Positions 1 through 64,000 of a stretch of 64,000 nucleotides of DNA are shown here, piece after piece. The stretch's first letter is position 1. Each line of letters opens with the position of its first letter. The DNA comes from an uncultured SAR116 cluster alpha proteobacterium (lineage in GTDB: Bacteria > Pseudomonadota > Alphaproteobacteria > Puniceispirillales > Puniceispirillaceae). The stretch lies in the NCBI GenBank assembly GCA_902625725.1, contig CACOCY010000011.1, positions 1-64,000 of the forward strand. Reading direction: 5' to 3'. Both the position numbers and the translations under genes were made by a program. Under the pieces are notes generated by a model. The model was not told the origin of the DNA and did no database searches. It saw only the letters and a program-made list of their open reading frames with translations.

Positions 1-23
1 ACCTGAATATAAAGTAAAAATGA

Positions 24-1259
24 ATGACAAGAATAGCTATAATTGGTGCTAGCCACGCTGGCGTTGTTTGCGCTGAAAAATTGCGTGAGTTTGGTTTCGT
101 TGGTGTGATAACTTTGATTGATCGTATCCCGGGGCTTCCAGTGCAAAGACCGCCATTATCAAAAGAATTCATAAAATCTAAAGAAAACGCTACAAAAAAT
201 TATAATCTCCGTTCTGACGAATTTTATGAGCGTCAAAATTTAAACTTAATGAGTGGCATTAATGTCAAAGAGATAAAACGTAAAACAAAAACTATTATTT
301 TTGAAAGTGGCTCAGAGATGGGATATGATATTTTGATTCTAGCTATGGGTGCTGATGCTAATTTACCAGTTCATATTCCGCAAGGGATAGAGAATGCTTA
401 TGTGTTGAGAGATATAAAAGATGCAGTCCGCTTAAGGGAAGGAGCACTTCATGGAAATAGCGCAGTCATTGTTGGTGGAGGATATATTGGCTTGGAAGTT
501 GCTTCTTCTTTAAGGAGTCTTGGTTTAGCTGTGGACCTTATAGAAGTTGAGTCTCGATTATTATCGAGTTTATCCTCTCAACACGTTTCAGAATATTTAA
601 AATCACTTCATCAAAAAAGGGGTGTTTCTTTTCATTTTGGTGCAGTTGTTGAAGATATATTCTATTCAAACTCAAATCAAGTACGGGGTATAAAGTTAAG
701 TTCTGGATATATAATAAACTGTGATCTACTTGTGTTTGGCATTGGTGTATCTCCAAATACAAAGCTCGCAAATGATTTAGGACTTACTGTTCTCGATGGC
801 GTAAAAGTAGATATAAACTATTTAGCAGATGATGATATTTACGCAATTGGTGATGTCGCGTTTTGTCCCGAAAGGTCGTCTAAAAGAATTGAATCTGTTT
901 TTCACGCCCAGTTTAGTGCAACTGTAGCTGCCGCATCAATAACAAACGCTCCAATGCCAGCAAAACAAGCTTATTGGTTTTGGTCAGACCAATATGATGT
1001 AAAATTGCAAATAGTGGGTATTTTACCAAAAATAAGTTCGCATGAACTAGTCCAAAGCGAGGTTCGTCCTGGAAAAAAAGAGGGAAGTTTTTCTGTGTGG
1101 AGCTGGTATAAAGATAAGCTTGTTTGTGTGGAAGCTTTGGGAGATATTCAAGCATATTTGGTGGGCAAACAAATTCTCGAACAATCTATTGACATTACCC
1201 CAGAAGTTATAAAAAACGACTCGGTAGATTTAAAAAAATTGATGAAAAAAGTTTATTAA
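24..1259 (+). CDS. FAD/NAD-dependent ferredoxin (rubredoxin) reductase-like oxidoreductase
   Basis: This 411-residue protein has the layout of the BphA4/rhodocoxin/putidaredoxin reductase family, which passes electrons from NAD(P)H through FAD to a ferredoxin or rubredoxin. The FAD-binding Rossmann motif is GASHAG at residues 8-13, followed by the family's QRPPLSK segment at 41-47. A second nucleotide-binding motif, GGGYIGLEVA, is at 151-160, and the FAD-ribityl motif YAIGD is at 273-277. A WFWSDQYD segment near 318-325 is also typical. The electron acceptor cannot be told, because no ferredoxin or oxygenase gene lies next to it in the window. The ATG is the first possible start and has no strong Shine-Dalgarno sequence. 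Family assignment is firm; substrate is unknown. Confidence 0.85.
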   Translation: MTRIAIIGASHAGVVCAEKLREFGFVGVITLIDRIPGLPVQRPPLSKEFIKSKENATKNYNLRSDEFYERQNLNLMSGINVKEIKRKTKTIIFESGSEMGYDILILAMGADANLPVHIPQGIENAYVLRDIKDAVRLREGALHGNSAVIVGGGYIGLEVASSLRSLGLAVDLIEVESRLLSSLSSQHVSEYLKSLHQKRGVSFHFGAVVEDIFYSNSNQVRGIKLSSGYIINCDLLVFGIGVSPNTKLANDLGLTVLDGVKVDINYLADDDIYAIGDVAFCPERSSKRIESVFHAQFSATVAAASITNAPMPAKQAYWFWSDQYDVKLQIVGILPKISSHELVQSEVRPGKKEGSFSVWSWYKDKLVCVEALGDIQAYLVGKQILEQSIDITPEVIKNDSVDLKKLMKKVY

Positions 1260-1400
1260 TATCAAGTATAATTCGTGTTAATTTCAATTTAATTGCAAAG
1301 TGTAAATTTCGAACCATGAAAAAAGAGGCAATTAGTTTTATAGTTTTTTGGTTTTAAATTTTATCTACTTTAAAAAAAACAAGAATGGAAACCCATAAAA

Positions 1401-2300
1401 ATGAATAAACTAATATATGGGTATACTAGTGCAACATCGGGTGCATTAATTTGGGGAATTGTGCCACTTTATTATAACTTATTAAGTGAATTCGCTTTTC
1501 TTGAAGTCGTAGCTCAGCGAATTTTTTGGGCCAGCCTTACATTTATTCTTGTTTTTATCATTCAGAAACGTTTTATTGAAATAAGCACTGCTCTAAGGTC
1601 TGCAAAAAAAATAATTTTATTTATAGTCTGCGCCATTCTCATCAGCGCAAACTGGTTATTTTTCATTTTCGCAATTCAAACTGGCCAATTGATGCAATCA
1701 GCACTTGGTTATTATATCTATCCGCTATTAACTGCTGCGTTGGGGTATTATGTGCTTGGGGAACGTTTGGAAAACTCAACAAAAATTGCACTTATATTTG
1801 CAGTGGCTGCCGTTTTAATTAAAGGTTCTGCGTTATCAAATTTTCCATGGATTGCCATCAGTATGGCTTTTACTTTTGCTGCCTACGCGATAATCCGGAA
1901 ACAACTTACGGTCAAACCAGACGCAGGGTTAATGATAGAGACCACAATGCTAATTCCTGTTGCATTGTTATATTTCGGCTGGCAGTTTAAAAATGACCTT
2001 CCTTTATTTTTAGGTGGGGATATCATTGGTTTGATTTCGGCAATTTTTTGTGGTTTATTTACTATCATTCCTTTGTATTTGTTTCATAGCGGTAATAAGG
2101 TTCTTCCTCTATCTATTGCTGGTTTAATATTTTATTTAAATCCAACTAGTCAAATGTTCATAAGCATATTACTTGGCGAGGATTACAATTTAATAGACAT
2201 TAGTGCTTTTGTTTTGATTTGGTTTGGTTTGATTGTACAATTCTCTCCAATGCTTTTAAAATTAAATATTAGAAAGAAAAAAACTTTAATTAAAAATTAA
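1401..2300 (+). CDS. rarD: EamA/DMT-family permease, RarD type
   Basis: This is a 299-residue, very hydrophobic protein with about ten predicted membrane segments in two EamA-like halves, the layout of the drug/metabolite transporter superfamily. The N-terminal signature (SGALIWGIVPLYYNLL) and the YYIYPLLTAALGYYVLGE stretch match the RarD subgroup, named after the chloramphenicol-sensitivity locus of enterobacteria. It is expected in the inner membrane. The true substrate of RarD proteins is not established. The basic C-terminus (RKKKTLIKN) would sit in the cytoplasm. It stands alone and converges with the cyclophilin gene 27 bases downstream. I see no terminator in the preceding 140-base gap. 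Confidence 0.85.
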   Translation: MNKLIYGYTSATSGALIWGIVPLYYNLLSEFAFLEVVAQRIFWASLTFILVFIIQKRFIEISTALRSAKKIILFIVCAILISANWLFFIFAIQTGQLMQSALGYYIYPLLTAALGYYVLGERLENSTKIALIFAVAAVLIKGSALSNFPWIAISMAFTFAAYAIIRKQLTVKPDAGLMIETTMLIPVALLYFGWQFKNDLPLFLGGDIIGLISAIFCGLFTIIPLYLFHSGNKVLPLSIAGLIFYLNPTSQMFISILLGEDYNLIDISAFVLIWFGLIVQFSPMLLKLNIRKKKTLIKN

Positions 2301-2327
2301 GACACTAAAAGTTATCTAGATTAAAAT

Positions 2328-2840
2328 TTATTTACTGATGCTAGCAAAAATGATTTTATCTGGTTCTGCTGGTGGCTCACCTACAGCAATTTTATAAATA
2401 TTATCCATGCCATTAGACACTTGGCCCCAAACTGTGTACTGTCCGGTCAAATGTGAACACCCTTCAAAACAAATAAAGAATTGCGAATCAGCACTATCGG
2501 GATTAGAGGTTCTCGCCATACCAACTGTGCCTTCACGGTAAGGATAGTCAGAAAATTCAGCCTTTATTTTTTGGCCCGAACCTCCGGTGCCATTGCCATC
2601 AGGGTCGCCTGTTTGAGCCATAAAACCTGGGATGACCCTATGAAAGATAACCCCATTATAGAATCCGCTCTCTGCAAGTTCCGAAATGCGTTCAACATGC
2701 TTTGGCGCTAGCTCAGGCAATAAGTTGATTTCTATTTTGCCGGCACTCGTTTCCAAAATGAGTTTTGAGATGTCTTCCGCTTTTGATTGCATAGGCAAAA
2801 TTCCGGTTAAGAAGATAATAATTAAAGTTAAAAAACGCAA
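2328..2840 (-). CDS. Secreted peptidyl-prolyl cis-trans isomerase (cyclophilin)
   Basis: This 170-residue cyclophilin carries a signal peptide (about residues 1-21, ending QSKA), so it should act in the periplasm, speeding proline isomerisation during protein folding. The catalytic FHRVIPGFMAQ segment lies at 66-76, with the Arg at 68 and Gln at 76 that the family needs. GCSHLTGQYTVWGQV follows in the second half. Its length fits small bacterial PpiA/PpiB proteins. The start is TTG: no in-frame ATG lies upstream, an AAGG sits eight bases before the TTG, and the signal peptide begins there. It converges with rarD. Whether it is the PpiA or PpiB orthologue is not clear. Confidence 0.88.
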   Translation of the reverse strand: MRFLTLIIIFLTGILPMQSKAEDISKLILETSAGKIEINLLPELAPKHVERISELAESGFYNGVIFHRVIPGFMAQTGDPDGNGTGGSGQKIKAEFSDYPYREGTVGMARTSNPDSADSQFFICFEGCSHLTGQYTVWGQVSNGMDNIYKIAVGEPPAEPDKIIFASISK

Positions 2841-2924
2841 AATGGATACCTTTTTATATTTAAATAAAAAAATGGGTTTTAAGGTTTACTTAGTCAAGTA
2901 TTGAGTATTAAAAAACTTAATTTT

Positions 2925-3401
2925 TCAACATAATGCCTCTATTTGGGCATCTGATAAACTTCCAGGAACTATGACAACAGGGATCTTGCATCGAGCGGCT
3001 CCTTTACCAGTAATGTAATTTACGATCGGACCTGCAGAGTCAGATTTTGTGTTTGCGCCTAATACTAATTGACAAATTTGTTTTTCTTCTTCAATTAGCT
3101 GCAATATTTGGTCTGTAGTCTCGCCCTCTCTAATATACACAAGTGGGGTTTTGCCGATAAAGTGATTTGCATACTCAGAATATGATTTGATTATTTCTTC
3201 AGCTTGTTCGCGTGCTTCTTCCCTCATAAGAGCATCCACACTAGCCCAATGACCAAAATCATTTGGCGTTATAACGTATACAAGAGCGATATTAGCATCT
3301 ATTGACTTTGCGCGGGCACAAGCAAAATGAAGTGCCTGATGAAGTTCTTCCGTTTCATCTACTACTACTAAAAAAAACTTATTTTTCATCTCGTTTTTCA
3401 T
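2925..3401 (-). CDS. UspA-family universal stress protein
   Basis: This is a 158-residue single-domain universal stress protein. The N-terminal beta strand FFLVVVDETEE, the central GREGE-like segment (VYIREGETTDQI) and the C-terminal CKIPVVIVPGS are family features. The nucleotide-loop region LVLGANTKSDSAG departs from the canonical ATP-binding G-x2-G-x9-G(S/T) pattern, so nucleotide binding is uncertain. USPs are cytoplasmic proteins induced by stress and starvation, and their exact activity is usually unknown. An AAGG stands six bases before the first ATG. A second Met at residue 5 is a possible alternative start. The gene stands alone between the cyclophilin and the TIGR02186 gene. Confidence 0.82.
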   Translation of the reverse strand: MKNEMKNKFFLVVVDETEELHQALHFACARAKSIDANIALVYVITPNDFGHWASVDALMREEAREQAEEIIKSYSEYANHFIGKTPLVYIREGETTDQILQLIEEEKQICQLVLGANTKSDSAGPIVNYITGKGAARCKIPVVIVPGSLSDAQIEALC

Positions 3402-3489
3402 AATAAACCTTATATCCGATTCGTAATAAATTGAGTTAAATTTCTTGAAACATTAAAATTATTCTCAAGGGTCTCCCCTAAAATATACC

Positions 3490-4290
3490 TCATGGTTTAG
3501 GAAAAATTGCAGCAGCCAGCCATCCTGCAAAAACCGCAAATGCTACTGCGAATATTCCATAAAAAATAGAATACTCATGTGCTAGACGATAAATAATTGC
3601 ACTAAAACCAGCTTTTTTTACAGCTATTGCTGTTATATCCTCCGCGATAACACGACCATTTCGGAAATGGATTATGCGTACTTGGTAGTCCCCAGTAGTT
3701 ATGTTTGCAGGGAGAGCTACTTGCGTTCTAAAAAGAGCACCCCTGATTACCTGTATCGTTTTTTCGTTAGTGTTCCAGAGAGAGGCAGATCGCATATTTC
3801 GTTCTAATGCTCCCACCCATTTGGAGTAGGGGTAGGTTTCTATGTTTTCTGACATTTCATATTTAAGGTCTAAATACTCTGTTCCGACAGCCAAGTCTCT
3901 AAGGACATCTCTTGATGCTATTTCAGATAAAGGATTGGTCGTAAATATCTGATAAAAACTTGGAACATTTTTCCATTTAATCGATTTTGAATTTACCCAA
4001 ATGCCGGTGATCTTTGATTTTTTTCTAGTTATGACTTCAGAAGAAGGGCCGCTTATAATCACAATTATATCATCCCCTTCTTGCCCCGCTATTGAACCGA
4101 ATAATAGTAAAGACGCTCCATTAAAATCGGTATTAATTGATATGTTTGATTTTGATAGGTCAGCGACAAGCGCATTTGATTGAGCATAGCTTTGTGAAAA
4201 ATTAAAAGAGTATGTAGCCAGCATAGAAAACAACAATAATATTAGTCTATTTTTTATAGAATATTCCAACCATTCCAGCGGTTTGATCAT
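3490..4290 (-). CDS. TIGR02186-family membrane-anchored protein
   Basis: This 266-residue protein matches the alphaproteobacterial TIGR02186 / Alph_Pro_TM family in layout: an N-terminal signal or anchor (about residues 15-36), a beta-rich extracytoplasmic domain with the DFNGASLLLFG and GIWVNSKS segments, and one C-terminal membrane helix (about 243-263). No enzymatic role is known for the family. Its start overlaps the end of the TauE/SafE permease gene by four bases (ATGA), so translation of the two is probably coupled and the proteins probably act together. The pairing of this family with a TauE/SafE permease recurs in alphaproteobacteria, and a role in export or handling of a sulfur oxyanion is a guess from context. 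Confidence 0.75.
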   Translation of the reverse strand: MIKPLEWLEYSIKNRLILLLFSMLATYSFNFSQSYAQSNALVADLSKSNISINTDFNGASLLLFGSIAGQEGDDIIVIISGPSSEVITRKKSKITGIWVNSKSIKWKNVPSFYQIFTTNPLSEIASRDVLRDLAVGTEYLDLKYEMSENIETYPYSKWVGALERNMRSASLWNTNEKTIQVIRGALFRTQVALPANITTGDYQVRIIHFRNGRVIAEDITAIAVKKAGFSAIIYRLAHEYSIFYGIFAVAFAVFAGWLAAAIFPKP

Positions 4291-5201
4291 TTAATTATCT
4301 CCGTTGAAAAAAGGTCAATAGGCATTGCAATAAGTTCAAAACCTATTCGTATACTCACTAATATAACGACTAAGGCGAGCAATCCGCGTAATTGTTCGCC
4401 ACGAAGCATTCCGCTGAATCGAGTTCCTATTTGGGCCCCTATTACTGCTCCAAATAATAGAGTTCCTGCTAATAAAAAATCCACTGTTTGTGTTTGCACT
4501 GATTGGAGTAGTGTTACATTGGCTGTTACAAAAATTATTTGGAACAGGGAAGTGCCTATCACAACAGAAGTTGGCATTCCCAGCAAATAAATCATAGCGG
4601 GAACCATTATAAAGCCGCCTCCAACCCCCATAATAGCAGAGAGTACGCCAACGAAGGCTGCCAAAGAAAAAGGAACTAAAGCACTAATATAGAGCTTAGA
4701 ACGTCTAAAACGCATTTTAAGTGGCAGCCCATGGAGCCAATTATGGTCGTGCAATTTTCTACGATAGAATTCTTTTTTATGATACCTTACATACGTTTGA
4801 ATACTCTCCCAGAGCATAAGTATGCCAATAATTCCAAGAAAAAATACATACGATAATTTTATTACTAAATCGAGTTGCCCAATTTTCTCTAGAAGTGCAA
4901 ACAAAAGCACTCCAAGAGAAGAGCCTACTAATCCACCTAGTAGAAGGACAGTTCCCATTTTAAAATCGACGTTATTGCGACGCCAGTGGGCTATTACTCC
5001 AGATACCGAAGACGCTACTATCTGATTTGCTTCAGTTGCGACTGCTACCGGTGCTGGAATGCCAAGAAAAATTAGCAAGGGAGTCATTAAGAAACCTCCC
5101 CCAACGCCAAATAGACCTGACAAAAAACCAATGAACCCACCTAAACCAATAATGATGAAGAGGTTTATAGAAATTTCTGCAATTGGAAAATAAATGTACA
5201 T
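4287..5201 (-). CDS. TauE/SafE-family sulfite (anion) exporter
   Basis: This 304-residue permease has about eight predicted membrane helices in two internally repeated halves. The duplicated motif is plain: GLFGVGGGFLMTPLL at residues 29-43 and AIMGVGGGFIMVPAM at 189-203. A charged cytoplasmic loop (about 140-170) separates the halves. TauE/SafE proteins move sulfite, sulfoacetate or other organic anions across the inner membrane. The gene leads a two-gene operon with the downstream TIGR02186 protein (four-base overlap). The substrate cannot be read from the sequence. No clear Shine-Dalgarno precedes the ATG. The divergent DUF1285 gene lies 253 bases away, and I see nothing else in that gap. 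Confidence 0.85.
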   Translation of the reverse strand: MYIYFPIAEISINLFIIIGLGGFIGFLSGLFGVGGGFLMTPLLIFLGIPAPVAVATEANQIVASSVSGVIAHWRRNNVDFKMGTVLLLGGLVGSSLGVLLFALLEKIGQLDLVIKLSYVFFLGIIGILMLWESIQTYVRYHKKEFYRRKLHDHNWLHGLPLKMRFRRSKLYISALVPFSLAAFVGVLSAIMGVGGGFIMVPAMIYLLGMPTSVVIGTSLFQIIFVTANVTLLQSVQTQTVDFLLAGTLLFGAVIGAQIGTRFSGMLRGEQLRGLLALVVILVSIRIGFELIAMPIDLFSTEIIK

Positions 5202-5454
5202 ATAAAGAGCTTTTTAAAAAGGCCGTCCAAGTTGTACGGAAACCCCACATAGATACGACAAAGCTAAGAAAAATAAAAGTTGAAACTGTTTTGCTAACAA
5301 TAATAAATCTTTTTTATCGAGTCATTTCGGTTATACTCTGTGATTTTTTTAATGTATCTCCACTTCCAATTTTTAGAATTGAATTTAAACTGGGCGATAA
5401 AAGGCATTTTTTTTATTAAATATTGTTTTTTAGCAGATAGGTAAGCTGGTATTT

Positions 5455-5931
5455 ATGTCACGAAAACCTCAGGACTTTGAAATTCATATTGCTTCAGATG
5501 GGCGCTGGTTTCATCAGGGTGACGAAATCAAACGTATTGCTATCGTGAAATTATTTGCGTCCGTTTTAAGTTTAGATGATGACGGTAGATACTGGTTAAC
5601 AACACCAGCAGAAAAAGGAGAGATAACTGTAGAAGACGCTCCGTTTATAATCGTCAAACTTAATGTGTTAAATAGTGATAAAAAAGCAAAACCAATACTA
5701 GAGATGGTTGATAACATTGAGAGAAAATTTATGGTTGGTTCATCACATAGTATTTTTTTTAAAAAAAATAGAAATAAGGAGCAAATACCTTATTTACATT
5801 TGAATGAGGGTTTGACTGCAAAGATCAGTCGTCCAGTGTATTACGAATTAATGAGTATGGTCACTCAAAATGTAAACGGATATATGGGCGTTTGGTCAGC
5901 GGGAGAATTTATTATTTTAAATAAAAATTAA
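5455..5931 (+). CDS. DUF1285 domain protein
   Basis: This 158-residue soluble protein shows the DUF1285 pattern: DGRWFHQGDEI near the N-terminus (residues 14-24), an ASVL...DDDGRYWLTTPAEKG segment, and EDAPFIIVKL. The family is small, cytoplasmic and structurally characterised only as a beta-rich fold; its function is unknown. It is common in proteobacteria and in alphaproteobacteria is often found near NUDIX and CCA-transferase genes, as here (the CoA pyrophosphatase begins about 100 bases downstream). I see no catalytic motif. The start is the only suitable ATG before the conserved region. Confidence 0.8.
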   Translation: MSRKPQDFEIHIASDGRWFHQGDEIKRIAIVKLFASVLSLDDDGRYWLTTPAEKGEITVEDAPFIIVKLNVLNSDKKAKPILEMVDNIERKFMVGSSHSIFFKKNRNKEQIPYLHLNEGLTAKISRPVYYELMSMVTQNVNGYMGVWSAGEFIILNKN

Positions 5932-6030
5932 ATTTTGTACTTTAATAAGAGTTTGTTATTTTTTTGTCATATGCTTTTAATTAAAACTTATTTTATTTAA
6001 TAATTGTTATTTGAGAATAGATTCAGGTAG

Positions 6031-6606
6031 ATGCTTAGTCAAATTAGAGCGGGGGTTTTGAGCAAAATAGAGAGTGCATTGCCACTGGACGAAATGAGGC
6101 CAGCAGCTGTTTTGTGTCTATTTGTTGGGGAGCCAAATGCTCTATCCATTCTGCTTACTAAGCGATCGCAACACCTTAATGAACATGCAGGCCAGATAAG
6201 CTTTCCTGGTGGAAAACTTGATTCAAAAGACGAAAATATAGTGGATGCTGCGCTCAGGGAAGCAAATGAAGAAATAGGGCTATTATCTCGTGAAGTTGAA
6301 GTTTTAGGTTTTCTGTCACCAGTAATTACTTCAACTCATTTTCACATTTTTCCAGTTGTTGGTTATCTTGCTAAAACACCCTCTCTTGCCATTCAAGATT
6401 TGAAGGTTAATCCAACAGAAGTAGAAGAGATTATAATTTCTCCACTATGCTTATATCTTGATCCTAGTTTTTATCAAATAACAGAATATGACACAAAAAA
6501 TGGCAAAAAAAATTTTTGGAAAATTAAAAACACAAATCCTCTTGTGTGGGGAGCGACAGCGGCCATATTAAAACAACTATCACAAATTCTGCCAACAAAA
6601 ACCTAG
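6031..6606 (+). CDS. CoA pyrophosphatase (NUDIX hydrolase)
   Basis: This is a 191-residue NUDIX hydrolase of the CoA pyrophosphatase (UPF0035) type, which cleaves coenzyme A and related dinucleotides into phosphopantetheine and ADP. The subgroup's upstream signature LLTKRSQHLNEHAGQISFPG (residues 41-60) is intact and runs directly into the NUDIX box at 61-84, with the metal-binding REANEEIG core at 76-83. The first part of the box has the subgroup's one-residue-longer spacing. It is followed after 13 bases by a small membrane protein and then by the CCA-adding enzyme, which suggests an operon. It is probably a housekeeping enzyme in the cytoplasm. Confidence 0.88.
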   Translation: MLSQIRAGVLSKIESALPLDEMRPAAVLCLFVGEPNALSILLTKRSQHLNEHAGQISFPGGKLDSKDENIVDAALREANEEIGLLSREVEVLGFLSPVITSTHFHIFPVVGYLAKTPSLAIQDLKVNPTEVEEIIISPLCLYLDPSFYQITEYDTKNGKKNFWKIKNTNPLVWGATAAILKQLSQILPTKT

Positions 6607-6619
6607 AAAGGGCATTTAT

Positions 6620-6910
6620 ATGAGACGGTATATTTATATCGCGTGTGCAATCTTGATAGCCATAATCTTAATAGAGGCTTTAAGACTGATTTCTAATAGA
6701 ATGTCTCAGGATAACAAGTTCAGGCAATTTATTGAGAAAAATCGTATTATTTTAGTATTACTAGTAAGTATAATACTTAGTGTTCTTTCATTTGCAATGT
6801 TTGAATTAAAAGGTGCCTCACCAAGTCTGCAGTATAGTCCTGCCACGATTGAAAATGATGGCACCATCAAAGATGGTGCTTTTGATTTAAGAGATGCAGC
6901 ATCCGAATAA
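6620..6910 (+). CDS. Small DUF6111-like membrane protein
   Basis: This 96-residue protein has two membrane helices (about residues 4-24 and 44-63) flanking a short charged loop, then a short C-terminal tail (YSPATIENDGTIKDGAFD). The tail resembles the Tyr-Pro-Pro...Glu-(Asn/Asp)-Gly...Gly-Phe pattern I associate with DUF6111 proteins, which often sit between CoA pyrophosphatase and CCA-transferase genes in alphaproteobacteria, as here. The function is unknown. AAAGGG lies just before the ATG. The assignment rests on layout, context and the tail motif, not on a search. Confidence 0.65.
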   Translation: MRRYIYIACAILIAIILIEALRLISNRMSQDNKFRQFIEKNRIILVLLVSIILSVLSFAMFELKGASPSLQYSPATIENDGTIKDGAFDLRDAASE

Positions 6911-6951
6911 ATATATCGTTTTTGAATCTAACAAATGGATTTTAGTAGGGA

Positions 6952-8166
6952 ATGGAACAGAAGGTTTTAAAAAATTTTGAGTTTCCAGCTGGAAAAGCTA
7001 GCGCTTTGATAACAAAGATCCAGAAAATAGCGAGAGATAATAATGGGGAAGCGCGTCTCGTTGGCGGTGCTGTTCGTAATTGGTTAATGAAAATACACTC
7101 TGAAGATTTTGATATGGCAATAAATATTCCCATACTTGATTTTATCAAAATCTTAAATAAACAAAAAATAAAGTTTTACGAGACTGGTCTATCACATGGC
7201 ACAATTACAGTGGTTGAAAATAATATTTCCATTGAAGTTACACAGACCCGCAAAGATTTAAAAAGCGACGGAAGACATAGCAAAGTGGAGGCAGTCGCTG
7301 ACTGGGCGCTCGACGCACAGCGACGTGATTTTACAGTAAATGCAATTTATTTAACAGACTCTAATCAGGTGTATGACCCGTGCAATGGCCTATCAGACCT
7401 AAAAAATAAAAAACTCACATTTATTGGAAGTGCTGAAGATCGAATAAAAGAAGATTATCTTAGAATATTGAGAGCATTCAGGTTTTTTGCATGCCTCCCT
7501 GAGTTTTATATGCCCAAGAATGACATTAGAGCTTTAAAAAGACATCAACAAAAACTATCTACAATCTCATTTGAGAGAATCACAGAAGAATTTGGCAAAT
7601 GGCTAATGGCAGATGATCCCGTTAATTCTCTCCGTTTAGCGCAAAAAATTGGCTTAGATAAACACATATTTGGATGTAGTTTCTCGCTAGATAATCTAGA
7701 ATTTGAAACCCTGAAAAAGTCTTTTTTGCAGCTTGATTGGTTAGCAAGATTGGCGGCAATTACACCGAATGATAAAGAGGAAAAAATCAATAATGTTTTG
7801 AGGTTTTCTCGTCAGCAACGCGAACGATTTAAGCGCCTAATGTTAAATTTAACGGATAAAGAAGCATTTGAACTTACAACAAATAAATGGCAGAAAGTTG
7901 CTTATTGGCAAGCAACTGATTTATCTGAAAAGGCCAGAATTTATGCCATTCGTAAGGGCTTTTTTTTCCAAGAGAATTTCTGGAAATTAGTTGATGCATT
8001 TGAGAAACCAAACTTTCCAATCACAGGTAAGGAATTAATAAAAGCTGGTTGGAGTCCAGGACCAGACATGGGTATAAAACTAAAGGAATTAGAACGACAG
8101 TGGGTAATAAATGAATTTAAATTACCGATAAATGGGAATATTTTCTCAAAAAATGTAGACTATTAA
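6952..8166 (+). CDS. CCA tRNA nucleotidyltransferase / poly(A) polymerase family
   Basis: This 404-residue class II nucleotidyltransferase adds or repairs the 3' CCA end of tRNAs. The nucleotide-binding GGAVRNWL is at residues 38-45 and the metal-binding DFDMA at 52-56. The ribose-recognition block RRDFTVNAIYL follows near 115-125, then RILRAFRFFA. Family members usually read GGxVRD; the Asn at 43 in place of Asp is a small deviation. The C-terminal half is the helical tRNA-body region. It is the last gene of the NUDIX/DUF6111 group. TAGGGA directly precedes the ATG. An A-adding-only role (poly(A) polymerase I) cannot be excluded, but the alphaproteobacterial members in this context are CCA enzymes. 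Confidence 0.88.
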   Translation: MEQKVLKNFEFPAGKASALITKIQKIARDNNGEARLVGGAVRNWLMKIHSEDFDMAINIPILDFIKILNKQKIKFYETGLSHGTITVVENNISIEVTQTRKDLKSDGRHSKVEAVADWALDAQRRDFTVNAIYLTDSNQVYDPCNGLSDLKNKKLTFIGSAEDRIKEDYLRILRAFRFFACLPEFYMPKNDIRALKRHQQKLSTISFERITEEFGKWLMADDPVNSLRLAQKIGLDKHIFGCSFSLDNLEFETLKKSFLQLDWLARLAAITPNDKEEKINNVLRFSRQQRERFKRLMLNLTDKEAFELTTNKWQKVAYWQATDLSEKARIYAIRKGFFFQENFWKLVDAFEKPNFPITGKELIKAGWSPGPDMGIKLKELERQWVINEFKLPINGNIFSKNVDY

Positions 8167-8293
8167 CGATAGGATAGTTAAGGCTTTTTGCAGTTTTAAT
8201 TATGCAAACTATTTGTATAGTTAGAAAAATCGTTCTGATTTATTAACTCTTTATCCCGTAAAGATGTGGCTTGGCAGGAAAATGTAAAAATAA

Positions 8294-9142
8294 ATGATAG
8301 CTTTGAAAGACAAAAAACAACGGACTGCCGAGTGGTTTCATTTTCTACAGTCAGAGATCTGTAAAGAATTTATGGCGATTGAGGAGGAAGGCTCACAACA
8401 AACCTCAGATATGAATCCCGGAGTTTTCAATGAAAAAAACTGGAAACGAGCAGGTGGTGGTGGAGGAAAAATGCGATTGATGAATGGGCGCATTTTTGAA
8501 AAAGTTGGTGTTAATACATCTATCGTTCATGGTAAATTATCCCAAGAATTTCGCTCCTCTGTGCCTGGTGCAAAAAAAGACGGAAAATTTTGGGCAGCGG
8601 GAATTTCTGTAGTAGCGCATCCCTTAAGTCCTTTCATTCCAGCAGCGCATATGAACACACGCTTCATAATCACTAGCAAATCTTGGTTTGGCGGCGGTGG
8701 TGACTTAACGCCAATTCGGCCCGCTCGTAGACAGGCTAAAAAATTCCATTCTGATCTCAAAAAGGTGTGTGATAATTACCAACAAGATTCTTACACAAAA
8801 TTTAAAAAATGGTGTGACGATTATTTTTTTTTAAAACACAGGAATGAGCCTCGCGGCACAGGAGGAATTTTTTTTGATAGTTTAGATAGTGGTGATTGGA
8901 CAGCTGATTTTGAATTCATTCAAAATGTTGGCAATACGTTCAAGAATTCTTACTCGCAGATTGTTAAAGCAACAAGAGATACTATCTGGAATAAAGCTGA
9001 TCTGGAATTTCAGGAAATTCAGCGTGGTAGGTATGTTGAATTTAATTTATTGTATGATCGTGGCACGCTTTTTGGATTGAAAACAGGGGGTAATATTGAT
9101 GCCATTCTAATGAGTCTACCCCCAAGAGTTCGCTGGCCTTAA
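8294..9142 (+). CDS. hemF: Oxygen-dependent coproporphyrinogen III oxidase
   Basis: This 282-residue protein is the aerobic coproporphyrinogen III oxidase, which converts coproporphyrinogen III to protoporphyrinogen IX using O2 in haem synthesis. Signature segments are MNPGVFNEKNW, the WFGGGGDLTPIRP block in mid-protein, the RGTGGIFFD block and the C-terminal RGRYVEFNLLYDRGTLFGL. The length matches bacterial HemF. It is cytoplasmic and probably dimeric. The nearest Shine-Dalgarno-like AGGA is about 14 bases from the ATG, so initiation may be weak. It precedes the bc1 operon by about 190 bases, and haem supply for the cytochromes gives a plausible reason for the neighbourhood. Confidence 0.93.
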   Translation: MIALKDKKQRTAEWFHFLQSEICKEFMAIEEEGSQQTSDMNPGVFNEKNWKRAGGGGGKMRLMNGRIFEKVGVNTSIVHGKLSQEFRSSVPGAKKDGKFWAAGISVVAHPLSPFIPAAHMNTRFIITSKSWFGGGGDLTPIRPARRQAKKFHSDLKKVCDNYQQDSYTKFKKWCDDYFFLKHRNEPRGTGGIFFDSLDSGDWTADFEFIQNVGNTFKNSYSQIVKATRDTIWNKADLEFQEIQRGRYVEFNLLYDRGTLFGLKTGGNIDAILMSLPPRVRWP

Positions 9143-9330
9143 GCTAAACATCGTTTCTTGCGACAAATTGTTCCATCTGGGGAAAAAGATTGGCAATTTT
9201 GGCTATTTCTGGGAATATACAGTAGTTTTTTTAGGGCTTATGATTAATATATATCCACAAAATGATAAATTCAAAATCAATCACGAAAAACTAATTGTTA
9301 TTCCAATTAATTTGTTGTGGTGAGGTAAAA

Positions 9331-9885
9331 ATGGTAAAAAAAAATACCGAAAAAAAAGGTTCTCGTGAGATACAACAGGGTCGTCGAGATTTTATTGTTG
9401 TCGCAAGCTATGCAATGGCTGGCATAGGAGCGGCGGCGGTAGCTTGGCCACTTATTGACCAGATGAATCCAGCAGCAGACACCTTGGCTCTTGCCTCAAT
9501 AGAGGTTGATATATCAAAAATAGAGGTAGGACAAGCAATCACAGTCAAATGGCGAGGCAAGCCCGTGTTCATTAAGCATAGAACAGAAGGTGAAATAAAC
9601 TCAGCACAGTCAGTAGAGTTATCACAATTAAAAGATCCTCAATCAGATGTGGAACGGGTAATCAATCCTAAATTTTTAGTTATGGTTGGGGTATGTACGC
9701 ATCTTGGATGCGTGCCTCTTGGCCAAAAAACAGGCGAGATTAGAGGCGAATACAATGGATGGTTTTGTCCTTGCCATGGTTCCCATTACGACAGCTCTGG
9801 AAGAATAAGGAAAGGTCCTGCACCACTGAATCTCGAAATACCCCCCTATCAATTTGCATCAAACTCACTAATTAAAATTGGTTAA
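9331..9885 (+). CDS. petA: Ubiquinol-cytochrome c reductase, Rieske iron-sulfur subunit
   Basis: This is a 184-residue Rieske protein of the cytochrome bc1 complex. A twin-arginine-type anchor ([10 protein letters not shown], about residues 17-26) leads into one membrane helix. The 2Fe-2S ligands lie in CTHLGC (122-127) and CPCHGSHYD (146-154). I placed the start at the ATG with GAGG five bases upstream; an ATG 36 bases earlier would add a Cys-rich extension that the family lacks. It is the first gene of petABC. The complex oxidises ubiquinol, reduces cytochrome c and pumps protons across the inner membrane. Confidence 0.95.
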
Positions 9886-9909
9886 TAGCTAAATAATAAG
9901 GAACAGGTT

Positions 9910-11163
9910 ATGTCAGCAGATAAATTTTCAAACCCAGTAGTACGTTGGATAGATCATCGACTTCCCATATTTTCTTTTATGGACCACGAGCTTAATGAAT
10001 ATCCAACCCCTAAAAACCTAAATTATTTCTGGAATTTTGGCTCACTTGCTGGCGTCTCATTGGTAATAATGATAGTCACCGGCATCGTTTTAGCTATGAG
10101 CTATACACCGCACGTTGACCATGCTTTCCAGTCAGTTGAACGAATAATGAGAGATGTTAATCACGGATGGTTACTTAGATACATACATATGAATGGAGCC
10201 AGTTTCTTTTTTATAGTTGTATTCATACATATCTTTAGAGGACTATATTATGGTTCCTATAAAGCTCCAAGAGAATTGCTTTGGATTTTGGGTGTGCTTA
10301 TACTTTTACTAATGATGGCAACGGCTTTCATGGGCTACGTATTGCCATGGGGGCAAATGAGTTTTTGGGGTGCAACTGTAATAACCAATCTGTTTTCAGC
10401 TATACCATTCATTGGTGACTCTATCGTAACGATGCTTTGGGGAGGTTTTTCGGTTGATAACCCAACTCTAAATAGATTCTTTGCTTTGCATTATTTGATG
10501 CCGTTTCTTATCGTGGGTGTTGTTATTCTTCACCTAGTAGCTCTACACCGGTTTGGGTCAAACAACCCTATAGGAATCGATCCAAGCGGTCCACAAGATA
10601 CCGTGCCCTTCCATCCTTATTATACAATTAAAGATTTCTTTGGCCTTTCAGTTTTCTTAAGCCTGTTTGCTGCTGCGATTTTTTTCTTTCCAAATTTTAT
10701 GGGTCATCCAGATAACTACATTCCTGCAAATCCGATGCAGACACCAGCACATATTGTGCCAGAATGGTATTTCTTACCTTTCTATGCAATTTTGCGCGCT
10801 GTTCCTGATAAATTGGGTGGAGTATTAGCAATGTTTGGAGCAATTGCGGTACTATTTATTTTACCGTGGCTAGATAGATCGCCTATCCGCTCAGGTAATT
10901 TCCGACCTATTTTTAGAATATTTTTCTGGGTATTCCTAGCTGATTGTATAGCGCTCGGTTACCTAGGCGGTATGCCAGCTGAAGGAATATATGTGGTGTT
11001 ATCTAGGGTCGCAACAGCTTGGTATTTCCTTCATTTTTTAGTTATTCTTCCATTGCTATCTGTTATTGAAACGCCCAAGCCGTTACCACAATCCTTATCA
11101 AAATCGGTGCTAGGGGGGACAGCTATGGCAGGTGCTGCATCTGCTGTTAAGGAGAAGATGTGA
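9910..11163 (+). CDS. petB: Cytochrome b of the bc1 complex
   Basis: This 417-residue protein is the membrane core of ubiquinol-cytochrome c reductase and holds both b haems and both quinone sites. Eight membrane segments are predicted. The haem-ligand histidines fall in [12 protein letters not shown]...HIFRG and in LHYLMPFL...HLVALHRFG. The Qo-site motif [13 protein letters not shown] is intact. AAGGAAC lies just before the ATG. It is the second gene of petABC and its stop overlaps the petC start (TGATG), a sign of coupled translation. The length and single-chain form (not split into b6/subunit IV) match proteobacterial petB. Confidence 0.96.
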
Positions 11164-11927
11164 TGAAATGGCAAATTCCATTCATTGTAAGTTGGATTCT
11201 TACTGTTAGCCATGCTTTGGCTGCAGGCTCTGGCGACGTTGTTTTAAAACATAAAGATTGGAGTTTTAATGGGCCTTTTGGAACATTAGATAAAGCCGCA
11301 ATGCAACGGGGATTTCAAGCTTATAGAGAAATTTGTGCCTCCTGTCATTCACTTGATTATATTGCCTTTCGTAATTTAGCAGACCTTGGATATAATGAGG
11401 CGGAAATAAAAGCATTTGCGGCAGAATATGAAGTTCAAGATGGGCCAAATGATGAAGGTGAAATGTTCATGCGCCCTGGCATCGCAGCGGATAGGTTTCC
11501 AGCCCCATATCCCAACGAGGCAGCCGCTCGTGCGGGAAATGGTGGCGCTTATCCGCCCGATTTATCTTTGATAACGAAAGCACGAGCAAATGGCCCTGAT
11601 TATCTATACAGTTTACTTACCTCTTATAAAGACGCTCCTAAGGGTAAAAATGTTCCTGATGGGATGTATTATAATGTTGCTTATCCGGGGAATTTAATTG
11701 CAATGCCTCAACCTATATATGGAGAGGATGTGACTTACACAGATGGAGCTCCCACAGATGTATCTTCTATAGCCAGTGATTTGGTATATTTTTTGACTTG
11801 GACTGCTGAGCCTAGTATTGAAAAGAGGAAAAGAACTGGGGTGAAGGTGATGATATTTTTATTGATTATGGTTGGTATGAGTTATGGTGCCATGAAATTC
11901 ATTTGGGCAGACGTGAAAAAAGCTTAA
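11163..11927 (+). CDS. petC: Cytochrome c1 of the bc1 complex
   Basis: This 254-residue cytochrome c1 has a signal peptide (about residues 1-20, ending HALA), the haem-attachment motif CASCH (58-62), a Met-ligand region (MPQPIYGEDVTY) and a C-terminal membrane anchor near 228-245. It takes electrons from the Rieske centre and passes them to soluble cytochrome c in the periplasm. AAGGAG lies nine bases before the ATG that overlaps the petB stop; a GTG three bases earlier is the only competing start. The gene ends the operon and converges with ychF about 40 bases away, with no clear terminator between them. Confidence 0.95.
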   Translation: MKWQIPFIVSWILTVSHALAAGSGDVVLKHKDWSFNGPFGTLDKAAMQRGFQAYREICASCHSLDYIAFRNLADLGYNEAEIKAFAAEYEVQDGPNDEGEMFMRPGIAADRFPAPYPNEAAARAGNGGAYPPDLSLITKARANGPDYLYSLLTSYKDAPKGKNVPDGMYYNVAYPGNLIAMPQPIYGEDVTYTDGAPTDVSSIASDLVYFLTWTAEPSIEKRKRTGVKVMIFLLIMVGMSYGAMKFIWADVKKA

Positions 11928-11968
11928 AACAATAAAAATCATTTGTTGATATTCAATAGTTTTACTAA

Positions 11969-13066
11969 TTAGACGTTAAATCTAAAATGAAATATGTCGC
12001 CGTCATTTACTACATACTCAGCACCCTCTATTCTCAATTTTCCTAAATCTTTACATCCAGTTTCTCCACCATGTGCAATATAATCGCTAAACGCTATTGT
12101 TTCAGCGCGTATGAAACCTCGTTGAAAGTCCGTGTGGATTGCGCCTGCTGCCTCAGGAGCCTTGGCACCACTTGGTATTGTCCACGCCCGTGCTTCTTTT
12201 GGTCCTGCTGTGAAAAATGTTTTTAAGTCTAGTAATTCATAACCGGCTTTAACCATTCTGTCTAAGCCGGCCTCTTTTAGCCCCAACTCTTCCAGAAACT
12301 CTTTTGCATCCTCTTCTGGAAGTGACGCTATTTCTGCCTCAATTGCTGCAGACACAATTACAGCATTACACTTTTCAAACTTTGCTTTGTTCAATACTAA
12401 ACTACTAAAGGAATTGCCGTCAATTACATGTTCTTCTGCTACATTACAGACGTACAATATAGGCTTTGTGGTAAGTAATTGCATCATTTTCATTCTTTTC
12501 AATTCATCTTCCGATGATGAAGCTGTTCTTGCAGGGTTTCCATTTGAGAGATTCTCAAAAATTTTTTCCATTAACACTAGATCACGAATTGCTTCCTTGT
12601 CGCCGCCTCTAGTTTTCTTTTTCAGGCCCTCCATTCTTCTTTCAAGTGACTCTATATCAGCCAGCATGAGCTCAGTTTCAACTATTTCAGCATCTCTTAT
12701 TGGATTTACATTTCCTTCAACATGGGTGATATCCTCGTTTGAAAAACATCTGAGCACATGGATAATAGCGTCAACTTCTCTTATGTTTGCAAGAAATTTA
12801 TTTCCTAGTCCCTCTCCCTGTGACGCTCCCTTTACTAATCCTGCAATGTCCACAAATTCAATTTGAGTCGGAATCATCTGAGCTGATTTTGCTAATAATG
12901 CAATTTGTTTTAAACGCTCGTCAGGTACTGCAATACGACCAGTATTTGGCTCAATAGTGCAGAACGGGTAATTTGCAGCCTCGGCGGAGGCTGTTTTTGT
13001 AAGAGCATTGAATAAGGTGGATTTTCCTACATTCGGTAACCCAATGATTCCACAATTAAACCCCAT
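11969..13066 (-). CDS. ychF: Redox-regulated ribosome-associated ATPase YchF
   Basis: This 365-residue Obg-like P-loop protein has G1 LPNVGKSTLFN near residues 10-20, a DIAGLVKGAS block and GEGLGNKFL. YchF/OLA1 proteins are unusual in hydrolysing ATP rather than GTP because their G4 motif is altered. They bind ribosomes and take part in translation and stress responses. A C-terminal TGS domain (DFQRGFIRAETI) is present. I placed the start at the ATG preceded by GGAGAAG; a further upstream ATG would add seven residues. It overlaps the end of pth by 11 bases, a conserved pairing in bacteria. Confidence 0.94.
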   Translation of the reverse strand: MGFNCGIIGLPNVGKSTLFNALTKTASAEAANYPFCTIEPNTGRIAVPDERLKQIALLAKSAQMIPTQIEFVDIAGLVKGASQGEGLGNKFLANIREVDAIIHVLRCFSNEDITHVEGNVNPIRDAEIVETELMLADIESLERRMEGLKKKTRGGDKEAIRDLVLMEKIFENLSNGNPARTASSSEDELKRMKMMQLLTTKPILYVCNVAEEHVIDGNSFSSLVLNKAKFEKCNAVIVSAAIEAEIASLPEEDAKEFLEELGLKEAGLDRMVKAGYELLDLKTFFTAGPKEARAWTIPSGAKAPEAAGAIHTDFQRGFIRAETIAFSDYIAHGGETGCKDLGKLRIEGAEYVVNDGDIFHFRFNV

Positions 13067-13679
13067 TTTCTTCTCCGCTCTCAACATGTTCTATTTGCGC
13101 TTTTGACTTCACAGGTTTACTCCAGAGGATTTTTGAATTAAGATGTTCAGGGTTCTTTTTAGTCAGTTGGTTAGCTTCCTTCGCAATAGATTGGAGAACC
13201 GGATCTAGCCATTCAGTTTGTTCGTTCGCGCTAAAGTCACTCAAAACCCATTTATTTACCAATGCCTTGTCGTTAGGCCTTCCAATCCCCGTACGAATAC
13301 GCCAATAATTTCTACCTATGCATGCATCAATATCACGCAAACCGTTATGACCTCCATGGCCGCCACCATTTTTCACTCTGACCTGACCAGGTCTCAGGTC
13401 AATATCGTCGTGAAAAACGTAAACTGAACTATCTAAAATTTTAAAAAATTGCACGATTTGGCCAAGGGACGTTCCAGATTTATTCATGAAAGACTGTGGT
13501 TTTGCCAATAAAATTTTGTGGCCTTCTATTTCCCCTTCGCAAATACATGCATTCATCTTTTCTCTCCAAGGGGAAAATGAATATTCAATAGCTATTTTGT
13601 CAACAATCATAAAACCAATATTGTGACGTTGATTTTTGTATTTTTCGCCAGGATTTCCGAGACCAGCCCATAATAGCAT
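13056..13679 (-). CDS. pth: Peptidyl-tRNA hydrolase
   Basis: This 207-residue protein releases tRNA from stalled peptidyl-tRNA so it can be recycled. The N-terminal signature LLWAGLGNPGEKY (residues 2-14) leads to QRHN (17-20), whose His19 is catalytic. PQSFMNKSG, HDDIDL and the GGGHGGHNGLRDI block follow in order. A second ATG four codons upstream is possible, but family members normally begin as here. Neither start has a strong Shine-Dalgarno. The gene lies between rplY and ychF, with which it overlaps by 11 bases; rplY-pth-ychF is a common arrangement in alphaproteobacteria. The C-terminal extension (about 180-207) is polar and poorly conserved. Confidence 0.94.
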   Translation of the reverse strand: MLLWAGLGNPGEKYKNQRHNIGFMIVDKIAIEYSFSPWREKMNACICEGEIEGHKILLAKPQSFMNKSGTSLGQIVQFFKILDSSVYVFHDDIDLRPGQVRVKNGGGHGGHNGLRDIDACIGRNYWRIRTGIGRPNDKALVNKWVLSDFSANEQTEWLDPVLQSIAKEANQLTKKNPEHLNSKILWSKPVKSKAQIEHVESGEENGV

Positions 13680-13766
13680 AAAGGTAACCATCTATACGTA
13701 AATTAAAACATATATAATAGTAAAGGAGCCAAAACAGCCCCCCTTGTCAATTCGTTTTTGCTATAT

Positions 13767-14402
13767 TTATTCTAATTCTGTATCTTCGTTAGTTTCTGTA
13801 GTGTCAGCATCCTCATCTTCTTCATTTTTAACTCCACCGCCAGGTGACTGAAGGGTTGCAATCGTAAAGTCACGATCTGTTATGGTTGGTGTCACACCCT
13901 CGGGTAATTCAACAGCGCTTATATGAATAGAATCCCCAATTTTTGCTTCTGCTAAATCTACAGTAATCTTCTCAGGAATGGCAGTCGGTAGGCAATTCAA
14001 TTCAACTTCATAACGCACAATATTTAATACTCCGCCAATTTTTAGTGCTGGGCAAATAGACTCATTAATGAATTCAACCCCGACGGCTACAGAAACTTTA
14101 CTTGATTGACCAACTCTTAAAAAATCAAAATGAAGCGGGTCATCTGTTACGGGATGAAAATGAATATCGCGCGTCAAAACTGTATGTTTGCCATTATCAA
14201 CATTTATGTCAAGTAAGCGGCTAAAAATACCGGGCTCATTTATAATCTTACGCATCATGCGAGCTTCTATCTCAATTGAAATAGACTGTTTTTTATCGCC
14301 ATAAATGACGGCCGGAATTTTACCTGCGCGACGCGCTGCACGGGCGGACCCCTTTCCAACCCGATCACGCAAATCTGCGCTTATTAAAGTATTTTCTGCC
14401 AT
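13767..14402 (-). CDS. rplY: 50S ribosomal protein L25/general stress protein Ctc
   Basis: This 211-residue protein is the long CTC form of bL25, which binds 5S rRNA. The N-terminal L25 domain includes RVGKGSARAARRAGKIPAVI (residues 13-32), followed by the beta-domain with HFHPVTDDPLHFDFLR. The C-terminal TL5-like domain ends in a strongly acidic tail (NEEDEDADTTETNEDTELE), usual in alphaproteobacterial Ctc proteins. It lies upstream of pth and ychF on the same strand, with a 75-base gap that could hold its own signals. The upstream neighbour prs is also on this strand. Assignment is secure. Confidence 0.93.
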   Translation of the reverse strand: MAENTLISADLRDRVGKGSARAARRAGKIPAVIYGDKKQSISIEIEARMMRKIINEPGIFSRLLDINVDNGKHTVLTRDIHFHPVTDDPLHFDFLRVGQSSKVSVAVGVEFINESICPALKIGGVLNIVRYEVELNCLPTAIPEKITVDLAEAKIGDSIHISAVELPEGVTPTITDRDFTIATLQSPGGGVKNEEDEDADTTETNEDTELE

Positions 14403-14526
14403 GTTTTACTCCTTATCAACCTTAGTTTCATGCCATTAGGGGTGCATGGACATGTGTTGATAGGCATATTGTGGCAAAAAAACAAGAATAATCTATTAAA
14501 AAACAAATAAAATTACTTTTCTAATT

Positions 14527-15459
14527 TTACTGGAATAACGAAGAAACAGACCGTTCTTCATGGATTCTTCTTATTGCCTCTCCAAGCAGAGGTGCAATGG
14601 TTATTTGACGAATGTTTGTTGCAACACGCATCGCTTCAGTCGATTGAATTGAGTCAGTGGTTACAAGTGAACTTAGGGGAGAGGACGCAACTCTGCTAAC
14701 AGCGCCTCCTGATAAAACACCGTGAGTTACATACGCATCGACAGTTACTGCCCCTGCGTCTGTTAATGCTTGAGCTGCGTTGCATAAAGTACCACCAGAA
14801 TCAATTATATCATCGACCATTATACAATGCCTACCCGATACGTCGCCGATGATGTTCATAACTTCAGAAATTCCAGCTCGAGGTCTTCTCTTATCAATGA
14901 TAGCAAGGTCGGCCTCTATTCTACTAGCTATTGCACGTGCGCGAATCACACCACCAACATCTGGAGAAACGACAACTAAATCATCTGAATTATATCGAGA
15001 AATAATATCTGTTTTAAATACAGGTGCAGAATATAGGTTATCTGCTGGTATATCAAAAAAACCTTGAATTTGAGCTGCATGTAAGTCTATCGTTAGTACT
15101 CTATCTGCACCCGCTGAGGTTATTAGATTAGCTAAAAGTTTTGCGGATATAGGCGTTCGCGGACCAGATTTTCTGTCCTGTCGTGCGTACCCATAGTAGG
15201 GTAGAACAGCGGTAACACGCCTAGCGGAGCCGCGACGAAGCGCGTCTAAACAAACTAGCAATTCCATAATATTATCATTAGCTGGATAAGAGGTAGATTG
15301 AACAACGAAGACATCTTCCCCTCTCACATTTTCATGAATTTCAACAAATACCTCCATATCTGCGAATCTTCTTACATCAGCCTGAGTTAATGAAACATTA
15401 AGGTAGGTAGCTATCGCTTCTGCAAGTGGTCGATTTGAATTACACGATAAGACCTTCAT
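14527..15459 (-). CDS. prs: Ribose-phosphate pyrophosphokinase
   Basis: This 310-residue enzyme makes PRPP from ribose 5-phosphate and ATP for purine, pyrimidine, histidine, tryptophan and NAD synthesis. It shows the N-terminal [13 protein letters not shown], the ATP-loop and flexible-loop segment [32 protein letters not shown] and the PRPP-binding loop [12 protein letters not shown]. The length is typical of the class I enzyme. I chose the ATG giving the common MKVLSCNSN start; an ATG six codons earlier is also open. It precedes rplY on the same strand by about 125 bases, a pairing conserved in alphaproteobacteria. Confidence 0.95.
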
Positions 15460-15616
15460 GAGAGCATACCTATACATTTTTGACTAATGAATTGTTTAAC
15501 AATAGAAGTGCATGATGACAAGTGGAGAATATTTTTATGCTAACCAAAAAAGCAGGATGCTAATAATCCAATAAAACAAAATAAGAAAAACATCCATAAA
15601 TGAGGCATATTAATTA

Positions 15617-16453
15617 CTATTTGATCCCGATTATTGATATCTGTCTACCATATTTAGATTTACCCTCATGAGAGGACAAACGATAGCTAAAAAACATTTT
15701 TCGATTTTGATAAGTATCAATATTTATGCTTGCAAATTGATTTACGCATGCTCGTTTCAGAGCTATTTTACAATATTTTTGTAAATCAAAAAAAAATTTG
15801 TTAATAGAATTATCCTTTTGAGTAGAGTTATTTGGATAAAAGCATTCGATAGCAAGTGGGTTTTTGTCTAGCATATTTCTCTTAAATTCAAAGTCGACCT
15901 CATAGCTCTGTTGTGCAATTGCAGGACCTATTACACAGCGGATATTGTTCGCGGTTGCGCCAATTTTGCACATCTCTAGTACAGTATTTTCTATGATTCC
16001 TGCAATAGCACCTCTCCAGCCTGCATGGCAGGCACCTATAACGCCAGCAACGTTATCTGCCATCAATATAGGCGCACAATCTGCACTTAATATTCCTAAA
16101 AGTATATTTTTATTTCTAGTAACTAAACCATCGGCTTTAAAATCAGAGGAGGATTGTGTCGCGCTATTGCAATTATCATTATCGATAATTATTGCTTTAC
16201 TCCCATGTATCTGACTTAGGGTGATTAGTTGGCATCTTTTCTGGTTCATGCTTTTTTTTACTGTCTGCCTGTTATAATTGACATCCTCAAATAAATCACC
16301 GGAATTAAGGGAGCAATTCAAACCATAAAAATCTCCAATTGACCGACCCCCCTTTCTAGTAAAAAATCCATGTATAAGCATATTTTCAGAGAGCAACTCA
16401 TGCTGGTAGAATGCAGTGCCAGTGTGAGACCTGTAGAGTTGGTATGGAAGCAT
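15617..16453 (-). CDS. pgeF: Peptidoglycan editing factor PgeF / polyphenol oxidase (YfiH, LACC1 family)
   Basis: This 278-residue protein belongs to the YfiH/DUF152 family. The metal-binding residues sit in SADCAPILMAD and in GACHAGWRGAIAG, which carries the conserved Cys-His pair. Upstream, DGLVTRNKNILLGIL is the usual lead-in. Members are variously reported as purine-nucleoside phosphorylases/adenosine deaminases, laccases, or enzymes that remove L-Ser from mis-made peptidoglycan precursors. The last role fits this neighbourhood, since lgt is an envelope gene. It follows the MidA and Lgt genes on the same strand, a common alphaproteobacterial trio. Confidence 0.87.
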   Translation of the reverse strand: MLPYQLYRSHTGTAFYQHELLSENMLIHGFFTRKGGRSIGDFYGLNCSLNSGDLFEDVNYNRQTVKKSMNQKRCQLITLSQIHGSKAIIIDNDNCNSATQSSSDFKADGLVTRNKNILLGILSADCAPILMADNVAGVIGACHAGWRGAIAGIIENTVLEMCKIGATANNIRCVIGPAIAQQSYEVDFEFKRNMLDKNPLAIECFYPNNSTQKDNSINKFFFDLQKYCKIALKRACVNQFASINIDTYQNRKMFFSYRLSSHEGKSKYGRQISIIGIK

Positions 16454-16497
16454 TTGAAACCTTTTTAATTTAAATCATACTTAAGTATATTGAAAAA

Positions 16498-17586
16498 TTA
16501 CATAACGTGGAAGCCAGCAGGCATTCCCCTTCCAGGAGGTAAAATTAATCCAACTTGAAAAACATTTCCCATATGAGAAGGAGAAATTAACCTATCCACT
16601 GCAGCAAAGAGAGCTCTGTTGTGAATAGGGCTATCTATTTTTGCTAAGTTTTGCGCTCTTTTTTTAATTCCGACTTGTGTTAGAAAATGAGCTTGTGGCA
16701 CTGGCCCAATAAAGCGGGCTCCCGTTTTTTCTGTTGTCCTTTTTATGGAATTAAAGTCCACCCAATGTGAAATATCTGCTTCTCCAGCTGTGGACCAAAT
16801 TTCTACAGGTCTGTGATTAGAAATAGCCTGAATTGTATCTCCTATCTGGTTCATCTTCCCATAATCAATTATTAATAAAGCACCGCCGAATTGTCTTATG
16901 TGAAGAGCAACATCAGAAATAATTTGTTTCGCTTTTGGGCAATGTTCGATAACAGTTCCTTGTTTTGGATTTTTAATTAAATTTGTATCAAATAGCTTGA
17001 GCTGTGTCTGATTAAGGATAGGGCCAGCTACTAATTCAAATTTCCCGTTGAAATCCAGAAGTCTATTCCGCCAATGTTCACCATCATACAACGCCTGATC
17101 AACACCAAGCACGTCAAAAAACTCATTTGCTACTGCAAAAAGGGGCTTTTGAGGCATTTCTCTGAGGTTTTTATGCCAATGAACGGATTGGTTTTTGAGT
17201 TTCTTTTCTTGTAAGTTCCTCAATGAATTGCTCATCTCGATAAAGTGTAGAGGGGAGAGAGCAAAATCTGGGCATATCTGTCTTAACGTTCTATATATAT
17301 CTTCACTTAAAGTACCACGACCGGGGCCAAACTCGCATATTAAGCTATCCATTGGATTTCCTGACTGTTGCCAAATATAGCCAAGAAAAGCTCCAATTAA
17401 TTCGCCGAACATCTGACTTACTTCAGGAGCTGTAATAAAATCACCTGTTTTTCCTATAATTTGTTTTGAGTGGTAATAACCGAAGTCTCGATTAGTTAGG
17501 GCAGCACTCATAGCGACAGATAGAGGAATAGGCCCCGATTTTGAGATTCTTTTAATCGCCCATTCACGAAATTTTAGTGATTTCAC
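16498..17586 (-). CDS. MidA/NDUFAF7-family SAM-dependent methyltransferase
   Basis: This 362-residue protein is a class I SAM-dependent methyltransferase of the COG1565 family. In mitochondria NDUFAF7 methylates an arginine of a complex I subunit during assembly, and a similar role in bacteria is inferred only. The family opening GPIPLSVAMSAAL, YYHSKQIIGKTGDFITAPEVSQMFG, the SAM-binding EFGPGRGTLSEDI and the VEHCP-like segment are present in order. The start is GTG, with AGG ten bases upstream. It sits seven bases after lgt and is followed by pgeF, consistent with one transcript. Nothing in the sequence identifies the methylated target. Confidence 0.86.
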   Translation of the reverse strand: MKSLKFREWAIKRISKSGPIPLSVAMSAALTNRDFGYYHSKQIIGKTGDFITAPEVSQMFGELIGAFLGYIWQQSGNPMDSLICEFGPGRGTLSEDIYRTLRQICPDFALSPLHFIEMSNSLRNLQEKKLKNQSVHWHKNLREMPQKPLFAVANEFFDVLGVDQALYDGEHWRNRLLDFNGKFELVAGPILNQTQLKLFDTNLIKNPKQGTVIEHCPKAKQIISDVALHIRQFGGALLIIDYGKMNQIGDTIQAISNHRPVEIWSTAGEADISHWVDFNSIKRTTEKTGARFIGPVPQAHFLTQVGIKKRAQNLAKIDSPIHNRALFAAVDRLISPSHMGNVFQVGLILPPGRGMPAGFHVM

Positions 17587-17593
17587 AATAAAT

Positions 17594-18412
17594 TTACCTG
17601 ATATCGAATTTATGTTTAGAACTAAGATAAATCAAAATACAACCAATAATAATTAATGGAACAGATAATATTTGACCCATGGTAATACCAGTTTTGCCGA
17701 CACTGCTAATAAAACCAATTATCTGGTCTGGTTCTCTAAAAAACTCAACTGCTATTCTTGCTAAACCATATAAAAGAAAGAACAATCCGCTTAAAAAACC
17801 TGCAGGTAAACTTCTAATAAAAATTCTAAGTAGATTTAATATAACAAATAATAACAAACCTTCAAGCAGAGCCTCATAGAGTTGGCTGGGGTGTCTTGGT
17901 AGTGGTCCGCCTTTTGGAAAAATCATTCCAATTGGGTAATTAGTTACACGCCCGTATAATTCACCGTTAATAAAATTTGCAATTCTGCCAAAAAATATCC
18001 CTATCGGCGCAAAGCATGCTAGCAGGTCTGCTAAATGAAAAATTGGAATATCTGTTTTTCGTACTGTGATGAAGGTTGCAACAATTACTCCTGCGAAACC
18101 ACCGTGAAAAGACATCCCGCCATTCCAAATTTTGAAGATTTCTAAAGGTGAGGATAAATAAAAATCCAAATTATAAAACAAAACATAACCCAACCTACCC
18201 CCAATGATAATTCCAATGACACAATTGTTTGTTAGTTTTGTAACATCTTCAGTTTTAAAAGAAGTACAATCTTTTTTTGCCTCATGATTCACTAGAAGCA
18301 TTGCGATAAGAATACCAGCGAGATACGCTAGAGAATACCATCTTATAGATAGAGGACCGATCTCTAACGCAATTTCACTGATGATTGGAAAGGTTAACCA
18401 CTGCTCACTCAT
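17594..18412 (-). CDS. lgt: Prolipoprotein diacylglyceryl transferase
   Basis: This 272-residue integral membrane enzyme moves diacylglycerol from phosphatidylglycerol to the lipobox cysteine of prolipoproteins, the first step of lipoprotein maturation. About seven membrane helices are predicted. The essential SFHGG has its His at residue 103. The Lgt signature GRIANFINGELYGR lies at 142-155, with Arg143 in the numbering used for E. coli. The RHPSQLYEALLEG block follows. It is the first gene of the lgt/midA/pgeF group and is divergent from ubiK across 160 bases. Confidence 0.95.
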   Translation of the reverse strand: MSEQWLTFPIISEIALEIGPLSIRWYSLAYLAGILIAMLLVNHEAKKDCTSFKTEDVTKLTNNCVIGIIIGGRLGYVLFYNLDFYLSSPLEIFKIWNGGMSFHGGFAGVIVATFITVRKTDIPIFHLADLLACFAPIGIFFGRIANFINGELYGRVTNYPIGMIFPKGGPLPRHPSQLYEALLEGLLLFVILNLLRIFIRSLPAGFLSGLFFLLYGLARIAVEFFREPDQIIGFISSVGKTGITMGQILSVPLIIIGCILIYLSSKHKFDIR

Positions 18413-18585
18413 TCGTTGGATCCATATTAATTCTGTTGAAACTTAAATTATTAATGTTTGACTACTTTATTTTATAATTATAGTGCCTCTGTTTCTTATC
18501 GTGCTATTGCCATAAGGTCAAAGACGTATTATTTTTATAGTTGTTGTTACAAAGGTTAAAAATTGAATAAAATTTGAGGAAAATA

Positions 18586-18876
18586 ATGAAAAATCGCTCA
18601 ACTATTTTTTCTGACTTGGGTCAGATGGCTCAAGGTGCAGCGTCACTCTTAGATGAAATAAGAATAGATATTAAAAATATTATGAATGCACGTGAGCAGC
18701 GAACAATGAACGAGTCTAATTTAGTAACATACGAAGACTTTCAAGCACTAACCACAAGGCTAGAAAATTTGGTTTCACGAATCGAACTTCTGGAGGTGCA
18801 AATAAAGAATGATAAACAAGTTAAACAGACTAGATCAAAAGCTGCAAAAAAAATATCAAAAAAAAATATTGATTGA
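18586..18876 (+). CDS. ubiK: UbiK/BMFP-family accessory factor (membrane fusogenic activity)
   Basis: This 96-residue protein has an amphipathic N-terminal half (GQMAQGAASLLDEIR) and a C-terminal coiled coil (about 52-78; TRLENLVSRIELLEVQI), then a basic tail. That is the layout of the BMFP/UbiK family (formerly DUF526). In E. coli, UbiK binds the SCP2 protein UbiJ and helps late ubiquinone synthesis. In Brucella the homologue fuses membranes in vitro. GAGGA five bases before the ATG fixes the start; a TTG 12 bases earlier would include the Shine-Dalgarno and is unlikely. Here it would fit the nearby respiratory genes, though no ubi gene is adjacent. Confidence 0.78.
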   Translation: MKNRSTIFSDLGQMAQGAASLLDEIRIDIKNIMNAREQRTMNESNLVTYEDFQALTTRLENLVSRIELLEVQIKNDKQVKQTRSKAAKKISKKNID

Positions 18877-19052
18877 TGGTATCCAGCTACTCATTGAAAA
18901 ATAAGAAAAATCAACGTAATCTACTATAATCTGTGGGAGGCAAACCGTACACCTACTAAATATTGTGTTGCTTGCGTACAATGTCTTCGGTTAAATTCGG
19001 AGTATCAGAAAGTAATTTTTACGATGAACGAATCTTTATTGGGAATGGTTAG
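18877..19052. other. Intergenic leader region between ubiK and ybjN
   Basis: This 176-base gap holds a TATAAT-like -10 element (about 18926-18931) followed by about 120 bases of mixed composition, richer in G and C than the surrounding gaps and with short GTAC-containing inverted segments. It could be a long leader for the YbjN gene or a small RNA. I could not identify a known RNA family, and no clear -35 stands at the right distance. Confidence 0.25.
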
Positions 19053-19544
19053 TTGAGCATCTCAGACTTAATAGATACAAAACCTCTAGATTTAGTAACG
19101 CAATTTGTAAATCAACAAGATTGGTTCTTGCATCAAACTAAGTTAAACCAGTTAATTGCTGATGTGCCGGGTAGGTGGGGACAGCACCAGTTATGTGTTG
19201 AGTGGTTTGAAAGCGAGGAAACTTTAGATGTAGTTTGTATTCTTGACATTAAGTTTGACAACATTCAGCTATCTGAGGTGACGACTCTGACCTCATTGTT
19301 AAATCAGGATCTTTGGCTCGGCCATTTTGTTGCGTGCGAGCGAACTAACATCATAAAACTCAGACATAAGTTAATGTTACGTGGAGCAGGTGGTGCTTCA
19401 CCTGAGCAGATAGAAGACGTAATTGAAATTGTACTAGGAGAGGCAGAACAGGCCTTTCCAACCATTTATCAGGTTTTAAATGGTCCCTACGCAGCGCGTG
19501 ATATTGTGAACTTTGGCATGATTCAAAGTCATGGACATGCTTGA
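19053..19544 (+). CDS. YbjN domain protein
   Basis: This 163-residue soluble protein has the YbjN domain pattern: an N-terminal helix, LCVEWFESEETLDVVCIL, a hydrophobic strand set, the RTNIIKLRHKLMLRGAGG segment, and a C-terminal helix ending AARDIVNFGMI. YbjN-domain proteins resemble type III secretion chaperones in fold and are linked in enterobacteria to motility and stress control. In alphaproteobacteria the family is of unknown role and is often upstream of proC, as here. No ATG lies at the right place. The reading begins at TTG with GGGAATGG upstream, so the start is uncertain. proC follows after 17 bases, suggesting co-transcription. Confidence 0.8.
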   Translation: MSISDLIDTKPLDLVTQFVNQQDWFLHQTKLNQLIADVPGRWGQHQLCVEWFESEETLDVVCILDIKFDNIQLSEVTTLTSLLNQDLWLGHFVACERTNIIKLRHKLMLRGAGGASPEQIEDVIEIVLGEAEQAFPTIYQVLNGPYAARDIVNFGMIQSHGHA

Positions 19545-19561
19545 AGCATTAGAATATTAAT

Positions 19562-20431
19562 ATGACATCCAATATACCGATAAATCCCGCTCATAATTTC
19601 AGAGGTATGGAGAGTGGTCAACATTTAGTTTTGTTAGGCTGTGGTAAAATGGGTTCAGCAATGCTGAGAGGCTGGCTTCAGCAAGCAGAATATTTTACGC
19701 GCATTAGTGTAATCGAACCAGCTGGCATAAGTGATGACTTTGAAGCAATAGATTTTATTATTTGTTATGCATCATTAGATGCGTTCATTAAAAGTAACAG
19801 AACGTCAATTGATTTTGTGGTTTTGGCTGTTAAGCCCCAGATGATGGCTAATGCTTTGGCACCTTTTTCACAAATAGCAACAGATAATGCTGTTTTCTTA
19901 TCAATAGCTGCTGGATTATCCTCTAAATGGCTTGAAGAACACCTAGGTGGAAGCAAACAGATTGTGCGAGCAATGCCAAATACGCCTGCTAGTGTTGGTG
20001 CTGGAGTAACGGCAGTTTATGTGGGTAAAAAAATTCCACCGAATAAAAAAGAATTTTGTATTACTTTGCTGGAAGCAGTTGGAGAAGTTATTATCCTACC
20101 AGATGAGAAGATGATGGATGCGGTGACTGCACTTTCGGGTTCTGGACCCGCTTATGTTTTTCTTTTGGCTGAGGCGATGCAACTAGCAGGCACTAATTTG
20201 GGGTTGCCAGATATTTTATCAAAAAAGTTAGCTAGAGGAACTGTGTTTGGAGCGGGAACCCTTTTAGCACAGGACACAGCGGACTCATCAATATTACGTG
20301 AAAATGTTACAAGTAAGGGCGGTACCACTGCTGCGGCATTATCAGTATTAATGGAAAAAGACAGTTTAGCTGAACTTATTTTAAAGGCAATGCAACAAGC
20401 TGAGAAAAGAAGTCGTGAGCTTGGTCAGTAA
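19562..20431 (+). CDS. proC: Pyrroline-5-carboxylate reductase
   Basis: This 289-residue enzyme carries out the last step of proline synthesis, reducing 1-pyrroline-5-carboxylate with NAD(P)H. The dinucleotide-binding GCGKMG is at residues 26-31. VRAMPNTPASVGAGVTAVY is the usual central block. The P5CR signature ALSGSGPAYVFLLAEAM is intact, followed by TSKGGTTAAAL near the C-terminus. An N-terminal extension of about 20 residues precedes the Rossmann fold. It lies after ybjN and before a TetR-like gene and a CsaA-like gene on one strand, a recurrent alphaproteobacterial set. Confidence 0.94.
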   Translation: MTSNIPINPAHNFRGMESGQHLVLLGCGKMGSAMLRGWLQQAEYFTRISVIEPAGISDDFEAIDFIICYASLDAFIKSNRTSIDFVVLAVKPQMMANALAPFSQIATDNAVFLSIAAGLSSKWLEEHLGGSKQIVRAMPNTPASVGAGVTAVYVGKKIPPNKKEFCITLLEAVGEVIILPDEKMMDAVTALSGSGPAYVFLLAEAMQLAGTNLGLPDILSKKLARGTVFGAGTLLAQDTADSSILRENVTSKGGTTAAALSVLMEKDSLAELILKAMQQAEKRSRELGQ

Positions 20432-20498
20432 ACTTTGTAAAATTGAACTAAGATATTATTCTTTTTAGTGTTGTTAATAGCTAAGTATTGAGATTAGG

Positions 20499-21113
20499 TT
20501 GAAAGATAATTATAAAGATATGTGTAAATTAAAGTCAGAACTCGCTCAGGCGTTGATAGTACGGATTGAAAACTCACATGTTATCTCACGTATATCACTA
20601 GAACAGCTATCAGTAGATATAAAAACAGATATAGATTTGGTTTTTTCAGTTGTAGCAGATGAAAACGAATTAATTTTATATTGGGTTAAAGAAGAAGTAA
20701 GTAAAATATTTACAGAGTTAGTTGGAGATTTTTCTGACGACAACACTGCTTCTACTCAAGAAAAAATCCTTGAATCATTAATGTCTATATTTGAATTCTT
20801 CAACAAAAAACGTCAAGTTGTTCGTTACATTCGTCAATTGGCGTTAAAAGACATTAATTTTGGCGTATCATTTGGAACATTTATCTATAATATGTGCGAC
20901 AGAATTCTAATGATTTCTGGGGATAAAAAACGCAATATGTCACCCGATTTAAGTTTTCGTTCGGTACGGGTTAAAGGACTAATGTTCTTGCTAATAAAAA
21001 TAATACCAGTTTGGCTGCAAGATGATAGCGATGATCTTTCGGTTACATACAGAAAAATTGATCAATCATTGAAGCAAGCCCGTGAGTGGGCGGAAACTTT
21101 TAACATCATTTAA
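20499..21113 (+). CDS. Divergent TetR/COQ9-like protein of unknown function
   Basis: This 204-residue, all-helical protein has a poorly conserved N-terminus (about residues 12-55) where a TetR helix-turn-helix would lie, then a helical C-terminal domain with YIRQLALKDINFGVSFG and a conserved-looking WAETFNII end. In other alphaproteobacteria the gene between proC and the tRNA-binding protein is annotated as TetR-like, and the C-terminal shape also recalls COQ9 proteins. I could not find a convincing recognition helix, so DNA binding is doubtful. The start is TTG with no well-placed Shine-Dalgarno; an ATG at 20520 is an alternative. Confidence 0.6.
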   Translation: MKDNYKDMCKLKSELAQALIVRIENSHVISRISLEQLSVDIKTDIDLVFSVVADENELILYWVKEEVSKIFTELVGDFSDDNTASTQEKILESLMSIFEFFNKKRQVVRYIRQLALKDINFGVSFGTFIYNMCDRILMISGDKKRNMSPDLSFRSVRVKGLMFLLIKIIPVWLQDDSDDLSVTYRKIDQSLKQAREWAETFNII

Positions 21114-21194
21114 GTGATAATTAAGGTAAGCTTAGCAAATACTTATTGAATATAAGAGCGGTGAATCTTTATAGATAGTTAAGGATTAGTGAAT

Positions 21195-21524
21195 ATGGCA
21201 AACTTAAGTGACTTTTTAGCAATTGATATAAGGGTTGGAACCATAACTAAGGTTCAAGATTTTCCAGAAGCACAAAAGCCAGCGTTTAAGTTGGAAATAG
21301 ATTTTGGTGATTTGGGGAGCAAAAGATCCTCTGCCCAAATCACAGATTTGTACGATCAAACAAATTTGGTTGGAAAACAGATCTTAGCAGTTGTAAATTT
21401 TCCACCTCGTCAGATAGGACCATTTATATCGGAGGTTTTAACGTTAGGTATTCCAGATGAAAAGGGACAAGTTGTGTTAGCGATACCTGAATTATCTGTT
21501 AAAAACGGCGTAAGACTCTATTAA
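21195..21524 (+). CDS. CsaA/YgjH-type tRNA-binding domain protein
   Basis: This 109-residue single-domain protein has the tRNA-binding OB fold also found in CsaA and at the C-terminus of MetRS. The opening FLAIDIRVGTITKVQDFPEA, the KLEIDFGD strand, and the QILAVVNFPPRQIGPF and GVRLY segments fit the family throughout. CsaA binds tRNA or RNA and has been described as a chaperone in Bacillus. AAGGA lies nine bases before the ATG; a GTG six bases earlier is less likely. It is the last gene of the proC group and converges with the histidine kinase gene, 17 bases away. Confidence 0.87.
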   Translation: MANLSDFLAIDIRVGTITKVQDFPEAQKPAFKLEIDFGDLGSKRSSAQITDLYDQTNLVGKQILAVVNFPPRQIGPFISEVLTLGIPDEKGQVVLAIPELSVKNGVRLY

Positions 21525-21541
21525 ATGGCATGGAGTCCGCT

Positions 21542-22879
21542 TTAAATTGGCAAGGTAACACAAACTCTAAGGCCACCTTTAGGTGTGTCTAATAAGTTTA
21601 ATTGCCCGCCATGACTTAATATAATGTCATTAGCAATCGACAGACCAAGCCCCGTTCCACCTGTTTGCTGGTTTCTTGATGCCTCTAATCTTTTAAATGG
21701 AAGAATGGCCTCAGCTCTTTTGCTAATTGGGATGCCCGGACCATCGTCATCTATTTGGATAATCACCGTATCTTCTATTCGCCTAACTCTGATTTCAGCA
21801 TTAGTAGCATAGCGTAAGGCGTTTTCAAGAATGTTTATCAACGCTCGACGAAGAGAGGATTGACGAATGGGGAAATTAGGAATTTCATCTTCGTTGAAAA
21901 TTAGCGATATTCTTTCAGGGTAAGACCTTTGCAATTGTTCAGTAATATCTCGAAGGAGCTGTCTGATATCACCGGAAAATGGAGGGTCAGACACTTCTCC
22001 TCTTGAAAAAGCAAGATATGTTTCAATCATTGCCTCCATTTCTGTTATATCTTTTGCCAATTCCTCAATTTCAGGACTTTTTTTCAGTAATTCAAGTTGT
22101 AGACGCATTCTAGTTAATGGGGTTCTTAAATCATGGCTTACACCAGCCAGCATAGTTGTTCTCTCATTCAGGTGACGTTTTATACGGTGTCTCATTGCTT
22201 GAAAGGCTCGACCTGCAGCCCTTATCTCTCTTGCACCCTCTAGATGAAAAGCATCTGTGATGTCTCTTCCAAGTCCTAGCTGCCTTGCTGCCACAGCAAG
22301 ACGACGAATTGGCTTTACTTGACCTTGTATAAAAAAGAGTGCGATGAAAAATAAAATCATTGAGCTTCCAATAGTCCATCCAATGAAAAGCCAGCTAGTG
22401 GAACTAAATAGTCGCTTTTTACCCACTTGAATCGTTAAAACACCTTTCGGGAATTGTATGTTTATAAAAATTTTATCGTTATTTTCGGCAAGAGCAGCAG
22501 TCCAATTATAGTCCATTCGTGAATTCATTGATTCTCTAAATGCGAAGGCTGTGTAGTTGGTATTTGTATCGATATCTTTTTTTGTAAGTATTGAATTCAC
22601 AACGAAATCAACATCAAATTTAAAATATTTTTTTGCATAAATCTGGAGTTCATAAATATTTTCTGAGGAGGGTTCTGCAGGTAATCTATCTATCAATAAA
22701 CTTATTTCACTCGCTAGCGCATCTGCCATCTGTCTAGTGACAGAGTCCCAATGACGTTCAAAAAAAATTAGTACAGTTATCAATTGAACTAAAAACATTG
22801 GAACTAAAATTATTGCTAACAGGCGGTTAAATAGCGTTTTTGGTAAATAGCGTCTAAATTGCATCCATACGCTCCTCAT
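21542..22879 (-). CDS. EnvZ-like sensor histidine kinase
   Basis: This 445-residue membrane kinase has helices at about 17-40 and 162-184 enclosing a periplasmic sensor loop of about 120 residues, then HAMP (185-240) and a dimerisation domain with the phosphoacceptor His at 249 (GVSHDLRTPLTRMRL). The ATPase domain shows the N box NILENALRYA, G1 DDGPGIP and G2 GGTGLGLSIAND. This is the EnvZ/OmpR-type architecture, and the adjacent regulator is its natural partner. Alphaproteobacterial relatives are often implicated in envelope or osmotic responses. The signal is not evident from the sequence. It is the last gene of the MarR-regulator-kinase unit. Confidence 0.9.
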   Translation of the reverse strand: MRSVWMQFRRYLPKTLFNRLLAIILVPMFLVQLITVLIFFERHWDSVTRQMADALASEISLLIDRLPAEPSSENIYELQIYAKKYFKFDVDFVVNSILTKKDIDTNTNYTAFAFRESMNSRMDYNWTAALAENNDKIFINIQFPKGVLTIQVGKKRLFSSTSWLFIGWTIGSSMILFFIALFFIQGQVKPIRRLAVAARQLGLGRDITDAFHLEGAREIRAAGRAFQAMRHRIKRHLNERTTMLAGVSHDLRTPLTRMRLQLELLKKSPEIEELAKDITEMEAMIETYLAFSRGEVSDPPFSGDIRQLLRDITEQLQRSYPERISLIFNEDEIPNFPIRQSSLRRALINILENALRYATNAEIRVRRIEDTVIIQIDDDGPGIPISKRAEAILPFKRLEASRNQQTGGTGLGLSIANDIILSHGGQLNLLDTPKGGLRVCVTLPI

Positions 22880-22924
22880 TATATCTAATTGAGCATTGAA
22901 TGTTTATTAACCATTTGCAAGCCT

Positions 22925-23629
22925 TTAACCAACCAATTTGTCAATTTGCAATTTCCAGCCAAGATGCCTTACCGTCGTGAGAAAATAAGGTTGTTTAGGG
23001 TCATTTTCAATTTTTAAGCGCAATCTTGCTATTGCAACATCAATCGACCTACCCTGCATCCGTCCCTTTAGCATTTCGATTAAATCTTCTCTAGATAAAG
23101 TCTTATTGGGGTTTTTAGCAAAACAGTTTAGTAAATCTTGTTCAGAAGTTGTCAAATAAACTAATGCATCATCTTTAGATAATTTTTTATTTTCAAGATT
23201 AAAGACAAATTTTCCAAATACGATCTCACTATGACCAGATGGCGATGTTAAAGCCCTGTCTAAAATCCGTTTTATCCGTAAAACAAGTTCTCTTGGTTCA
23301 AATGGTTTAGAAAGGTAATCGTCAGCTCCTGCAGAGAGACCTTTAATTCTGTCTTCCGTCTCTCCAAGTGCGGTAAGGAAGATGGCAGGAACAGATGTGT
23401 ATTTTCTCAATTCAACAAGCCACTCAATACCAGTTGTTCCAGGCATCATGATATCAATTACAAGCAAATCAAAATGTATTCCTCTCATGAATGAATTGGC
23501 TTGGTCTGCGTCGCTCGCGCCAGTAACCCTAAAACCACTCTCTTCTAGAAACCTTTTGAGTAACTCCAATAATCGTTCATCATCGTCGATAACTAAGATA
23601 TGAGCTTTGTCTTTTGCCGTTTTAGCCAT
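22925..23629 (-). CDS. OmpR-family response regulator
   Basis: This 234-residue protein has a receiver domain with acidic pocket DDD at 15-17, phospho-accepting Asp59 (VIDIMMPG) and Lys108 (LSKPFEP), then a winged-helix DNA-binding domain with TTSEQDLLNCF and RSIDVAIARLRLKIE. It should be phosphorylated by the kinase encoded 45 bases downstream. Its start overlaps the end of the MarR gene by eight bases. Linking MarR, OmpR and EnvZ types in one transcript suggests a shared circuit. Target genes are not identifiable here. Confidence 0.92.
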   Translation of the reverse strand: MAKTAKDKAHILVIDDDERLLELLKRFLEESGFRVTGASDADQANSFMRGIHFDLLVIDIMMPGTTGIEWLVELRKYTSVPAIFLTALGETEDRIKGLSAGADDYLSKPFEPRELVLRIKRILDRALTSPSGHSEIVFGKFVFNLENKKLSKDDALVYLTTSEQDLLNCFAKNPNKTLSREDLIEMLKGRMQGRSIDVAIARLRLKIENDPKQPYFLTTVRHLGWKLQIDKLVG

Positions 23630-24113
23630 TTTTATTGGGTGTTCTTTTTCTGACAGGATTATTGTCTAATAGCGCATTTAGTACCTGTTCAAAACCAGCA
23701 ACCTCACTTGCACCCGTTTGCAGATAAGCATTTGCAAATCTTTTACACTGTATCTCTGTAAGCTGTGTTTCTAATGTGTTTCCCTTAGAGGTGAGAAATA
23801 ACAAACGTTGTCGTTTATCCATTTTTCCTATCTGTTGATTTATATAACCCTCTGATATTAGGCGAGATAGCACTCTTGAAAGGCTTTGCTTGGTTATTCG
23901 CAATATATTTAATAATTCACTTACTGTTATGCCTGGATTATTTCCAACGAAGTATATTACTCGGTGATGGGCGCGACCGAGGCCTAACTCAAATAAGATA
24001 GCGTCAGCCTCATTTGTGAAATCACGATAAGCGTAAAATAGTAATTCAATACCTCTTTTTAATGTTTCTTTGCGTAAAAACAACGCTTTTTGTGATTGTT
24101 TTATGTCAGCCAT
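23622..24113 (-). CDS. MarR-family transcriptional regulator
   Basis: This 163-residue winged-helix regulator carries the MarR core: LGRAHHRVIYFVGNNPG, the recognition helix region LRITKQSLSRVLSRLISEGY and the wing with KMDKRQRLLFLTSKG. An ATG at 24113 is preferred over a TTG nine bases upstream. The gene opens the MarR-OmpR-EnvZ transcript, overlapping the regulator by eight bases, and is divergent from ilvE across a gap of about 115 bases where it could act on both promoters. The ligand is unknown. The same neighbours occur in other alphaproteobacteria as far as I recall. Confidence 0.88.
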   Translation of the reverse strand: MADIKQSQKALFLRKETLKRGIELLFYAYRDFTNEADAILFELGLGRAHHRVIYFVGNNPGITVSELLNILRITKQSLSRVLSRLISEGYINQQIGKMDKRQRLLFLTSKGNTLETQLTEIQCKRFANAYLQTGASEVAGFEQVLNALLDNNPVRKRTPNKNG

Positions 24114-24229
24114 GTTGACCAATAATACTGATCCTGATAAAAAAATAAAGTCTTAGAGTAAAATTGAAATATTTTGTTTCATTTTTACAACAAACTAATT
24201 TTTGTAATTTGAAAAGATGGGGAAATTGC

Positions 24230-25108
24230 ATGGCACTCATTCCATTTGACGATAGAGATGGGTTTATTTGGCTTGATGGGAAAATGGTGTCATGGCGTGA
24301 AGCAAAGACACATATTTTATGTCACGGCTTACATTATGCTTCATCTGTTTTTGAGGGTGAAAGGTCATATAACGGTAAGATTTTTAAATCTATTGATCAT
24401 ACGGCCAGACTCAGAGCTTCATGCAATTTTCTTGATTTTGACTTGCCAATGTCGAACGAGGAAATGGAAGAGATAAAATATAAAGTTTTGGATGCTAATG
24501 GAATCATTGATGGATATTTGCGCCCATTTTGTTGGCGTGGCTCCGAAATGATGGCTATATCTGCACAAGATACAACAACCCACGTTGGGGTAGCAGCATG
24601 GAACTGGCCAAGTTACTTTGATCCTGACACAAAGATGAAGGGTATCACACTTGATATCGCGGATTGGCGAAGGCCATCACCAGATTCAGCGCCTGTTCAG
24701 GCTAAGGCGGCGGGCCTGTATATGATTTGTACTCTGGCCAAACACAATGCTGAAAAAAAAGGATTTCAGGATGCATTGATGCTTGATTATCGCGGATATG
24801 TTGCAGAAGCCACAGGAGCAAACATCTTTTTCGTGATGAACGACGGAAACATCCACACCCCAATCGCTGATTGTTTTCTTGACGGCATTACTAGAAAGAC
24901 GGTCATCGAGCTTGCAAAAAGTGCAGGTTGGCAGGTCCAAGAAAGACATATTGAGTTACAAGAGCTAGAGAATGCCACTGAGGCATTTCTGACTGGAACA
25001 GCAGCTGAGATTACGCCTGTTTCAAAAATCGGTGATTATGTGTTTAAACCTAGTCTAGCTTGTAGAGGCCTAGTAGAGGCTTACGCTGCAGAAACTTCTC
25101 CAAAATAA
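24230..25108 (+). CDS. ilvE: Branched-chain amino acid aminotransferase
   Basis: This 292-residue PLP-fold IV aminotransferase interconverts leucine, isoleucine and valine with their 2-oxo acids using glutamate. Lys159 (APVQAKAAGLYM) is placed to bind PLP. The family's CHGLHYASSVFEGER, YLRPFCWRG and GYVAEATGANIFFV segments are all present. I placed the start at the ATG preceded by GGGGAA; an upstream reading of 22 residues is not family-like. It stands alone, divergent from the marR operon and convergent with pgsA. D-amino-acid aminotransferase is the main alternative in this fold, but the length and motifs favour IlvE. Confidence 0.92.
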   Translation: MALIPFDDRDGFIWLDGKMVSWREAKTHILCHGLHYASSVFEGERSYNGKIFKSIDHTARLRASCNFLDFDLPMSNEEMEEIKYKVLDANGIIDGYLRPFCWRGSEMMAISAQDTTTHVGVAAWNWPSYFDPDTKMKGITLDIADWRRPSPDSAPVQAKAAGLYMICTLAKHNAEKKGFQDALMLDYRGYVAEATGANIFFVMNDGNIHTPIADCFLDGITRKTVIELAKSAGWQVQERHIELQELENATEAFLTGTAAEITPVSKIGDYVFKPSLACRGLVEAYAAETSPK

Positions 25109-25161
25109 AATCTGTAGATTAACGAAAATAATTAATAACTCTTAACAAGGCACTAATATTA

Positions 25162-25710
25162 TCAATCTAGCTCCAACATTCCAAGTCTTAGATATTCTAT
25201 CCCTGTTTGCAAAGTTATAATGGCAGCTAACCAATACAGAGCGATGCTAGTATAGGTAAAAATGTTGTTATCTGTAAACATCATAGATAGGATAATAAAC
25301 CCAATTGAAGCTATTTGTAATGTCGTTTTCCATTTGGCAAGTAAAGATACGTGTATCAAGACACCTTGCTTAGACATATACTCCCGAAAACCAGAAACAA
25401 TAAATTCCCTTAAAAAAATAATAAGTGTTGGAGTTATAAAGAGCCAATCTCTTGCATGATGTGAAGCAAGTGCTAGCAAGACACAGACAACCAAAACTTT
25501 ATCCGCAATTGGATCTAATATTCTACCTAAATGGGATTGAAGATGTAATTTTCTGGCAAGATAACCATCAAGCCAGTCTGTAATGCCTGCAACTAAAAGC
25601 AATATAAATGCCAATATTAGCTGAACATTACTTGTTTCTCTCCAAATGAGGATAGCGATTACAGGCGCTAAAATAATTCTAAAAGTTGTTAATACATTGG
25701 GAAAATTCAT
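25162..25710 (-). CDS. pgsA: CDP-diacylglycerol-glycerol-3-phosphate 3-phosphatidyltransferase
   Basis: This 182-residue membrane enzyme makes phosphatidylglycerol phosphate, the committed step to PG and cardiolipin. The CDP-alcohol phosphotransferase motif D-G-x2-A-R-x8-G-x3-D-x3-D is complete at residues 48-70 (Asp48, Gly49, Ala52, Arg53, Gly62, Asp66, Asp70). The N-terminal MNFPNVLTTFRIILAP is family-typical. Four or more membrane helices are predicted. It lies 156 bases downstream of uvrC on the same strand, a pairing also seen in many proteobacteria, and converges with ilvE. I see no gene in the gap between pgsA and uvrC. Confidence 0.93.
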   Translation of the reverse strand: MNFPNVLTTFRIILAPVIAILIWRETSNVQLILAFILLLVAGITDWLDGYLARKLHLQSHLGRILDPIADKVLVVCVLLALASHHARDWLFITPTLIIFLREFIVSGFREYMSKQGVLIHVSLLAKWKTTLQIASIGFIILSMMFTDNNIFTYTSIALYWLAAIITLQTGIEYLRLGMLELD

Positions 25711-25866
25711 TTTGCTCTCAAAAAATTACCTTCATTGCTAATATTTGACTTAGATTTAATTTTTATAGCATTATACGACAATATTGTTACTTCAACTAAA
25801 CAAGAACATTCGTTTGTATCACGAGAAAAATATGGGGTATCGAGCAAGATTTCTATAATAACATAT

Positions 25867-27747
25867 TCAAGTTCCCCCTTGGCTATGAAACCAATCGTAT
25901 AACTGTTGAGCAATATTAGCAGAAATCCCATTAACTGCTTTTAAGTCCTGTACACCAGCATTTGTAACTGCGCGTGCAGAGCCAAAATGATTTAGAAGTG
26001 CTTTTTTTCGTTTAGCGCCAATGCCTGGTGCATTATCTAGGGGGTTTTTAAACTGAGCTTTGGTGCGTTTCGATCTATGGCTATTGATGGCAAACCGATG
26101 TGCCTCATCTCTTAAACGTTGCAAATAGTGCATGGCCGGACTATCTGGTTTTAGGGAAAAACTTTTTTTTCCTTTCATATGAAATTCTTCTTTACCTGAA
26201 TTTCTGTCTGGTCCTTTTGAAATACCAATGGCAATTAAGTCATCTATACCAAGCTCCTCCAATACCTCGTAAACTGCATTTAGCTGACCAATTCCACCAT
26301 CTATAATCAACATGTCTGGCCAGATTAATTTGCTACGATTTGGATCTTCCTTTAACGCCTTAGCAAAACGCCTATAGATCATCTGACGCATCATTGCAAA
26401 GTCATCACCATCATGGACTGCAAATTTCCCTTCATTTTTCATGTTAAATTTGCGATACGAAGATTTTTCAAATCCATCAGGCGTTGCAACAACCATTGCT
26501 CCTACTGAATAAGCCCCTTGAATATGTGAGTTATCATATATTTCTATGCGTTTTGGTGACACTTTTAAGCTAAATAATTTTGTGATTTCTTCTACTAATT
26601 GCCGTTGAGATGAGGAGTCCGCGAGTTTGCGAGCTATAGCTTCTTCGGCATTTTTTAAAGCCATTGTCATTATTTTCCGTCTGTCACCTCTTTCTGGTCT
26701 TATTATTTTAACTTTTACCTTTGCTTGTTTTGACAAAGCAGCTTCTAATAATTTGATTTCTCTTGGAAGATGATTAGTGAGAATTAAGTTGGCTGGGGTT
26801 TTATCAATATAAAATTGTCCGATAAAAGCAGTAAGAATTGATTTTATATCTTCTGATGAAGTAATTTTTGGAAAAAAAGCGGTGTTTCCATAATTAGTGG
26901 CATTTCTGACAAAAAAAACCTGAACACAGCATATACTCCCAGAAATAGAAGCTGCGATTATGTCCGCCTCCTGCAAGGATGTCAGATTTATATCTTGGTT
27001 CGCCTGAATAGCTGTGAGAGCTCTAATTCTATTTCTCCAAATAGCAGCTGTTTCAAATTCTAGTGCATCAGAAGCTTTCAGCATTTCTTGGGCGTATTCT
27101 CGTTGCACCTTGTCTGAGTGACCAGAAAGAAATAGCTTTACTGCGTCCACTTGTTTTTGATATTCGGACCTCGACACTTTACCAACACATGGGGCTGTGC
27201 ATCTCTTAATTTGGTATTGTAAACAAGGACGTGTTCTGGAATGGAATATAGAATTGCTGCAGTTTCGTAATAAAAAAGCACTCGATAATGAAGCCAAAGT
27301 TCTATTAACTGAATTTGCTGACGCAAAGGGTCCATAATAGTTCGCGATTTTTTTCCTTTTTCCTCTGTGTTTTGTTAATTGCGGAAAATCGTGGTCTGCA
27401 GTAACCATTATGTGAGGAAAACTTTTATCATCTTTGAGCAATATATTATAGCGTGGTTTGAATTGTTTAATGAGATTTGATTCCAATAAAAGTGCTTCAA
27501 CTTCTGAGTGTGTTACCGTTACTTCAAGTTGTTTAGTTTCAGCAACCATGCGAAGGAGACGATTAGTTAATCTATTTGGTTGCGTATAGCTTGAAACCCT
27601 GCGGAATAAAGATTTTGCTTTACCAACATATAGGGAGGCACCTTCGGCATCAAACATTCGATATACACCTGGCTTATTAGGTAGAAACCTGACTTGACTT
27701 TTCAAATAGTCTAATCCGTTTTCAAATCTAGAAGTGCTTGGCGTCAT
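25867..27747 (-). CDS. uvrC: Excinuclease ABC subunit C
   Basis: This 626-residue UvrC makes both incisions in nucleotide excision repair after UvrAB marks damage. In order it has the GIY-YIG nuclease (KPGVYRMFDAEGASLYVG), the Cys-containing RPCLQYQIKRCTAPCVG, the UVR motif that binds UvrB near residues 200-235, the RNase H-like C-terminal nuclease (IEIYDNSHIQGAYSVGAMVV and LIIDGGIGQLNA), and a helix-hairpin-helix end (APGIGAKRKKALLNHFGSA). I chose the ATG with AGGG upstream; an earlier reading adds 13 residues. Length is normal. Confidence 0.95.
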   Translation of the reverse strand: MTPSTSRFENGLDYLKSQVRFLPNKPGVYRMFDAEGASLYVGKAKSLFRRVSSYTQPNRLTNRLLRMVAETKQLEVTVTHSEVEALLLESNLIKQFKPRYNILLKDDKSFPHIMVTADHDFPQLTKHRGKRKKIANYYGPFASANSVNRTLASLSSAFLLRNCSNSIFHSRTRPCLQYQIKRCTAPCVGKVSRSEYQKQVDAVKLFLSGHSDKVQREYAQEMLKASDALEFETAAIWRNRIRALTAIQANQDINLTSLQEADIIAASISGSICCVQVFFVRNATNYGNTAFFPKITSSEDIKSILTAFIGQFYIDKTPANLILTNHLPREIKLLEAALSKQAKVKVKIIRPERGDRRKIMTMALKNAEEAIARKLADSSSQRQLVEEITKLFSLKVSPKRIEIYDNSHIQGAYSVGAMVVATPDGFEKSSYRKFNMKNEGKFAVHDGDDFAMMRQMIYRRFAKALKEDPNRSKLIWPDMLIIDGGIGQLNAVYEVLEELGIDDLIAIGISKGPDRNSGKEEFHMKGKKSFSLKPDSPAMHYLQRLRDEAHRFAINSHRSKRTKAQFKNPLDNAPGIGAKRKKALLNHFGSARAVTNAGVQDLKAVNGISANIAQQLYDWFHSQGGT

Positions 27748-27919
27748 CAAAGACCCTGTAGGTAAATAACAAAATTCTATAAACAAAATTATTTCGGTTC
27801 AATATACTAAATTAAAGTTCTAATACACTTAGTGAAAAATATCTATTATGGATTGATTTTATGGTTCTATTTTCAAGTTATGATATTTGCGAATCAAACT
27901 TATAGTTTTTTGTAAATCT

Positions 27920-27954
27920 TTATCCACTTTAATTGTGGATAAGTCTGTTGATAA
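27920..27954. promoter_or_regulatory. Three clustered DnaA-box-like 9-mers
   Basis: TTATCCACT on the plus strand (27920-27928), TTATCCACA on the minus strand (27934-27942, exact consensus) and TTATCAACA on the minus strand (27946-27954) lie within 35 bases. The first two face each other. This spacing is unusual for chance, though TTATCCACA-like words are not rare in AT-rich genomes. Confidence 0.45.
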
Positions 27955-28003
27955 GAAAGTATTTTTGCCCAATAACCCGCAGAATTAAAGCATTTTGACT
28001 AAT

Positions 28004-28022
28004 TTGCCTAAATAATAGGCAA
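28004..28022. repeat. Perfect inverted repeat in the uvrC-antiporter gap
   Basis: TTGCCTA and TAGGCAA pair over seven bases around a five-base loop (AATAA). No T-run follows on either strand in the right place, so it is not a normal Rho-independent terminator. It may be a protein site or an mRNA hairpin. Confidence 0.5.
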
Positions 28023-28186
28023 CAATAAAAAATTGTTTAAAAACAAATATTTATATGTTGTCAAGAAGTCTTAAACAAAAAAAAATAATATTTTATCCTA
28101 TTTCCGGTATTTTTTCTGATAGATGTGAACAACTTTAGAGAAGATTTCAAAAATCTTGTCTAAAAATGTGCTAAATCAGTATTTTT

Positions 28187-29125
28187 TTAACTACCAATCA
28201 TCATGTTTATCCATAAAAACAAACAATAAATGGACAGAAAACAGATGCTTATTACTCTGCCTATTGGAAGCTTCATCACGATTATTACTGCTAACATTAT
28301 CGTCACTAAAATCATTACAGGCATTCCTGATAAAAGCATATCAATAGGTACTTCGAGTTCGCTTACCAACCTTGTGATGCCTAAACCTGCTGCAATGTTA
28401 AATATATTTGAGCCTATGATACTGCCAAGGGCCATATCAACCCTACGATGAAACAAGCTTGCGACTGCAGCAGCAATTTCTGGTAAGGATGTTCCAAATG
28501 CTATTATTGTAAGGCCAATGACTGTTTTTGAAATAGAAAGACCAATTGCAAGTTCTACGGCACCCCTAATTAATATTTCTGCGCCAAAGATAAGACCAGC
28601 AATGCCGGCAAAACAGTAGATAAGTGAGCGATTAAAAGAGAGCTCTTTTTCTATATTTTTATTTATTTCATATTCATCTGATCTTTGGCTGACAAGATAA
28701 ATTGTATAAATAGCCAAAATTATAACTAAAGCTAAGCCACACAAAAGAGGAAGTGAATTAAAGTAATAAGCCGGGATACAAATTAAAGCAGTGATGACCA
28801 AAAGTAGTGTCATATCTCTCGTTGTTGCTGCTTCACCAGTATTTATTGGAAACATTAAACCTATGATACCTAAAACTACTAAAATATTAGTAATGTTGGA
28901 ACCAATAATATTCCCCCAAACTATTTGTGGAGCGTCATTTAGAGCTGCTTGCAATGCAACAACTAATTCTGGAGCAGAAGTTCCAGCTGCAATTAAAAGC
29001 ACCGCTACGACATGGGCTGGTATTTGGAGATAATTAGCAATAGATACAGTACCCGGAATAATTACGTGCGCAGCGGCTAAAAGTGTAGCTAACCCAATAA
29101 CTAACATAAAAATAGAAATAATCAT
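28187..29125 (-). CDS. Calcium/sodium (cation/Ca2+) antiporter
   Basis: This 312-residue inner-membrane protein belongs to the CaCA superfamily near the YrbG group. The two alpha repeats are clear: LIAAGTSAPELVVAL in the first half and IIAFGTSLPEIAAAV in the second, each with the GTSxPE ion-binding core. A second motif pair (WGNIIGSNITNILV and LGSIIGSNIFNIAAGLG) accompanies them. About ten membrane segments are predicted. It would exchange Ca2+ for Na+ or H+; the ion coupling is not certain. The gene stands alone between gaps of about 440 and 190 bases. Confidence 0.88.
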   Translation of the reverse strand: MIISIFMLVIGLATLLAAAHVIIPGTVSIANYLQIPAHVVAVLLIAAGTSAPELVVALQAALNDAPQIVWGNIIGSNITNILVVLGIIGLMFPINTGEAATTRDMTLLLVITALICIPAYYFNSLPLLCGLALVIILAIYTIYLVSQRSDEYEINKNIEKELSFNRSLIYCFAGIAGLIFGAEILIRGAVELAIGLSISKTVIGLTIIAFGTSLPEIAAAVASLFHRRVDMALGSIIGSNIFNIAAGLGITRLVSELEVPIDMLLSGMPVMILVTIMLAVIIVMKLPIGRVISICFLSIYCLFLWINMMIGS

Positions 29126-29315
29126 TACTTGGCTAGCTCAACGCCCTTTGCATGGAAATGTTTTATAATATTTGAAACGAAAACCTTTGTATAAAATTTG
29201 CACGGCCTTCTCAAATGTAACTAAATTGATTATGATTGGAAGGTTATCATCTATGACGACCTTTTCAAAGAGGTTATTAGGTTTGTTTGTGATGAATAAG
29301 ATTTAGGAAAATTAT

Positions 29316-30332
29316 TTAAAATTCAGCATCTGATTTTAAATTAGTTCGGGTGTTTTTTAGTACCGCAGTTATTTTATTTGCAATTTTTGGCATTTGATCT
29401 AAAATTTTAGGCTGATTAAATTTTGGATTATGAGAAAATGTTTGTGTAAATCCTCCATCTCTCATTATTTTGTGAAATTTACCAAGTCTTCCATATTCCT
29501 CCTGCCAATAAGCTATTAAAACAGGCAATCCAAAAAGACACGCTTCTGTTACCATATTCACTGAGTCAGAAGTAACAATAATTTCGTCTGCTATAGAAAA
29601 AACATCTGGATATGGATTATTACTTTTACCGTCCCAAAAAAAATGTTTTTCACTGTCGTTTAGGCGCTCAAATACGTTTCTGGCTTTTCTCGGTGTACGA
29701 CGAGATGGAATAATGATAAGTCTTGCATTTTTTTCTTTTGCATATTCATATATGTCTATTGCCATTTTTTCTAGATCTCTATTAGTAACTCTGTAGCGCT
29801 TATTATTTCCACCAAGCATAACTAAAATCTGTTTTTTATTTAAAGGTCCAAATCTATCAATCATACTTGATCTACGTTTCACGATTTGGTTTTTCAATAA
29901 TGGTGTTAGGGAGCCTGTAGATAAGACGAGATTAGAGTGATTGTGTTCTGACTCTGCTATCTTATCGTGAGATGGAACTATTAGGACGTCAAAGTTTTTG
30001 GGTGATATGCCGGGGTCTTGAATGTGTATGGTTTTACTTTTACCTTTTGAAATTCGCCTTAGACCTATTGAAATGCCAGCCATTCGCCGCCCACAGGTAA
30101 CGATATAGTCAGGGTGTGGACCTTTTATCCAGTCAGGAGTTCGACCGACTGTCAATCTCCAGGTAGGTATTAGAGCAAGCCTTGGAAATAATCGAAGGAT
30201 AGGTGTTGGATAGGCCCGAAATATAATATGCTCTAATTTTAATGATTCCGTAACAGCAATACATTGATTAAGCATTCCGATAGTTCCATCAGTTATAATC
30301 CAACAGGTTTTTGACTTAATTTTATGTGGCAC
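29316..30332 (-). CDS. ELM1-like (mitochondrial fission ELM1 family) protein
   Basis: This 338-residue protein matches the ELM1/DUF1022 family: WIITDGTIGMLNQCIAV at the N-terminus, GPHPDYIVTCGRRMAG, the SKGKSKTIHIQDP segment, a glycosyltransferase-like second domain with VMLGGNNKRY, and SIADEIIVTSDSVNMVTEA near the C-terminus. In plants ELM1 recruits a dynamin to mitochondria. In bacteria the role is unknown, and the fold recalls GT-B sugar transferases, which makes an envelope glycosylation role possible. The start is GTG (reading MPHKIKSK). The divergent Lrp-type regulator starts 115 bases away. The 190-base gap downstream shows nothing I recognise. Confidence 0.8.
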   Translation of the reverse strand: MPHKIKSKTCWIITDGTIGMLNQCIAVTESLKLEHIIFRAYPTPILRLFPRLALIPTWRLTVGRTPDWIKGPHPDYIVTCGRRMAGISIGLRRISKGKSKTIHIQDPGISPKNFDVLIVPSHDKIAESEHNHSNLVLSTGSLTPLLKNQIVKRRSSMIDRFGPLNKKQILVMLGGNNKRYRVTNRDLEKMAIDIYEYAKEKNARLIIIPSRRTPRKARNVFERLNDSEKHFFWDGKSNNPYPDVFSIADEIIVTSDSVNMVTEACLFGLPVLIAYWQEEYGRLGKFHKIMRDGGFTQTFSHNPKFNQPKILDQMPKIANKITAVLKNTRTNLKSDAEF

Positions 30333-30447
30333 GTTCTTTTCGCGGTATTTTTTATTTTAGTTATAAATTTTTTCTTTAAATTTTGTAATATTCTTGCGTG
30401 ATTTGGTTTAACTATTTATGGTTTGAAAATCAAATGGGGATTATTCT

Positions 30448-30933
30448 ATGAAAAAAAAACATAAGTTGGACAAAGTTGATAGACAAATTCTTTTTGACCT
30501 TCAGAAAAATGGGAGACTAAGTAATGTTGAGCTCGCTAAAAATGCAGGAATATCCGCACCGCCATGTCTCAGGCGTGTCAGAGCCCTCGAAGAAGCAGGA
30601 GTAATTCGAGGATATAATGCAGAAATCGATCCTGAGTCATTAGGATATACGGTTACAGTATTTGCATTTGTTGGCCTTATTAGTCAAGCTGAGGTAGATT
30701 TAAAGAAATTTGAGAATATGGTATTAAGTTGGGAGGAAGTAAGGGAATGCCATATGCTAATGGGAGAAATAGATTTCCTGCTCAAAATAGTTTCTATCGA
30801 CTGGGATAACTTTCAGAAATTTTTAACTAGTAAGCTCACTCCTGCTCCTAATGTCAGCCATGTAAAAACAGCTTTATCCATTAGATCGAAGAAAGATCTT
30901 CCAGGTGTCCCTCTGACCATCAAATCAAATTGA
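30448..30933 (+). CDS. Lrp/AsnC-family transcriptional regulator
   Basis: This 161-residue regulator has the Lrp layout: an N-terminal helix-turn-helix (VDRQILFDLQKNGRLSNVEL, then LAKNAGISAPPCLRRVRALE) and a C-terminal RAM ligand-binding domain with VRECHMLMGEIDFLLKIV. Lrp proteins form octamers and respond to amino acids. The amino acid here is not known. The C-terminal SIRSKKDLPGVPL is typical of the alphaproteobacterial subgroup. It is divergent from the ELM1-like gene and converges with greA, with a gap of 30 bases. Confidence 0.9.
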   Translation: MKKKHKLDKVDRQILFDLQKNGRLSNVELAKNAGISAPPCLRRVRALEEAGVIRGYNAEIDPESLGYTVTVFAFVGLISQAEVDLKKFENMVLSWEEVRECHMLMGEIDFLLKIVSIDWDNFQKFLTSKLTPAPNVSHVKTALSIRSKKDLPGVPLTIKSN

Positions 30934-30963
30934 ATATGAATATGGTTTATATTTGCTAATTTA

Positions 30964-31443
30964 TTATCCGTTATATACTGATATGGATAATATTTCATAG
31001 GGATGTGGACCACGTGGGGTTTGAACCTCGACGGAGTCTCCGACTTTCTTTCCAATTAAACCTTTAGCGATTGGGGAGGCAGTTGAAATTTTTCGATTTT
31101 CAAGTTCAGCCTCATAAGGGCCAACAATAGAATAATTATATTCAACATCAGTAATTTCGTCTACTATTACAACTGTCACTCCAAATGTAACTGTTTCTCC
31201 TGTAATCCTGCTAGTATCGATAACCTCAGCTCGACTTGTTACATCCTCCAACTCTGTGATTCGACCCTCTATAAATGATTGTCGTTCTCTTGCAGCGTGA
31301 TATTCGGCGTTTTCGGATAAATCTCCGTGTTCTCTTGCGTCTGCAATTGCACGAATAACTTGCTGTCTTTCAACATTTTTTAATTTTTGTAGCTCCGACT
31401 TTATCTTTTCTAACCCAGATTGAGTAAATGGAATTTTTTCCAT
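30964..31443 (-). CDS. greA: Transcription elongation factor GreA
   Basis: This 159-residue protein has the GreA two-domain form. The N-terminal coiled coil (about 8-75) carries the acidic tip DAREHGDLSENAEYHAARE that stimulates RNA polymerase cleavage of backtracked transcripts. The C-terminal FKBP-like domain has SPIAKGLIGKKVGDSVEVQ. The length matches GreA/GreB, and the sequence of the tip favours GreA. It follows carAB on the same strand with a 60-base gap, a carAB-greA order common in alphaproteobacteria. Confidence 0.95.
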   Translation of the reverse strand: MEKIPFTQSGLEKIKSELQKLKNVERQQVIRAIADAREHGDLSENAEYHAARERQSFIEGRITELEDVTSRAEVIDTSRITGETVTFGVTVVIVDEITDVEYNYSIVGPYEAELENRKISTASPIAKGLIGKKVGDSVEVQTPRGPHPYEILSISVYNG

Positions 31444-31503
31444 ATTAGGCCTCTTATCTTCTTGTAATTAAATAAACGTACTAACTAATAAGTGTAATGT
31501 GAT

Positions 31504-34500
31504 TTAATTTACTCGTCTAGGCTTTGTATTTTTTAAACTATTTATGTTTTTTAAATAATCTTGAATGGGTCTCACGGATAATTTGGTTTTTTGCAATGCG
31601 TTAATTGCGGTAACAGCCGCTCTACTACCTGACACTGTCGTATAATAGGGAATATTATTTGTGAGGGCCGTCTGTCTTAACGACAAGCTATCTCTGATTG
31701 ATGCAGCACCTTTTGCTGTGTTAAAAACTAGATCAATCTCACTTGAGAGCATAGCATCCACTGCATGTGGTCTACCCTCAAAAACTTTATTAACTCTCTT
31801 AGCATAGATTCCATTATCTCTTAAATATTTTGTTGTCCCCTCTGTTGCCAATATTTCAAACCCAATGTTTGCAAGAGATGTACATATACCCACAAAGGCA
31901 GGCTTATCCTCATCTTTAATTGATACAAAAGCTGTTCCATTGATTGGTAGATCTACTCCAGCTGCTAACTGGCTCTTTGCAAATGCAATTTCAAATTCAC
32001 AATCAATTCCCATCACCTCACCAGTAGATTTCATTTCTGGGCCAAGAAAAACATCGACACCTGGAAAACGAGCAAATGGGAAAACAGCCTCTTTGACCGA
32101 AACGTGTTCTTGTTTCAAACTTATTAATGGAATTTCTGAGAGTTTTTCACCAGACATAATTCTTGCCGCGAATTTTGCTATCTCGTTCCCTGTTGATTTT
32201 GCAACAAAGGGCACAGTTCTACTTCCTCTAGGATTTACTTCTAGAAGAAATACTTTGTCGTCTTTTATTGCAAATTGAACATTCATCAATCCAATCACGT
32301 TCAAAGCAAATGCTAGGGCTCTTGTTTGTTTATAAATTTCTTCAAGAACATTATTTGGCAAGGTTTGAGGAGGGAGAGAGCAGGCAGAGTCGCCAGAATG
32401 AATTCCAGCCTCTTCAATATGCTCCATCACTCCTGCAATAAATACATCTTTTGAGTCACACAATGCATCCACATCCACTTCGATCGCGTTCTCGATAAAT
32501 CTATCAATCAACACGGGATTTTCACCTGAGACTTTCACCGCTTTCAGCATATATTGTTCCAAGTCAGATAGCTGGTGCACTATTTCCATAGCCCGCCCAC
32601 CCAATACATAAGAAGGGCGTATTACTGCTGGTAAGCCAATCCTTTTTACAATATCAATTGCTTCAACTGAAGATGTTGCAACACCGTTTTCTGGTTGTGT
32701 TAAAGATAATCTATTAATTAGTTGTTGGAACCGTTCTCTATCCTCTGCAAGGTCAATGGAATCAGGACTAGTTCCTAATATAGGTATGCCAGCCGCTTCA
32801 ATATTGCCCGCTATTTTTAGTGGCGTTTGTCCGCCAAGTTGGACTATTACACCTTTCAAAGTTCCTCTTACTTGCTCTTTAAGCAATATTTCAATTACAT
32901 CTTCACTTGTTAACGGTTCAAAATATAATCTGTCGGATGTGTCATAGTCAGTTGAAACTGTCTCTGGATTACAGTTTACCATAATTGTTTCATATCCTGC
33001 ATCGGAGAGCGCATAGGCCGCATGGACGCAACAATAATCAAATTCTATTCCTTGACCAATCCTGTTTGGACCACCGCCTAATATTACAATTTTTTCTCTG
33101 CTAGAAGGATTTGATTCGCACTCCGCATTTTCATCTTCTTCATAACTAGAGTAGAAATAGGCTGTTTCTGATGCAAATTCTGCGGCACATGTGTCAATTC
33201 GTTTGAATACGGGATGTATATTTAAAGACATTCGTAACTGGGTTACCTCCGTTTCTCGATAGTTGGTTAAATCCGCAATTCGTTTATCATGAAAACCAGC
33301 ACATTTTAATGATAACAATTCTGATTTATTTGAAGGTAGTCCAGATTTTATTAATTTCTTTTCAAGGTCAATTATCGATGAAATTTCGTTTAAAAACCAA
33401 GTATCCCACTTCGTAGTGGCATTAATTTCCTCTATGCTCATACCATATCTAATAGCCTGGGCTATGCGCAATATTCTGTCAGGTGTTTGTTGAGAAAGCC
33501 ATCCATGCAAATCATCTTTGGTTAATTTGTTTTTAGTGACTGGTAGTTTAACTTCATTTAGACCTGTCAATCCAGTTTCAAGTGAACGAAGTGCTTTTTG
33601 CAAGCTCTCCTGAAAACTTCGGCCTACAGCCATTGCCTCACCCACTGACTTCATAGATGTAGATAAATAGGGTTCTGAGCCGCTAAACTTTTCGAATGTA
33701 AATCGGGGTATTTTAGTAACAATATAATCGATCGTGGGCTCAAAGCTGGCAGGGATAATTTTAGTTACATCATTTACTAATTCGTCCAGTGTATAACCAA
33801 CCGCCAGTTTAGCGGCAATTTTTGCAATTGGAAACCCCGTCGCTTTTGACGCTAGTGCTGAAGATCTGCTCACCCGTGGGTTCATTTCGATCACAATTAT
33901 CCTGCCCGTATTTGGACAAATTGCAAACTGAACATTTGAGCCGCCTGTATCAACGCCTATTTCTCGTAACACTGCAATTGAGGCGTTGCGCAACATTTGA
34001 TATTCTTTGTCAGTAAGTGTTAAAGCAGGTGCAACGGTAATAGAATCTCCTGTATGAACACCCATGGGGTCTACATTCTCAATAGAACAAATTATGATAC
34101 AATTATCGGCTCTATCACGAACTACCTCCATTTCGAATTCTTTCCAGCCTAAAAGTGATTCTTCAATAAGAACCTCAGTTACAGGGGAGAGCCTCAACCC
34201 ATTCGATATGATCTTCAGATATTCGGCTTTATTATAAGCTATTCCTCCGCCTTCTCCGCCGAGAGTAAAAGATGGTCTGATGATAGCAGGCAGTCCAACT
34301 AGATTAAGTGCACCTTCAGCTTCATCTATAGCTTTAATTGTAGTCGAACGAGCTGATTCGAGACCAATCTTATCCATCGCAGATCGGAATAAAGAACGGT
34401 CTTCCGCTTTAGCAATAGCTTCCGGTTTAGCACCTATTAGTTCAACATTATATTCCTCTAAAATACCCCTTTCATGCAATTTCAAAGCTGTATTGAGTGC

Positions 34501-34782
34501 CGTTTGCCCTCCCATGGTAGGTAGGATGGCATCTGGACGCTCTTTAGCAATGATGGAGGTCACTATTTCTGGTGTAATTGGTTCTAAATACGTGGCATCC
34601 GCCACATTTGGGTCAGTCATAATAGTCGCTGGGTTAGAATTTATGAGGATAATGCGATATCCCACGTCTTTCAATGCTTTACACGCTTGAGTTCCAGAAT
34701 AATCAAATTCGCATGCCTGACCAATAATGATAGGTCCAGCCCCTATTATTAATATTGAAGATATATCACTTCGGCATGGCAT
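31504..34782 (-). CDS. carB: Carbamoyl-phosphate synthase large subunit
   Basis: This 1092-residue large subunit makes carbamoyl phosphate for arginine and pyrimidine synthesis from bicarbonate, ATP and ammonia supplied by CarA. The two homologous ATP-grasp halves are clear: the first opens with [20 protein letters not shown], the second with [19 protein letters not shown]. Each has its own ATP-binding block ([12 protein letters not shown] and [12 protein letters not shown]). The C-terminal MGS allosteric domain (about 950-1070) includes [16 protein letters not shown]. Length and start agree with the family. Its start overlaps the end of carA by 17 bases in another frame, so translation is probably coupled. 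Confidence 0.97.
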
Positions 34783-35953
34783 GATGATTAGTCCTCTTAT
34801 CCATCAGATAGGAAAAATAATTGAATAAATTTCGAGCATCATGAGGTCCTGGTGAAGCCTCAGGGTGATATTGGACGGAAAATACGGGTAAATTCTTATG
34901 TTTAAGTCCTTCAATACTTCCATCAAACAAAGAACGATGTGTTACCTCAAGACAATCTGGTAGTTTATTTTCATCAACAACAAACCCATGATTTTGGCTT
35001 GTGATTTCTATTCGGTTTGCATTAATAACTTTTACTGGGTGATTTGCACCTCTGTGTCCTTTATCCATTTTTGAAGTGCTACCACCGAAAGCTAATGCGA
35101 TGAGCTGATGTCCAATACAAATTCCAAACATCGGTATTCCACTTTCCGTCAATGTTAGGATTTCTCTACCTGCATATTTTGCTGTCGCTGCAGGGTCTCC
35201 TGGACCATTGGATAAAAAAATACCGTCTGGATTTTGTGCGAGAACATCCTCAGCGGAGGTATCTGCAGGAAGTACGATCACCCTGCAACCGGCTGTTTCA
35301 AGACATCGAAGGATATTGTGTTTAATCCCAAAATCAAGAGCTACAACTTTGTATTGTTTTTTAGCGATCTTTGAGCGAGATTTTTGCTGCTCAAAATCAA
35401 AGCAAAAGGTACTGCCTGACCATTCGGTTGAAGTTGAACATGTGACAGTTTTTGCTAGGTCCATTCCCTTTAAGCCTGGCCAAGCACTAATTTTTTTACT
35501 AATTGCTTTCAGATCAAAATTTGCATTTTTTTGAAAAGATATTAGTGCTGTCCTTGCACCTTCATTTCGAATTTTATGGGTAAGTGCGCGGGTATCAATT
35601 CCACTAATACCAGGTAGATTATGAGTAAAAAGCCATTCTGTGAAAGGCTTTTTATTTCTCCAATTAGATGGTGTAGTCACCCTATTTCTTGTGATAAGCC
35701 CTAACGCTGAGGGCTGAGCTGTTTCCATGTCTGTAGGGTTTGTGCCAACATTACCGATATGTGGAAAAGTAAAATTGATTATCTGCCCCGCATAGGATGG
35801 GTCAGTAAGTATTTCCTGATAACCTGTCATAGATGTATTAAAACATAACTCCCCAACTGATTCGGTTTCAGCACCAAAACCATAACCATGATAAACGTCT
35901 CCGTTATCTAAAATAAGCAAAGCGTTCTTATCAGAGTACGGTATTTTAGGCAT
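34766..35953 (-). CDS. carA: Carbamoyl-phosphate synthase small subunit
   Basis: This 395-residue small subunit releases ammonia from glutamine and channels it to CarB. The N-terminal domain ([17 protein letters not shown], and [20 protein letters not shown]) is followed by a class I glutamine amidotransferase with nucleophile Cys in [17 protein letters not shown] and the His-Glu pair in [13 protein letters not shown]. It is the first gene of carAB, with overlap into carB. A 278-base gap separates it from the divergent yqeY; I found no pyrimidine or arginine regulatory site there. Confidence 0.96.
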
Positions 35954-36231
35954 AATTTTTTTTATTTATCCTCAGAGAGAATGCTTCAATTTATTGTTGG
36001 TCTAAGCTGTCTGAGACATCAAAAAGTGAATATTTCCAACAAACTGATATTGTGAATTCTTAAACAGTTAAACCTTGATTTTCTACAAAACTCAGATGCT
36101 AAGGTCAAGTGTTTGGAATAGTTTATATCTATATTAAATTAACATAAACTTGCCAGACTTGTTTTCGTTTAGTATTCAAAAGACAAAAAGTTTGTTCAGC
36201 TAACTGAAAACAATTAGAATGGCCGAAAAAG

Positions 36232-36702
36232 ATGAGAGAAGAAATATCACATTCTATGAAGGTTGCGCTTAAAGCTGGCGATAAGGTTGCTTTATCTACT
36301 ATTAGGTTGATAGCAGCAGCATTAAAAGACAGAGATATTACCGCGCGAGGTAATGGAATATCGGAGGGTATAAGTGATGATGAAATCTTGGTGATGCTTC
36401 AAAAAATGATAAAGCAACGCCGTGAGTCGTCAGTAATGTATAGGGAAGCCGGAAGGTCCGAACTAGCCGAAACAGAAGAACAAGAAATTAAAATAATAGA
36501 GCAATTTCTGCCAGAGCAATTAGGTAAAGAGGCAATTCATAATGCAATTGAATTGGCGATATCTGAAACCAGTGCCGTTTCAGTAAAAGATATGGGCAAA
36601 GTAATGGGATATCTAAAGCAGGAATATGCGGGTAAAATGGATTTCAGCCAAATCAGTGCTGAAGTAAAAAGAGCATTGATGCATTTATCTAACTATGGGT
36701 AA
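36232..36702 (+). CDS. GatB/YqeY domain protein
   Basis: This 156-residue helical protein is a YqeY-type relative of the tRNA-interacting domain of GatB amidotransferase. Conserved parts are ALKAGDKVALSTIRLIAAALK at the N-terminus, KMIKQRRESSVMYREAGR, EEQEIKIIEQFLPEQL and MGKVMGYLKQEYAGKMDFSQ. The exact function is unknown; a link to tRNA or aminoacylation is inferred from homology. It begins the yqeY-dnaG-rpoD group, which resembles the rpsU/yqeY-dnaG-rpoD macromolecular synthesis operon; rpsU is absent here. The divergent carA lies upstream. Confidence 0.88.
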   Translation: MREEISHSMKVALKAGDKVALSTIRLIAAALKDRDITARGNGISEGISDDEILVMLQKMIKQRRESSVMYREAGRSELAETEEQEIKIIEQFLPEQLGKEAIHNAIELAISETSAVSVKDMGKVMGYLKQEYAGKMDFSQISAEVKRALMHLSNYG

Positions 36703-36788
36703 TTATAAATTTTGATCTTCAACGCACATTATGGTTATCATTGAAATTCCAATTATCGCGAATTTATCTAAAAACTATTTGATTTTAT

Positions 36789-38465
36789 ATGACAATAACT
36801 CCTGAATTTATAGAAAATCTTCGTGGTAAAGTGAGTCTCTCTAGCATTATAGCGAGGCAAGTAAAACTAACTAAAAGGGGAACTCGGTCGGTCGGGCTAT
36901 GCCCTTTTCACCATGAGAAAACGCCTTCATTTAACGTAAACGATGAGGAGGGATTTTACCATTGTTTTGGATGCGGTGTAAGCGGTGATGCGATAAGTTA
37001 CTTGAGGGAAACAAGCGGATTAAGTTTTATTGATGCTGTCAGGGAGCTGGCAAGTATTGCTAGCGTGCCGATGCCTGAAATAGGTCCAATAGATAGGTCG
37101 AAACAAAAACGACAAATCGCGCTCCTGTCTTGTATTGAGTCTGCGTCAAATTTTTTTCAATCGAATTTGAAAATTGAAAAAGGTGAAAAGGCTCTAGATT
37201 ATTTAAAAAAAAGAGGGCTTACAGAAAAAATCATTGATGAATTTCATCTTGGATACGCACCACGTTCCGGTCTAAATAAGTTTTTAAAAAGTATAGAATG
37301 TACGGAAGAGGTGTCCAAATTAGCTGGACTTATATCTACTTCAGGAAGAGATGGAAAAAATTATGATTATTTCAGAGATAGAATTATTTTTCCAATTCAA
37401 AATAGAAAAGGGCAGGTGATTGCGTTTGGAGCAAGATCTCTAGGAGACTCTCAACCAAAATATCTTAACTCTCCAGAAAGTCCAAGTTTTTCAAAAAAAG
37501 CAGTGTTGTATGGTTGGATACAAGCCAGAGAGAGAGTACGGCGCAATTTACCTCTGTTGTTGGTAGAGGGATATATGGATGTAATTGCTGTGACAGCATC
37601 TGAAAAGGCAGCAGCTCTGGCTCCTCTCGGGACAGCTTTAACTACAGACCAAATAACACTAGCTTGGAAATTGCATGACGAGCCCATTTTGTGTTTTGAC
37701 GGAGATCTAGCAGGGAGAAATGCCGCCGTTAAAGCTATTAAGCGTATACTACCTGTCTTGGAGCCTGGAAAAACTATCAGGATTTCAACTCTTCCAGAAA
37801 ATATCGATCCTGATGATTTAATACGTCAGCATGGTGGTGATGGACTTTTGCTTGTCATAAATTCAGCTAAATCGCTGATAGATGCTGCTTGGTCTCAAAA
37901 CGCAAGTCTTTACAAATTGAGTCAACCTGAGCAGCGTGCATTATTCTGGCAGGAAATTAGAAATCTTGTGAGAACTATAGCCAATAATCAAATACGAGCG
38001 GCATTTGGAGATGAGATAGAGAGAAGGATTAAAGTGATGAGGGCATCAACGAGAAATGACACAGGAGCGCTAGGTTTTGGGTATATTTCTAGCTTTAACA
38101 GGACCATAGAAAGGCCTAAAACAGGTGCTTTAAGGAGAACTCAAACGCTATTGGGTTTAATGATCGCTTTTCCAAAAATAGCTATTGATAAATTTGATAC
38201 TTTGTCGGAACTAGAATTTGGAGATTTGCATTGCGAAAAAATGAAAAATCATCTATTTGATGCTTTATTTCGTGAACCAGATCTTGACGAAAGAGCACTT
38301 AGATATCATTTATCTAAATTGGGATATAACCAAACTCTGAGTGAAATTGACGAAATGTTAGCTGATTTGTGGAACGATAACAAAAAGGCAAACAAAAAGT
38401 CGGATGAAGCTAGTCAAAAGATTGATGAGATTATTTCTCTATCTCTGGCACCAAGACGTCGATGA
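36789..38465 (+). CDS. dnaG: DNA primase
   Basis: This 558-residue primase makes RNA primers for replication. The CHC2 zinc ribbon is at the N-terminus (Cys38, His41, Cys59, Cys62). The RNA polymerase core follows, including FHLGYAPRSGLNKF and IIFPIQNRKGQVIAFGAR. The TOPRIM domain contains LLLVEGYMDVIAV and CFDGDLAGRNAA. The C-terminal helicase-binding part is shorter than in many family members (total length is often 600 or more). The next gene, rpoD, starts about 55 bases downstream. Confidence 0.95.
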   Translation: MTITPEFIENLRGKVSLSSIIARQVKLTKRGTRSVGLCPFHHEKTPSFNVNDEEGFYHCFGCGVSGDAISYLRETSGLSFIDAVRELASIASVPMPEIGPIDRSKQKRQIALLSCIESASNFFQSNLKIEKGEKALDYLKKRGLTEKIIDEFHLGYAPRSGLNKFLKSIECTEEVSKLAGLISTSGRDGKNYDYFRDRIIFPIQNRKGQVIAFGARSLGDSQPKYLNSPESPSFSKKAVLYGWIQARERVRRNLPLLLVEGYMDVIAVTASEKAAALAPLGTALTTDQITLAWKLHDEPILCFDGDLAGRNAAVKAIKRILPVLEPGKTIRISTLPENIDPDDLIRQHGGDGLLLVINSAKSLIDAAWSQNASLYKLSQPEQRALFWQEIRNLVRTIANNQIRAAFGDEIERRIKVMRASTRNDTGALGFGYISSFNRTIERPKTGALRRTQTLLGLMIAFPKIAIDKFDTLSELEFGDLHCEKMKNHLFDALFREPDLDERALRYHLSKLGYNQTLSEIDEMLADLWNDNKKANKKSDEASQKIDEIISLSLAPRRR

Positions 38466-38519
38466 TGATTGGTTATGTATCGGTAGCTTAAGTCGGGGAG
38501 ATCCGGAGGATTAAAATAG

Positions 38520-40475
38520 ATGGCAAGAAAACAAGCTGCAGTTGCCACTGCTGCGGAAATATCAGATGCACCTGTTCTTGATACCAACAATTCAAAGATT
38601 AAGGCTCTCATAAAAAAAGGCCGAGCGGCTGGTTTTGTTACTCACGATGAATTGAATGCCGCGCTTCCGCAGGAGGAATTAACTTCTGAGCAAATTGAAG
38701 ATGTAATGTCTGCACTCTCTGAAATGGGTGTGATAGTAGTAGACGCTGCTGAACAAGATGACACAAATTCGGAAGAAGGCGATACTGAAACCACATCAGG
38801 AAATGTGTCTGACAATGATAGTGCTGGTTCAGACGATCCAGTTAGAATGTATTTGCGTGAGATGGGTTCGGTGGAATTGTTGTCTCGTGAAGGTGAAATA
38901 GCAATAGCTAAACGTATTGAAGCTGGTAGAGAAATGATGATCGGTGGAATTTGTGAAAGCCCACTTACAATAAGAGCGTTGCTACAATGGAAAAAACAAA
39001 TAAACGAAGGCAGTGTACCTTTAAGAGAAATCATTGACCTTGATACCACATATACAAAACTTAACGGGTCACCGATTGAAGATATGTCCATTATTTCCTC
39101 TGTTTCAGGCCATGCTTTAAGTGTTCAAAACGATGTAAACGAAGAGGAAGAAGAGCCAAATGAATTAACCCCTCATGATGAAGAGGCCGAGGAAGAACAT
39201 GACCCAGATGATGGAGATGATTTGACATTATCGCTTGCAGCAATGGAGGAGGCTGTTTTTGATGATGTTATGCTTACCTTAGACGAGATTGCCGGTACTT
39301 TTAAAATTTATGAAACTTTGCAAGAAAGGCGTCTGGCCGCTGAAGAACTAAGCAATGATGAGAGAGAAAAGCTAAAAATAAAGCGAATATTGTTGGCGGA
39401 GCAAATGCAAAACGTTTTTATCAATCCTGGAAGATTAGAGGCTCTGGCTTCTCAACTTTCTGAACTAAACAAGCACCTTACTTCACTTGAAGGTCAATTA
39501 ATGACACAAGCTACTCAATGTGGTGTTGCAAGAAATCAGTTTATGGAGGCGTGGTCTGGTCATGAACTAGACGGGGAGTGGCCCGCTCCTAAATATAAAA
39601 ACAAAGCATGGCAGAAGTTCAAAAACTTACATGAAAATAAAATTTTAGAGATTAAAGATAAAATTTCTATCTTAGTTGACGACGTTGGATTATCTGTTTC
39701 TGAATTTAAGGACGTTTTTTTAACTATTCAACGAGGTCAACGAGAAGCTGCTCGTGCAAAAAAAGAGATGGTTGAAGCAAATTTAAGACTGGTTATTTCA
39801 ATCGCGAAGAAATATACAAACCGGGGATTGCAATTTTTGGACTTAATACAAGAAGGCAACATAGGTCTTATGAAAGCTGTTGATAAGTTTGAATATAGAC
39901 GAGGGTATAAATTTTCTACCTATGCCACGTGGTGGATAAGGCAAGCAATTACACGCTCGATAGCGGACCAAGCAAGAACGATTAGAATTCCAGTGCATAT
40001 GATTGAAACGATAAATAAACTAGTGCGAACATCTCGCCAAATGCTTCATGAGATAGGAAGGGAGCCGACTCCAGAGGAACTCTCTGAAAAACTATCTATG
40101 CCTCTAGACAAGGTTCGAAAGGTGATGAAGATTGCAAAGGAGCCAATTAGCCTTGAAACCCCAATTGGTGATGAGGATGACAGCCAATTAGGTGATTTTA
40201 TCGAAGATAAGAACGCTATCCAGCCTTTAGAAGCTGCCATTCATTCTAATCTGAGAGAAACCACTACTAGAGTATTGGCAAGCTTAACTCCTCGAGAAGA
40301 ACGTGTCTTGCGTATGCGCTTTGGCATTGGTATGAATACAGACCATACATTGGAGGAGGTTGGACAACAATTTTCTGTTACTAGAGAACGTATTAGGCAA
40401 ATCGAGGCAAAGGCACTCAGAAAGCTTAAACATCCTTCTCGTTCTAGGAAACTGCGTAGTTTTTTAGAGCATTGA
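38520..40475 (+). CDS. rpoD: RNA polymerase sigma factor RpoD (sigma-70)
   Basis: This 651-residue primary sigma factor has region 1.1 at the N-terminus, a long acidic stretch around 205-235 ([20 protein letters not shown]), a non-conserved linker, and region 2 with [20 protein letters not shown] and [20 protein letters not shown] for -10 recognition. Region 3 ([13 protein letters not shown]) and region 4 with TREERIRQ-like [18 protein letters not shown] for -35 recognition follow. GGAGGA stands before the ATG. It is the last protein gene of the yqeY-dnaG-rpoD group and is followed after 14 bases by a tRNA gene. Confidence 0.96.
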
Positions 40476-40489
40476 GATTTATCTGTATT

Positions 40490-40566
40490 GGGCCTGTAGT
40501 TCAATTGGTTAGAACCCACGGCTCATAACCGTGTTGTTGCAGGTTCGAGTCCTGCCGGGCCCACCA
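40490..40566 (+). tRNA. tRNA with CAT anticodon, probably tRNA-Ile2 (elongator Met possible)
   Basis: A complete 77-base cloverleaf includes an encoded CCA end. The acceptor stem GGGCCTG pairs with CGGGCCC (one T-G pair). The D stem is GTTC/GAAC, the anticodon stem CACGG/CCGTG with loop CTCATAA (anticodon CAT), and the T arm GCAGG-TTCGAGT-CCTGC. The first pair is G-C, so it is not an initiator tRNA. The position after rpoD and the sequence resemble the lysidine-modified Ile2(CAU) tRNA of other alphaproteobacteria, but elongator Met cannot be excluded without TilS identity analysis. The D-stem lacks the usual GCTC/GAGC pattern. Confidence 0.9.
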
Positions 40567-40602
40567 TCAGATGCTCGTTTTTTAATAATCTAGCCTCCCA
40601 GC

Positions 40603-41442
40603 TTAGGACGCGGGAACCGATGATTTTCTTTTTTTCTTTCCCTTTTTCTTATCAGGCTTTTCCAAAACTAGGGGTGGGCCAATTAAGTCCGGTGTAAAAA
40701 TGATATTTTGGTCAAATGAACGCGCAATTTTTTGGGCATCCACCATCGTTCTTGCAGCTATAATCATCCAGATTTGTTTTCCTTTATTTAAACTAAAGCT
40801 TCGAAGTAAAACTAACTGAGCTTTACGAAAATAAAGTCCTAATAATATATAACTAATTATGAATAATACCCAGTGTACTGATAAGGTTGCACTATAAATT
40901 GCTAACGTTGCAATTAGGGGCTCCCATAATCGCTGTTGGAATAACCAGGCAGGGGGTAAATAAATACCCAATTGTGACACTCTAGTATCATAAATATTAC
41001 ATTCGCCATTGATATTTTTCAGCAACTCAAAAGTTACCAACTCATTAATGTTACCCATATCAATGGTTGGAAGTGCTTTATGTATATTTTTGGTTGTATC
41101 GTCTTGAGTCAACTCAAAAACACATCCAAGTGGACCAAATACAATTAGGTTGAAACTATGGCCTTCTCTCCATATGGTCAATAACCCTCCCTCTTGCTCA
41201 TCTATTTCATCAAAAATATCTAATAAATCCTCAATGCTACCGTTGAAGGGTTTCCCGTCAACACCAACAATTACGTCACCTATCTTTAATCTCAAGGTTT
41301 TTGCTCGAGAAACCGGGCGGACCTGCTTTATGCAAATAAAACGCTCACCGATCTCATCACTTATTCTCTCATCAGTGGTTGAAGCGGAACCGTCTTGATT
41401 TTCAGTTTGCTTATCTTTTAAGGGTTCGTCTGCATATGCCAT
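40603..41442 (-). CDS. Unknown PDZ-like membrane protein downstream of flhB
   Basis: I do not recognise a named family. The 279-residue protein has a polar N-terminus (1-30), a PDZ-like segment (about 50-101: LRLKIGDVIVGVDGKPF with a following helix and strand), a region with two or three Cys, membrane helix or helices around 174-205, a short soluble domain with a MIIAARTMVDAQKIARS segment, and a very basic C-terminal tail (KKKGKKKRKSS). It is the last gene of a leftward run that begins with flhB and contains four genes of unknown role. The ATG is chosen over an adjacent TTG. A scaffold role in the envelope is possible but not shown. Confidence 0.7.
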   Translation of the reverse strand: MAYADEPLKDKQTENQDGSASTTDERISDEIGERFICIKQVRPVSRAKTLRLKIGDVIVGVDGKPFNGSIEDLLDIFDEIDEQEGGLLTIWREGHSFNLIVFGPLGCVFELTQDDTTKNIHKALPTIDMGNINELVTFELLKNINGECNIYDTRVSQLGIYLPPAWLFQQRLWEPLIATLAIYSATLSVHWVLFIISYILLGLYFRKAQLVLLRSFSLNKGKQIWMIIAARTMVDAQKIARSFDQNIIFTPDLIGPPLVLEKPDKKKGKKKRKSSVPAS

Positions 41443-41485
41443 CAATTGGATCCGATTTTTTTCGACTTTGAGATAAGAAGCCTAA

Positions 41486-42223
41486 TCAGGGGAAGGTGAT
41501 TTTATTGTCTCGTACTTCCATTTGTTTTAATATCTGTTGGTTTTGAGTTGCCAAGCCATCTATACGTTTTGCAAGAATTTGCTGGCTTCCAGCTACCTTT
41601 GATAATGTCTGATCACTTGCGACACGGGCGTTAAGTTGTGACATAGAATCAATTGTTAAATTTTCTATTTTTTGAAGCTGCCCGAGCATTTTTCGATTTT
41701 GACTACTAAGTTCATTAGCAATGGCTTTAGTCAGTGATTGGGCCAGGTTACTATTACTTTTGGCAAGCGTATCAGCTGTCAAGTCTAACTTGTCAGACAT
41801 TCCACTATTAGACTCAGCTATTACTTGTTTAAGTGAGCTAAGCTCATTAATCAGTGTCTCGTTAAGAGAAACAAGCTTTGTCTGTGTCTCTAAAGATTTT
41901 TCAAGTTTTTCTAATGAACTATTCATATTGTCAACGTTTTCAGCAAAAACGATTAAAGCTTCTCTGCTTGTAGTCGTCATAGTGGAAAGCTCAGATAAGG
42001 TTCGAAAATAAATCAATCCTGCAAACACCAATGCTGCTATTGCTGCAGAAACAGAACTTACAAAAATGATAGAAATAAATCGCTGGGATTGATTCATTGA
42101 ATTCTCCAACTTCTTATGGTCACGTCTAATTTTGTTATATTCGGCTGTAACATCTGTTGCAGCATCAGCTGCATCAAGGGCAATTTTGATGCTTTCTTGA
42201 ACTGCATTATAATCCGTACTCAT
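41486..42223 (-). CDS. Unknown coiled-coil membrane protein downstream of flhB
   Basis: This 245-residue protein has one membrane helix (about 49-73, ending LVFAGLIYF) and a long predicted coiled coil of Asn, Ser, Leu and Lys (about 75-240: DNMNSSLEKLEKSLETQTKL and IENLTIDSMSQLNARV). The 48-residue N-terminus is helical and charged. There is no HAMP or methyl-accepting signature, so it is not a chemoreceptor. AGGGG sits seven bases before the ATG. It lies in the flhB run, 20 bases after a Cys-rich small gene. Function unknown; a stator, sheath or structural role for motility is a guess. Confidence 0.7.
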   Translation of the reverse strand: MSTDYNAVQESIKIALDAADAATDVTAEYNKIRRDHKKLENSMNQSQRFISIIFVSSVSAAIAALVFAGLIYFRTLSELSTMTTTSREALIVFAENVDNMNSSLEKLEKSLETQTKLVSLNETLINELSSLKQVIAESNSGMSDKLDLTADTLAKSNSNLAQSLTKAIANELSSQNRKMLGQLQKIENLTIDSMSQLNARVASDQTLSKVAGSQQILAKRIDGLATQNQQILKQMEVRDNKITFP

Positions 42224-42243
42224 TCTCTACCCCTGGATTAAAT

Positions 42244-42474
42244 TTAACACGACCCATTATTTTTAAGCCGTTTTTTCATTTTGAAATAAGCACATTTCGT
42301 GCCAGTTGTTGAAAATACAGTAATTGAAGGAAAATAAGGCCCCTTAAATCCAAATTTTCGGCATCCGTATCTTTTATTTTTATCGTGTGTGATGAATAAG
42401 TATTCACATTGATAACAATTTACGTGTTGCGTTTTCAGTTCGGGTGCATCTAAATTTTTATTGAAAGGTTTCAT
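42244..42474 (-). CDS. Small four-cysteine (putative metal-binding) protein
   Basis: This 76-residue protein holds Cys20, Cys23, Cys38 and Cys61, giving C-x2-C-x14-C-x22-C around a RYGCRKFGFK segment and a STTGTKC segment. The pattern suggests a small zinc or iron-sulfur-type site. Similar CxxC...YGC...FGFK small proteins occur elsewhere in proteobacteria as hypothetical proteins, as I recall, but I cannot give a function. It overlaps the preceding 72-residue gene by four bases (ATGA) in the flhB run, so the two are probably translated together. Confidence 0.7.
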   Translation of the reverse strand: MKPFNKNLDAPELKTQHVNCYQCEYLFITHDKNKRYGCRKFGFKGPYFPSITVFSTTGTKCAYFKMKKRLKNNGSC

Positions 42475-42689
42475 TTCCGGGGTCTTTTATTGATGGCATT
42501 CAACATATCGGCAATAATAAAGCGCAAGCCTCCCAAGAAGCAAAGGACACCTGCAAAAGTGCTTATATAGCTTTTTAAAATTAGTTTTGCCTCGTGAAAG
42601 CTTAGCGCCTGAAATACGCATGCTATACCAACACCAAAGAAAGTAAGAGTTGAGATCATCTCGCCAATACTTTTTGGATTTCGTGCCAT
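42471..42689 (-). CDS. Small two-helix membrane protein downstream of flhB
   Basis: This 72-residue protein has two membrane helices (about 11-29 and 40-61) with a short polar loop and a basic C-terminus (NKRPRK). It begins about 40 bases after the flhB stop and overlaps the four-cysteine gene by ATGA. A competing reading of similar length in another frame (42487-42702) has no family-like features and is rejected. It is part of the four-gene tail of the flhB transcript. Function unknown. Confidence 0.65.
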   Translation of the reverse strand: MARNPKSIGEMISTLTFFGVGIACVFQALSFHEAKLILKSYISTFAGVLCFLGGLRFIIADMLNAINKRPRK

Positions 42690-42730
42690 TATTTTTTCTC
42701 ACTTAAATTTTCTATTATTATAGATTTCTA

Positions 42731-43885
42731 TCAATAATTATTTTCCACATTACCAAATTCATCAAATGTTAAATCGTCGGGTATAGTAATTTCAGGCTGC
42801 TCTATAGTTTCACCTTGGTCAATTCTGTAGATATATGCAAGTGCAACAGCGACAGCGTTATATAGTTTGTCAGATATTTCATGACCAATTTCACCTGTAA
42901 AATATAACGCTCTAGCGAGTAATGGACTACGAAAAACGGTTATCTTATGCTCATTTGCACGTTCAATTATCTGCTTTGCGATCACTCCTTGCCCCATAGC
43001 AAGAATTGTTGGTGCACCAATTTCACCTGGGTTATATTTTAATGCTACAGCAAAATGAGTAGGGTTGGTTATAACGGCGGTTGCATTAGAAACATTCTCA
43101 AGAGCTTCTCGTTGTTTACTAGATTCTCGCGATTTTTCCATTTGCATTCTGCGAATTTTAGCTTTTACTTCAGGTGAACCGTCCGTTTGCTTATGTTCAT
43201 CTTTTACTTCTTGTTTTGTCATCTTTAATTGTTGAATGTGAACATGCCTTTGCCAAAAATAGTCAATGGCTGCAATTATAGCTAAAGCACCTAGAAGGGT
43301 GCCAATTAGAAAGGGGAAGGCATAATACATAATTTCTAGTGCGTTATTCAAAGAACCGTGCGAGATCATGAGTAGCTGAGGAAGCATGAGATATATGATA
43401 ATGGTTGAAAGTCCAACTAATGATAAGACTTTAAGAACAGATTTTCCGAGTTCTACCAATCCTTTTACAGAAAATATTCTCTTCAACCCCTTGATCGGAT
43501 TTATTTTGCTACCTTTAAAAGCCGCTGCTTTAGGGGCAAAATTTATACCACCAACAGCCAATTGTGTTAGAAGACATACAACCATCAACGGAATTCCAAT
43601 AAATAAAGCGATCACTGTTATAATTTCAAAAACTTGGTACAACCGCTCATAAGGAAGGCTGGAGAGCTGCTCTTTGCTCTCTATTCGGAAGAGTTTGCCC
43701 CATTCATTCATTCCAGGTAAAGCAAACTCAGGTATAAATAAAAATATAAGCAAACCCATTGCTATAGAGCTAAAAACAAACATTTCTTTAGATTGTAATA
43801 TTTGACCGTCTTCTTTGGCCTTATCAATCTTTCGTTGGGACGGTTCCTCAGTTTTATCCTGACCATCTTGGGATTCTTCAGCCAT
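42731..43885 (-). CDS. flhB: Flagellar type III export protein FlhB
   Basis: This 384-residue membrane protein is the substrate-specificity switch of the flagellar export gate. The N-terminal half has the family opening (DGQDKTEEPSQRKIDKAKE) and four membrane helices. The cytoplasmic half has the autocleavage motif NPTH at 274-277 (VITNPTHFAVALKY), so it should undergo the normal self-cleavage that changes export from rod/hook to filament proteins. A Pro-rich acidic C-terminus follows. It overlaps the end of fliR by eight bases and is the last recognised gene of the fliOPQR-flhB operon. Confidence 0.96.
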   Translation of the reverse strand: MAEESQDGQDKTEEPSQRKIDKAKEDGQILQSKEMFVFSSIAMGLLIFLFIPEFALPGMNEWGKLFRIESKEQLSSLPYERLYQVFEIITVIALFIGIPLMVVCLLTQLAVGGINFAPKAAAFKGSKINPIKGLKRIFSVKGLVELGKSVLKVLSLVGLSTIIIYLMLPQLLMISHGSLNNALEIMYYAFPFLIGTLLGALAIIAAIDYFWQRHVHIQQLKMTKQEVKDEHKQTDGSPEVKAKIRRMQMEKSRESSKQREALENVSNATAVITNPTHFAVALKYNPGEIGAPTILAMGQGVIAKQIIERANEHKITVFRSPLLARALYFTGEIGHEISDKLYNAVAVALAYIYRIDQGETIEQPEITIPDDLTFDEFGNVENNY

Positions 43886-44699
43886 TAATCAACCCTTCTA
43901 TTATATCTTTTAGATTAATTAAACTTGCACTAGTTAGGTCACTTATAGAATTTGCTAACGATGTAGTGGAAAAGTATAAAACGAAAAATATTCCAATGAG
44001 TGTTATGGGGAAGCCAATAGAGAACAAATTTAATGAGGGTGCAGATCGAGTAATTATACCGATACTGAAGTTGGTCAACAACAAAATTACCGAAAATGGT
44101 AACATAATTATTGAAGCTGCGTAAAACATAGTACCCGCGGCTTGTATGCCAGCAGATATAAATATGTCAAAAGAGGGTATTACGCCAATTGGTAGAATTC
44201 GATAAGAATCCAAGAGTGTCCTTATTACAACTAGATGGCCATCAGTGCTTGTAAATAGTACTAGCAGAAAAAGATAAAAAATTTGACTAACCACAGGCGT
44301 TTGACCTCCAGTGGATGGGTCGATTTGTGCAGCAAAACTAAGTCCCGATGAGCTAGCAACTTTTTCGCCCGCAAGCAGGACAGCTGAGAACCATATCGTA
44401 AGAATGAGGCCTGCAGAGAGCCCAATAACTATTTCTGAAAATATAATTATTATAGATTTAAAAGATGTGAGTAATTCTACGCTTACAGGAACTGTATATT
44501 GCCAAATAATGAGTGAAATTACAACACTCATTATCAATCTTACTCGAAGAGGCAGCCATCTTGCACCAAGAAGGGGAGCTGAAATTAGAAATGCACCTAT
44601 TCTTAACATAGTTACAAAATATTGTAAGATTATGGTGATAAGTCCCTGTAACTCAAGACCCGGCATTCCTGTTATAGTTTGTGTGGCTATTGGAAGCAT
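43878..44699 (-). CDS. fliR: Flagellar export gate protein FliR
   Basis: This 273-residue protein has about six membrane helices. The family region LRIGAFLISAPLLGARWLPL near the N-terminus, the GEKVASSSGLSFAAQIDPST block and DGHLVVIRTLLDSY in the middle are conserved. FliR joins FliP and FliQ in the helical export pore in the flagellar basal body. It lies six bases after fliQ and overlaps flhB by eight bases. Confidence 0.95.
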   Translation of the reverse strand: MLPIATQTITGMPGLELQGLITIILQYFVTMLRIGAFLISAPLLGARWLPLRVRLIMSVVISLIIWQYTVPVSVELLTSFKSIIIIFSEIVIGLSAGLILTIWFSAVLLAGEKVASSSGLSFAAQIDPSTGGQTPVVSQIFYLFLLVLFTSTDGHLVVIRTLLDSYRILPIGVIPSFDIFISAGIQAAGTMFYAASIIMLPFSVILLLTNFSIGIITRSAPSLNLFSIGFPITLIGIFFVLYFSTTSLANSISDLTSASLINLKDIIEGLING

Positions 44700-44705
44700 T
44701 TTATT

Positions 44706-44996
44706 TTAACTGATATTTACAATCTGGTCGAAGATGTACCCAAAATAATCGGATAGTTGGGTTAAAATAAAGTTTGAGAGAAGTCCAAAAGACAGCATTA
44801 CGATTACAAGCTTTGGAACAAAACTCAGTGTCATCTCATTAATTGATGTTGCTGCTTGTATAATTCCTATAATAAGGCCTACCGCAAGGCCAATTGCAAG
44901 AAGAGGACCGGCAGCAAGAATAATTTGCCAGAAAGCTATTCTTAAGAATTCCACGTTTTGATCAAATAGATTTGCATTGTTCAATTCATCCTCCAA
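44706..44996 (-). CDS. fliQ: Flagellar export gate protein FliQ
   Basis: This 96-residue protein has two membrane helices and the family's GLIIGIIQAATSINEMTLSF block. It forms four copies in the FliPQR pore. It overlaps the end of fliP by 11 bases and precedes fliR by six bases, so the three are translated as a unit. Length is normal. Confidence 0.95.
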   Translation of the reverse strand: MEDELNNANLFDQNVEFLRIAFWQIILAAGPLLAIGLAVGLIIGIIQAATSINEMTLSFVPKLVIVMLSFGLLSNFILTQLSDYFGYIFDQIVNIS

Positions 44997-45828
44997 TAGA
45001 ATATGTAGCTACCAGTGAGCCCACTGTCATCGACCAACCGTCAACCAAAACGAATAGAAGTAATTTAAATGGCATAGCTACTAGCATTGGACTCAACATC
45101 ATCATGCCAAGTGACATGAGAATTGAAGCAATAACCATATCAATCACAAGAAAAGGCAAGAAAAGGAGAAATCCAATCTGAAAAGCAGTTTTTAATTCTG
45201 AAGTTATAAAAGCCGGCAGTAAAACAGATAATGGAACAGCCTCTGGTGAGTCATAGTTTGAAATGCCAACCATATCTGAAAACATATTGAGGTCGTTTAT
45301 TCTAGTATTTTGTACTAAGAATCTTTTCATAACATTTGTACCATCTGAGAGAGCTGTTTCTGCCGCCATTTCTCCATCTAGATATGGTGAAACAGCATCA
45401 TCGTATAAGGTCTCAAATGTCGGAGCCATAATAAAAAATGTTAGGAATAATGCAATTGCTATTAGAACCTGATTAGGTGGAGTTTGTTGCGTTCCCATTG
45501 CCTGTCTTAGTATGGACAAAACAATTATTACTCTAGTAAACGAAGTCATGCCCAGGACAAGAGAAGGTAGAATGGTCAATGCTGTCATTAGCGCGAGAAT
45601 CTGAAGAGACAAAGAATAGGTGGTTCCAGTCTCACCATCTCCATTTATAATGTTAAGGGCAGGCAAACCCGACAAACTCGTATCTAGAGAAGTTTGAGCC
45701 AATACGCCATTTGAGCTAATAAGACAAAAAAAGAGAAGATAGCTGAAAAATGCTATTAATGGGGTTTTTCTTATAAGGCTAGGAGCCAAATTTTTACATT
45801 TCGTTTTCAATCTTGATATCATAATCAT
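44986..45828 (-). CDS. fliP: Flagellar export gate protein FliP
   Basis: This 280-residue protein has a cleavable-type signal (about residues 22-45, LIAFFSYLLFFCLISSNGVLA), as usual for FliP. The conserved block VLGMTSFTRVIIVLSILRQA and the TPPNQVLIAIALFLTFFIM region, the loop region, and the C-terminal membrane block with LGMMMLSPMLVAMPFKLLLF follow. It forms the pentameric core of the export gate. Its start overlaps the fliO stop (ATGA). Two ATGs lie three codons apart; the first is used. Confidence 0.95.
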   Translation of the reverse strand: MIMISRLKTKCKNLAPSLIRKTPLIAFFSYLLFFCLISSNGVLAQTSLDTSLSGLPALNIINGDGETGTTYSLSLQILALMTALTILPSLVLGMTSFTRVIIVLSILRQAMGTQQTPPNQVLIAIALFLTFFIMAPTFETLYDDAVSPYLDGEMAAETALSDGTNVMKRFLVQNTRINDLNMFSDMVGISNYDSPEAVPLSVLLPAFITSELKTAFQIGFLLFLPFLVIDMVIASILMSLGMMMLSPMLVAMPFKLLLFVLVDGWSMTVGSLVATYSIGG

Positions 45829-46304
45829 TTATCTAATCCTAAAAGTGGATTTTTATCTCGTGCTTGCTTAATTGCCTGAAATATTGATTTTTTTTGCAGA
45901 CTAGAAGACCGCTCATCCCTTTTTATCAAATTGATTGTATTGGGTTTTCTGGTTGTACTCTCACTGAGTTGAGGTTTGTTGTAGCTCGACGATTCCACAT
46001 TCTCAGTTTTGTTGATTTTGCTTTTTTGTAAAAAACTATTTTTTGGGTCAATTTTAATTAGTTGGGCGGCAACACCTTTACCCGAAGCCATTAAAAAAGT
46101 TTCATCACCAACTCTTATTAATCTCAGTCGTTCTGATTGACTAATTGCGATGTTTTCTAAAACTGAAATAGATTTTTCGGTTTGAAGTTTGAAATTCAAC
46201 TTGTCTTTATTTTTTCGTACGTAAAGGAGTACACCTAATAACACAGACAGGAATATAAATATGATGGCAACTTGTTCGTAACTAAATGGATTGATGGCAA
46301 CCAT
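45825..46304 (-). CDS. fliO: Flagellar biosynthetic protein FliO
   Basis: This 159-residue protein has one membrane helix near the N-terminus (about 10-27) and a cytoplasmic domain with LRLIRVGDETFLMASGKGVA, the FliO pattern that scaffolds FliP. The C-terminal 70 residues are polar and variable. It opens the fliOPQR-flhB operon, with a near-consensus sigma-54 promoter 40 bases before its start. The four-base overlap with fliP implies coupling. FliO is poorly conserved, so the call rests mainly on position, membrane layout and the conserved segment. Confidence 0.85.
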   Translation of the reverse strand: MVAINPFSYEQVAIIFIFLSVLLGVLLYVRKNKDKLNFKLQTEKSISVLENIAISQSERLRLIRVGDETFLMASGKGVAAQLIKIDPKNSFLQKSKINKTENVESSSYNKPQLSESTTRKPNTINLIKRDERSSSLQKKSIFQAIKQARDKNPLLGLDK

Positions 46305-46343
46305 TTCTTTAAACCTCTTAAATTTTTAAGACGTTTTAGAAAG

Positions 46344-46358
46344 GCAATACTCGTGCCA
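46344..46358 (-). promoter_or_regulatory. Sigma-54 (-24/-12) promoter for fliO-P-Q-R-flhB
   Basis: The minus strand reads TGGCACGAGTATTGC, matching the sigma-54 consensus TGGCACG-N4-TTGC at every defined position. GG and GC are ten bases apart, and the expected start of transcription lies about 29 bases before the fliO ATG. It explains the 188-base gap that splits fliN from fliO. An activator of the FleQ/FleT type should be needed. Confidence 0.88.
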
Positions 46359-46492
46359 TAACATGAAATTCTGTAGAAAACAAATTTAAATTATTGTTTT
46401 TATTTATTAAAATTAAATTTTTAACTTAAAAAGCATAACTATTTAACAGAGTCATTTTATTGACATACCTGTAATCTTATCAATATTTTAAA

Positions 46493-46792
46493 CTACAAGT
46501 TCTCTACCCTTTTTTCAGGGGATACTATTTCAGAAAAACGGATCCCAAAACGTTCTCCAACCATAACAACTTCGCCCTTAGCAATCATGGTTCCGTTGGC
46601 TAGAATATCTAACGGGTCTCCTGCTAATCTATCTAGCTCAATAATGGAACCTTCGTTAAGCCGTAATAAATCTCTAATTTTTATTTCTGCACTGCCAACT
46701 TCTACAGTTAGATTAACTTCTATATTCTCCAAAATACGCAAATTATCATAACCAACATTATCTTCATTCTGATTTTCTGTATCCTCAGACAT
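46493..46792 (-). CDS. fliN: Flagellar motor switch protein FliN
   Basis: This 99-residue protein is almost entirely the SpoA/FliN domain, with VNLTVEVGSAEIKIRDLLRL, LDRLAGDPLDILANG and MVGERFGIRFSEIV. FliN and FliM form the C-ring that sets rotation direction and helps gather export substrates. Its short N-terminal tail is acidic and polar. It follows fliM after 54 bases and ends the fliK-L-M-N run before the gap with the fliO promoter. Confidence 0.95.
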   Translation of the reverse strand: MSEDTENQNEDNVGYDNLRILENIEVNLTVEVGSAEIKIRDLLRLNEGSIIELDRLAGDPLDILANGTMIAKGEVVMVGERFGIRFSEIVSPEKRVENL

Positions 46793-46818
46793 TTGATTGC
46801 CCTTTCTATTCTTGCTAA

Positions 46819-46833
46819 TGGCAAAATATGCCA
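46819..46833. repeat. Inverted repeat between fliM and fliN
   Basis: TGGCA-AAATA-TGCCA is a perfect five-base palindrome with a five-base spacer. A similar TGGCT-N5-AGCCA stands upstream of the fliD promoter. It may be a protein-binding site or an mRNA hairpin. No T-run follows. Confidence 0.35.
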
Positions 46834-46846
46834 GTTGTTATCTTTG

Positions 46847-47824
46847 CTATATTTTGCTTACTCTTGAGGTTAGATTGATTGCGGCCTGCCCACTTACTTC
46901 ACCTATTTCACCTCTGAATAATAATTCCTCATCCATTAGTATCTCAACACCCTCTCCAATTTGGATTGGAAAGACGTCTCCCTGTTTTAAATTAATTAGT
47001 GTCTTCATTGCTAATTTTGGTTCGCTTAATTTTGCTTTAATTTTGAGAGGAATATCAAGCACTGCTTTTTCCATCTGTTCACGCCAAGTTTCATCGTCAT
47101 CGGAACTATCCGATTGTACTCTGGAGCGAAGCTGCGATGCGATTGGTTTTAGGATTTGTAATGGATAGATAATATCAAAGCTAGCTGCATCTGTATTAGG
47201 TAACTGAATCACGAATGAGCAGATAATTACAAGGTCTGACCCATCAACAAATGACGCAAATTGCGGGTTAATTTCTCTACTTTGATAAGTAATAGTTGTC
47301 GGTGTCAAATCATTCCAAGCATCTTGCAGTACCTCGTTGAGTCCTTTTGTAATTAGCTCAATTAGCCTATCTTCGGTTGTAGTAAATTCTGAACGCCTAT
47401 TTTTCAAAGGTTCGATTTTTCCCCCGTAATAAGCGTTCGTAAGAATAGAAATAAATGAGGGATCAATTACCATCATCATATTGCCACGTAATTCTTCCAT
47501 TCGGCTTATATTCATACTCATAAAACCGTCAATATTTGCTGCATATTCGTCAAAAGATTTTACCTCTGGAGGAAAAGAAGAGATGCGAGGCTGAAGTCTG
47601 AGCATAGGAAGAAAAATACTTCTAGCAAATCTTGCAAAACGTTCATTAATCATTCGAAGTGCATAGTAATCCCCCATCAATGTTAGATCGTCAGACCCAA
47701 ATTTGAATGGTCTGACATTACTATCGTCAACACCTGAAATATTTGTTGAGTCCTCATCGTCGCCATCTAGACCTTCAATTAGCGCATTGACTTCTTCTGT
47801 GCTTAATTTTCGGGTGGATGCCAC
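46847..47824 (-). CDS. fliM: Flagellar motor switch protein FliM
   Basis: This 325-residue protein has the CheY-binding N-terminal motif (LSTEEVNALIEGL at about 7-19), the middle CheC-like domain (MNISRMEELRGNMMMVID) and a C-terminal SpoA domain with LKQGDVFPI and LLFRGEIG. The start is GTG with AGGAG eight bases upstream. FliM receives phospho-CheY and switches rotation, so a chemotaxis system elsewhere is implied. fliN follows after 54 bases, and fliL precedes it by 27 bases. Confidence 0.95.
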   Translation of the reverse strand: MASTRKLSTEEVNALIEGLDGDDEDSTNISGVDDSNVRPFKFGSDDLTLMGDYYALRMINERFARFARSIFLPMLRLQPRISSFPPEVKSFDEYAANIDGFMSMNISRMEELRGNMMMVIDPSFISILTNAYYGGKIEPLKNRRSEFTTTEDRLIELITKGLNEVLQDAWNDLTPTTITYQSREINPQFASFVDGSDLVIICSFVIQLPNTDAASFDIIYPLQILKPIASQLRSRVQSDSSDDDETWREQMEKAVLDIPLKIKAKLSEPKLAMKTLINLKQGDVFPIQIGEGVEILMDEELLFRGEIGEVSGQAAINLTSRVSKI

Positions 47825-47851
47825 GTTAATTACTCCTGTTAGAGTTAAAGC

Positions 47852-48427
47852 TTAATTCAGTACAAATGAGGTAAATAGAACTTCTGCTACACCACCAAAA
47901 TTTTCTAATGCTATTAGCTTATTATTAATGCCCTCTTTTAGTGCAGAAGCAAGGGCTGCTTTTCCAGATGTTCCTTGAATTTCATCTTCGCCGAATTCAC
48001 TTAACACCCCTAATATTGTAGAACGTAAAGCTAATTCGTGTGACTCAACATTTATCATTACAGTATCATCATATTGTGTTGAAACACCTATTCCTACTTG
48101 TAACATTTTTCGGGAGCCCCTTAAGTTTGTGGTAAAGGTTCCAGGAAATTCATAATAAATAGTAACAAAATTTTCTTGCTCTGGAGTTTCTTTTGAAACT
48201 TTCTTAAGAGATCCATTATCCGCAGACTTTTTTGCAGCCTCTGCTTCTTCCATCTTTCTTTCAATTATAGCCTCGATTTCTTCAGATGGGTCCGGTTGGC
48301 TACTACTAAACACAAGATAACCAACACCTAGTCCCAATGCAATAAGAACGATACCACCTATTACAAAAAAAATGATTTTGAGCAGACCGCCTTTGGATTT
48401 CTTTTCTTCTACTTCTTCTTCAGCCAT
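47852..48427 (-). CDS. fliL: Flagellar basal body-associated protein FliL
   Basis: This 191-residue protein has a short cytoplasmic start (acidic then Lys-rich), one membrane helix (about 17-39) and a periplasmic domain with YYEFPGTFTTNLRGSRKMLQ and ALKEGINNKLIALENFGGVA, the FliL pattern. FliL surrounds the stator units and raises motor torque. The linker (about 45-75) has a charged coiled-coil segment. It lies between fliK and fliM. Confidence 0.93.
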   Translation of the reverse strand: MAEEEVEEKKSKGGLLKIIFFVIGGIVLIALGLGVGYLVFSSSQPDPSEEIEAIIERKMEEAEAAKKSADNGSLKKVSKETPEQENFVTIYYEFPGTFTTNLRGSRKMLQVGIGVSTQYDDTVMINVESHELALRSTILGVLSEFGEDEIQGTSGKAALASALKEGINNKLIALENFGGVAEVLFTSFVLN

Positions 48428-48454
48428 CTAGCATTCCTTTACCATATTATAAGA

Positions 48455-49972
48455 TCATGCAACTATATTTAAAATTGAATTATCTAATTTTTTAAAGTCT
48501 GTTTCATTCAACCCGTTTCCATCAGTAGATGGGTCCGATGTCTTTTTAGCTAAATTTTTAGCGTTTTCGTCCTGTTTTGTTTGCTTCTCATTTTTGCCTG
48601 ATAAATTTGCCTGAAGCAAATTTAAACGTAATCCGATTTCCTGCATCATTTGTGCCAGTTTACTCTCTGATTCTAATAATATATTCGCAGCAGAAGAGGT
48701 CTCTGTAGAAATTTGAACAGACGCGTCATCTCCTGATATATTTATTGAAACGGTCATTCTACCTAATTGTTTAGGATTTAGTGATATATCAAGAGTTTTA
48801 CTCCCCTCTTTTAGCTGCATCTCGACTTTCCGCACTAGAGCGTCTTTCCAAGCCTTATCAGCCATATTGAGCTTTTGAAACGTAGATAAATGAGAATTGG
48901 CCCTAAGAGGCTGTGTTGATTGCCGGTTTTCATTTCCATCCTGTCCAGAGCTATCTCCCGAATGGATGTCTAGGCCATTTAATTGAATATTTGTTTGGTT
49001 TACTGAATTGGTATTTGATTGCTTACTTAATTCGACTTGTCTTGTTAAAGAGCCTAATTTATTTTCCAGTAAATGGTTTTTGCTGTCAGGGGTGGTAAGT
49101 GAGGACTGCTTAACAGCCATATTTTTATATTCTTGAATAATCGATGGATCTTTATTATCTAGACTATTTTTAGAAGTAATGGCGAAATCCGCTTTTTCGG
49201 GTCTTGATAAATTTTTAATTCCAATATTTCCTTTTCTTATATTCTTGAGTTCGCTGAGAACTTCCATAGCTTCATCTAAAGCGCTGGGTTCTGTCTCCCT
49301 TGTAGCCGTATTAGATAGTTTTTCGGTCAATGGGTTCGACACTGTATGTTTAGACTCTTTTAAATTGATAACTTGTTCAATTAGCTTGACAACTTTTAAG
49401 AGTTTTTCACTTCCTATAGAATCATTGGGATTATTCTGCAATTTATTTGGTCCCAAAAAATTCATGTTTGTGCTCATGTATGCAATAGGTTGGTTGGTAA
49501 ATAGATGAGAAGAACTTTTTTTATTGGTCATTTCTTGTGAACTAATAGAAGTATTGCTGAGATTATAAGATTGGTATGTTAGTTCTGAAAACAGATCATT
49601 ATCTATTGAACTTTTTTCATTGCTATCCTCGATCAAACGTTTTTTATCAAGCAATGAACTTAACATCTCCATTCCCTTATCGTGAGGTATACCTATTGTG
49701 GATGCATTTTTGGATAAACCAAATTCTTCTTGTTCTAAATTTGTTTTATTAAGCAGGAGAGTATTTTCTTCGTCTGTGTCTAAACCTGCTGCTATCTGGT
49801 TTTTTTGAGACAATTTGTTGGTGATTAATTCAACTGTTTCAGAGTCTAGCTCGCTTACAATAGAAAATAGACTATCGAATAACATTTCAGATTGGTTATC
49901 CGTTTTTTCTGTTTGTTGTGTGGTGTGGGAAGATGAAACACTTGTGTTTGTTCCATCGGTGACATGTGTCAT
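48455..49972 (-). CDS. fliK: Flagellar hook-length control protein FliK
   Basis: This 505-residue protein is a long, low-complexity Ser/Asn/Lys-rich region followed by a C-terminal hook-length domain (about 375-460) with LDISLNPKQLGRMTVSINI and ESKLAQMMQEIGLRLNLL. FliK measures the hook and signals FlhB to switch export. The N-terminal 370 residues show no recognisable domain, which is normal for FliK. A sigma-54 promoter lies about 40 bases upstream. FliK is the first gene of the fliK-L-M-N transcript. Confidence 0.9.
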   Translation of the reverse strand: MTHVTDGTNTSVSSSHTTQQTEKTDNQSEMLFDSLFSIVSELDSETVELITNKLSQKNQIAAGLDTDEENTLLLNKTNLEQEEFGLSKNASTIGIPHDKGMEMLSSLLDKKRLIEDSNEKSSIDNDLFSELTYQSYNLSNTSISSQEMTNKKSSSHLFTNQPIAYMSTNMNFLGPNKLQNNPNDSIGSEKLLKVVKLIEQVINLKESKHTVSNPLTEKLSNTATRETEPSALDEAMEVLSELKNIRKGNIGIKNLSRPEKADFAITSKNSLDNKDPSIIQEYKNMAVKQSSLTTPDSKNHLLENKLGSLTRQVELSKQSNTNSVNQTNIQLNGLDIHSGDSSGQDGNENRQSTQPLRANSHLSTFQKLNMADKAWKDALVRKVEMQLKEGSKTLDISLNPKQLGRMTVSINISGDDASVQISTETSSAANILLESESKLAQMMQEIGLRLNLLQANLSGKNEKQTKQDENAKNLAKKTSDPSTDGNGLNETDFKKLDNSILNIVA

Positions 49973-50013
49973 ATCATCTACCTAACTTTTATATTAACTT
50001 TGTAGTGATTGTT

Positions 50014-50029
50014 GCAAATAAAATGCCAA
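50014..50029 (-). promoter_or_regulatory. Sigma-54 promoter for fliK-L-M-N
   Basis: The minus strand reads TTGGCATTTTATTTGC followed by A. The core TTGGCA and TTTGCA match the sigma-54 consensus, with GG and GC ten bases apart. The expected transcription start is about 31 bases before the fliK ATG, the same spacing as at fliO and fleT. Confidence 0.82.
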
Positions 50030-50035
50030 TTGTTC

Positions 50036-50061
50036 TTCTAAAAAAGGAAGTAACTATTCCT
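50036..50061 (-). terminator. Weak Rho-independent terminator after fliJ
   Basis: On the minus strand, AGGAA and TTCCT pair over five bases around a seven-base loop, directly followed by a run of six T. It lies just after the fliJ stop and before the fliK promoter. The stem is short, so termination may be partial. Confidence 0.4.
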
Positions 50062-50075
50062 ATATAAAAACTTTT

Positions 50076-50501
50076 TTATTTTCCGAACCTTCTAGACGCT
50101 CTTTTGCGGTTAGCTAGTTCTTGTTCAAATTTTTCTTCTCTATTCGCCCGTTCAATGGCTTGGTGTTGATGCCAGCCCTCTTCAGACTTATTTTTTTTCT
50201 GCAGCGCTTTTGCAAGAGCCTTTCTATTATCGTCAAATTCTTTTTGCAGGAAATTATTCCTATTTTCTGTGGTTTCAATTTGCTCCTGTACAATCGCAGC
50301 ATACCAAGAAGCTGAGCGCAATGACATAGCTGAAGCCTCACCCTCTTTTATTTCAGTTTGCTTTGCAATTTGGTTTAGTTGTTCAGCTAATTCGCGGGAC
50401 TTTTTAAGTTCTGTATTTAACGATCGCATTGTTTCAGCCTGTTTTGCTATATCAATTTGCTGTTTTAATGCGTAGCGCTGATGTACTGACTTCGGTTTCA
50501 T
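50076..50501 (-). CDS. fliJ: FliJ-like flagellar export chaperone
   Basis: This 141-residue protein is nearly all coiled coil (RSLNTELKKSRELAEQLNQI, QLIETTENRN-like QEQIETTENRNNFLQKEF) and basic at the end (ELANRKRASRRFGK). FliJ proteins are small coiled coils that activate FliI and guide export chaperones. Its place right after fliI supports the call. Sequence similarity to FliJ is weak, as usual. Confidence 0.75.
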   Translation of the reverse strand: MKPKSVHQRYALKQQIDIAKQAETMRSLNTELKKSRELAEQLNQIAKQTEIKEGEASAMSLRSASWYAAIVQEQIETTENRNNFLQKEFDDNRKALAKALQKKNKSEEGWHQHQAIERANREEKFEQELANRKRASRRFGK

Positions 50502-50531
50502 AATAAAGTTTTTCTGAAATTATAAGGTGTC

Positions 50532-51854
50532 TTATTTCATGAGGTTTATCAGGGCTTCTTTACTTTCTGTAAAATCAGCCCTTTCAGTTTCAGCTTGCTG
50601 GATGTGACCCATTAACTTCGGCCACAAAGATACTGCTTCATCTAACTCAGGATCTTGGCCAGAAGTATATCCGCCCATTAAAATTAAATCGCGATTTTCC
50701 ATGTAAAGAGATACAAGTCGCCTAAATTTTTGAGCACTTTTTTGCAAATTTTGATCTGTGATTTCATTCATGACGCGGCTTATTGACATTGGGATATCGA
50801 TAGCCGGGTAAACTCCCATTTGTGTCTGTTTTCTTGACAATAAAATATGGCCATCTAGGATAGCACGTGCTGTATCTACAACCGGGTCGTTAGAGTCGTC
50901 CCCATCTGCAAGAACGGTATAAATGGCCGTTATAGTTCCTTGATTTTTTACACCACTACCTGTTCTCTCTATTAAACGAGGTATCATTGAAACAACAGAC
51001 GGTGGATAGCCCTTTGAGGTAGGTTGCTCGCCCAGTGCGAGACCTATTTCACGTCGGGCATGAGCAACTCTGGTAAGTGAATCCATAATAAGCAAAACAT
51101 TTTTTCCACAATCCCGAAAATACTCCGCAATGGCTGTCGCTCGTTCTGCCCCTCTTATTCGAAGCAATGGAGAACGATCTGCTGGCACTGCGACAACAGT
51201 AGTCCGTTTTTTTGATTCACCAGAAAGAACTGTATTTACAAAACTCCCTACTTCTCGGCCGCGTTCACCTATCATTCCAACAACAACGATATCCGCTTCA
51301 GTATATCTACACATCATCCCAAGAAGAACTGATTTTCCGACTCCTGAACCAGCTATAATCCCAAGACGTTGGCCTCTGCCAACACTTAGAAGGCTATTGA
51401 TAGCGCGTACTCCCACGTCAAGCGTTTTATCGACTGGGTTTTTTGCAAGTGGGTTTAATTCTTTTCCTAATAGGGGCCATTGGTCTATCAAAGCTGGCAT
51501 GGGCATTTCATCCAGCGGTGCTCCTAATGCATCGGTAACTCGCCCTAATAAACCATTGCCAACTGGTATCATGTATCCGTCGTCTATGACACTCACTTTC
51601 GCACCGACACTAATTCGAGCACCAAAATCGTGAAGGCTTAATAGGTTGTGCCCACCGTGAAATCCGATTATTTCTGCGATCGCTGGCAAATTTGTTTCAG
51701 TATCAATTTCACAAAGTGAACCAATAGTTGCAGGAAAACCGTCACATTCCACCATTTGCCCGTCAAATCTGCTCACCCGACCTGAAATGGAAACAGGTTT
51801 GTTCGTATTTATTGAACTCACGCTCTTAGAAAGTCGCTTTTGAACAGTAACCAT
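50532..51854 (-). CDS. fliI: Flagellum-specific ATPase FliI
   Basis: This 440-residue F1-like ATPase powers the flagellar export apparatus. Walker A is GSGVGKS at 169-175. GERGREVGSFV, Walker B (VLLIMDSLTRVAHARREIGL), EQPTSKGYPPSVVSMIPRL and the C-terminal LYMENRDLILMGGYTSG follow in order. Length is normal. Its ATG overlaps the fliH stop (TAATG), and fliJ follows after about 30 bases. Confidence 0.96.
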   Translation of the reverse strand: MVTVQKRLSKSVSSINTNKPVSISGRVSRFDGQMVECDGFPATIGSLCEIDTETNLPAIAEIIGFHGGHNLLSLHDFGARISVGAKVSVIDDGYMIPVGNGLLGRVTDALGAPLDEMPMPALIDQWPLLGKELNPLAKNPVDKTLDVGVRAINSLLSVGRGQRLGIIAGSGVGKSVLLGMMCRYTEADIVVVGMIGERGREVGSFVNTVLSGESKKRTTVVAVPADRSPLLRIRGAERATAIAEYFRDCGKNVLLIMDSLTRVAHARREIGLALGEQPTSKGYPPSVVSMIPRLIERTGSGVKNQGTITAIYTVLADGDDSNDPVVDTARAILDGHILLSRKQTQMGVYPAIDIPMSISRVMNEITDQNLQKSAQKFRRLVSLYMENRDLILMGGYTSGQDPELDEAVSLWPKLMGHIQQAETERADFTESKEALINLMK

Positions 51855-52720
51855 TATGACGTATCCTTTTCTTCTTCTGGGATATTTTCAGCATTAGGTT
51901 CAGTTTCATTTTCACCCTCTTTTTGAATCTTGGTGTCGTTTTCGGTTTCGATGTCACCCAGTTTTGAAGATGGGCTTGTGTTTTTGTCTTGTTCTGATAA
52001 AACTTGTGTTTCATCTGAACTATTTTTTATTTCGGCTTCAACAACTGAGCTATGGGTCGATGTTGTTTTTCCTGTTTCTTCAATGGCTGACTGTTCATTA
52101 ATAAGTTCTGACGCCTCATCAATACTTGATGGTGGAATTGAAATTCGATTTTCTAATATATCTTGAATTTCAATCCCACCCAAACTTATCACTATGTCTC
52201 CAGCATTGAGTGTATCTTTTCCAAGAAAATGAAACTTTGATAGTTTTTCAGACTTTTCTTTTACAGTTTCGATATGCACTAGGTCTGTTTTATTTAACTC
52301 GATAGTTGGGTTATTTATACTATCACCAAGACGGCTCATTAACGTTTCAATTCTTGTTAAAAATTTCTCTGGCATTTCCGCTATGGATATTCCGGCACGT
52401 TCACTTGAGAGTGATAAAATAGCATTTTGAATATCTGCTTCTAATTTTTTAGTTTCAGCAGAACTCATCTTAGTGAGACTAACGATTAACGATTCCAACG
52501 TATTTATCTTCTCATCAAATTTTTCATCTAATTCTTTTTTTATTTCATTTTTTCCAGCTTCAAACCCCTCAATGAAACCCCTATCATATTGGGTGTCAGA
52601 CAAATCTGAATTTTCGGTTTTTTTTGTTTCGGTTTCGGTTTTGAATTGGTTGCTATTTATATCTTGATTTTTTTTCAACCTTATTGCCGATTTCTGTAGC
52701 TGTTTCAGAGATTTCACCAT
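51854..52720 (-). CDS. fliH: Flagellar assembly protein FliH
   Basis: This 288-residue protein has the FliH signature YDRGFIEGFEAGKNEIKKE in its first quarter (about 45-63), a helical middle domain, and a terminal domain with GISIAEMPEKFLTRIETLM and GDIVISLGGIEIQD. The last 80 residues are a strongly acidic, Glu/Thr/Ser-rich tail (EEEKDTS end), unusual for FliH. FliH is the stator-like partner of FliI. ATG 52720 has AGGG seven bases upstream; a TTG at 52768 is also open. The gene lies within the end of the upstream acidic gene, and a one-base deletion in an A8 run would fuse the two. Confidence 0.85.
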   Translation of the reverse strand: MVKSLKQLQKSAIRLKKNQDINSNQFKTETETKKTENSDLSDTQYDRGFIEGFEAGKNEIKKELDEKFDEKINTLESLIVSLTKMSSAETKKLEADIQNAILSLSSERAGISIAEMPEKFLTRIETLMSRLGDSINNPTIELNKTDLVHIETVKEKSEKLSKFHFLGKDTLNAGDIVISLGGIEIQDILENRISIPPSSIDEASELINEQSAIEETGKTTSTHSSVVEAEIKNSSDETQVLSEQDKNTSPSSKLGDIETENDTKIQKEGENETEPNAENIPEEEKDTS

Positions 52721-53177
52721 CCTCTGTCCCTGGTTGATTTGTTGGTATGCTGTTATTTTGCTGGGCAATATCTGAAGTTTGCTGTTCTATAGCAGACCCA
52801 ATCTCGTTCTGGTTTTCTTTAATTTCAGCTTGCGAAGATATATTTTCCACTGGTTCTAACTGTTGTTCGTCGTTTTCCGAGGATACATCTTTATCTATAT
52901 TTGATTGTTCATTTCCCTTACTCTCATCAACATTCTCTGTTGGTTCTAACTCAATTTTTGATTCACTATCTTCGTTAGATGGTTTTTTTTGAGACTCCAT
53001 TGCAATTTCAACAAGAGACCTAGGTTTAAACTCTTGTTTTTGTCTGGTCGGTGCATCTTCTGATTTTTTGTATTTTGATTTACTCACAAGTTTCATTATC
53101 CTTGCGATTTCAGAATCTTCCAAGGCGTTCGGCAATTCTGCCTGCTCATCAGCATAGGTTATTTGTTCACTTGCCAT
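52653..53177 (-). CDS. Acidic low-complexity protein between fliG and fliH (possible N-terminal FliH extension)
   Basis: This 174-residue protein has a structured start (ALEDSEIARIMKLVSKSKY, EFKPRSLVEIAMESQKKP) and then a long Glu/Asn/Ser/Gln-rich tail with no recognisable domain. It lies between fliG and fliH and overlaps fliH. At the end, the reading enters an A8 run: if this had seven A, the sequence would read straight into the fliH frame, giving one protein of about 440 residues. It may be a FliH N-terminal part separated by an indel, by programmed slippage, or by a sequencing error. Confidence 0.6.
   Translation of the reverse strand: MASEQITYADEQAELPNALEDSEIARIMKLVSKSKYKKSEDAPTRQKQEFKPRSLVEIAMESQKKPSNEDSESKIELEPTENVDESKGNEQSNIDKDVSSENDEQQLEPVENISSQAEIKENQNEIGSAIEQQTSDIAQQNNSIPTNQPGTEDGEISETATEIGNKVEKKSRYK
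52665..52672 (-). other. A8 homopolymer at the ORF-to-fliH frame junction
   Basis: On the minus strand this is GTTG followed by eight A and TCAAG. In the upstream frame it reads GAA AAA AAA TCA and stops eight codons later; in the fliH frame it reads AAA AAA AAT CAA. One A less would join both frames. Runs of eight or more A can promote transcriptional slippage, and are also prone to sequencing error. Confidence 0.6.
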
Positions 53178-53217
53178 TTTTGAGTTCCAATTAGAGCATT
53201 ACATATTAGATTTTCAA

Positions 53218-54261
53218 TTAGACGTAGTCCTCTCCACCACGGCCTGCTAAAACTATAGAGCCTTCATCCGACATACGTCTAGCGACGTTGATGATACGCT
53301 TTTGAGCTTCTTGCACTTCACTTAGGCGAACGGGTCCTAAAGCCTCCATTTCGTCAACAATGTTTGCGGCAGCTCTTGATGACATGCAAGAGAACAGTTT
53401 CTCTCTAAGAATCTCATCTGCACCTTTAAGAGCAAGAATAAGATCGTCAGTTTCCACATTTCGTAATAACATTTGAAGAGACTTATCATCTGATTTAAGT
53501 AAGTTTTCAAATACAAACATACTTTCCTGAATTGCAACAACAAGATGTTTATCATCCTTGCCAAGAACTTTCATAATCTTGCTTTCCTGCTCTTGATTCG
53601 TGAAGTTCATTATAGCTGCCGCTGCTTTTATTCCTCCAACCTGAGTTGCACGGAGAGATGTATTGGCTTTAAATTTCTTTTGCATTACATCCTCAAGTTC
53701 GTTTAATGCATCTGGACCAACCGTATCAAGATTAGCTATACGCGCAATAACATCAGCTTGCATTTCTTCAGGCAGAAGATTTAAAACATCCGCTCCTAAT
53801 GATGCATCTAAATAAGAAATAATTAGAGCAATAATTTGCGGATGCTCATCTAAAATTAAATCAGAAATTGAAGGAGCATCCATCCAATCGAGTATTTCAA
53901 TGGGACGCTCGGAATTGGATGGCGCAATTCTGCTCAAAACGGATTGAGCGCGTTCTTCACCTATTGCTCTATTTAAAACGTTTTTGATATAGTTGCCGGC
54001 CCCGAGACCGAGGCTTGTCTGCTGCTTAATGATATATAAAAATTCATCAAGAACTTCATTAACGGTATCTTGACCTAACCCTTGTACTGAGTACATTGCA
54101 GCACCCAGGGCTTGGACCTCCTTTGGCCCAAGATTTTTTATAATTTCGGATGCTTCTTCCTCTCCAAGCAGCATCATTAAAATAGCGGATTTCTGTATAC
54201 CATTCAGCGAATCATATACAGACTCTTTACTATCATCAGATTTATTTTGTGACTCAGCCAT
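53218..54261 (-). CDS. fliG: Flagellar motor switch protein FliG
   Basis: This 347-residue protein has the N-terminal FliF-binding domain (GIQKSAILMMLLGEEEASEI), the middle domain with EHPQIIALIISYLDASLGAD, and the C-terminal torque domain with the charged ridge in the ALKGADEILREKLFSCMSSR segment and ANIVDEMEALGPVRLSEV. Length is normal. FliG anchors the C-ring and interacts with the stators. It lies between fliF and the acidic gene. Confidence 0.96.
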   Translation of the reverse strand: MAESQNKSDDSKESVYDSLNGIQKSAILMMLLGEEEASEIIKNLGPKEVQALGAAMYSVQGLGQDTVNEVLDEFLYIIKQQTSLGLGAGNYIKNVLNRAIGEERAQSVLSRIAPSNSERPIEILDWMDAPSISDLILDEHPQIIALIISYLDASLGADVLNLLPEEMQADVIARIANLDTVGPDALNELEDVMQKKFKANTSLRATQVGGIKAAAAIMNFTNQEQESKIMKVLGKDDKHLVVAIQESMFVFENLLKSDDKSLQMLLRNVETDDLILALKGADEILREKLFSCMSSRAAANIVDEMEALGPVRLSEVQEAQKRIINVARRMSDEGSIVLAGRGGEDYV

Positions 54262-54313
54262 TTTTTTCTCACATATACTTTAGCAAAACACTCTTATATT
54301 TATAATGTTATAA

Positions 54314-56026
54314 TTAGGATGATTCCCTATCTGCGTTCATCATTGACTTAAATACATTAGCAACACGTCCAGCTTCTTCGCCAACAATCATTCGAATAAT
54401 AGCAACTTTATCGTCATAAGAATTTGCTGTGTCCAGCATTTCTGGTGAAATAGCTGCTTTTTTAGGCTTTAGCTTAGCTTTTATATCTTCAAGACTTTCA
54501 CCTTCTTCAATTTCAACTGTATCTAAATCTACCTCATCTTCTAATCCAACCATAGCCTCTCCAGGCTTACCAGATACTGTCGGTATCATAATTCGATTAA
54601 TAAGAGGACGAATAACCCCTAGAACTATTACACCCATAATTAGAACAGTCATTGCCTGCTGTATAAGATTTGTAAAGAAATCAATTTCATACCAAGGTTT
54701 GGATATACCTTCAATCGTTGAAACGAAAGCTGCGCTATCAACAGTCAGCTGGTCTCCTCTTTCTTTGTCAATACCAATGGCATTTGTGACCAGTTGTTCG
54801 ATATTAGCAATTTGCTCCGGAGTTAAAGCTACTGCCTCCATTAGTCCTGTTTCTGCATTAATGCTCTCTTTCTCTCTTACCAAAACAGACGCTTGAATAC
54901 GTTTGATCTTATTTAACGGTTTCAGTGTTGTTTCAACTTTACGACTCACTTCATAATTACGGACTTCATTCGAAGACCGTGTTTTGAATTGGTCAGGATC
55001 GTTTCCTGGATTTTGTTCTGTAGCGATTTCTGCCTGAGTAGGCGCGCGGTTAGTTGTTACGCCTGGAACGCCCCTTGCTGTTTCCTCTGCAGTAAGGTCT
55101 AAACTCTTTTGCTCACTCCGTAAGGCGTTTCCTTCTGGGTCTACACGTTCCTCAGTTATTTCACTTTTCGTAAAATCAATGTCTAGATTCACCTGTGCAG
55201 TCACATTGCCTGCCCCAACAAGAGGAGAGACCAAAGATATGATTCTACTTCTATAAATTGCTTCAACTTTAATGCGGTGTTCCAGTTGTGAATCCGACAA
55301 AGCACTGGACGGATCATCGTTTGGGTTAGAGAGAAGCCCACCATATTGATCAACAACTGTAACATCCGACTTTGCCAGGCTTGGAACAGAAGAGGATACT
55401 AAATGAATTATAGCATTTACTTGTTGTTTGCTAAGAGTTCTTCCGTCGTTCAGCTGGACAAAAACTGAGGCAGTTGGTGCCATAGACGTACGGGCAAAAA
55501 CTGATTTTTCAGGAATGGCTAGATGAACTCGAGCTGCAACAACACCCTCTATTTCACCTACAGACCGTGCAAGTTCAATTTCTTGGCTTTGCTTTAATCT
55601 AATGTTTTCAACAGACCTACTTGAGCCAATCGGGATGTCGGCAACAGCTGAATAGCCATCAGGAACGGATGTTGGTAATCCCTGAGCGGCCAAGGTCATC
55701 CTTGACTGATGGTAGTCAATTGTTGGAACTAACACATCACCAGTAGATGGATCAATTGTTACATCATAACCCGCGTTCTTTAAAGCCTCTACAACACGGG
55801 CTTTTTCTGCCTCTGGCAAAGATGCATATAAAGGAGTTAAACTCGGCTGCTGTAATATCATGTAAAATATTAGTCCTAATACCAAAACAAAGACAGCAAC
55901 AATTGTTGGTAGGGATTTTTTAAAACTGGGATCAGAAGTGAATCTACGTAAATTTGACAAAATTCCGTTCCGTTGTTCAACAACAGCTGTTGAGTTCACA
56001 TTATCCATTGTCGTAGTTTCGGCCAT
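54314..56026 (-). CDS. fliF: Flagellar MS-ring protein FliF
   Basis: This 570-residue protein has membrane helices at about 39-58 and near 460-480, bracketing a large periplasmic region with the ring-building motifs (SLPEAEKARVVEALKNAGYD, KQSQEIELARSVGEIEGV, and ARVHLAIPEKSVFAR). The C-terminal tail (MIVGEEAGRVANVFKSMM) is the FliG-binding end. FliF forms the MS ring, the first basal-body part to assemble. It follows fliE after 57 bases. Confidence 0.96.
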   Translation of the reverse strand: MAETTTMDNVNSTAVVEQRNGILSNLRRFTSDPSFKKSLPTIVAVFVLVLGLIFYMILQQPSLTPLYASLPEAEKARVVEALKNAGYDVTIDPSTGDVLVPTIDYHQSRMTLAAQGLPTSVPDGYSAVADIPIGSSRSVENIRLKQSQEIELARSVGEIEGVVAARVHLAIPEKSVFARTSMAPTASVFVQLNDGRTLSKQQVNAIIHLVSSSVPSLAKSDVTVVDQYGGLLSNPNDDPSSALSDSQLEHRIKVEAIYRSRIISLVSPLVGAGNVTAQVNLDIDFTKSEITEERVDPEGNALRSEQKSLDLTAEETARGVPGVTTNRAPTQAEIATEQNPGNDPDQFKTRSSNEVRNYEVSRKVETTLKPLNKIKRIQASVLVREKESINAETGLMEAVALTPEQIANIEQLVTNAIGIDKERGDQLTVDSAAFVSTIEGISKPWYEIDFFTNLIQQAMTVLIMGVIVLGVIRPLINRIMIPTVSGKPGEAMVGLEDEVDLDTVEIEEGESLEDIKAKLKPKKAAISPEMLDTANSYDDKVAIIRMIVGEEAGRVANVFKSMMNADRESS

Positions 56027-56083
56027 TTTTCTTTTTCCTAATTAAATAGAACAAATAGTTATAACAAGAGGTGTAGATTATTT

Positions 56084-56398
56084 TTAAACTGGCATATTTA
56101 AAATATCTTTATATGCACTCAGCATTTTATTTCGAACATTCAATGTAAGCTGAAAACCGAGAGAGGATACTTGTTGATCAACCATAACCTTACTCAAGTC
56201 AGTCTCCAAACCAAGTTCAAAGGCTTTCATGCTGTCCGCTGATTGCTTTTGTGCGTCTGCAACATCTGTCAAAGCATTTTGCATTCTATCTGAAAAGCCT
56301 AAATTTTGGCTTGATGAACCAAGCGTTTCTGTCGCTTTTTCCATTACCTTCTCATGAAGGTTGTCAAGTTTTACAACGGATGAATTAATACTAGTCAT
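56084..56398 (-). CDS. fliE: Flagellar hook-basal body protein FliE
   Basis: This 104-residue protein has the C-terminal conserved part (SMKAFELGLETDLSKVMVDQ and LTLNVRNKMLSAYKDILNMP) that couples the rod to the MS ring and gate. It begins 10 bases after the FleT-like gene, so it is in the same transcript under the upstream sigma-54 promoter. Length is normal. Confidence 0.94.
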   Translation of the reverse strand: MTSINSSVVKLDNLHEKVMEKATETLGSSSQNLGFSDRMQNALTDVADAQKQSADSMKAFELGLETDLSKVMVDQQVSSLGFQLTLNVRNKMLSAYKDILNMPV

Positions 56399-56408
56399 AA
56401 CTTACCTC

Positions 56409-57590
56409 TTATCCTGCTAAAGCTTGTTTTTCGAGCATATTTTGAATATGTGTTTGACCACCACCTTGGTAAAGCGTGTTGTCAATTATAATATCTTCTG
56501 CATTTATTGTCTTTCCATCTGATAATACTAGCGCACGCTGAATTACGTTTTCGAGTTCGCGCACATTTCCAGGCCACGAATAATTTATCAATAGATCACG
56601 TGCTTTGGTCGATAAATTTGGAATAGCTTCTATTTTTATACAATGTCTTTCAATTAGGACAGTTGAGATAGGTACTATATCTAAAGGTCTTTCCGAAAGA
56701 CTTAAGGTTGATAGAGGAAACACGTTCAGTCGGTAATATAAATCTTCTCTAAAATTACCTTGCTTAATCTCCTCAACCATATTTCTATTGGTCGTTGCGA
56801 TCACTCTTACATCAACAGGAATAGCCGTATGAGAACCAATTGGTGTTACCGATTTTTCTTGCAAGGCTCGTAATAACTTCGCCTGTAAAGAAATTGGCAT
56901 TTCTGAGATTTCATCTAGTAATAAAGTTCCGCCATCTGCAGCTCTGAAAATACCTTTGTTAGTAGTTGATGCACCCGTAAATGAGCCTTTCTCATGTCCA
57001 AATAGAAGAGCTTCTAGCATATTTTCCGGTATTGCAGCGCAATTCACTGCAACAAAACCCGCCTCATTACGTTTCGAGTGCGTGTGAATTAATTTTGATA
57101 AGACCTCTTTACCAGTTCCGGTAGGTCCATTTATAAAAACTGTAACATCAGTTTTTGCTACACGTTTAGCTAATGCAAATAATTTAATGCTATTTTGATC
57201 GCTGGCAGCTATAGAACTTGAACTGGAGATGATGGTGGTCAACATTTGAAATCCATAATCTTCTGTGATGGGGTTGTTGTTCGATTTAGGTATGCTGAAG
57301 AACAGCATTCGTCCGCCTAGCTCAGGTTCGATTTGGAAAACATCCTGTTCTTCTCTAATAACACAAATTAGGTTGGCTTTTAATGATTTAGCATGAGAAA
57401 TTATAGCTTCGTTTCCTACTTTGTTAAAATAGGCCTCACTAATAATAATTATTTCACATTTGTATGAGGGGATGCCCATGTCTGTATTCAGACCTTTCGC
57501 ACACCTAAAAGGTATTTGACGAATTTGCATAATTTCGGTTAAGCGGTCTACAGATGTAAACATGCCGGTAATAAGGTGAACGTCGCTCAT
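56409..57590 (-). CDS. fleT: Sigma-54 activator without a DNA-binding domain, FleT-like
   Basis: This 393-residue protein has a 125-residue N-terminal domain that lacks an obvious receiver phosphorylation site, then an AAA+ domain with Walker A GPTGTGK (155-161), sigma-54 contact loop GSFTGA (202-207), Walker B GGTLLLDE (220-227) and [15 protein letters not shown]. It ends about 25 residues after the AAA+ domain, with no Fis-type helix-turn-helix. R. sphaeroides FleT, as I recall, has the same lack and works with FleQ. GAGGAAAAAC stands upstream of the chosen ATG. It heads fliE-F-G-H-I-J. It would need a DNA-binding partner. Confidence 0.85.
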   Translation of the reverse strand: MSDVHLITGMFTSVDRLTEIMQIRQIPFRCAKGLNTDMGIPSYKCEIIIISEAYFNKVGNEAIISHAKSLKANLICVIREEQDVFQIEPELGGRMLFFSIPKSNNNPITEDYGFQMLTTIISSSSSIAASDQNSIKLFALAKRVAKTDVTVFINGPTGTGKEVLSKLIHTHSKRNEAGFVAVNCAAIPENMLEALLFGHEKGSFTGASTTNKGIFRAADGGTLLLDEISEMPISLQAKLLRALQEKSVTPIGSHTAIPVDVRVIATTNRNMVEEIKQGNFREDLYYRLNVFPLSTLSLSERPLDIVPISTVLIERHCIKIEAIPNLSTKARDLLINYSWPGNVRELENVIQRALVLSDGKTINAEDIIIDNTLYQGGGQTHIQNMLEKQALAG

Positions 57591-57628
57591 TTGTTTTTCC
57601 TCATTAAAAAGTAACTGATTTAATAGAG

Positions 57629-57644
57629 GCAAAAAGCTTGCCAA
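57629..57644 (-). promoter_or_regulatory. Sigma-54 promoter for fleT-fliEFGHIJ
   Basis: The minus strand reads TTGGCAAGCTTTTTGC followed by C, with GG and GC ten bases apart and a match to TTGGCA-N6-TTGC. The expected transcription start is about 28 bases before the fleT ATG. It suggests that fleT is itself in the sigma-54 regulon and may be autoregulated. Confidence 0.82.
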
Positions 57645-57733
57645 CTTAAAACAAAGTAAAAATAAATTTTTAAGATATTGAAAAATAACAATAATCAATT
57701 AAATATTTGCCTGATTATTTGAACTCAAAATTC

Positions 57734-57749
57734 TGACACAGCACTTGCT
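57734..57749 (+). promoter_or_regulatory. Degenerate sigma-54-like promoter before fleQ
   Basis: TGACACAGCACTTGCT matches TGGCAC-N5-TTGCT except that the second G of the conserved GG pair is A. It lies about 55 bases before the fleQ ATG. The GG position is the most important in the -24 element, so it may be weak or inactive. Confidence 0.4.
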
Positions 57750-57804
57750 TTTATTCGTTAGATATGAACAAAATAATGACACTAAGAGTCTAAGGAACAA
57801 TTTG

Positions 57805-58899
57805 ATGAATTCCATTGATAACATTATTGTTGGCAAGTCACTCGCGATAGAGGAGGTTAAAAAGCTTGTTCAAGCTGTCGCAAAGACGCCTACAACTGTA
57901 CTTGTACAGGGAGAAACTGGAACAGGTAAAGAAGTTATATCAAGAGCTATACATGAACTATCTGGAAGGAAAGGAAAACTAGTCTCTGTTAATTGCGCAG
58001 CGATTCCTTCAGAGTTACTGGAGTCAGAATTATTTGGTCATGAGAAGGGCTCATTTACTGGAGCAGAAAAAACAAGGGCGGGTCGTTTCGAACAAGCTAG
58101 TGGCGGAACGTTATTTTTAGACGAAATAGGGGATATGCCAATTCCTCTTCAATCAAAATTATTAAGAGCGCTCGAGCAGAGAGTTATTCAAAGAGTTGGT
58201 AGTAATGAAGAAATTGCTGTTGATTTTCGACTAGTATGTGCAACACACCAAAATATGCAAATTAAAATTGATGAGGGTGCCTTTAGGTCAGATCTATTTT
58301 ACAGAATTAATGTGTTTCCTATTCAAGTGCCATCTCTTGCTGAGCGAGCGGTCGATATACCAAATCTGGTAAAGGCGATCCTAGAGCAATTGCAAGCATC
58401 TGTCTCACCCCAGTTTGACGACACGGGACTCGCAGAGCTTTCTAAATATCCTTGGCCAGGTAACGTGCGTGAACTCAGAAATGTTATTGAAAGAGCGAAC
58501 GTTTTATTTAAAGATAGTGTTATAACTAGTAAACATGTTCGTGAAAATTTATTAAGGCTCAAGGTCCCTGAGAGAGAAGAGGAACAGGCACTATTGTGGG
58601 ATGCTACAGCTGATTTACTAACTGAAGATGAGTTAAATCTAATTCCAGAGACAGAAAGTTCAATTCCACATCCCTCTCATTATAAACAATGGTTTGAATA
58701 TTTTGACACTATTGACTTAAGAAGACACTTGCGTGACGTTGAGGTAGTATTGATAGAGGCAGCGTTAGAAAAAACGGATGGTATGGTGAGTCAGGCAGCC
58801 GCGTCTCTGAAACTAAGGAGAACTACCTTAATTGAAAAAATGAAAAAACTTATGATTGAGAAGCCTTTGCCAAAAACCGAAACGTCGGAAGGCGCGTAA
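57805..58899 (+). CDS. fleQ: Sigma-54 activator without an N-terminal domain, FleQ-like
   Basis: This 364-residue protein begins almost at once with the AAA+ domain: Walker A GETGTGK (36-42), GSFTGA (82-87), Walker B GGTLFLDE (100-107), [16 protein letters not shown] linker follows, then a C-terminal Fis-type helix-turn-helix (316-350, [19 protein letters not shown]). It has no receiver or GAF domain, so its own regulation must come through partners. The divergent FleT-like protein has the opposite defect. AAGGAA eight bases before the ATG fixes the start. It should bind flagellar enhancer sites and open sigma-54 promoters. Confidence 0.85.
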
Positions 58900-58927
58900 A
58901 TTTCTTAATTGAAAAATCGACAATAGT

Positions 58928-59221
58928 TTAGTTAGCGTATCCTTTTAAACGTTTTAGGCTGGTTTTTGTCTTAGTGTTTAACTCTCGCATGTTTTTCTCA
59001 ACGGTTTGAATTAGGTATTTTTGTTTTTCTAAAGCGTTCTTCCATTCTTCATCAAAGTTTATACTGAATTTATTAGTGTTCGGTTGTTCTAGCTTTGATA
59101 GGAATAGCTCTTGTTTCTTCGCTAGGGTTTTGGCAGAACCATAATCTTCACTTTTAATAGCGCGAGATAATTTATCAGATAATTCGTTAAAAAAAGCTAA
59201 TGCCTCATCTGGTTTTATCAT
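58928..59221 (-). CDS. fliT: FliT-like flagellar export chaperone
   Basis: This 97-residue helical protein resembles FliT in size, with a leading helix (EALAFFNELSDKLSRAIKS), a middle with LAKKQELFLSKL and a charged end (TKTKTSLKRLKGY). FliT is the chaperone of the FliD cap in enterobacteria. It overlaps the fliS stop by four bases and would be made with FliS. Sequence evidence alone is weak; position after fliS is the main support. It converges with fleQ. Confidence 0.7.
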   Translation of the reverse strand: MIKPDEALAFFNELSDKLSRAIKSEDYGSAKTLAKKQELFLSKLEQPNTNKFSINFDEEWKNALEKQKYLIQTVEKNMRELNTKTKTSLKRLKGYAN

Positions 59222-59610
59222 AAAATTGTTCTAATCTCTGCCCATGCTTCTCTGATATCTTCCAAAGACGCAATAGCTACTAAAGTACCTGAAGCTTTGT
59301 CAGTCTTGGCTTCTGCTATCACCTGCTGTCGAGCATACTCATATAATCGGAATAGATTTTCTGCAATTTCACCACCATGTTCAAAATCAAGACTTGATTG
59401 CAATGCGTAAATAATCGTAAGTGCTCTGCTCATATTTTGAGATTTTAGATCATAATCACTTTTTTTTGTGTCTATATTTTCACTAAAAATACGAAGCGTT
59501 TTTATTAATTCGTCAAATAATAAAAGGACCATTGCATGAGAGTCCTCCGCTTCAACTATAGCTTTTTGTTCCGAATTTGAGTAAGCCTCTAACATTTTTG
59601 AGTAATTCAT
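59218..59610 (-). CDS. fliS: Flagellar secretion chaperone FliS
   Basis: This 130-residue helical protein has the FliS pattern: a short N-terminus with AYSNSEQKAIVEAEDSHAMV, LLLFDELIKTLRIFSENI, MSRALTIIYALQSSLDFEHG and GEIAENLFRLYEYARQQVI. FliS binds flagellin and keeps it unfolded for export. It overlaps fliT by four bases (ATGA). fliD would normally be a neighbour; here a hypothetical gene and a chloride transporter come between them. Confidence 0.9.
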   Translation of the reverse strand: MNYSKMLEAYSNSEQKAIVEAEDSHAMVLLLFDELIKTLRIFSENIDTKKSDYDLKSQNMSRALTIIYALQSSLDFEHGGEIAENLFRLYEYARQQVIAEAKTDKASGTLVAIASLEDIREAWAEIRTIL

Positions 59611-59667
59611 AGGATTTGCTAAACTCCAATGCTTTGAGATTCGTTCCGAATCAGTTATAATTAAAAT

Positions 59668-60030
59668 ATGTTACATCCAGCTTTACCACAGCCAAATTCA
59701 TATCAGTCATTGACTAGAAACGAAACCATGGTACAACCTTCGTCTGCAATACGTGCAAACACTATGCCAACTTTGCAACAAACTATTCATGGACTTGCGC
59801 CGGTCGAAAATGTAGGTCAATCAAATAAATATGAAGAAAATAGCTTGCGGACGAAAATTTATCATCCACGAATGGCTCCGTCATCTATAAGTTCTGAAGA
59901 ATTTTTAGTAGCTCGGTTTTCCTTTAGCCCTCAATATAGCCATAATATGGCGGCAACAAGAGACGCTCGCACCTCAAATTTGCATGAAGAAACTCCTAGA
60001 TTCCGAGACCAAATTGATATTTTAGCCTGA
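59668..60030 (+). CDS. Hypothetical 120-residue protein
   Basis: I do not recognise this protein. It is polar and proline/serine/asparagine-rich at the start (HPALPQPNSYQSLTRNETMV) and ends with RFRDQIDILA. I see no signal peptide, membrane helix or known motif. It overlaps the probable fliS promoter region and has no Shine-Dalgarno before its ATG. It converges with clc after 23 bases. The stretch is open but may be non-coding. Confidence 0.4.
   Translation: MLHPALPQPNSYQSLTRNETMVQPSSAIRANTMPTLQQTIHGLAPVENVGQSNKYEENSLRTKIYHPRMAPSSISSEEFLVARFSFSPQYSHNMAATRDARTSNLHEETPRFRDQIDILA
59680..59695 (-). promoter_or_regulatory. Possible sigma-54 promoter for fliS-fliT
   Basis: The minus strand reads TTGGCTGTGGTAAAGC, with GG and GC ten bases apart and a good TTGGC. 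The -12 part is AAGC instead of TTGC. It would start a transcript about 58 bases before the fliS ATG. It is weaker than those before fleT, fliK, fliO and fliD. Confidence 0.35.
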
Positions 60031-60053
60031 AAACCTAATTATAAAACACTAAA

Positions 60054-61793
60054 CTACTTTTTTTCTAAATCCACGACTTTATTTTGTGTGGTTAAATAAG
60101 CTTGAAAAAGATCAGCCTCACTAAGTATACCAACCATTTCGTTTGTTTCTTTATTAATAACTGGTATGGACTCTCCTACAAATTCACTGGCAATTTCAAT
60201 GCTCTGTTGAAGTGATGCATCATGTTTTATCTTGATAGGATTTTCCATCAATGAAGCACTCACGGGGAGACTATCTTTACTAGCTAACAATCTATGAAGA
60301 CTTACTTTCCCAATAAATACATTTTTCCTAGATATAACGTAGGCTTCGCTCACTTGTTTAAAGGCCATTTCTTTAATCGCATCTTTTATTCTCGTCTCAT
60401 TGGAAAAACTAACAAATTCTTTTTTGGCTAAATGACTAATTGTTTTTTCCATGAGTTCTATATAACTCCGACCTTGAGCAATATCAATTCCACGATCTAA
60501 CAATTGCCTATCAAAAAACGAATGACCAAATAGCAGATGTGCAATTAATGCACTCGTTACTACGCTCAACATCGCGGCTAGTGCCAATTCATAGCTCATT
60601 GTAAGCTCCAAAATTATTAGGACACCTGCTATGGGAGTGCCAACTACCGTGCTCGATATAGCAGCCATCCCGCAAATAATCAGACCAGGTCCTAGAGCCA
60701 CTCCAACTGTTGTCCCTCCGACTATAGTTGCAATTTTTGTGAATAAAGCACCAGAAGTTGCGCCAATGAATAAAGCCGGAGAAAATATTCCACCAAACAT
60801 TCCAAAGCCAATGCATACACTTGTGATTACAAGTTTGCCAATTAGCAAAAGTATTAAATAATTTAGAGAGAACCCATCATCTATAATATTCTGGATATGC
60901 TCAATTCCTAACCCAAGAATTTCAGGTAGAAACGAGCCTGTTAGACCTGTAGCAATCGCCGCAAAGAGCAATAATTTCCACGGTGACCAGTTTGTTTTTT
61001 TTGCTATTGATGCTGAATTTCTAAGCATAACCATGTAAGCAATTGACAGAAAACCAAACAATGGACCTGCAATTAAAGCCATTGGTAATAGATAGATTAA
61101 TTCTGTTGATACGCCAGTCAGTGTAAATGTACTCAAATTTCCAAAGAATATTTTACTAATACCTGCTGCTGTTATGCTTGTGATAGCAACAGGAGCAATA
61201 GCACGTAGTGAAAAATGCCGAAGGATGGTCTCACAAGCAAAGATAGTCCCGGCTATTGGTGCATTAAATCCTGCTGAAATAGCTCCAGCAACACCACAAC
61301 CTATGAACACATCCGCGCTTATGCTTCCTTTAGTAAGAGTTCTTACATAGCTTCCGACTGTAGCGCCAAAATGAACTAAAGGTCCATATTGACCAACTGA
61401 AGCTCCGCTGCCTGCTGATATGAAAGCAGCTATAGTAGAACCAAAGCCTTTTTTAACGTCAAGTTCGTTATCGGTTCTGTGGGCGGCATAGATCGAGTCT
61501 GCAGGACCATACCAACGGTCTATTAAAAATAATCGGCGAACTAACAAAAGTGCGCCAACAGCGATTAGAAGTGAAAGAATTGGAGCACTAGATAGTTCTT
61601 TTCCAAACAAACTTATTTCAAAAAAGCTCAGATAATGTCTTGAATTAAATAAAAATTCTACTCCCTTGACAAAGGCATTTGATGCAATAGCCATCAAAAT
61701 CCCAAAACTTACGCCTGTGACCATCACAATACAAATGATTTTGAGCGATTTAACTATATCGATGTCATTAGTTTGAGGTTTAGATTTAGCCAT
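60054..61793 (-). CDS. CLC-family chloride channel/transporter with CBS domains
   Basis: This 579-residue membrane protein has the CLC fold (about 1-430) followed by a C-terminal CBS-domain pair. Key differences from E. coli ClcA: the GSGIP-like motif reads YGPAD near 95-99, and the gating motif GREGP reads GQYGP at 134-138, with Tyr136 where the gating Glu148 is expected. The third motif, GGIFSPALF, is intact. The missing glutamate suggests that transport is a channel or is otherwise altered, although this variant may be normal in this clade. It lies between fliS/fliT and fliD on the opposite strand to fliD, with no clear flagellar role. Confidence 0.82.
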   Translation of the reverse strand: MAKSKPQTNDIDIVKSLKIICIVMVTGVSFGILMAIASNAFVKGVEFLFNSRHYLSFFEISLFGKELSSAPILSLLIAVGALLLVRRLFLIDRWYGPADSIYAAHRTDNELDVKKGFGSTIAAFISAGSGASVGQYGPLVHFGATVGSYVRTLTKGSISADVFIGCGVAGAISAGFNAPIAGTIFACETILRHFSLRAIAPVAITSITAAGISKIFFGNLSTFTLTGVSTELIYLLPMALIAGPLFGFLSIAYMVMLRNSASIAKKTNWSPWKLLLFAAIATGLTGSFLPEILGLGIEHIQNIIDDGFSLNYLILLLIGKLVITSVCIGFGMFGGIFSPALFIGATSGALFTKIATIVGGTTVGVALGPGLIICGMAAISSTVVGTPIAGVLIILELTMSYELALAAMLSVVTSALIAHLLFGHSFFDRQLLDRGIDIAQGRSYIELMEKTISHLAKKEFVSFSNETRIKDAIKEMAFKQVSEAYVISRKNVFIGKVSLHRLLASKDSLPVSASLMENPIKIKHDASLQQSIEIASEFVGESIPVINKETNEMVGILSEADLFQAYLTTQNKVVDLEKK

Positions 61794-61874
61794 TCTCGTT
61801 TTGATTCATACTTTATAACGTTGATGTCAAGTTCCCATAATACTCCTAAATATAAACGCATCAAAACTTTTTAT

Positions 61875-61889
61875 TGGCTTTCTTAGCCA
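61875..61889. repeat. Inverted repeat upstream of the fliD promoter
   Basis: TGGCT-TTCTT-AGCCA is a perfect five-base palindrome with a five-base spacer. It lies about 46 bases before the -24 element of the fliD promoter, a suitable place for an activator site. A similar repeat occurs between fliM and fliN. Binding is not shown. Confidence 0.35.
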
Positions 61890-61932
61890 TGACTTAATTT
61901 CCGATTTTAAATTGTCATTTTTTTTCGCTGAT

Positions 61933-61949
61933 TAGGCATAAAATTTGCA
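61933..61949 (+). promoter_or_regulatory. Sigma-54 promoter for fliD
   Basis: TAGGCATAAAATTTGCA has GG and GC ten bases apart and an exact TTTGCA. The -24 part (TAGGCAT) differs from the consensus at two positions. It lies about 60 bases before the fliD ATG. Confidence 0.6.
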
Positions 61950-62009
61950 ATTAATAGCCGTTAAATTAACTTTAAGAGCAAATTTTTGCCAACTTTTCTT
62001 GAGAAAAAA

Positions 62010-64000
62010 ATGACGACTACAGATTATATAAATATTTTGAATGCTGGTAGTGGATTAAATACTAAAGAGATTATTGAATCTCTAGTTGAAGCAGAAAAAA
62101 CGCCGGTTGAAGCGCTGATAAACCAGAAAACAGAGGAATTAGAGGTATCAATATCAAGTTTTAGTACGTTAAAACAAAATTTTTCAGATTTGGAAACTAA
62201 CGCTTCAGCACTTGATGGAACAACAGGGATGTCAATATCGCAGTCAGGAAATTCGGTTACTGCGGAGGTAACAGATAATAGCTTATTTGGAGAATTTTCC
62301 AGTAGATTTGAAGTAAGCCAAATTGCTGCTTCACACACTTTGGTTTTTGACGGATTCACCTCTGAGCTAGCGAGTGTTGGAAGTGGTACGTTAACTTTTG
62401 AATTTGGCACTTGGACTAATGGGACATTTACTACCAATAGTGAGCTGACAGGAGGTAATGTGTCAATTGCGAGTGGTTCTGATACGCTTGCTGAGGTCAA
62501 AGCTTCAATTAATGCGGCAGGATTAGGGGTTACAGCTTCTATTTTAAAACAGTCTGATTCCAATTATGCTTTAGTCTTAAAATCTCAGGAAGGCAAAGAT
62601 AACGCCATGCGGATTTCAATGGGAACAAGTAAAACTGTATCTCAGTCAACACAAGGAGTAAGCGATACAACAGCAGAAGTGCAATCTGTAAGCGGATTTG
62701 CATCCGCAGATTTAGGTTCTCTGAATGGTAAAACACTATTCTTACATGACGGAACTAATTCAATATCGGTTGATTTTAGCTCTACGCCATCAAATCTAGC
62801 AGCTGTTGTGAGCGCGATAACCTCTGCCTCTGGGTATAGCAATATGGAATTTTCGGTTACAGCAGGAACCGATGCTTTAACTCTCACTTTTGATTCAGCT
62901 GATGGAGATGTAAGTCTAGCAGAAGTTAGTATACTTTCAACAGGTGGACCAGACAACAGCCAATTATATTACCTTACTAATTATGATACTGAGGGCGTTA
63001 ATTCCTATAAACCAGCAAAAGATTTGACAGTATCGCAAACAACACAGGGAGTATCAAATGTAACTGCTGAGATACAATCCGTTGCTGGGTTTAGTGCCTC
63101 TGAATTAAGTAATCTGAGTGGTAAAACATTATTTCTTTACGATGGAACAAATTCTTTGTCAGTAGATTTTGAGACAGAACCCGCTAATCTAGCATCCGTC
63201 GTAAGTGCCATAACGTCCGCAAGTGGGTATAGTGATATGGATTTTACGGTCTCAGGTTTGTCTGATGCTTTAACACTTACCTATAATGCCTCAGATGGAG
63301 ATGTTGAGCTTGGGGAAGTAAGTATATTGCCACCAAATAGTTTGGCCGTAACTCAGACCACCAAGGGAGTAACGGGCTCTACTGCGGAGGTGCAATCAGT
63401 AGCTGGTTTTACCTCGGCCGAGGTTAGTGATTTAAACGGCAAAACTTTGTTTTTTCACGATGGAACAAATTCTTTGTCAGTAGAATTTGACTCTGAACCA
63501 GCTGATTTAGCCGCTGTTGTAACCGCTATAACATCTGCAACTGGGTATAGTGATATGAATTTTACTGTTACAGCTGGCACAAATGCACTCACACTTACTT
63601 TTGATGCTGCAGACGGAGACGTAAACCTTGTAGATGCAGGTTTTTTAACAGCTACTCAAACAGTTACAGCTGTTGACGCAAATTTAACGATCGACGGAGT
63701 ACCAATTACAAGGACATCAAACACCATTACAGATTTGATTGATGGTGTTACACTTACATTGAATAGCACAACGTCCTCTGCTGAAGCTATATCTGGTTCT
63801 CATGATGCAGATACCGCATTTTTAGCCTTTTCTTTATTTGTTGAAGAGATAAATTCTGTAAAAACCAGTCTGAATAATTTGACAGATAGGGGAGGTTTAA
63901 CAAATGAGGCGGGACCGCTCGCAGGAGACCCGATAGCAAGTTATTTCAAGAATCAATTGAGCACTATTTTGAATGCTTCAATACCAGGTTTTGATGAGCA
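62010..64000 (+). CDS. fliD: Flagellar filament cap protein FliD, truncated by the window end
   Basis: This reading stays open for 663 codons to the window end. The N-terminal part has the FliD coiled-coil (SLVEAEKTPVEALINQKTEE) and a following region; residues about 150-195 resemble the flagellin-hook IN motif (SIASGSDTLAEVKASINAAG). Residues 210-546 hold three aligned copies of a 100-residue module, after which the normal FliD sequence resumes (LTIDGVPITRTSNTITDLID). FliD caps the filament and chaperones flagellin assembly. The modules are an insertion in the variable domain. The C-terminus lies beyond the window. Confidence 0.9.
   Translation, partial: MTTTDYINILNAGSGLNTKEIIESLVEAEKTPVEALINQKTEELEVSISSFSTLKQNFSDLETNASALDGTTGMSISQSGNSVTAEVTDNSLFGEFSSRFEVSQIAASHTLVFDGFTSELASVGSGTLTFEFGTWTNGTFTTNSELTGGNVSIASGSDTLAEVKASINAAGLGVTASILKQSDSNYALVLKSQEGKDNAMRISMGTSKTVSQSTQGVSDTTAEVQSVSGFASADLGSLNGKTLFLHDGTNSISVDFSSTPSNLAAVVSAITSASGYSNMEFSVTAGTDALTLTFDSADGDVSLAEVSILSTGGPDNSQLYYLTNYDTEGVNSYKPAKDLTVSQTTQGVSNVTAEIQSVAGFSASELSNLSGKTLFLYDGTNSLSVDFETEPANLASVVSAITSASGYSDMDFTVSGLSDALTLTYNASDGDVELGEVSILPPNSLAVTQTTKGVTGSTAEVQSVAGFTSAEVSDLNGKTLFFHDGTNSLSVEFDSEPADLAAVVTAITSATGYSDMNFTVTAGTNALTLTFDAADGDVNLVDAGFLTATQTVTAVDANLTIDGVPITRTSNTITDLIDGVTLTLNSTTSSAEAISGSHDADTAFLAFSLFVEEINSVKTSLNNLTDRGGLTNEAGPLAGDPIASYFKNQLSTILNASIPGFDE
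62637..62936 (+). repeat. FliD tandem module 1 (residues 210-309)
   Basis: This is the first of three 100-residue modules. It starts VSQSTQGVSD and ends DVSLAEVSIL. It aligns with module 2 without gaps; by hand count 68 of 100 residues are identical. Confidence 0.9.
63030..63329 (+). repeat. FliD tandem module 2 (residues 341-440)
   Basis: It starts VSQTTQGVSN and ends DVELGEVSIL. A 31-residue spacer separates it from module 1. It aligns with module 3 without gaps, with 64 of 100 residues identical by hand count. Confidence 0.9.
63348..63647 (+). repeat. FliD tandem module 3 (residues 447-546)
   Basis: It starts VTQTTKGVTG and ends DVNLVDAGFL. Only six residues separate it from module 2. 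The DNA coding for DGTNSLSV is identical in modules 2 and 3, which suggests recent duplication or gene conversion. Confidence 0.9.

Follow-up and report, generated by a model that had tools for sequence, protein, structure and literature searches.

The FliD flagellar cap protein encoded at the end of the window (the whole 64,000-nucleotide stretch of SAR116 DNA analysed here) carries three tandem copies of a module; the repeat is genuine and old, is confined to a single clade among the genomes searched, and is shared by flagellar axial proteins. We propose, with a probability of roughly 60%, that these modules are lineage-specific extra domains of the FliD head which make the cap plate larger in an oversized flagellum, their insertion and triplication being old.

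The module-bearing gene and its context

The gene starts at the ATG at position 62010 and, since the contig extends 560 bases beyond the window, 850 FliD residues are readable. Both FliD domains score above their curated Pfam cut-offs (PF02465, 47.8 bits for a cut-off of 24.8; PF07195, 119.5 bits for a cut-off of 25.4) and the module-bearing protein is an otherwise normal FliD (HAP2) flagellar cap protein. The features are as follows.

59218..59610, minus strand: fliS, flagellin export chaperone (PF02561, E 2.8e-23)
62010..64000, plus strand: fliD, cut by the window end and running on to the contig end without a stop
62049..62336, plus strand: FliD_N domain, residues 14-109 (PF02465, E 2.4e-12)
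62457..62615, plus strand: native IN-type segment of the FliD head, residues 150-202 (profile of 27 SAR116 FliDs)
62628..62939, plus strand: module 1, residues 207-310
62940..63020, plus strand: spacer between modules 1 and 2, 27 residues
63021..63332, plus strand: module 2, residues 338-441, absent in the alignment from two-copy relatives
63339..63650, plus strand: module 3, residues 444-547
63669..64000, plus strand: FliD_C domain, residue 554 to the window end, continuing to residue 846 (PF07195, E 1.9e-34)

The expected flagellar surroundings are present, with fliS in the window and the genome's FlgK and hook genes on another contig (C7). The gene at 60054-61793, located between fliS and fliD and oriented against fliD, reads in translation as a chloride-channel-like membrane protein. 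Near fliS, two divergent genes of sigma-54-activator type (56409-58899) are possibly flagellar regulators; Pfam supports this type for the gene at 57745-58899, and the other was assigned by reading its translation. A single -24/-12-type site with two mismatches lies 5' of fliD (61934-61949) and is not claimed as a promoter.

The sequence-only reading had described three gap-free modules, about two-thirds identical, at residues 210-309, 341-440 and 447-546 (starting at window positions 62637, 63030 and 63348), and this is confirmed. The three blocks align pairwise without gaps, with amino-acid identities of 68, 68 and 64% (67-71% at the DNA level); a DNA repeat finder independently recovered the same modules as a 266-nt family (67-73% identity), and a single BLASTP comparison of module 1 with module 3 gave E = 3e-49, which excludes chance similarity. 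The refined unit limits are residues of about 207-310, 338-441 and 444-547 instead of the earlier 100-residue blocks. Modules 2 and 3 directly abut (106-residue period) and 27 residues part modules 1 and 2. Together, the modules lengthen the FliD head by about 340 residues that are acidic (computed pI about 4) and free of cysteine, and their described location between the N-terminal part of the protein and its conserved C-terminal core is supported.

Age, copy number and conservation of the modules

From the DNA similarity of the copies, a recent expansion had been suggested, which we reject: silent sites are saturated in every genome examined and the copies are common to the genus. In the FliD of the window, dS between modules is about 1.2-2.5; across the five genomes examined, copies within each genome differ with dS of 0.95-2.5 and dN of 0.12-0.26, and their third positions are 41-58% identical. 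Saturated silent sites together with low dN point to an old triplication kept under purifying selection, and the triplication is older than the divergence within the genus of the window.

The number of copies varies among the relatives compared (three, two or none) and a uniform three was not seen, in line with the sequence-only reading. Three relatives (G002, G006 and G008) carry two copies; compared with the three-copy proteins, the length of their FliDs differs by exactly 106 residues, and their second copy clusters with module 3 (support 91/92). In a FliD tree built without the head, these two-copy proteins stand beside the three-copy G009, and the three-copy G000 and G005 fall outside. 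Three copies are thus probably ancestral in the genus, and the copy-number history would most simply require one loss, independent gains being the alternative.

Distant congeners share 71-86% identity in the modules and 42-67% in the FliD legs, which is a comparison of identities and not a selection test; this gap vanishes when G009 is compared with its close relatives.

Occurrence in SAR116 and outside

A profile of the module matched in 11 of the 61 genomes of the family: eight of the genus of the window, one of another genus (G024), and two with weak matches, in FliD for G011 and in a flagellin for G036. The order sample added no further genome with a match, and the class (385 genomes) and phylum (398 genomes) samples held no convincing copy, all three being partial samples. 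Two weak phylum-sample matches were dismissed as chance (one in a CysJ-like flavoprotein, one opposite a chemoreceptor-like gene, as read from the sequences), as were weak matches in 316-aa proteins of G053 and G049, which look on reading like an IspH-type enzyme. All strong matches lie in flagellar axial proteins, namely FliD and FlgK in the genus of the window and FliD, FlgK and FlgE in G024, and the module subfamily is, by these profile searches, confined to SAR116 among the genomes searched.

A phage origin was considered and discarded, phage records and viral contigs giving no significant match (one match had E = 5). A PHROG of unknown function matched weakly (E 0.002), and a viral structure search with the module returned nothing at E <= 0.001.

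A further repeat variant occurs in the FliDs of a third genus (G011, G016 and G017; about 1150 aa), each of which has two tandem repeats of about 97 residues.

L071:3944-7402, L070:4215-7712 and L072:4062-7502: third-genus FliDs with repeats of about 97 residues

The second half of these repeats aligns to the module profile with 95% probability and a score of 47.9 (60 shuffles gave at most 19.8), a remote relationship with the module. At least three SAR116 genera have therefore gained or retained repeated head domains in this broader sense.

Two further observations concern FliD in the family. The FliD of G036 (L073:2074-5859, 1262 aa) has a FliD_C match split in two, the first part being followed by a large region with repeats, reminiscent of the position of the Campylobacter D4 domain. 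Second, divergent FliD-like genes are found in G002 (G002:C198:3181-4785) and in G013 (L216, L047).

Sharing of the module between axial proteins

The FlgK of the genome under study (1739 aa; L005:4256-9475, contig C7) contains two clear copies and one diverged copy of the module, and profile matches were found in the FlgK of eight genomes of its genus; its FlgE (1491 aa) has no copy detectable by profile. In G024, all three proteins show the same order, an N-terminal half, a whole module and a C-terminal half, which reads as one module inserted within another, a putative nested cassette.

L056:4513-7038: G024 FliD, with the cassette
L056:11259-15464: G024 FlgK, with the cassette
L057:1-4080: G024 FlgE, with the cassette

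The whole modules of these three proteins cluster together in the tree (94/88) and are 66-77% alike between FliD and FlgE, and module 1 of the window shares 48-51% identity with the G024 FliD modules. Topology tests on the module tree rejected a clade of all FlgK modules (p-AU 0.027), were borderline for a clade of all FliD modules (0.051) and did not reject a clade of all G024 modules (0.143). Silent sites are also saturated in the G024 copies, and the trees, with a single genome of this second genus, would allow copying in either direction. In the FlgK alignment, the modules of both genera occupy the same place, which is empty in G052 and G054. The FliD site, in contrast, differs, being after the IN segment in the genus of the window and before it in G024, so that the FliD insertions were probably separate events. 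Taking trees and sites together, copying between axial genes within a lineage would be the best account of the sharing.

With the module in cap, junction and hook proteins, the flagellar parts of this clade appear to have swapped building blocks. One may tentatively go further and see the module as a common currency of the SAR116 shaft, copied, also in nested form, between the genes for hook, junction and cap, so that adjacent parts would bear matching outer domains touching each other or the same target; we hold this extension to be possible rather than probable.

Predicted fold and relation to the IN motif

Searches of the module against Pfam, NCBIfam and PDB sequences gave no accepted match and no known family covers it; with the module profile, the PDB sequence search returned no FliD match. 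A single-module model (pLDDT 63, pTM 0.55) shows the order strand, strand, helix, strand, strand, helix, strand, strand, strand. In a fold search with this model, PDB ranks 1-14 were all FliD structures (E. coli, Salmonella, Serratia and others), the best Foldseek match having E 4e-3, probability 1.00, TM 0.52 and an rmsd of about 11 A. Modelling, which had been proposed as a check, thus led to FliD through a loose fit of a moderate model (the full-head model reached a pLDDT of 48 only), and a FliD-type head domain is likely rather than certain.

The sequence-only reading had also likened the modules in outline to the flagellin hook IN motif. This likeness holds for the predicted order of secondary-structure elements and agrees with the fold search led by FliD; sequence homology is not established. 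PF07196 gave no match to module 1 above its curated cut-off, and its best E value, reached in three of the 17 module sequences, was 0.071. An hhalign comparison of the module with the native IN segment had a probability of 13%, near noise albeit above 60 of 60 shuffles, and the comparison with the longer native head (7.7%, exceeded by one of 80 shuffles) was not significant. With profile comparisons so close to noise, direct descent from the native IN motif is not demonstrated by sequence.

Proposed working and alternative explanations

In the cap, the legs of FliD plug the filament, and its D2-D3 domains make up the plate that faces outward (PMC12221982). FliD heads can be swapped or replaced with little effect on motility, and a head of twice the size can also take their place, but the terminal coiled coil does not tolerate such changes (PMC8533109). 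Campylobacter FliD is known to have an additional inserted domain (PMC7316729, PMC12221982), an insertion termed not unusual (PMC7316729), and one proposal holds that junction proteins diverge in the wake of the hook (PMC5691160). On our preferred reading, the cysteine-free and strongly acidic FliD would be exported unfolded through the flagellum and its legs would plug the filament tip; the modules would then refold on the outward-facing D2-D3 plate, where they would form larger arms. Such a plate would suit a flagellum with enlarged hook, junction and filament proteins, and SAR116 open frames reach 1576 aa for FlgE, 1766 for FlgK and 2101 for flagellin. Size matching between parts cannot be strict, since many SAR116 genomes have an oversized FlgE and FlgK yet a FliD of about 540-600 aa without module. 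Separately, one genome of the family (G029) has 12 Flagellin_N matches.

The main rival, which we consider unlikely, is that the modules are candidate adhesive repeats on the flagellar tip, gaining avidity for particles, algae or polysaccharide surfaces through repetition. Tandem, conserved and predicted strand-rich domains in the outermost flagellar protein would fit such a role, as would a conservation above that of the legs if the ligand is constant; for the D4 domain of Campylobacter, a role in binding has been put forward (PMC7316729), and FliD has links with adherence in certain bacteria. Module searches, however, matched no known adhesin or carbohydrate-binding family, and FlgK and FlgE, which have related copies, lie away from the tip. 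Neutral accretion appears less probable still: modules from other axial genes would have been fixed by drift in an insert-tolerant head and now kept only because misfolding would harm assembly. The small motility effect of replacing the head (PMC8533109) is in its favour, together with the fact that FliD inserts vary by genus or are absent and that insertion sites differ between genera. It accounts poorly for a dN well below dS, for modules that stay more alike than the legs among distant congeners, a pattern that suggests more than folding tolerance, and for the retention of three copies in divergent species.

Evasion of phages or grazers by repeats that vary in number and sequence and so escape recognition of the tip is very improbable. 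The copy numbers of three, two and none and the likely exposed position of the modules are what it would predict, but a single copy-number change is inferred in the genus and there is no recent duplication. The better conservation of modules than of legs between distant congeners argues against an evasion region and weakens the phage-evasion role suggested earlier.

Cap, junction and hook proteins have outer domains that are commonly regarded as a variable, separately evolving part of the flagellum. In SAR116, one lineage-restricted module is found in all three, at different sites and with a shared nested arrangement. This abundant marine clade offers a concrete case in which to ask how the outer domains of the flagellum are gained and whether touching parts change in concert.

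Comparison with known systems

The closest counterparts are the D2-D3 heads of FliD (for example the solved 5h5w, 5h5v and 5h5t), which share the FliD host and include the type of structure to which the module model best fits; SAR116 differs by extra tandem copies beyond one D2 and one D3, by a module sequence that is not recognisably the same and by related modules in FlgK and, in one genus, FlgE. The Campylobacter FliD D4 domain and the four-domain D2-D5 head of Helicobacter (PMC7316729, PMC8533109) likewise place extra globular domains in the cap protein. These inserts are not described in the two papers as tandem copies of one module, and the Campylobacter D4 lies in the D1 helix bundle whereas the modules of the window lie in the head. 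With the IN motif (PF07196), the second half of the module shares the predicted succession of elements, and it has a comparable helix (LAAVVSAIxSA versus LAEVKxAINAA), but the module is without the conserved IN pair and has an additional N-terminal half. Finally, giant flagellins (PMC6248924) and the enlarged hook and junction proteins of Campylobacter (PMC5691160) also have enlarged exposed domains in axial proteins, where a change in one part is thought to accompany a change in another; in SAR116, by contrast, a single module family is common to cap and junction proteins and extends in one genus to the hook protein.
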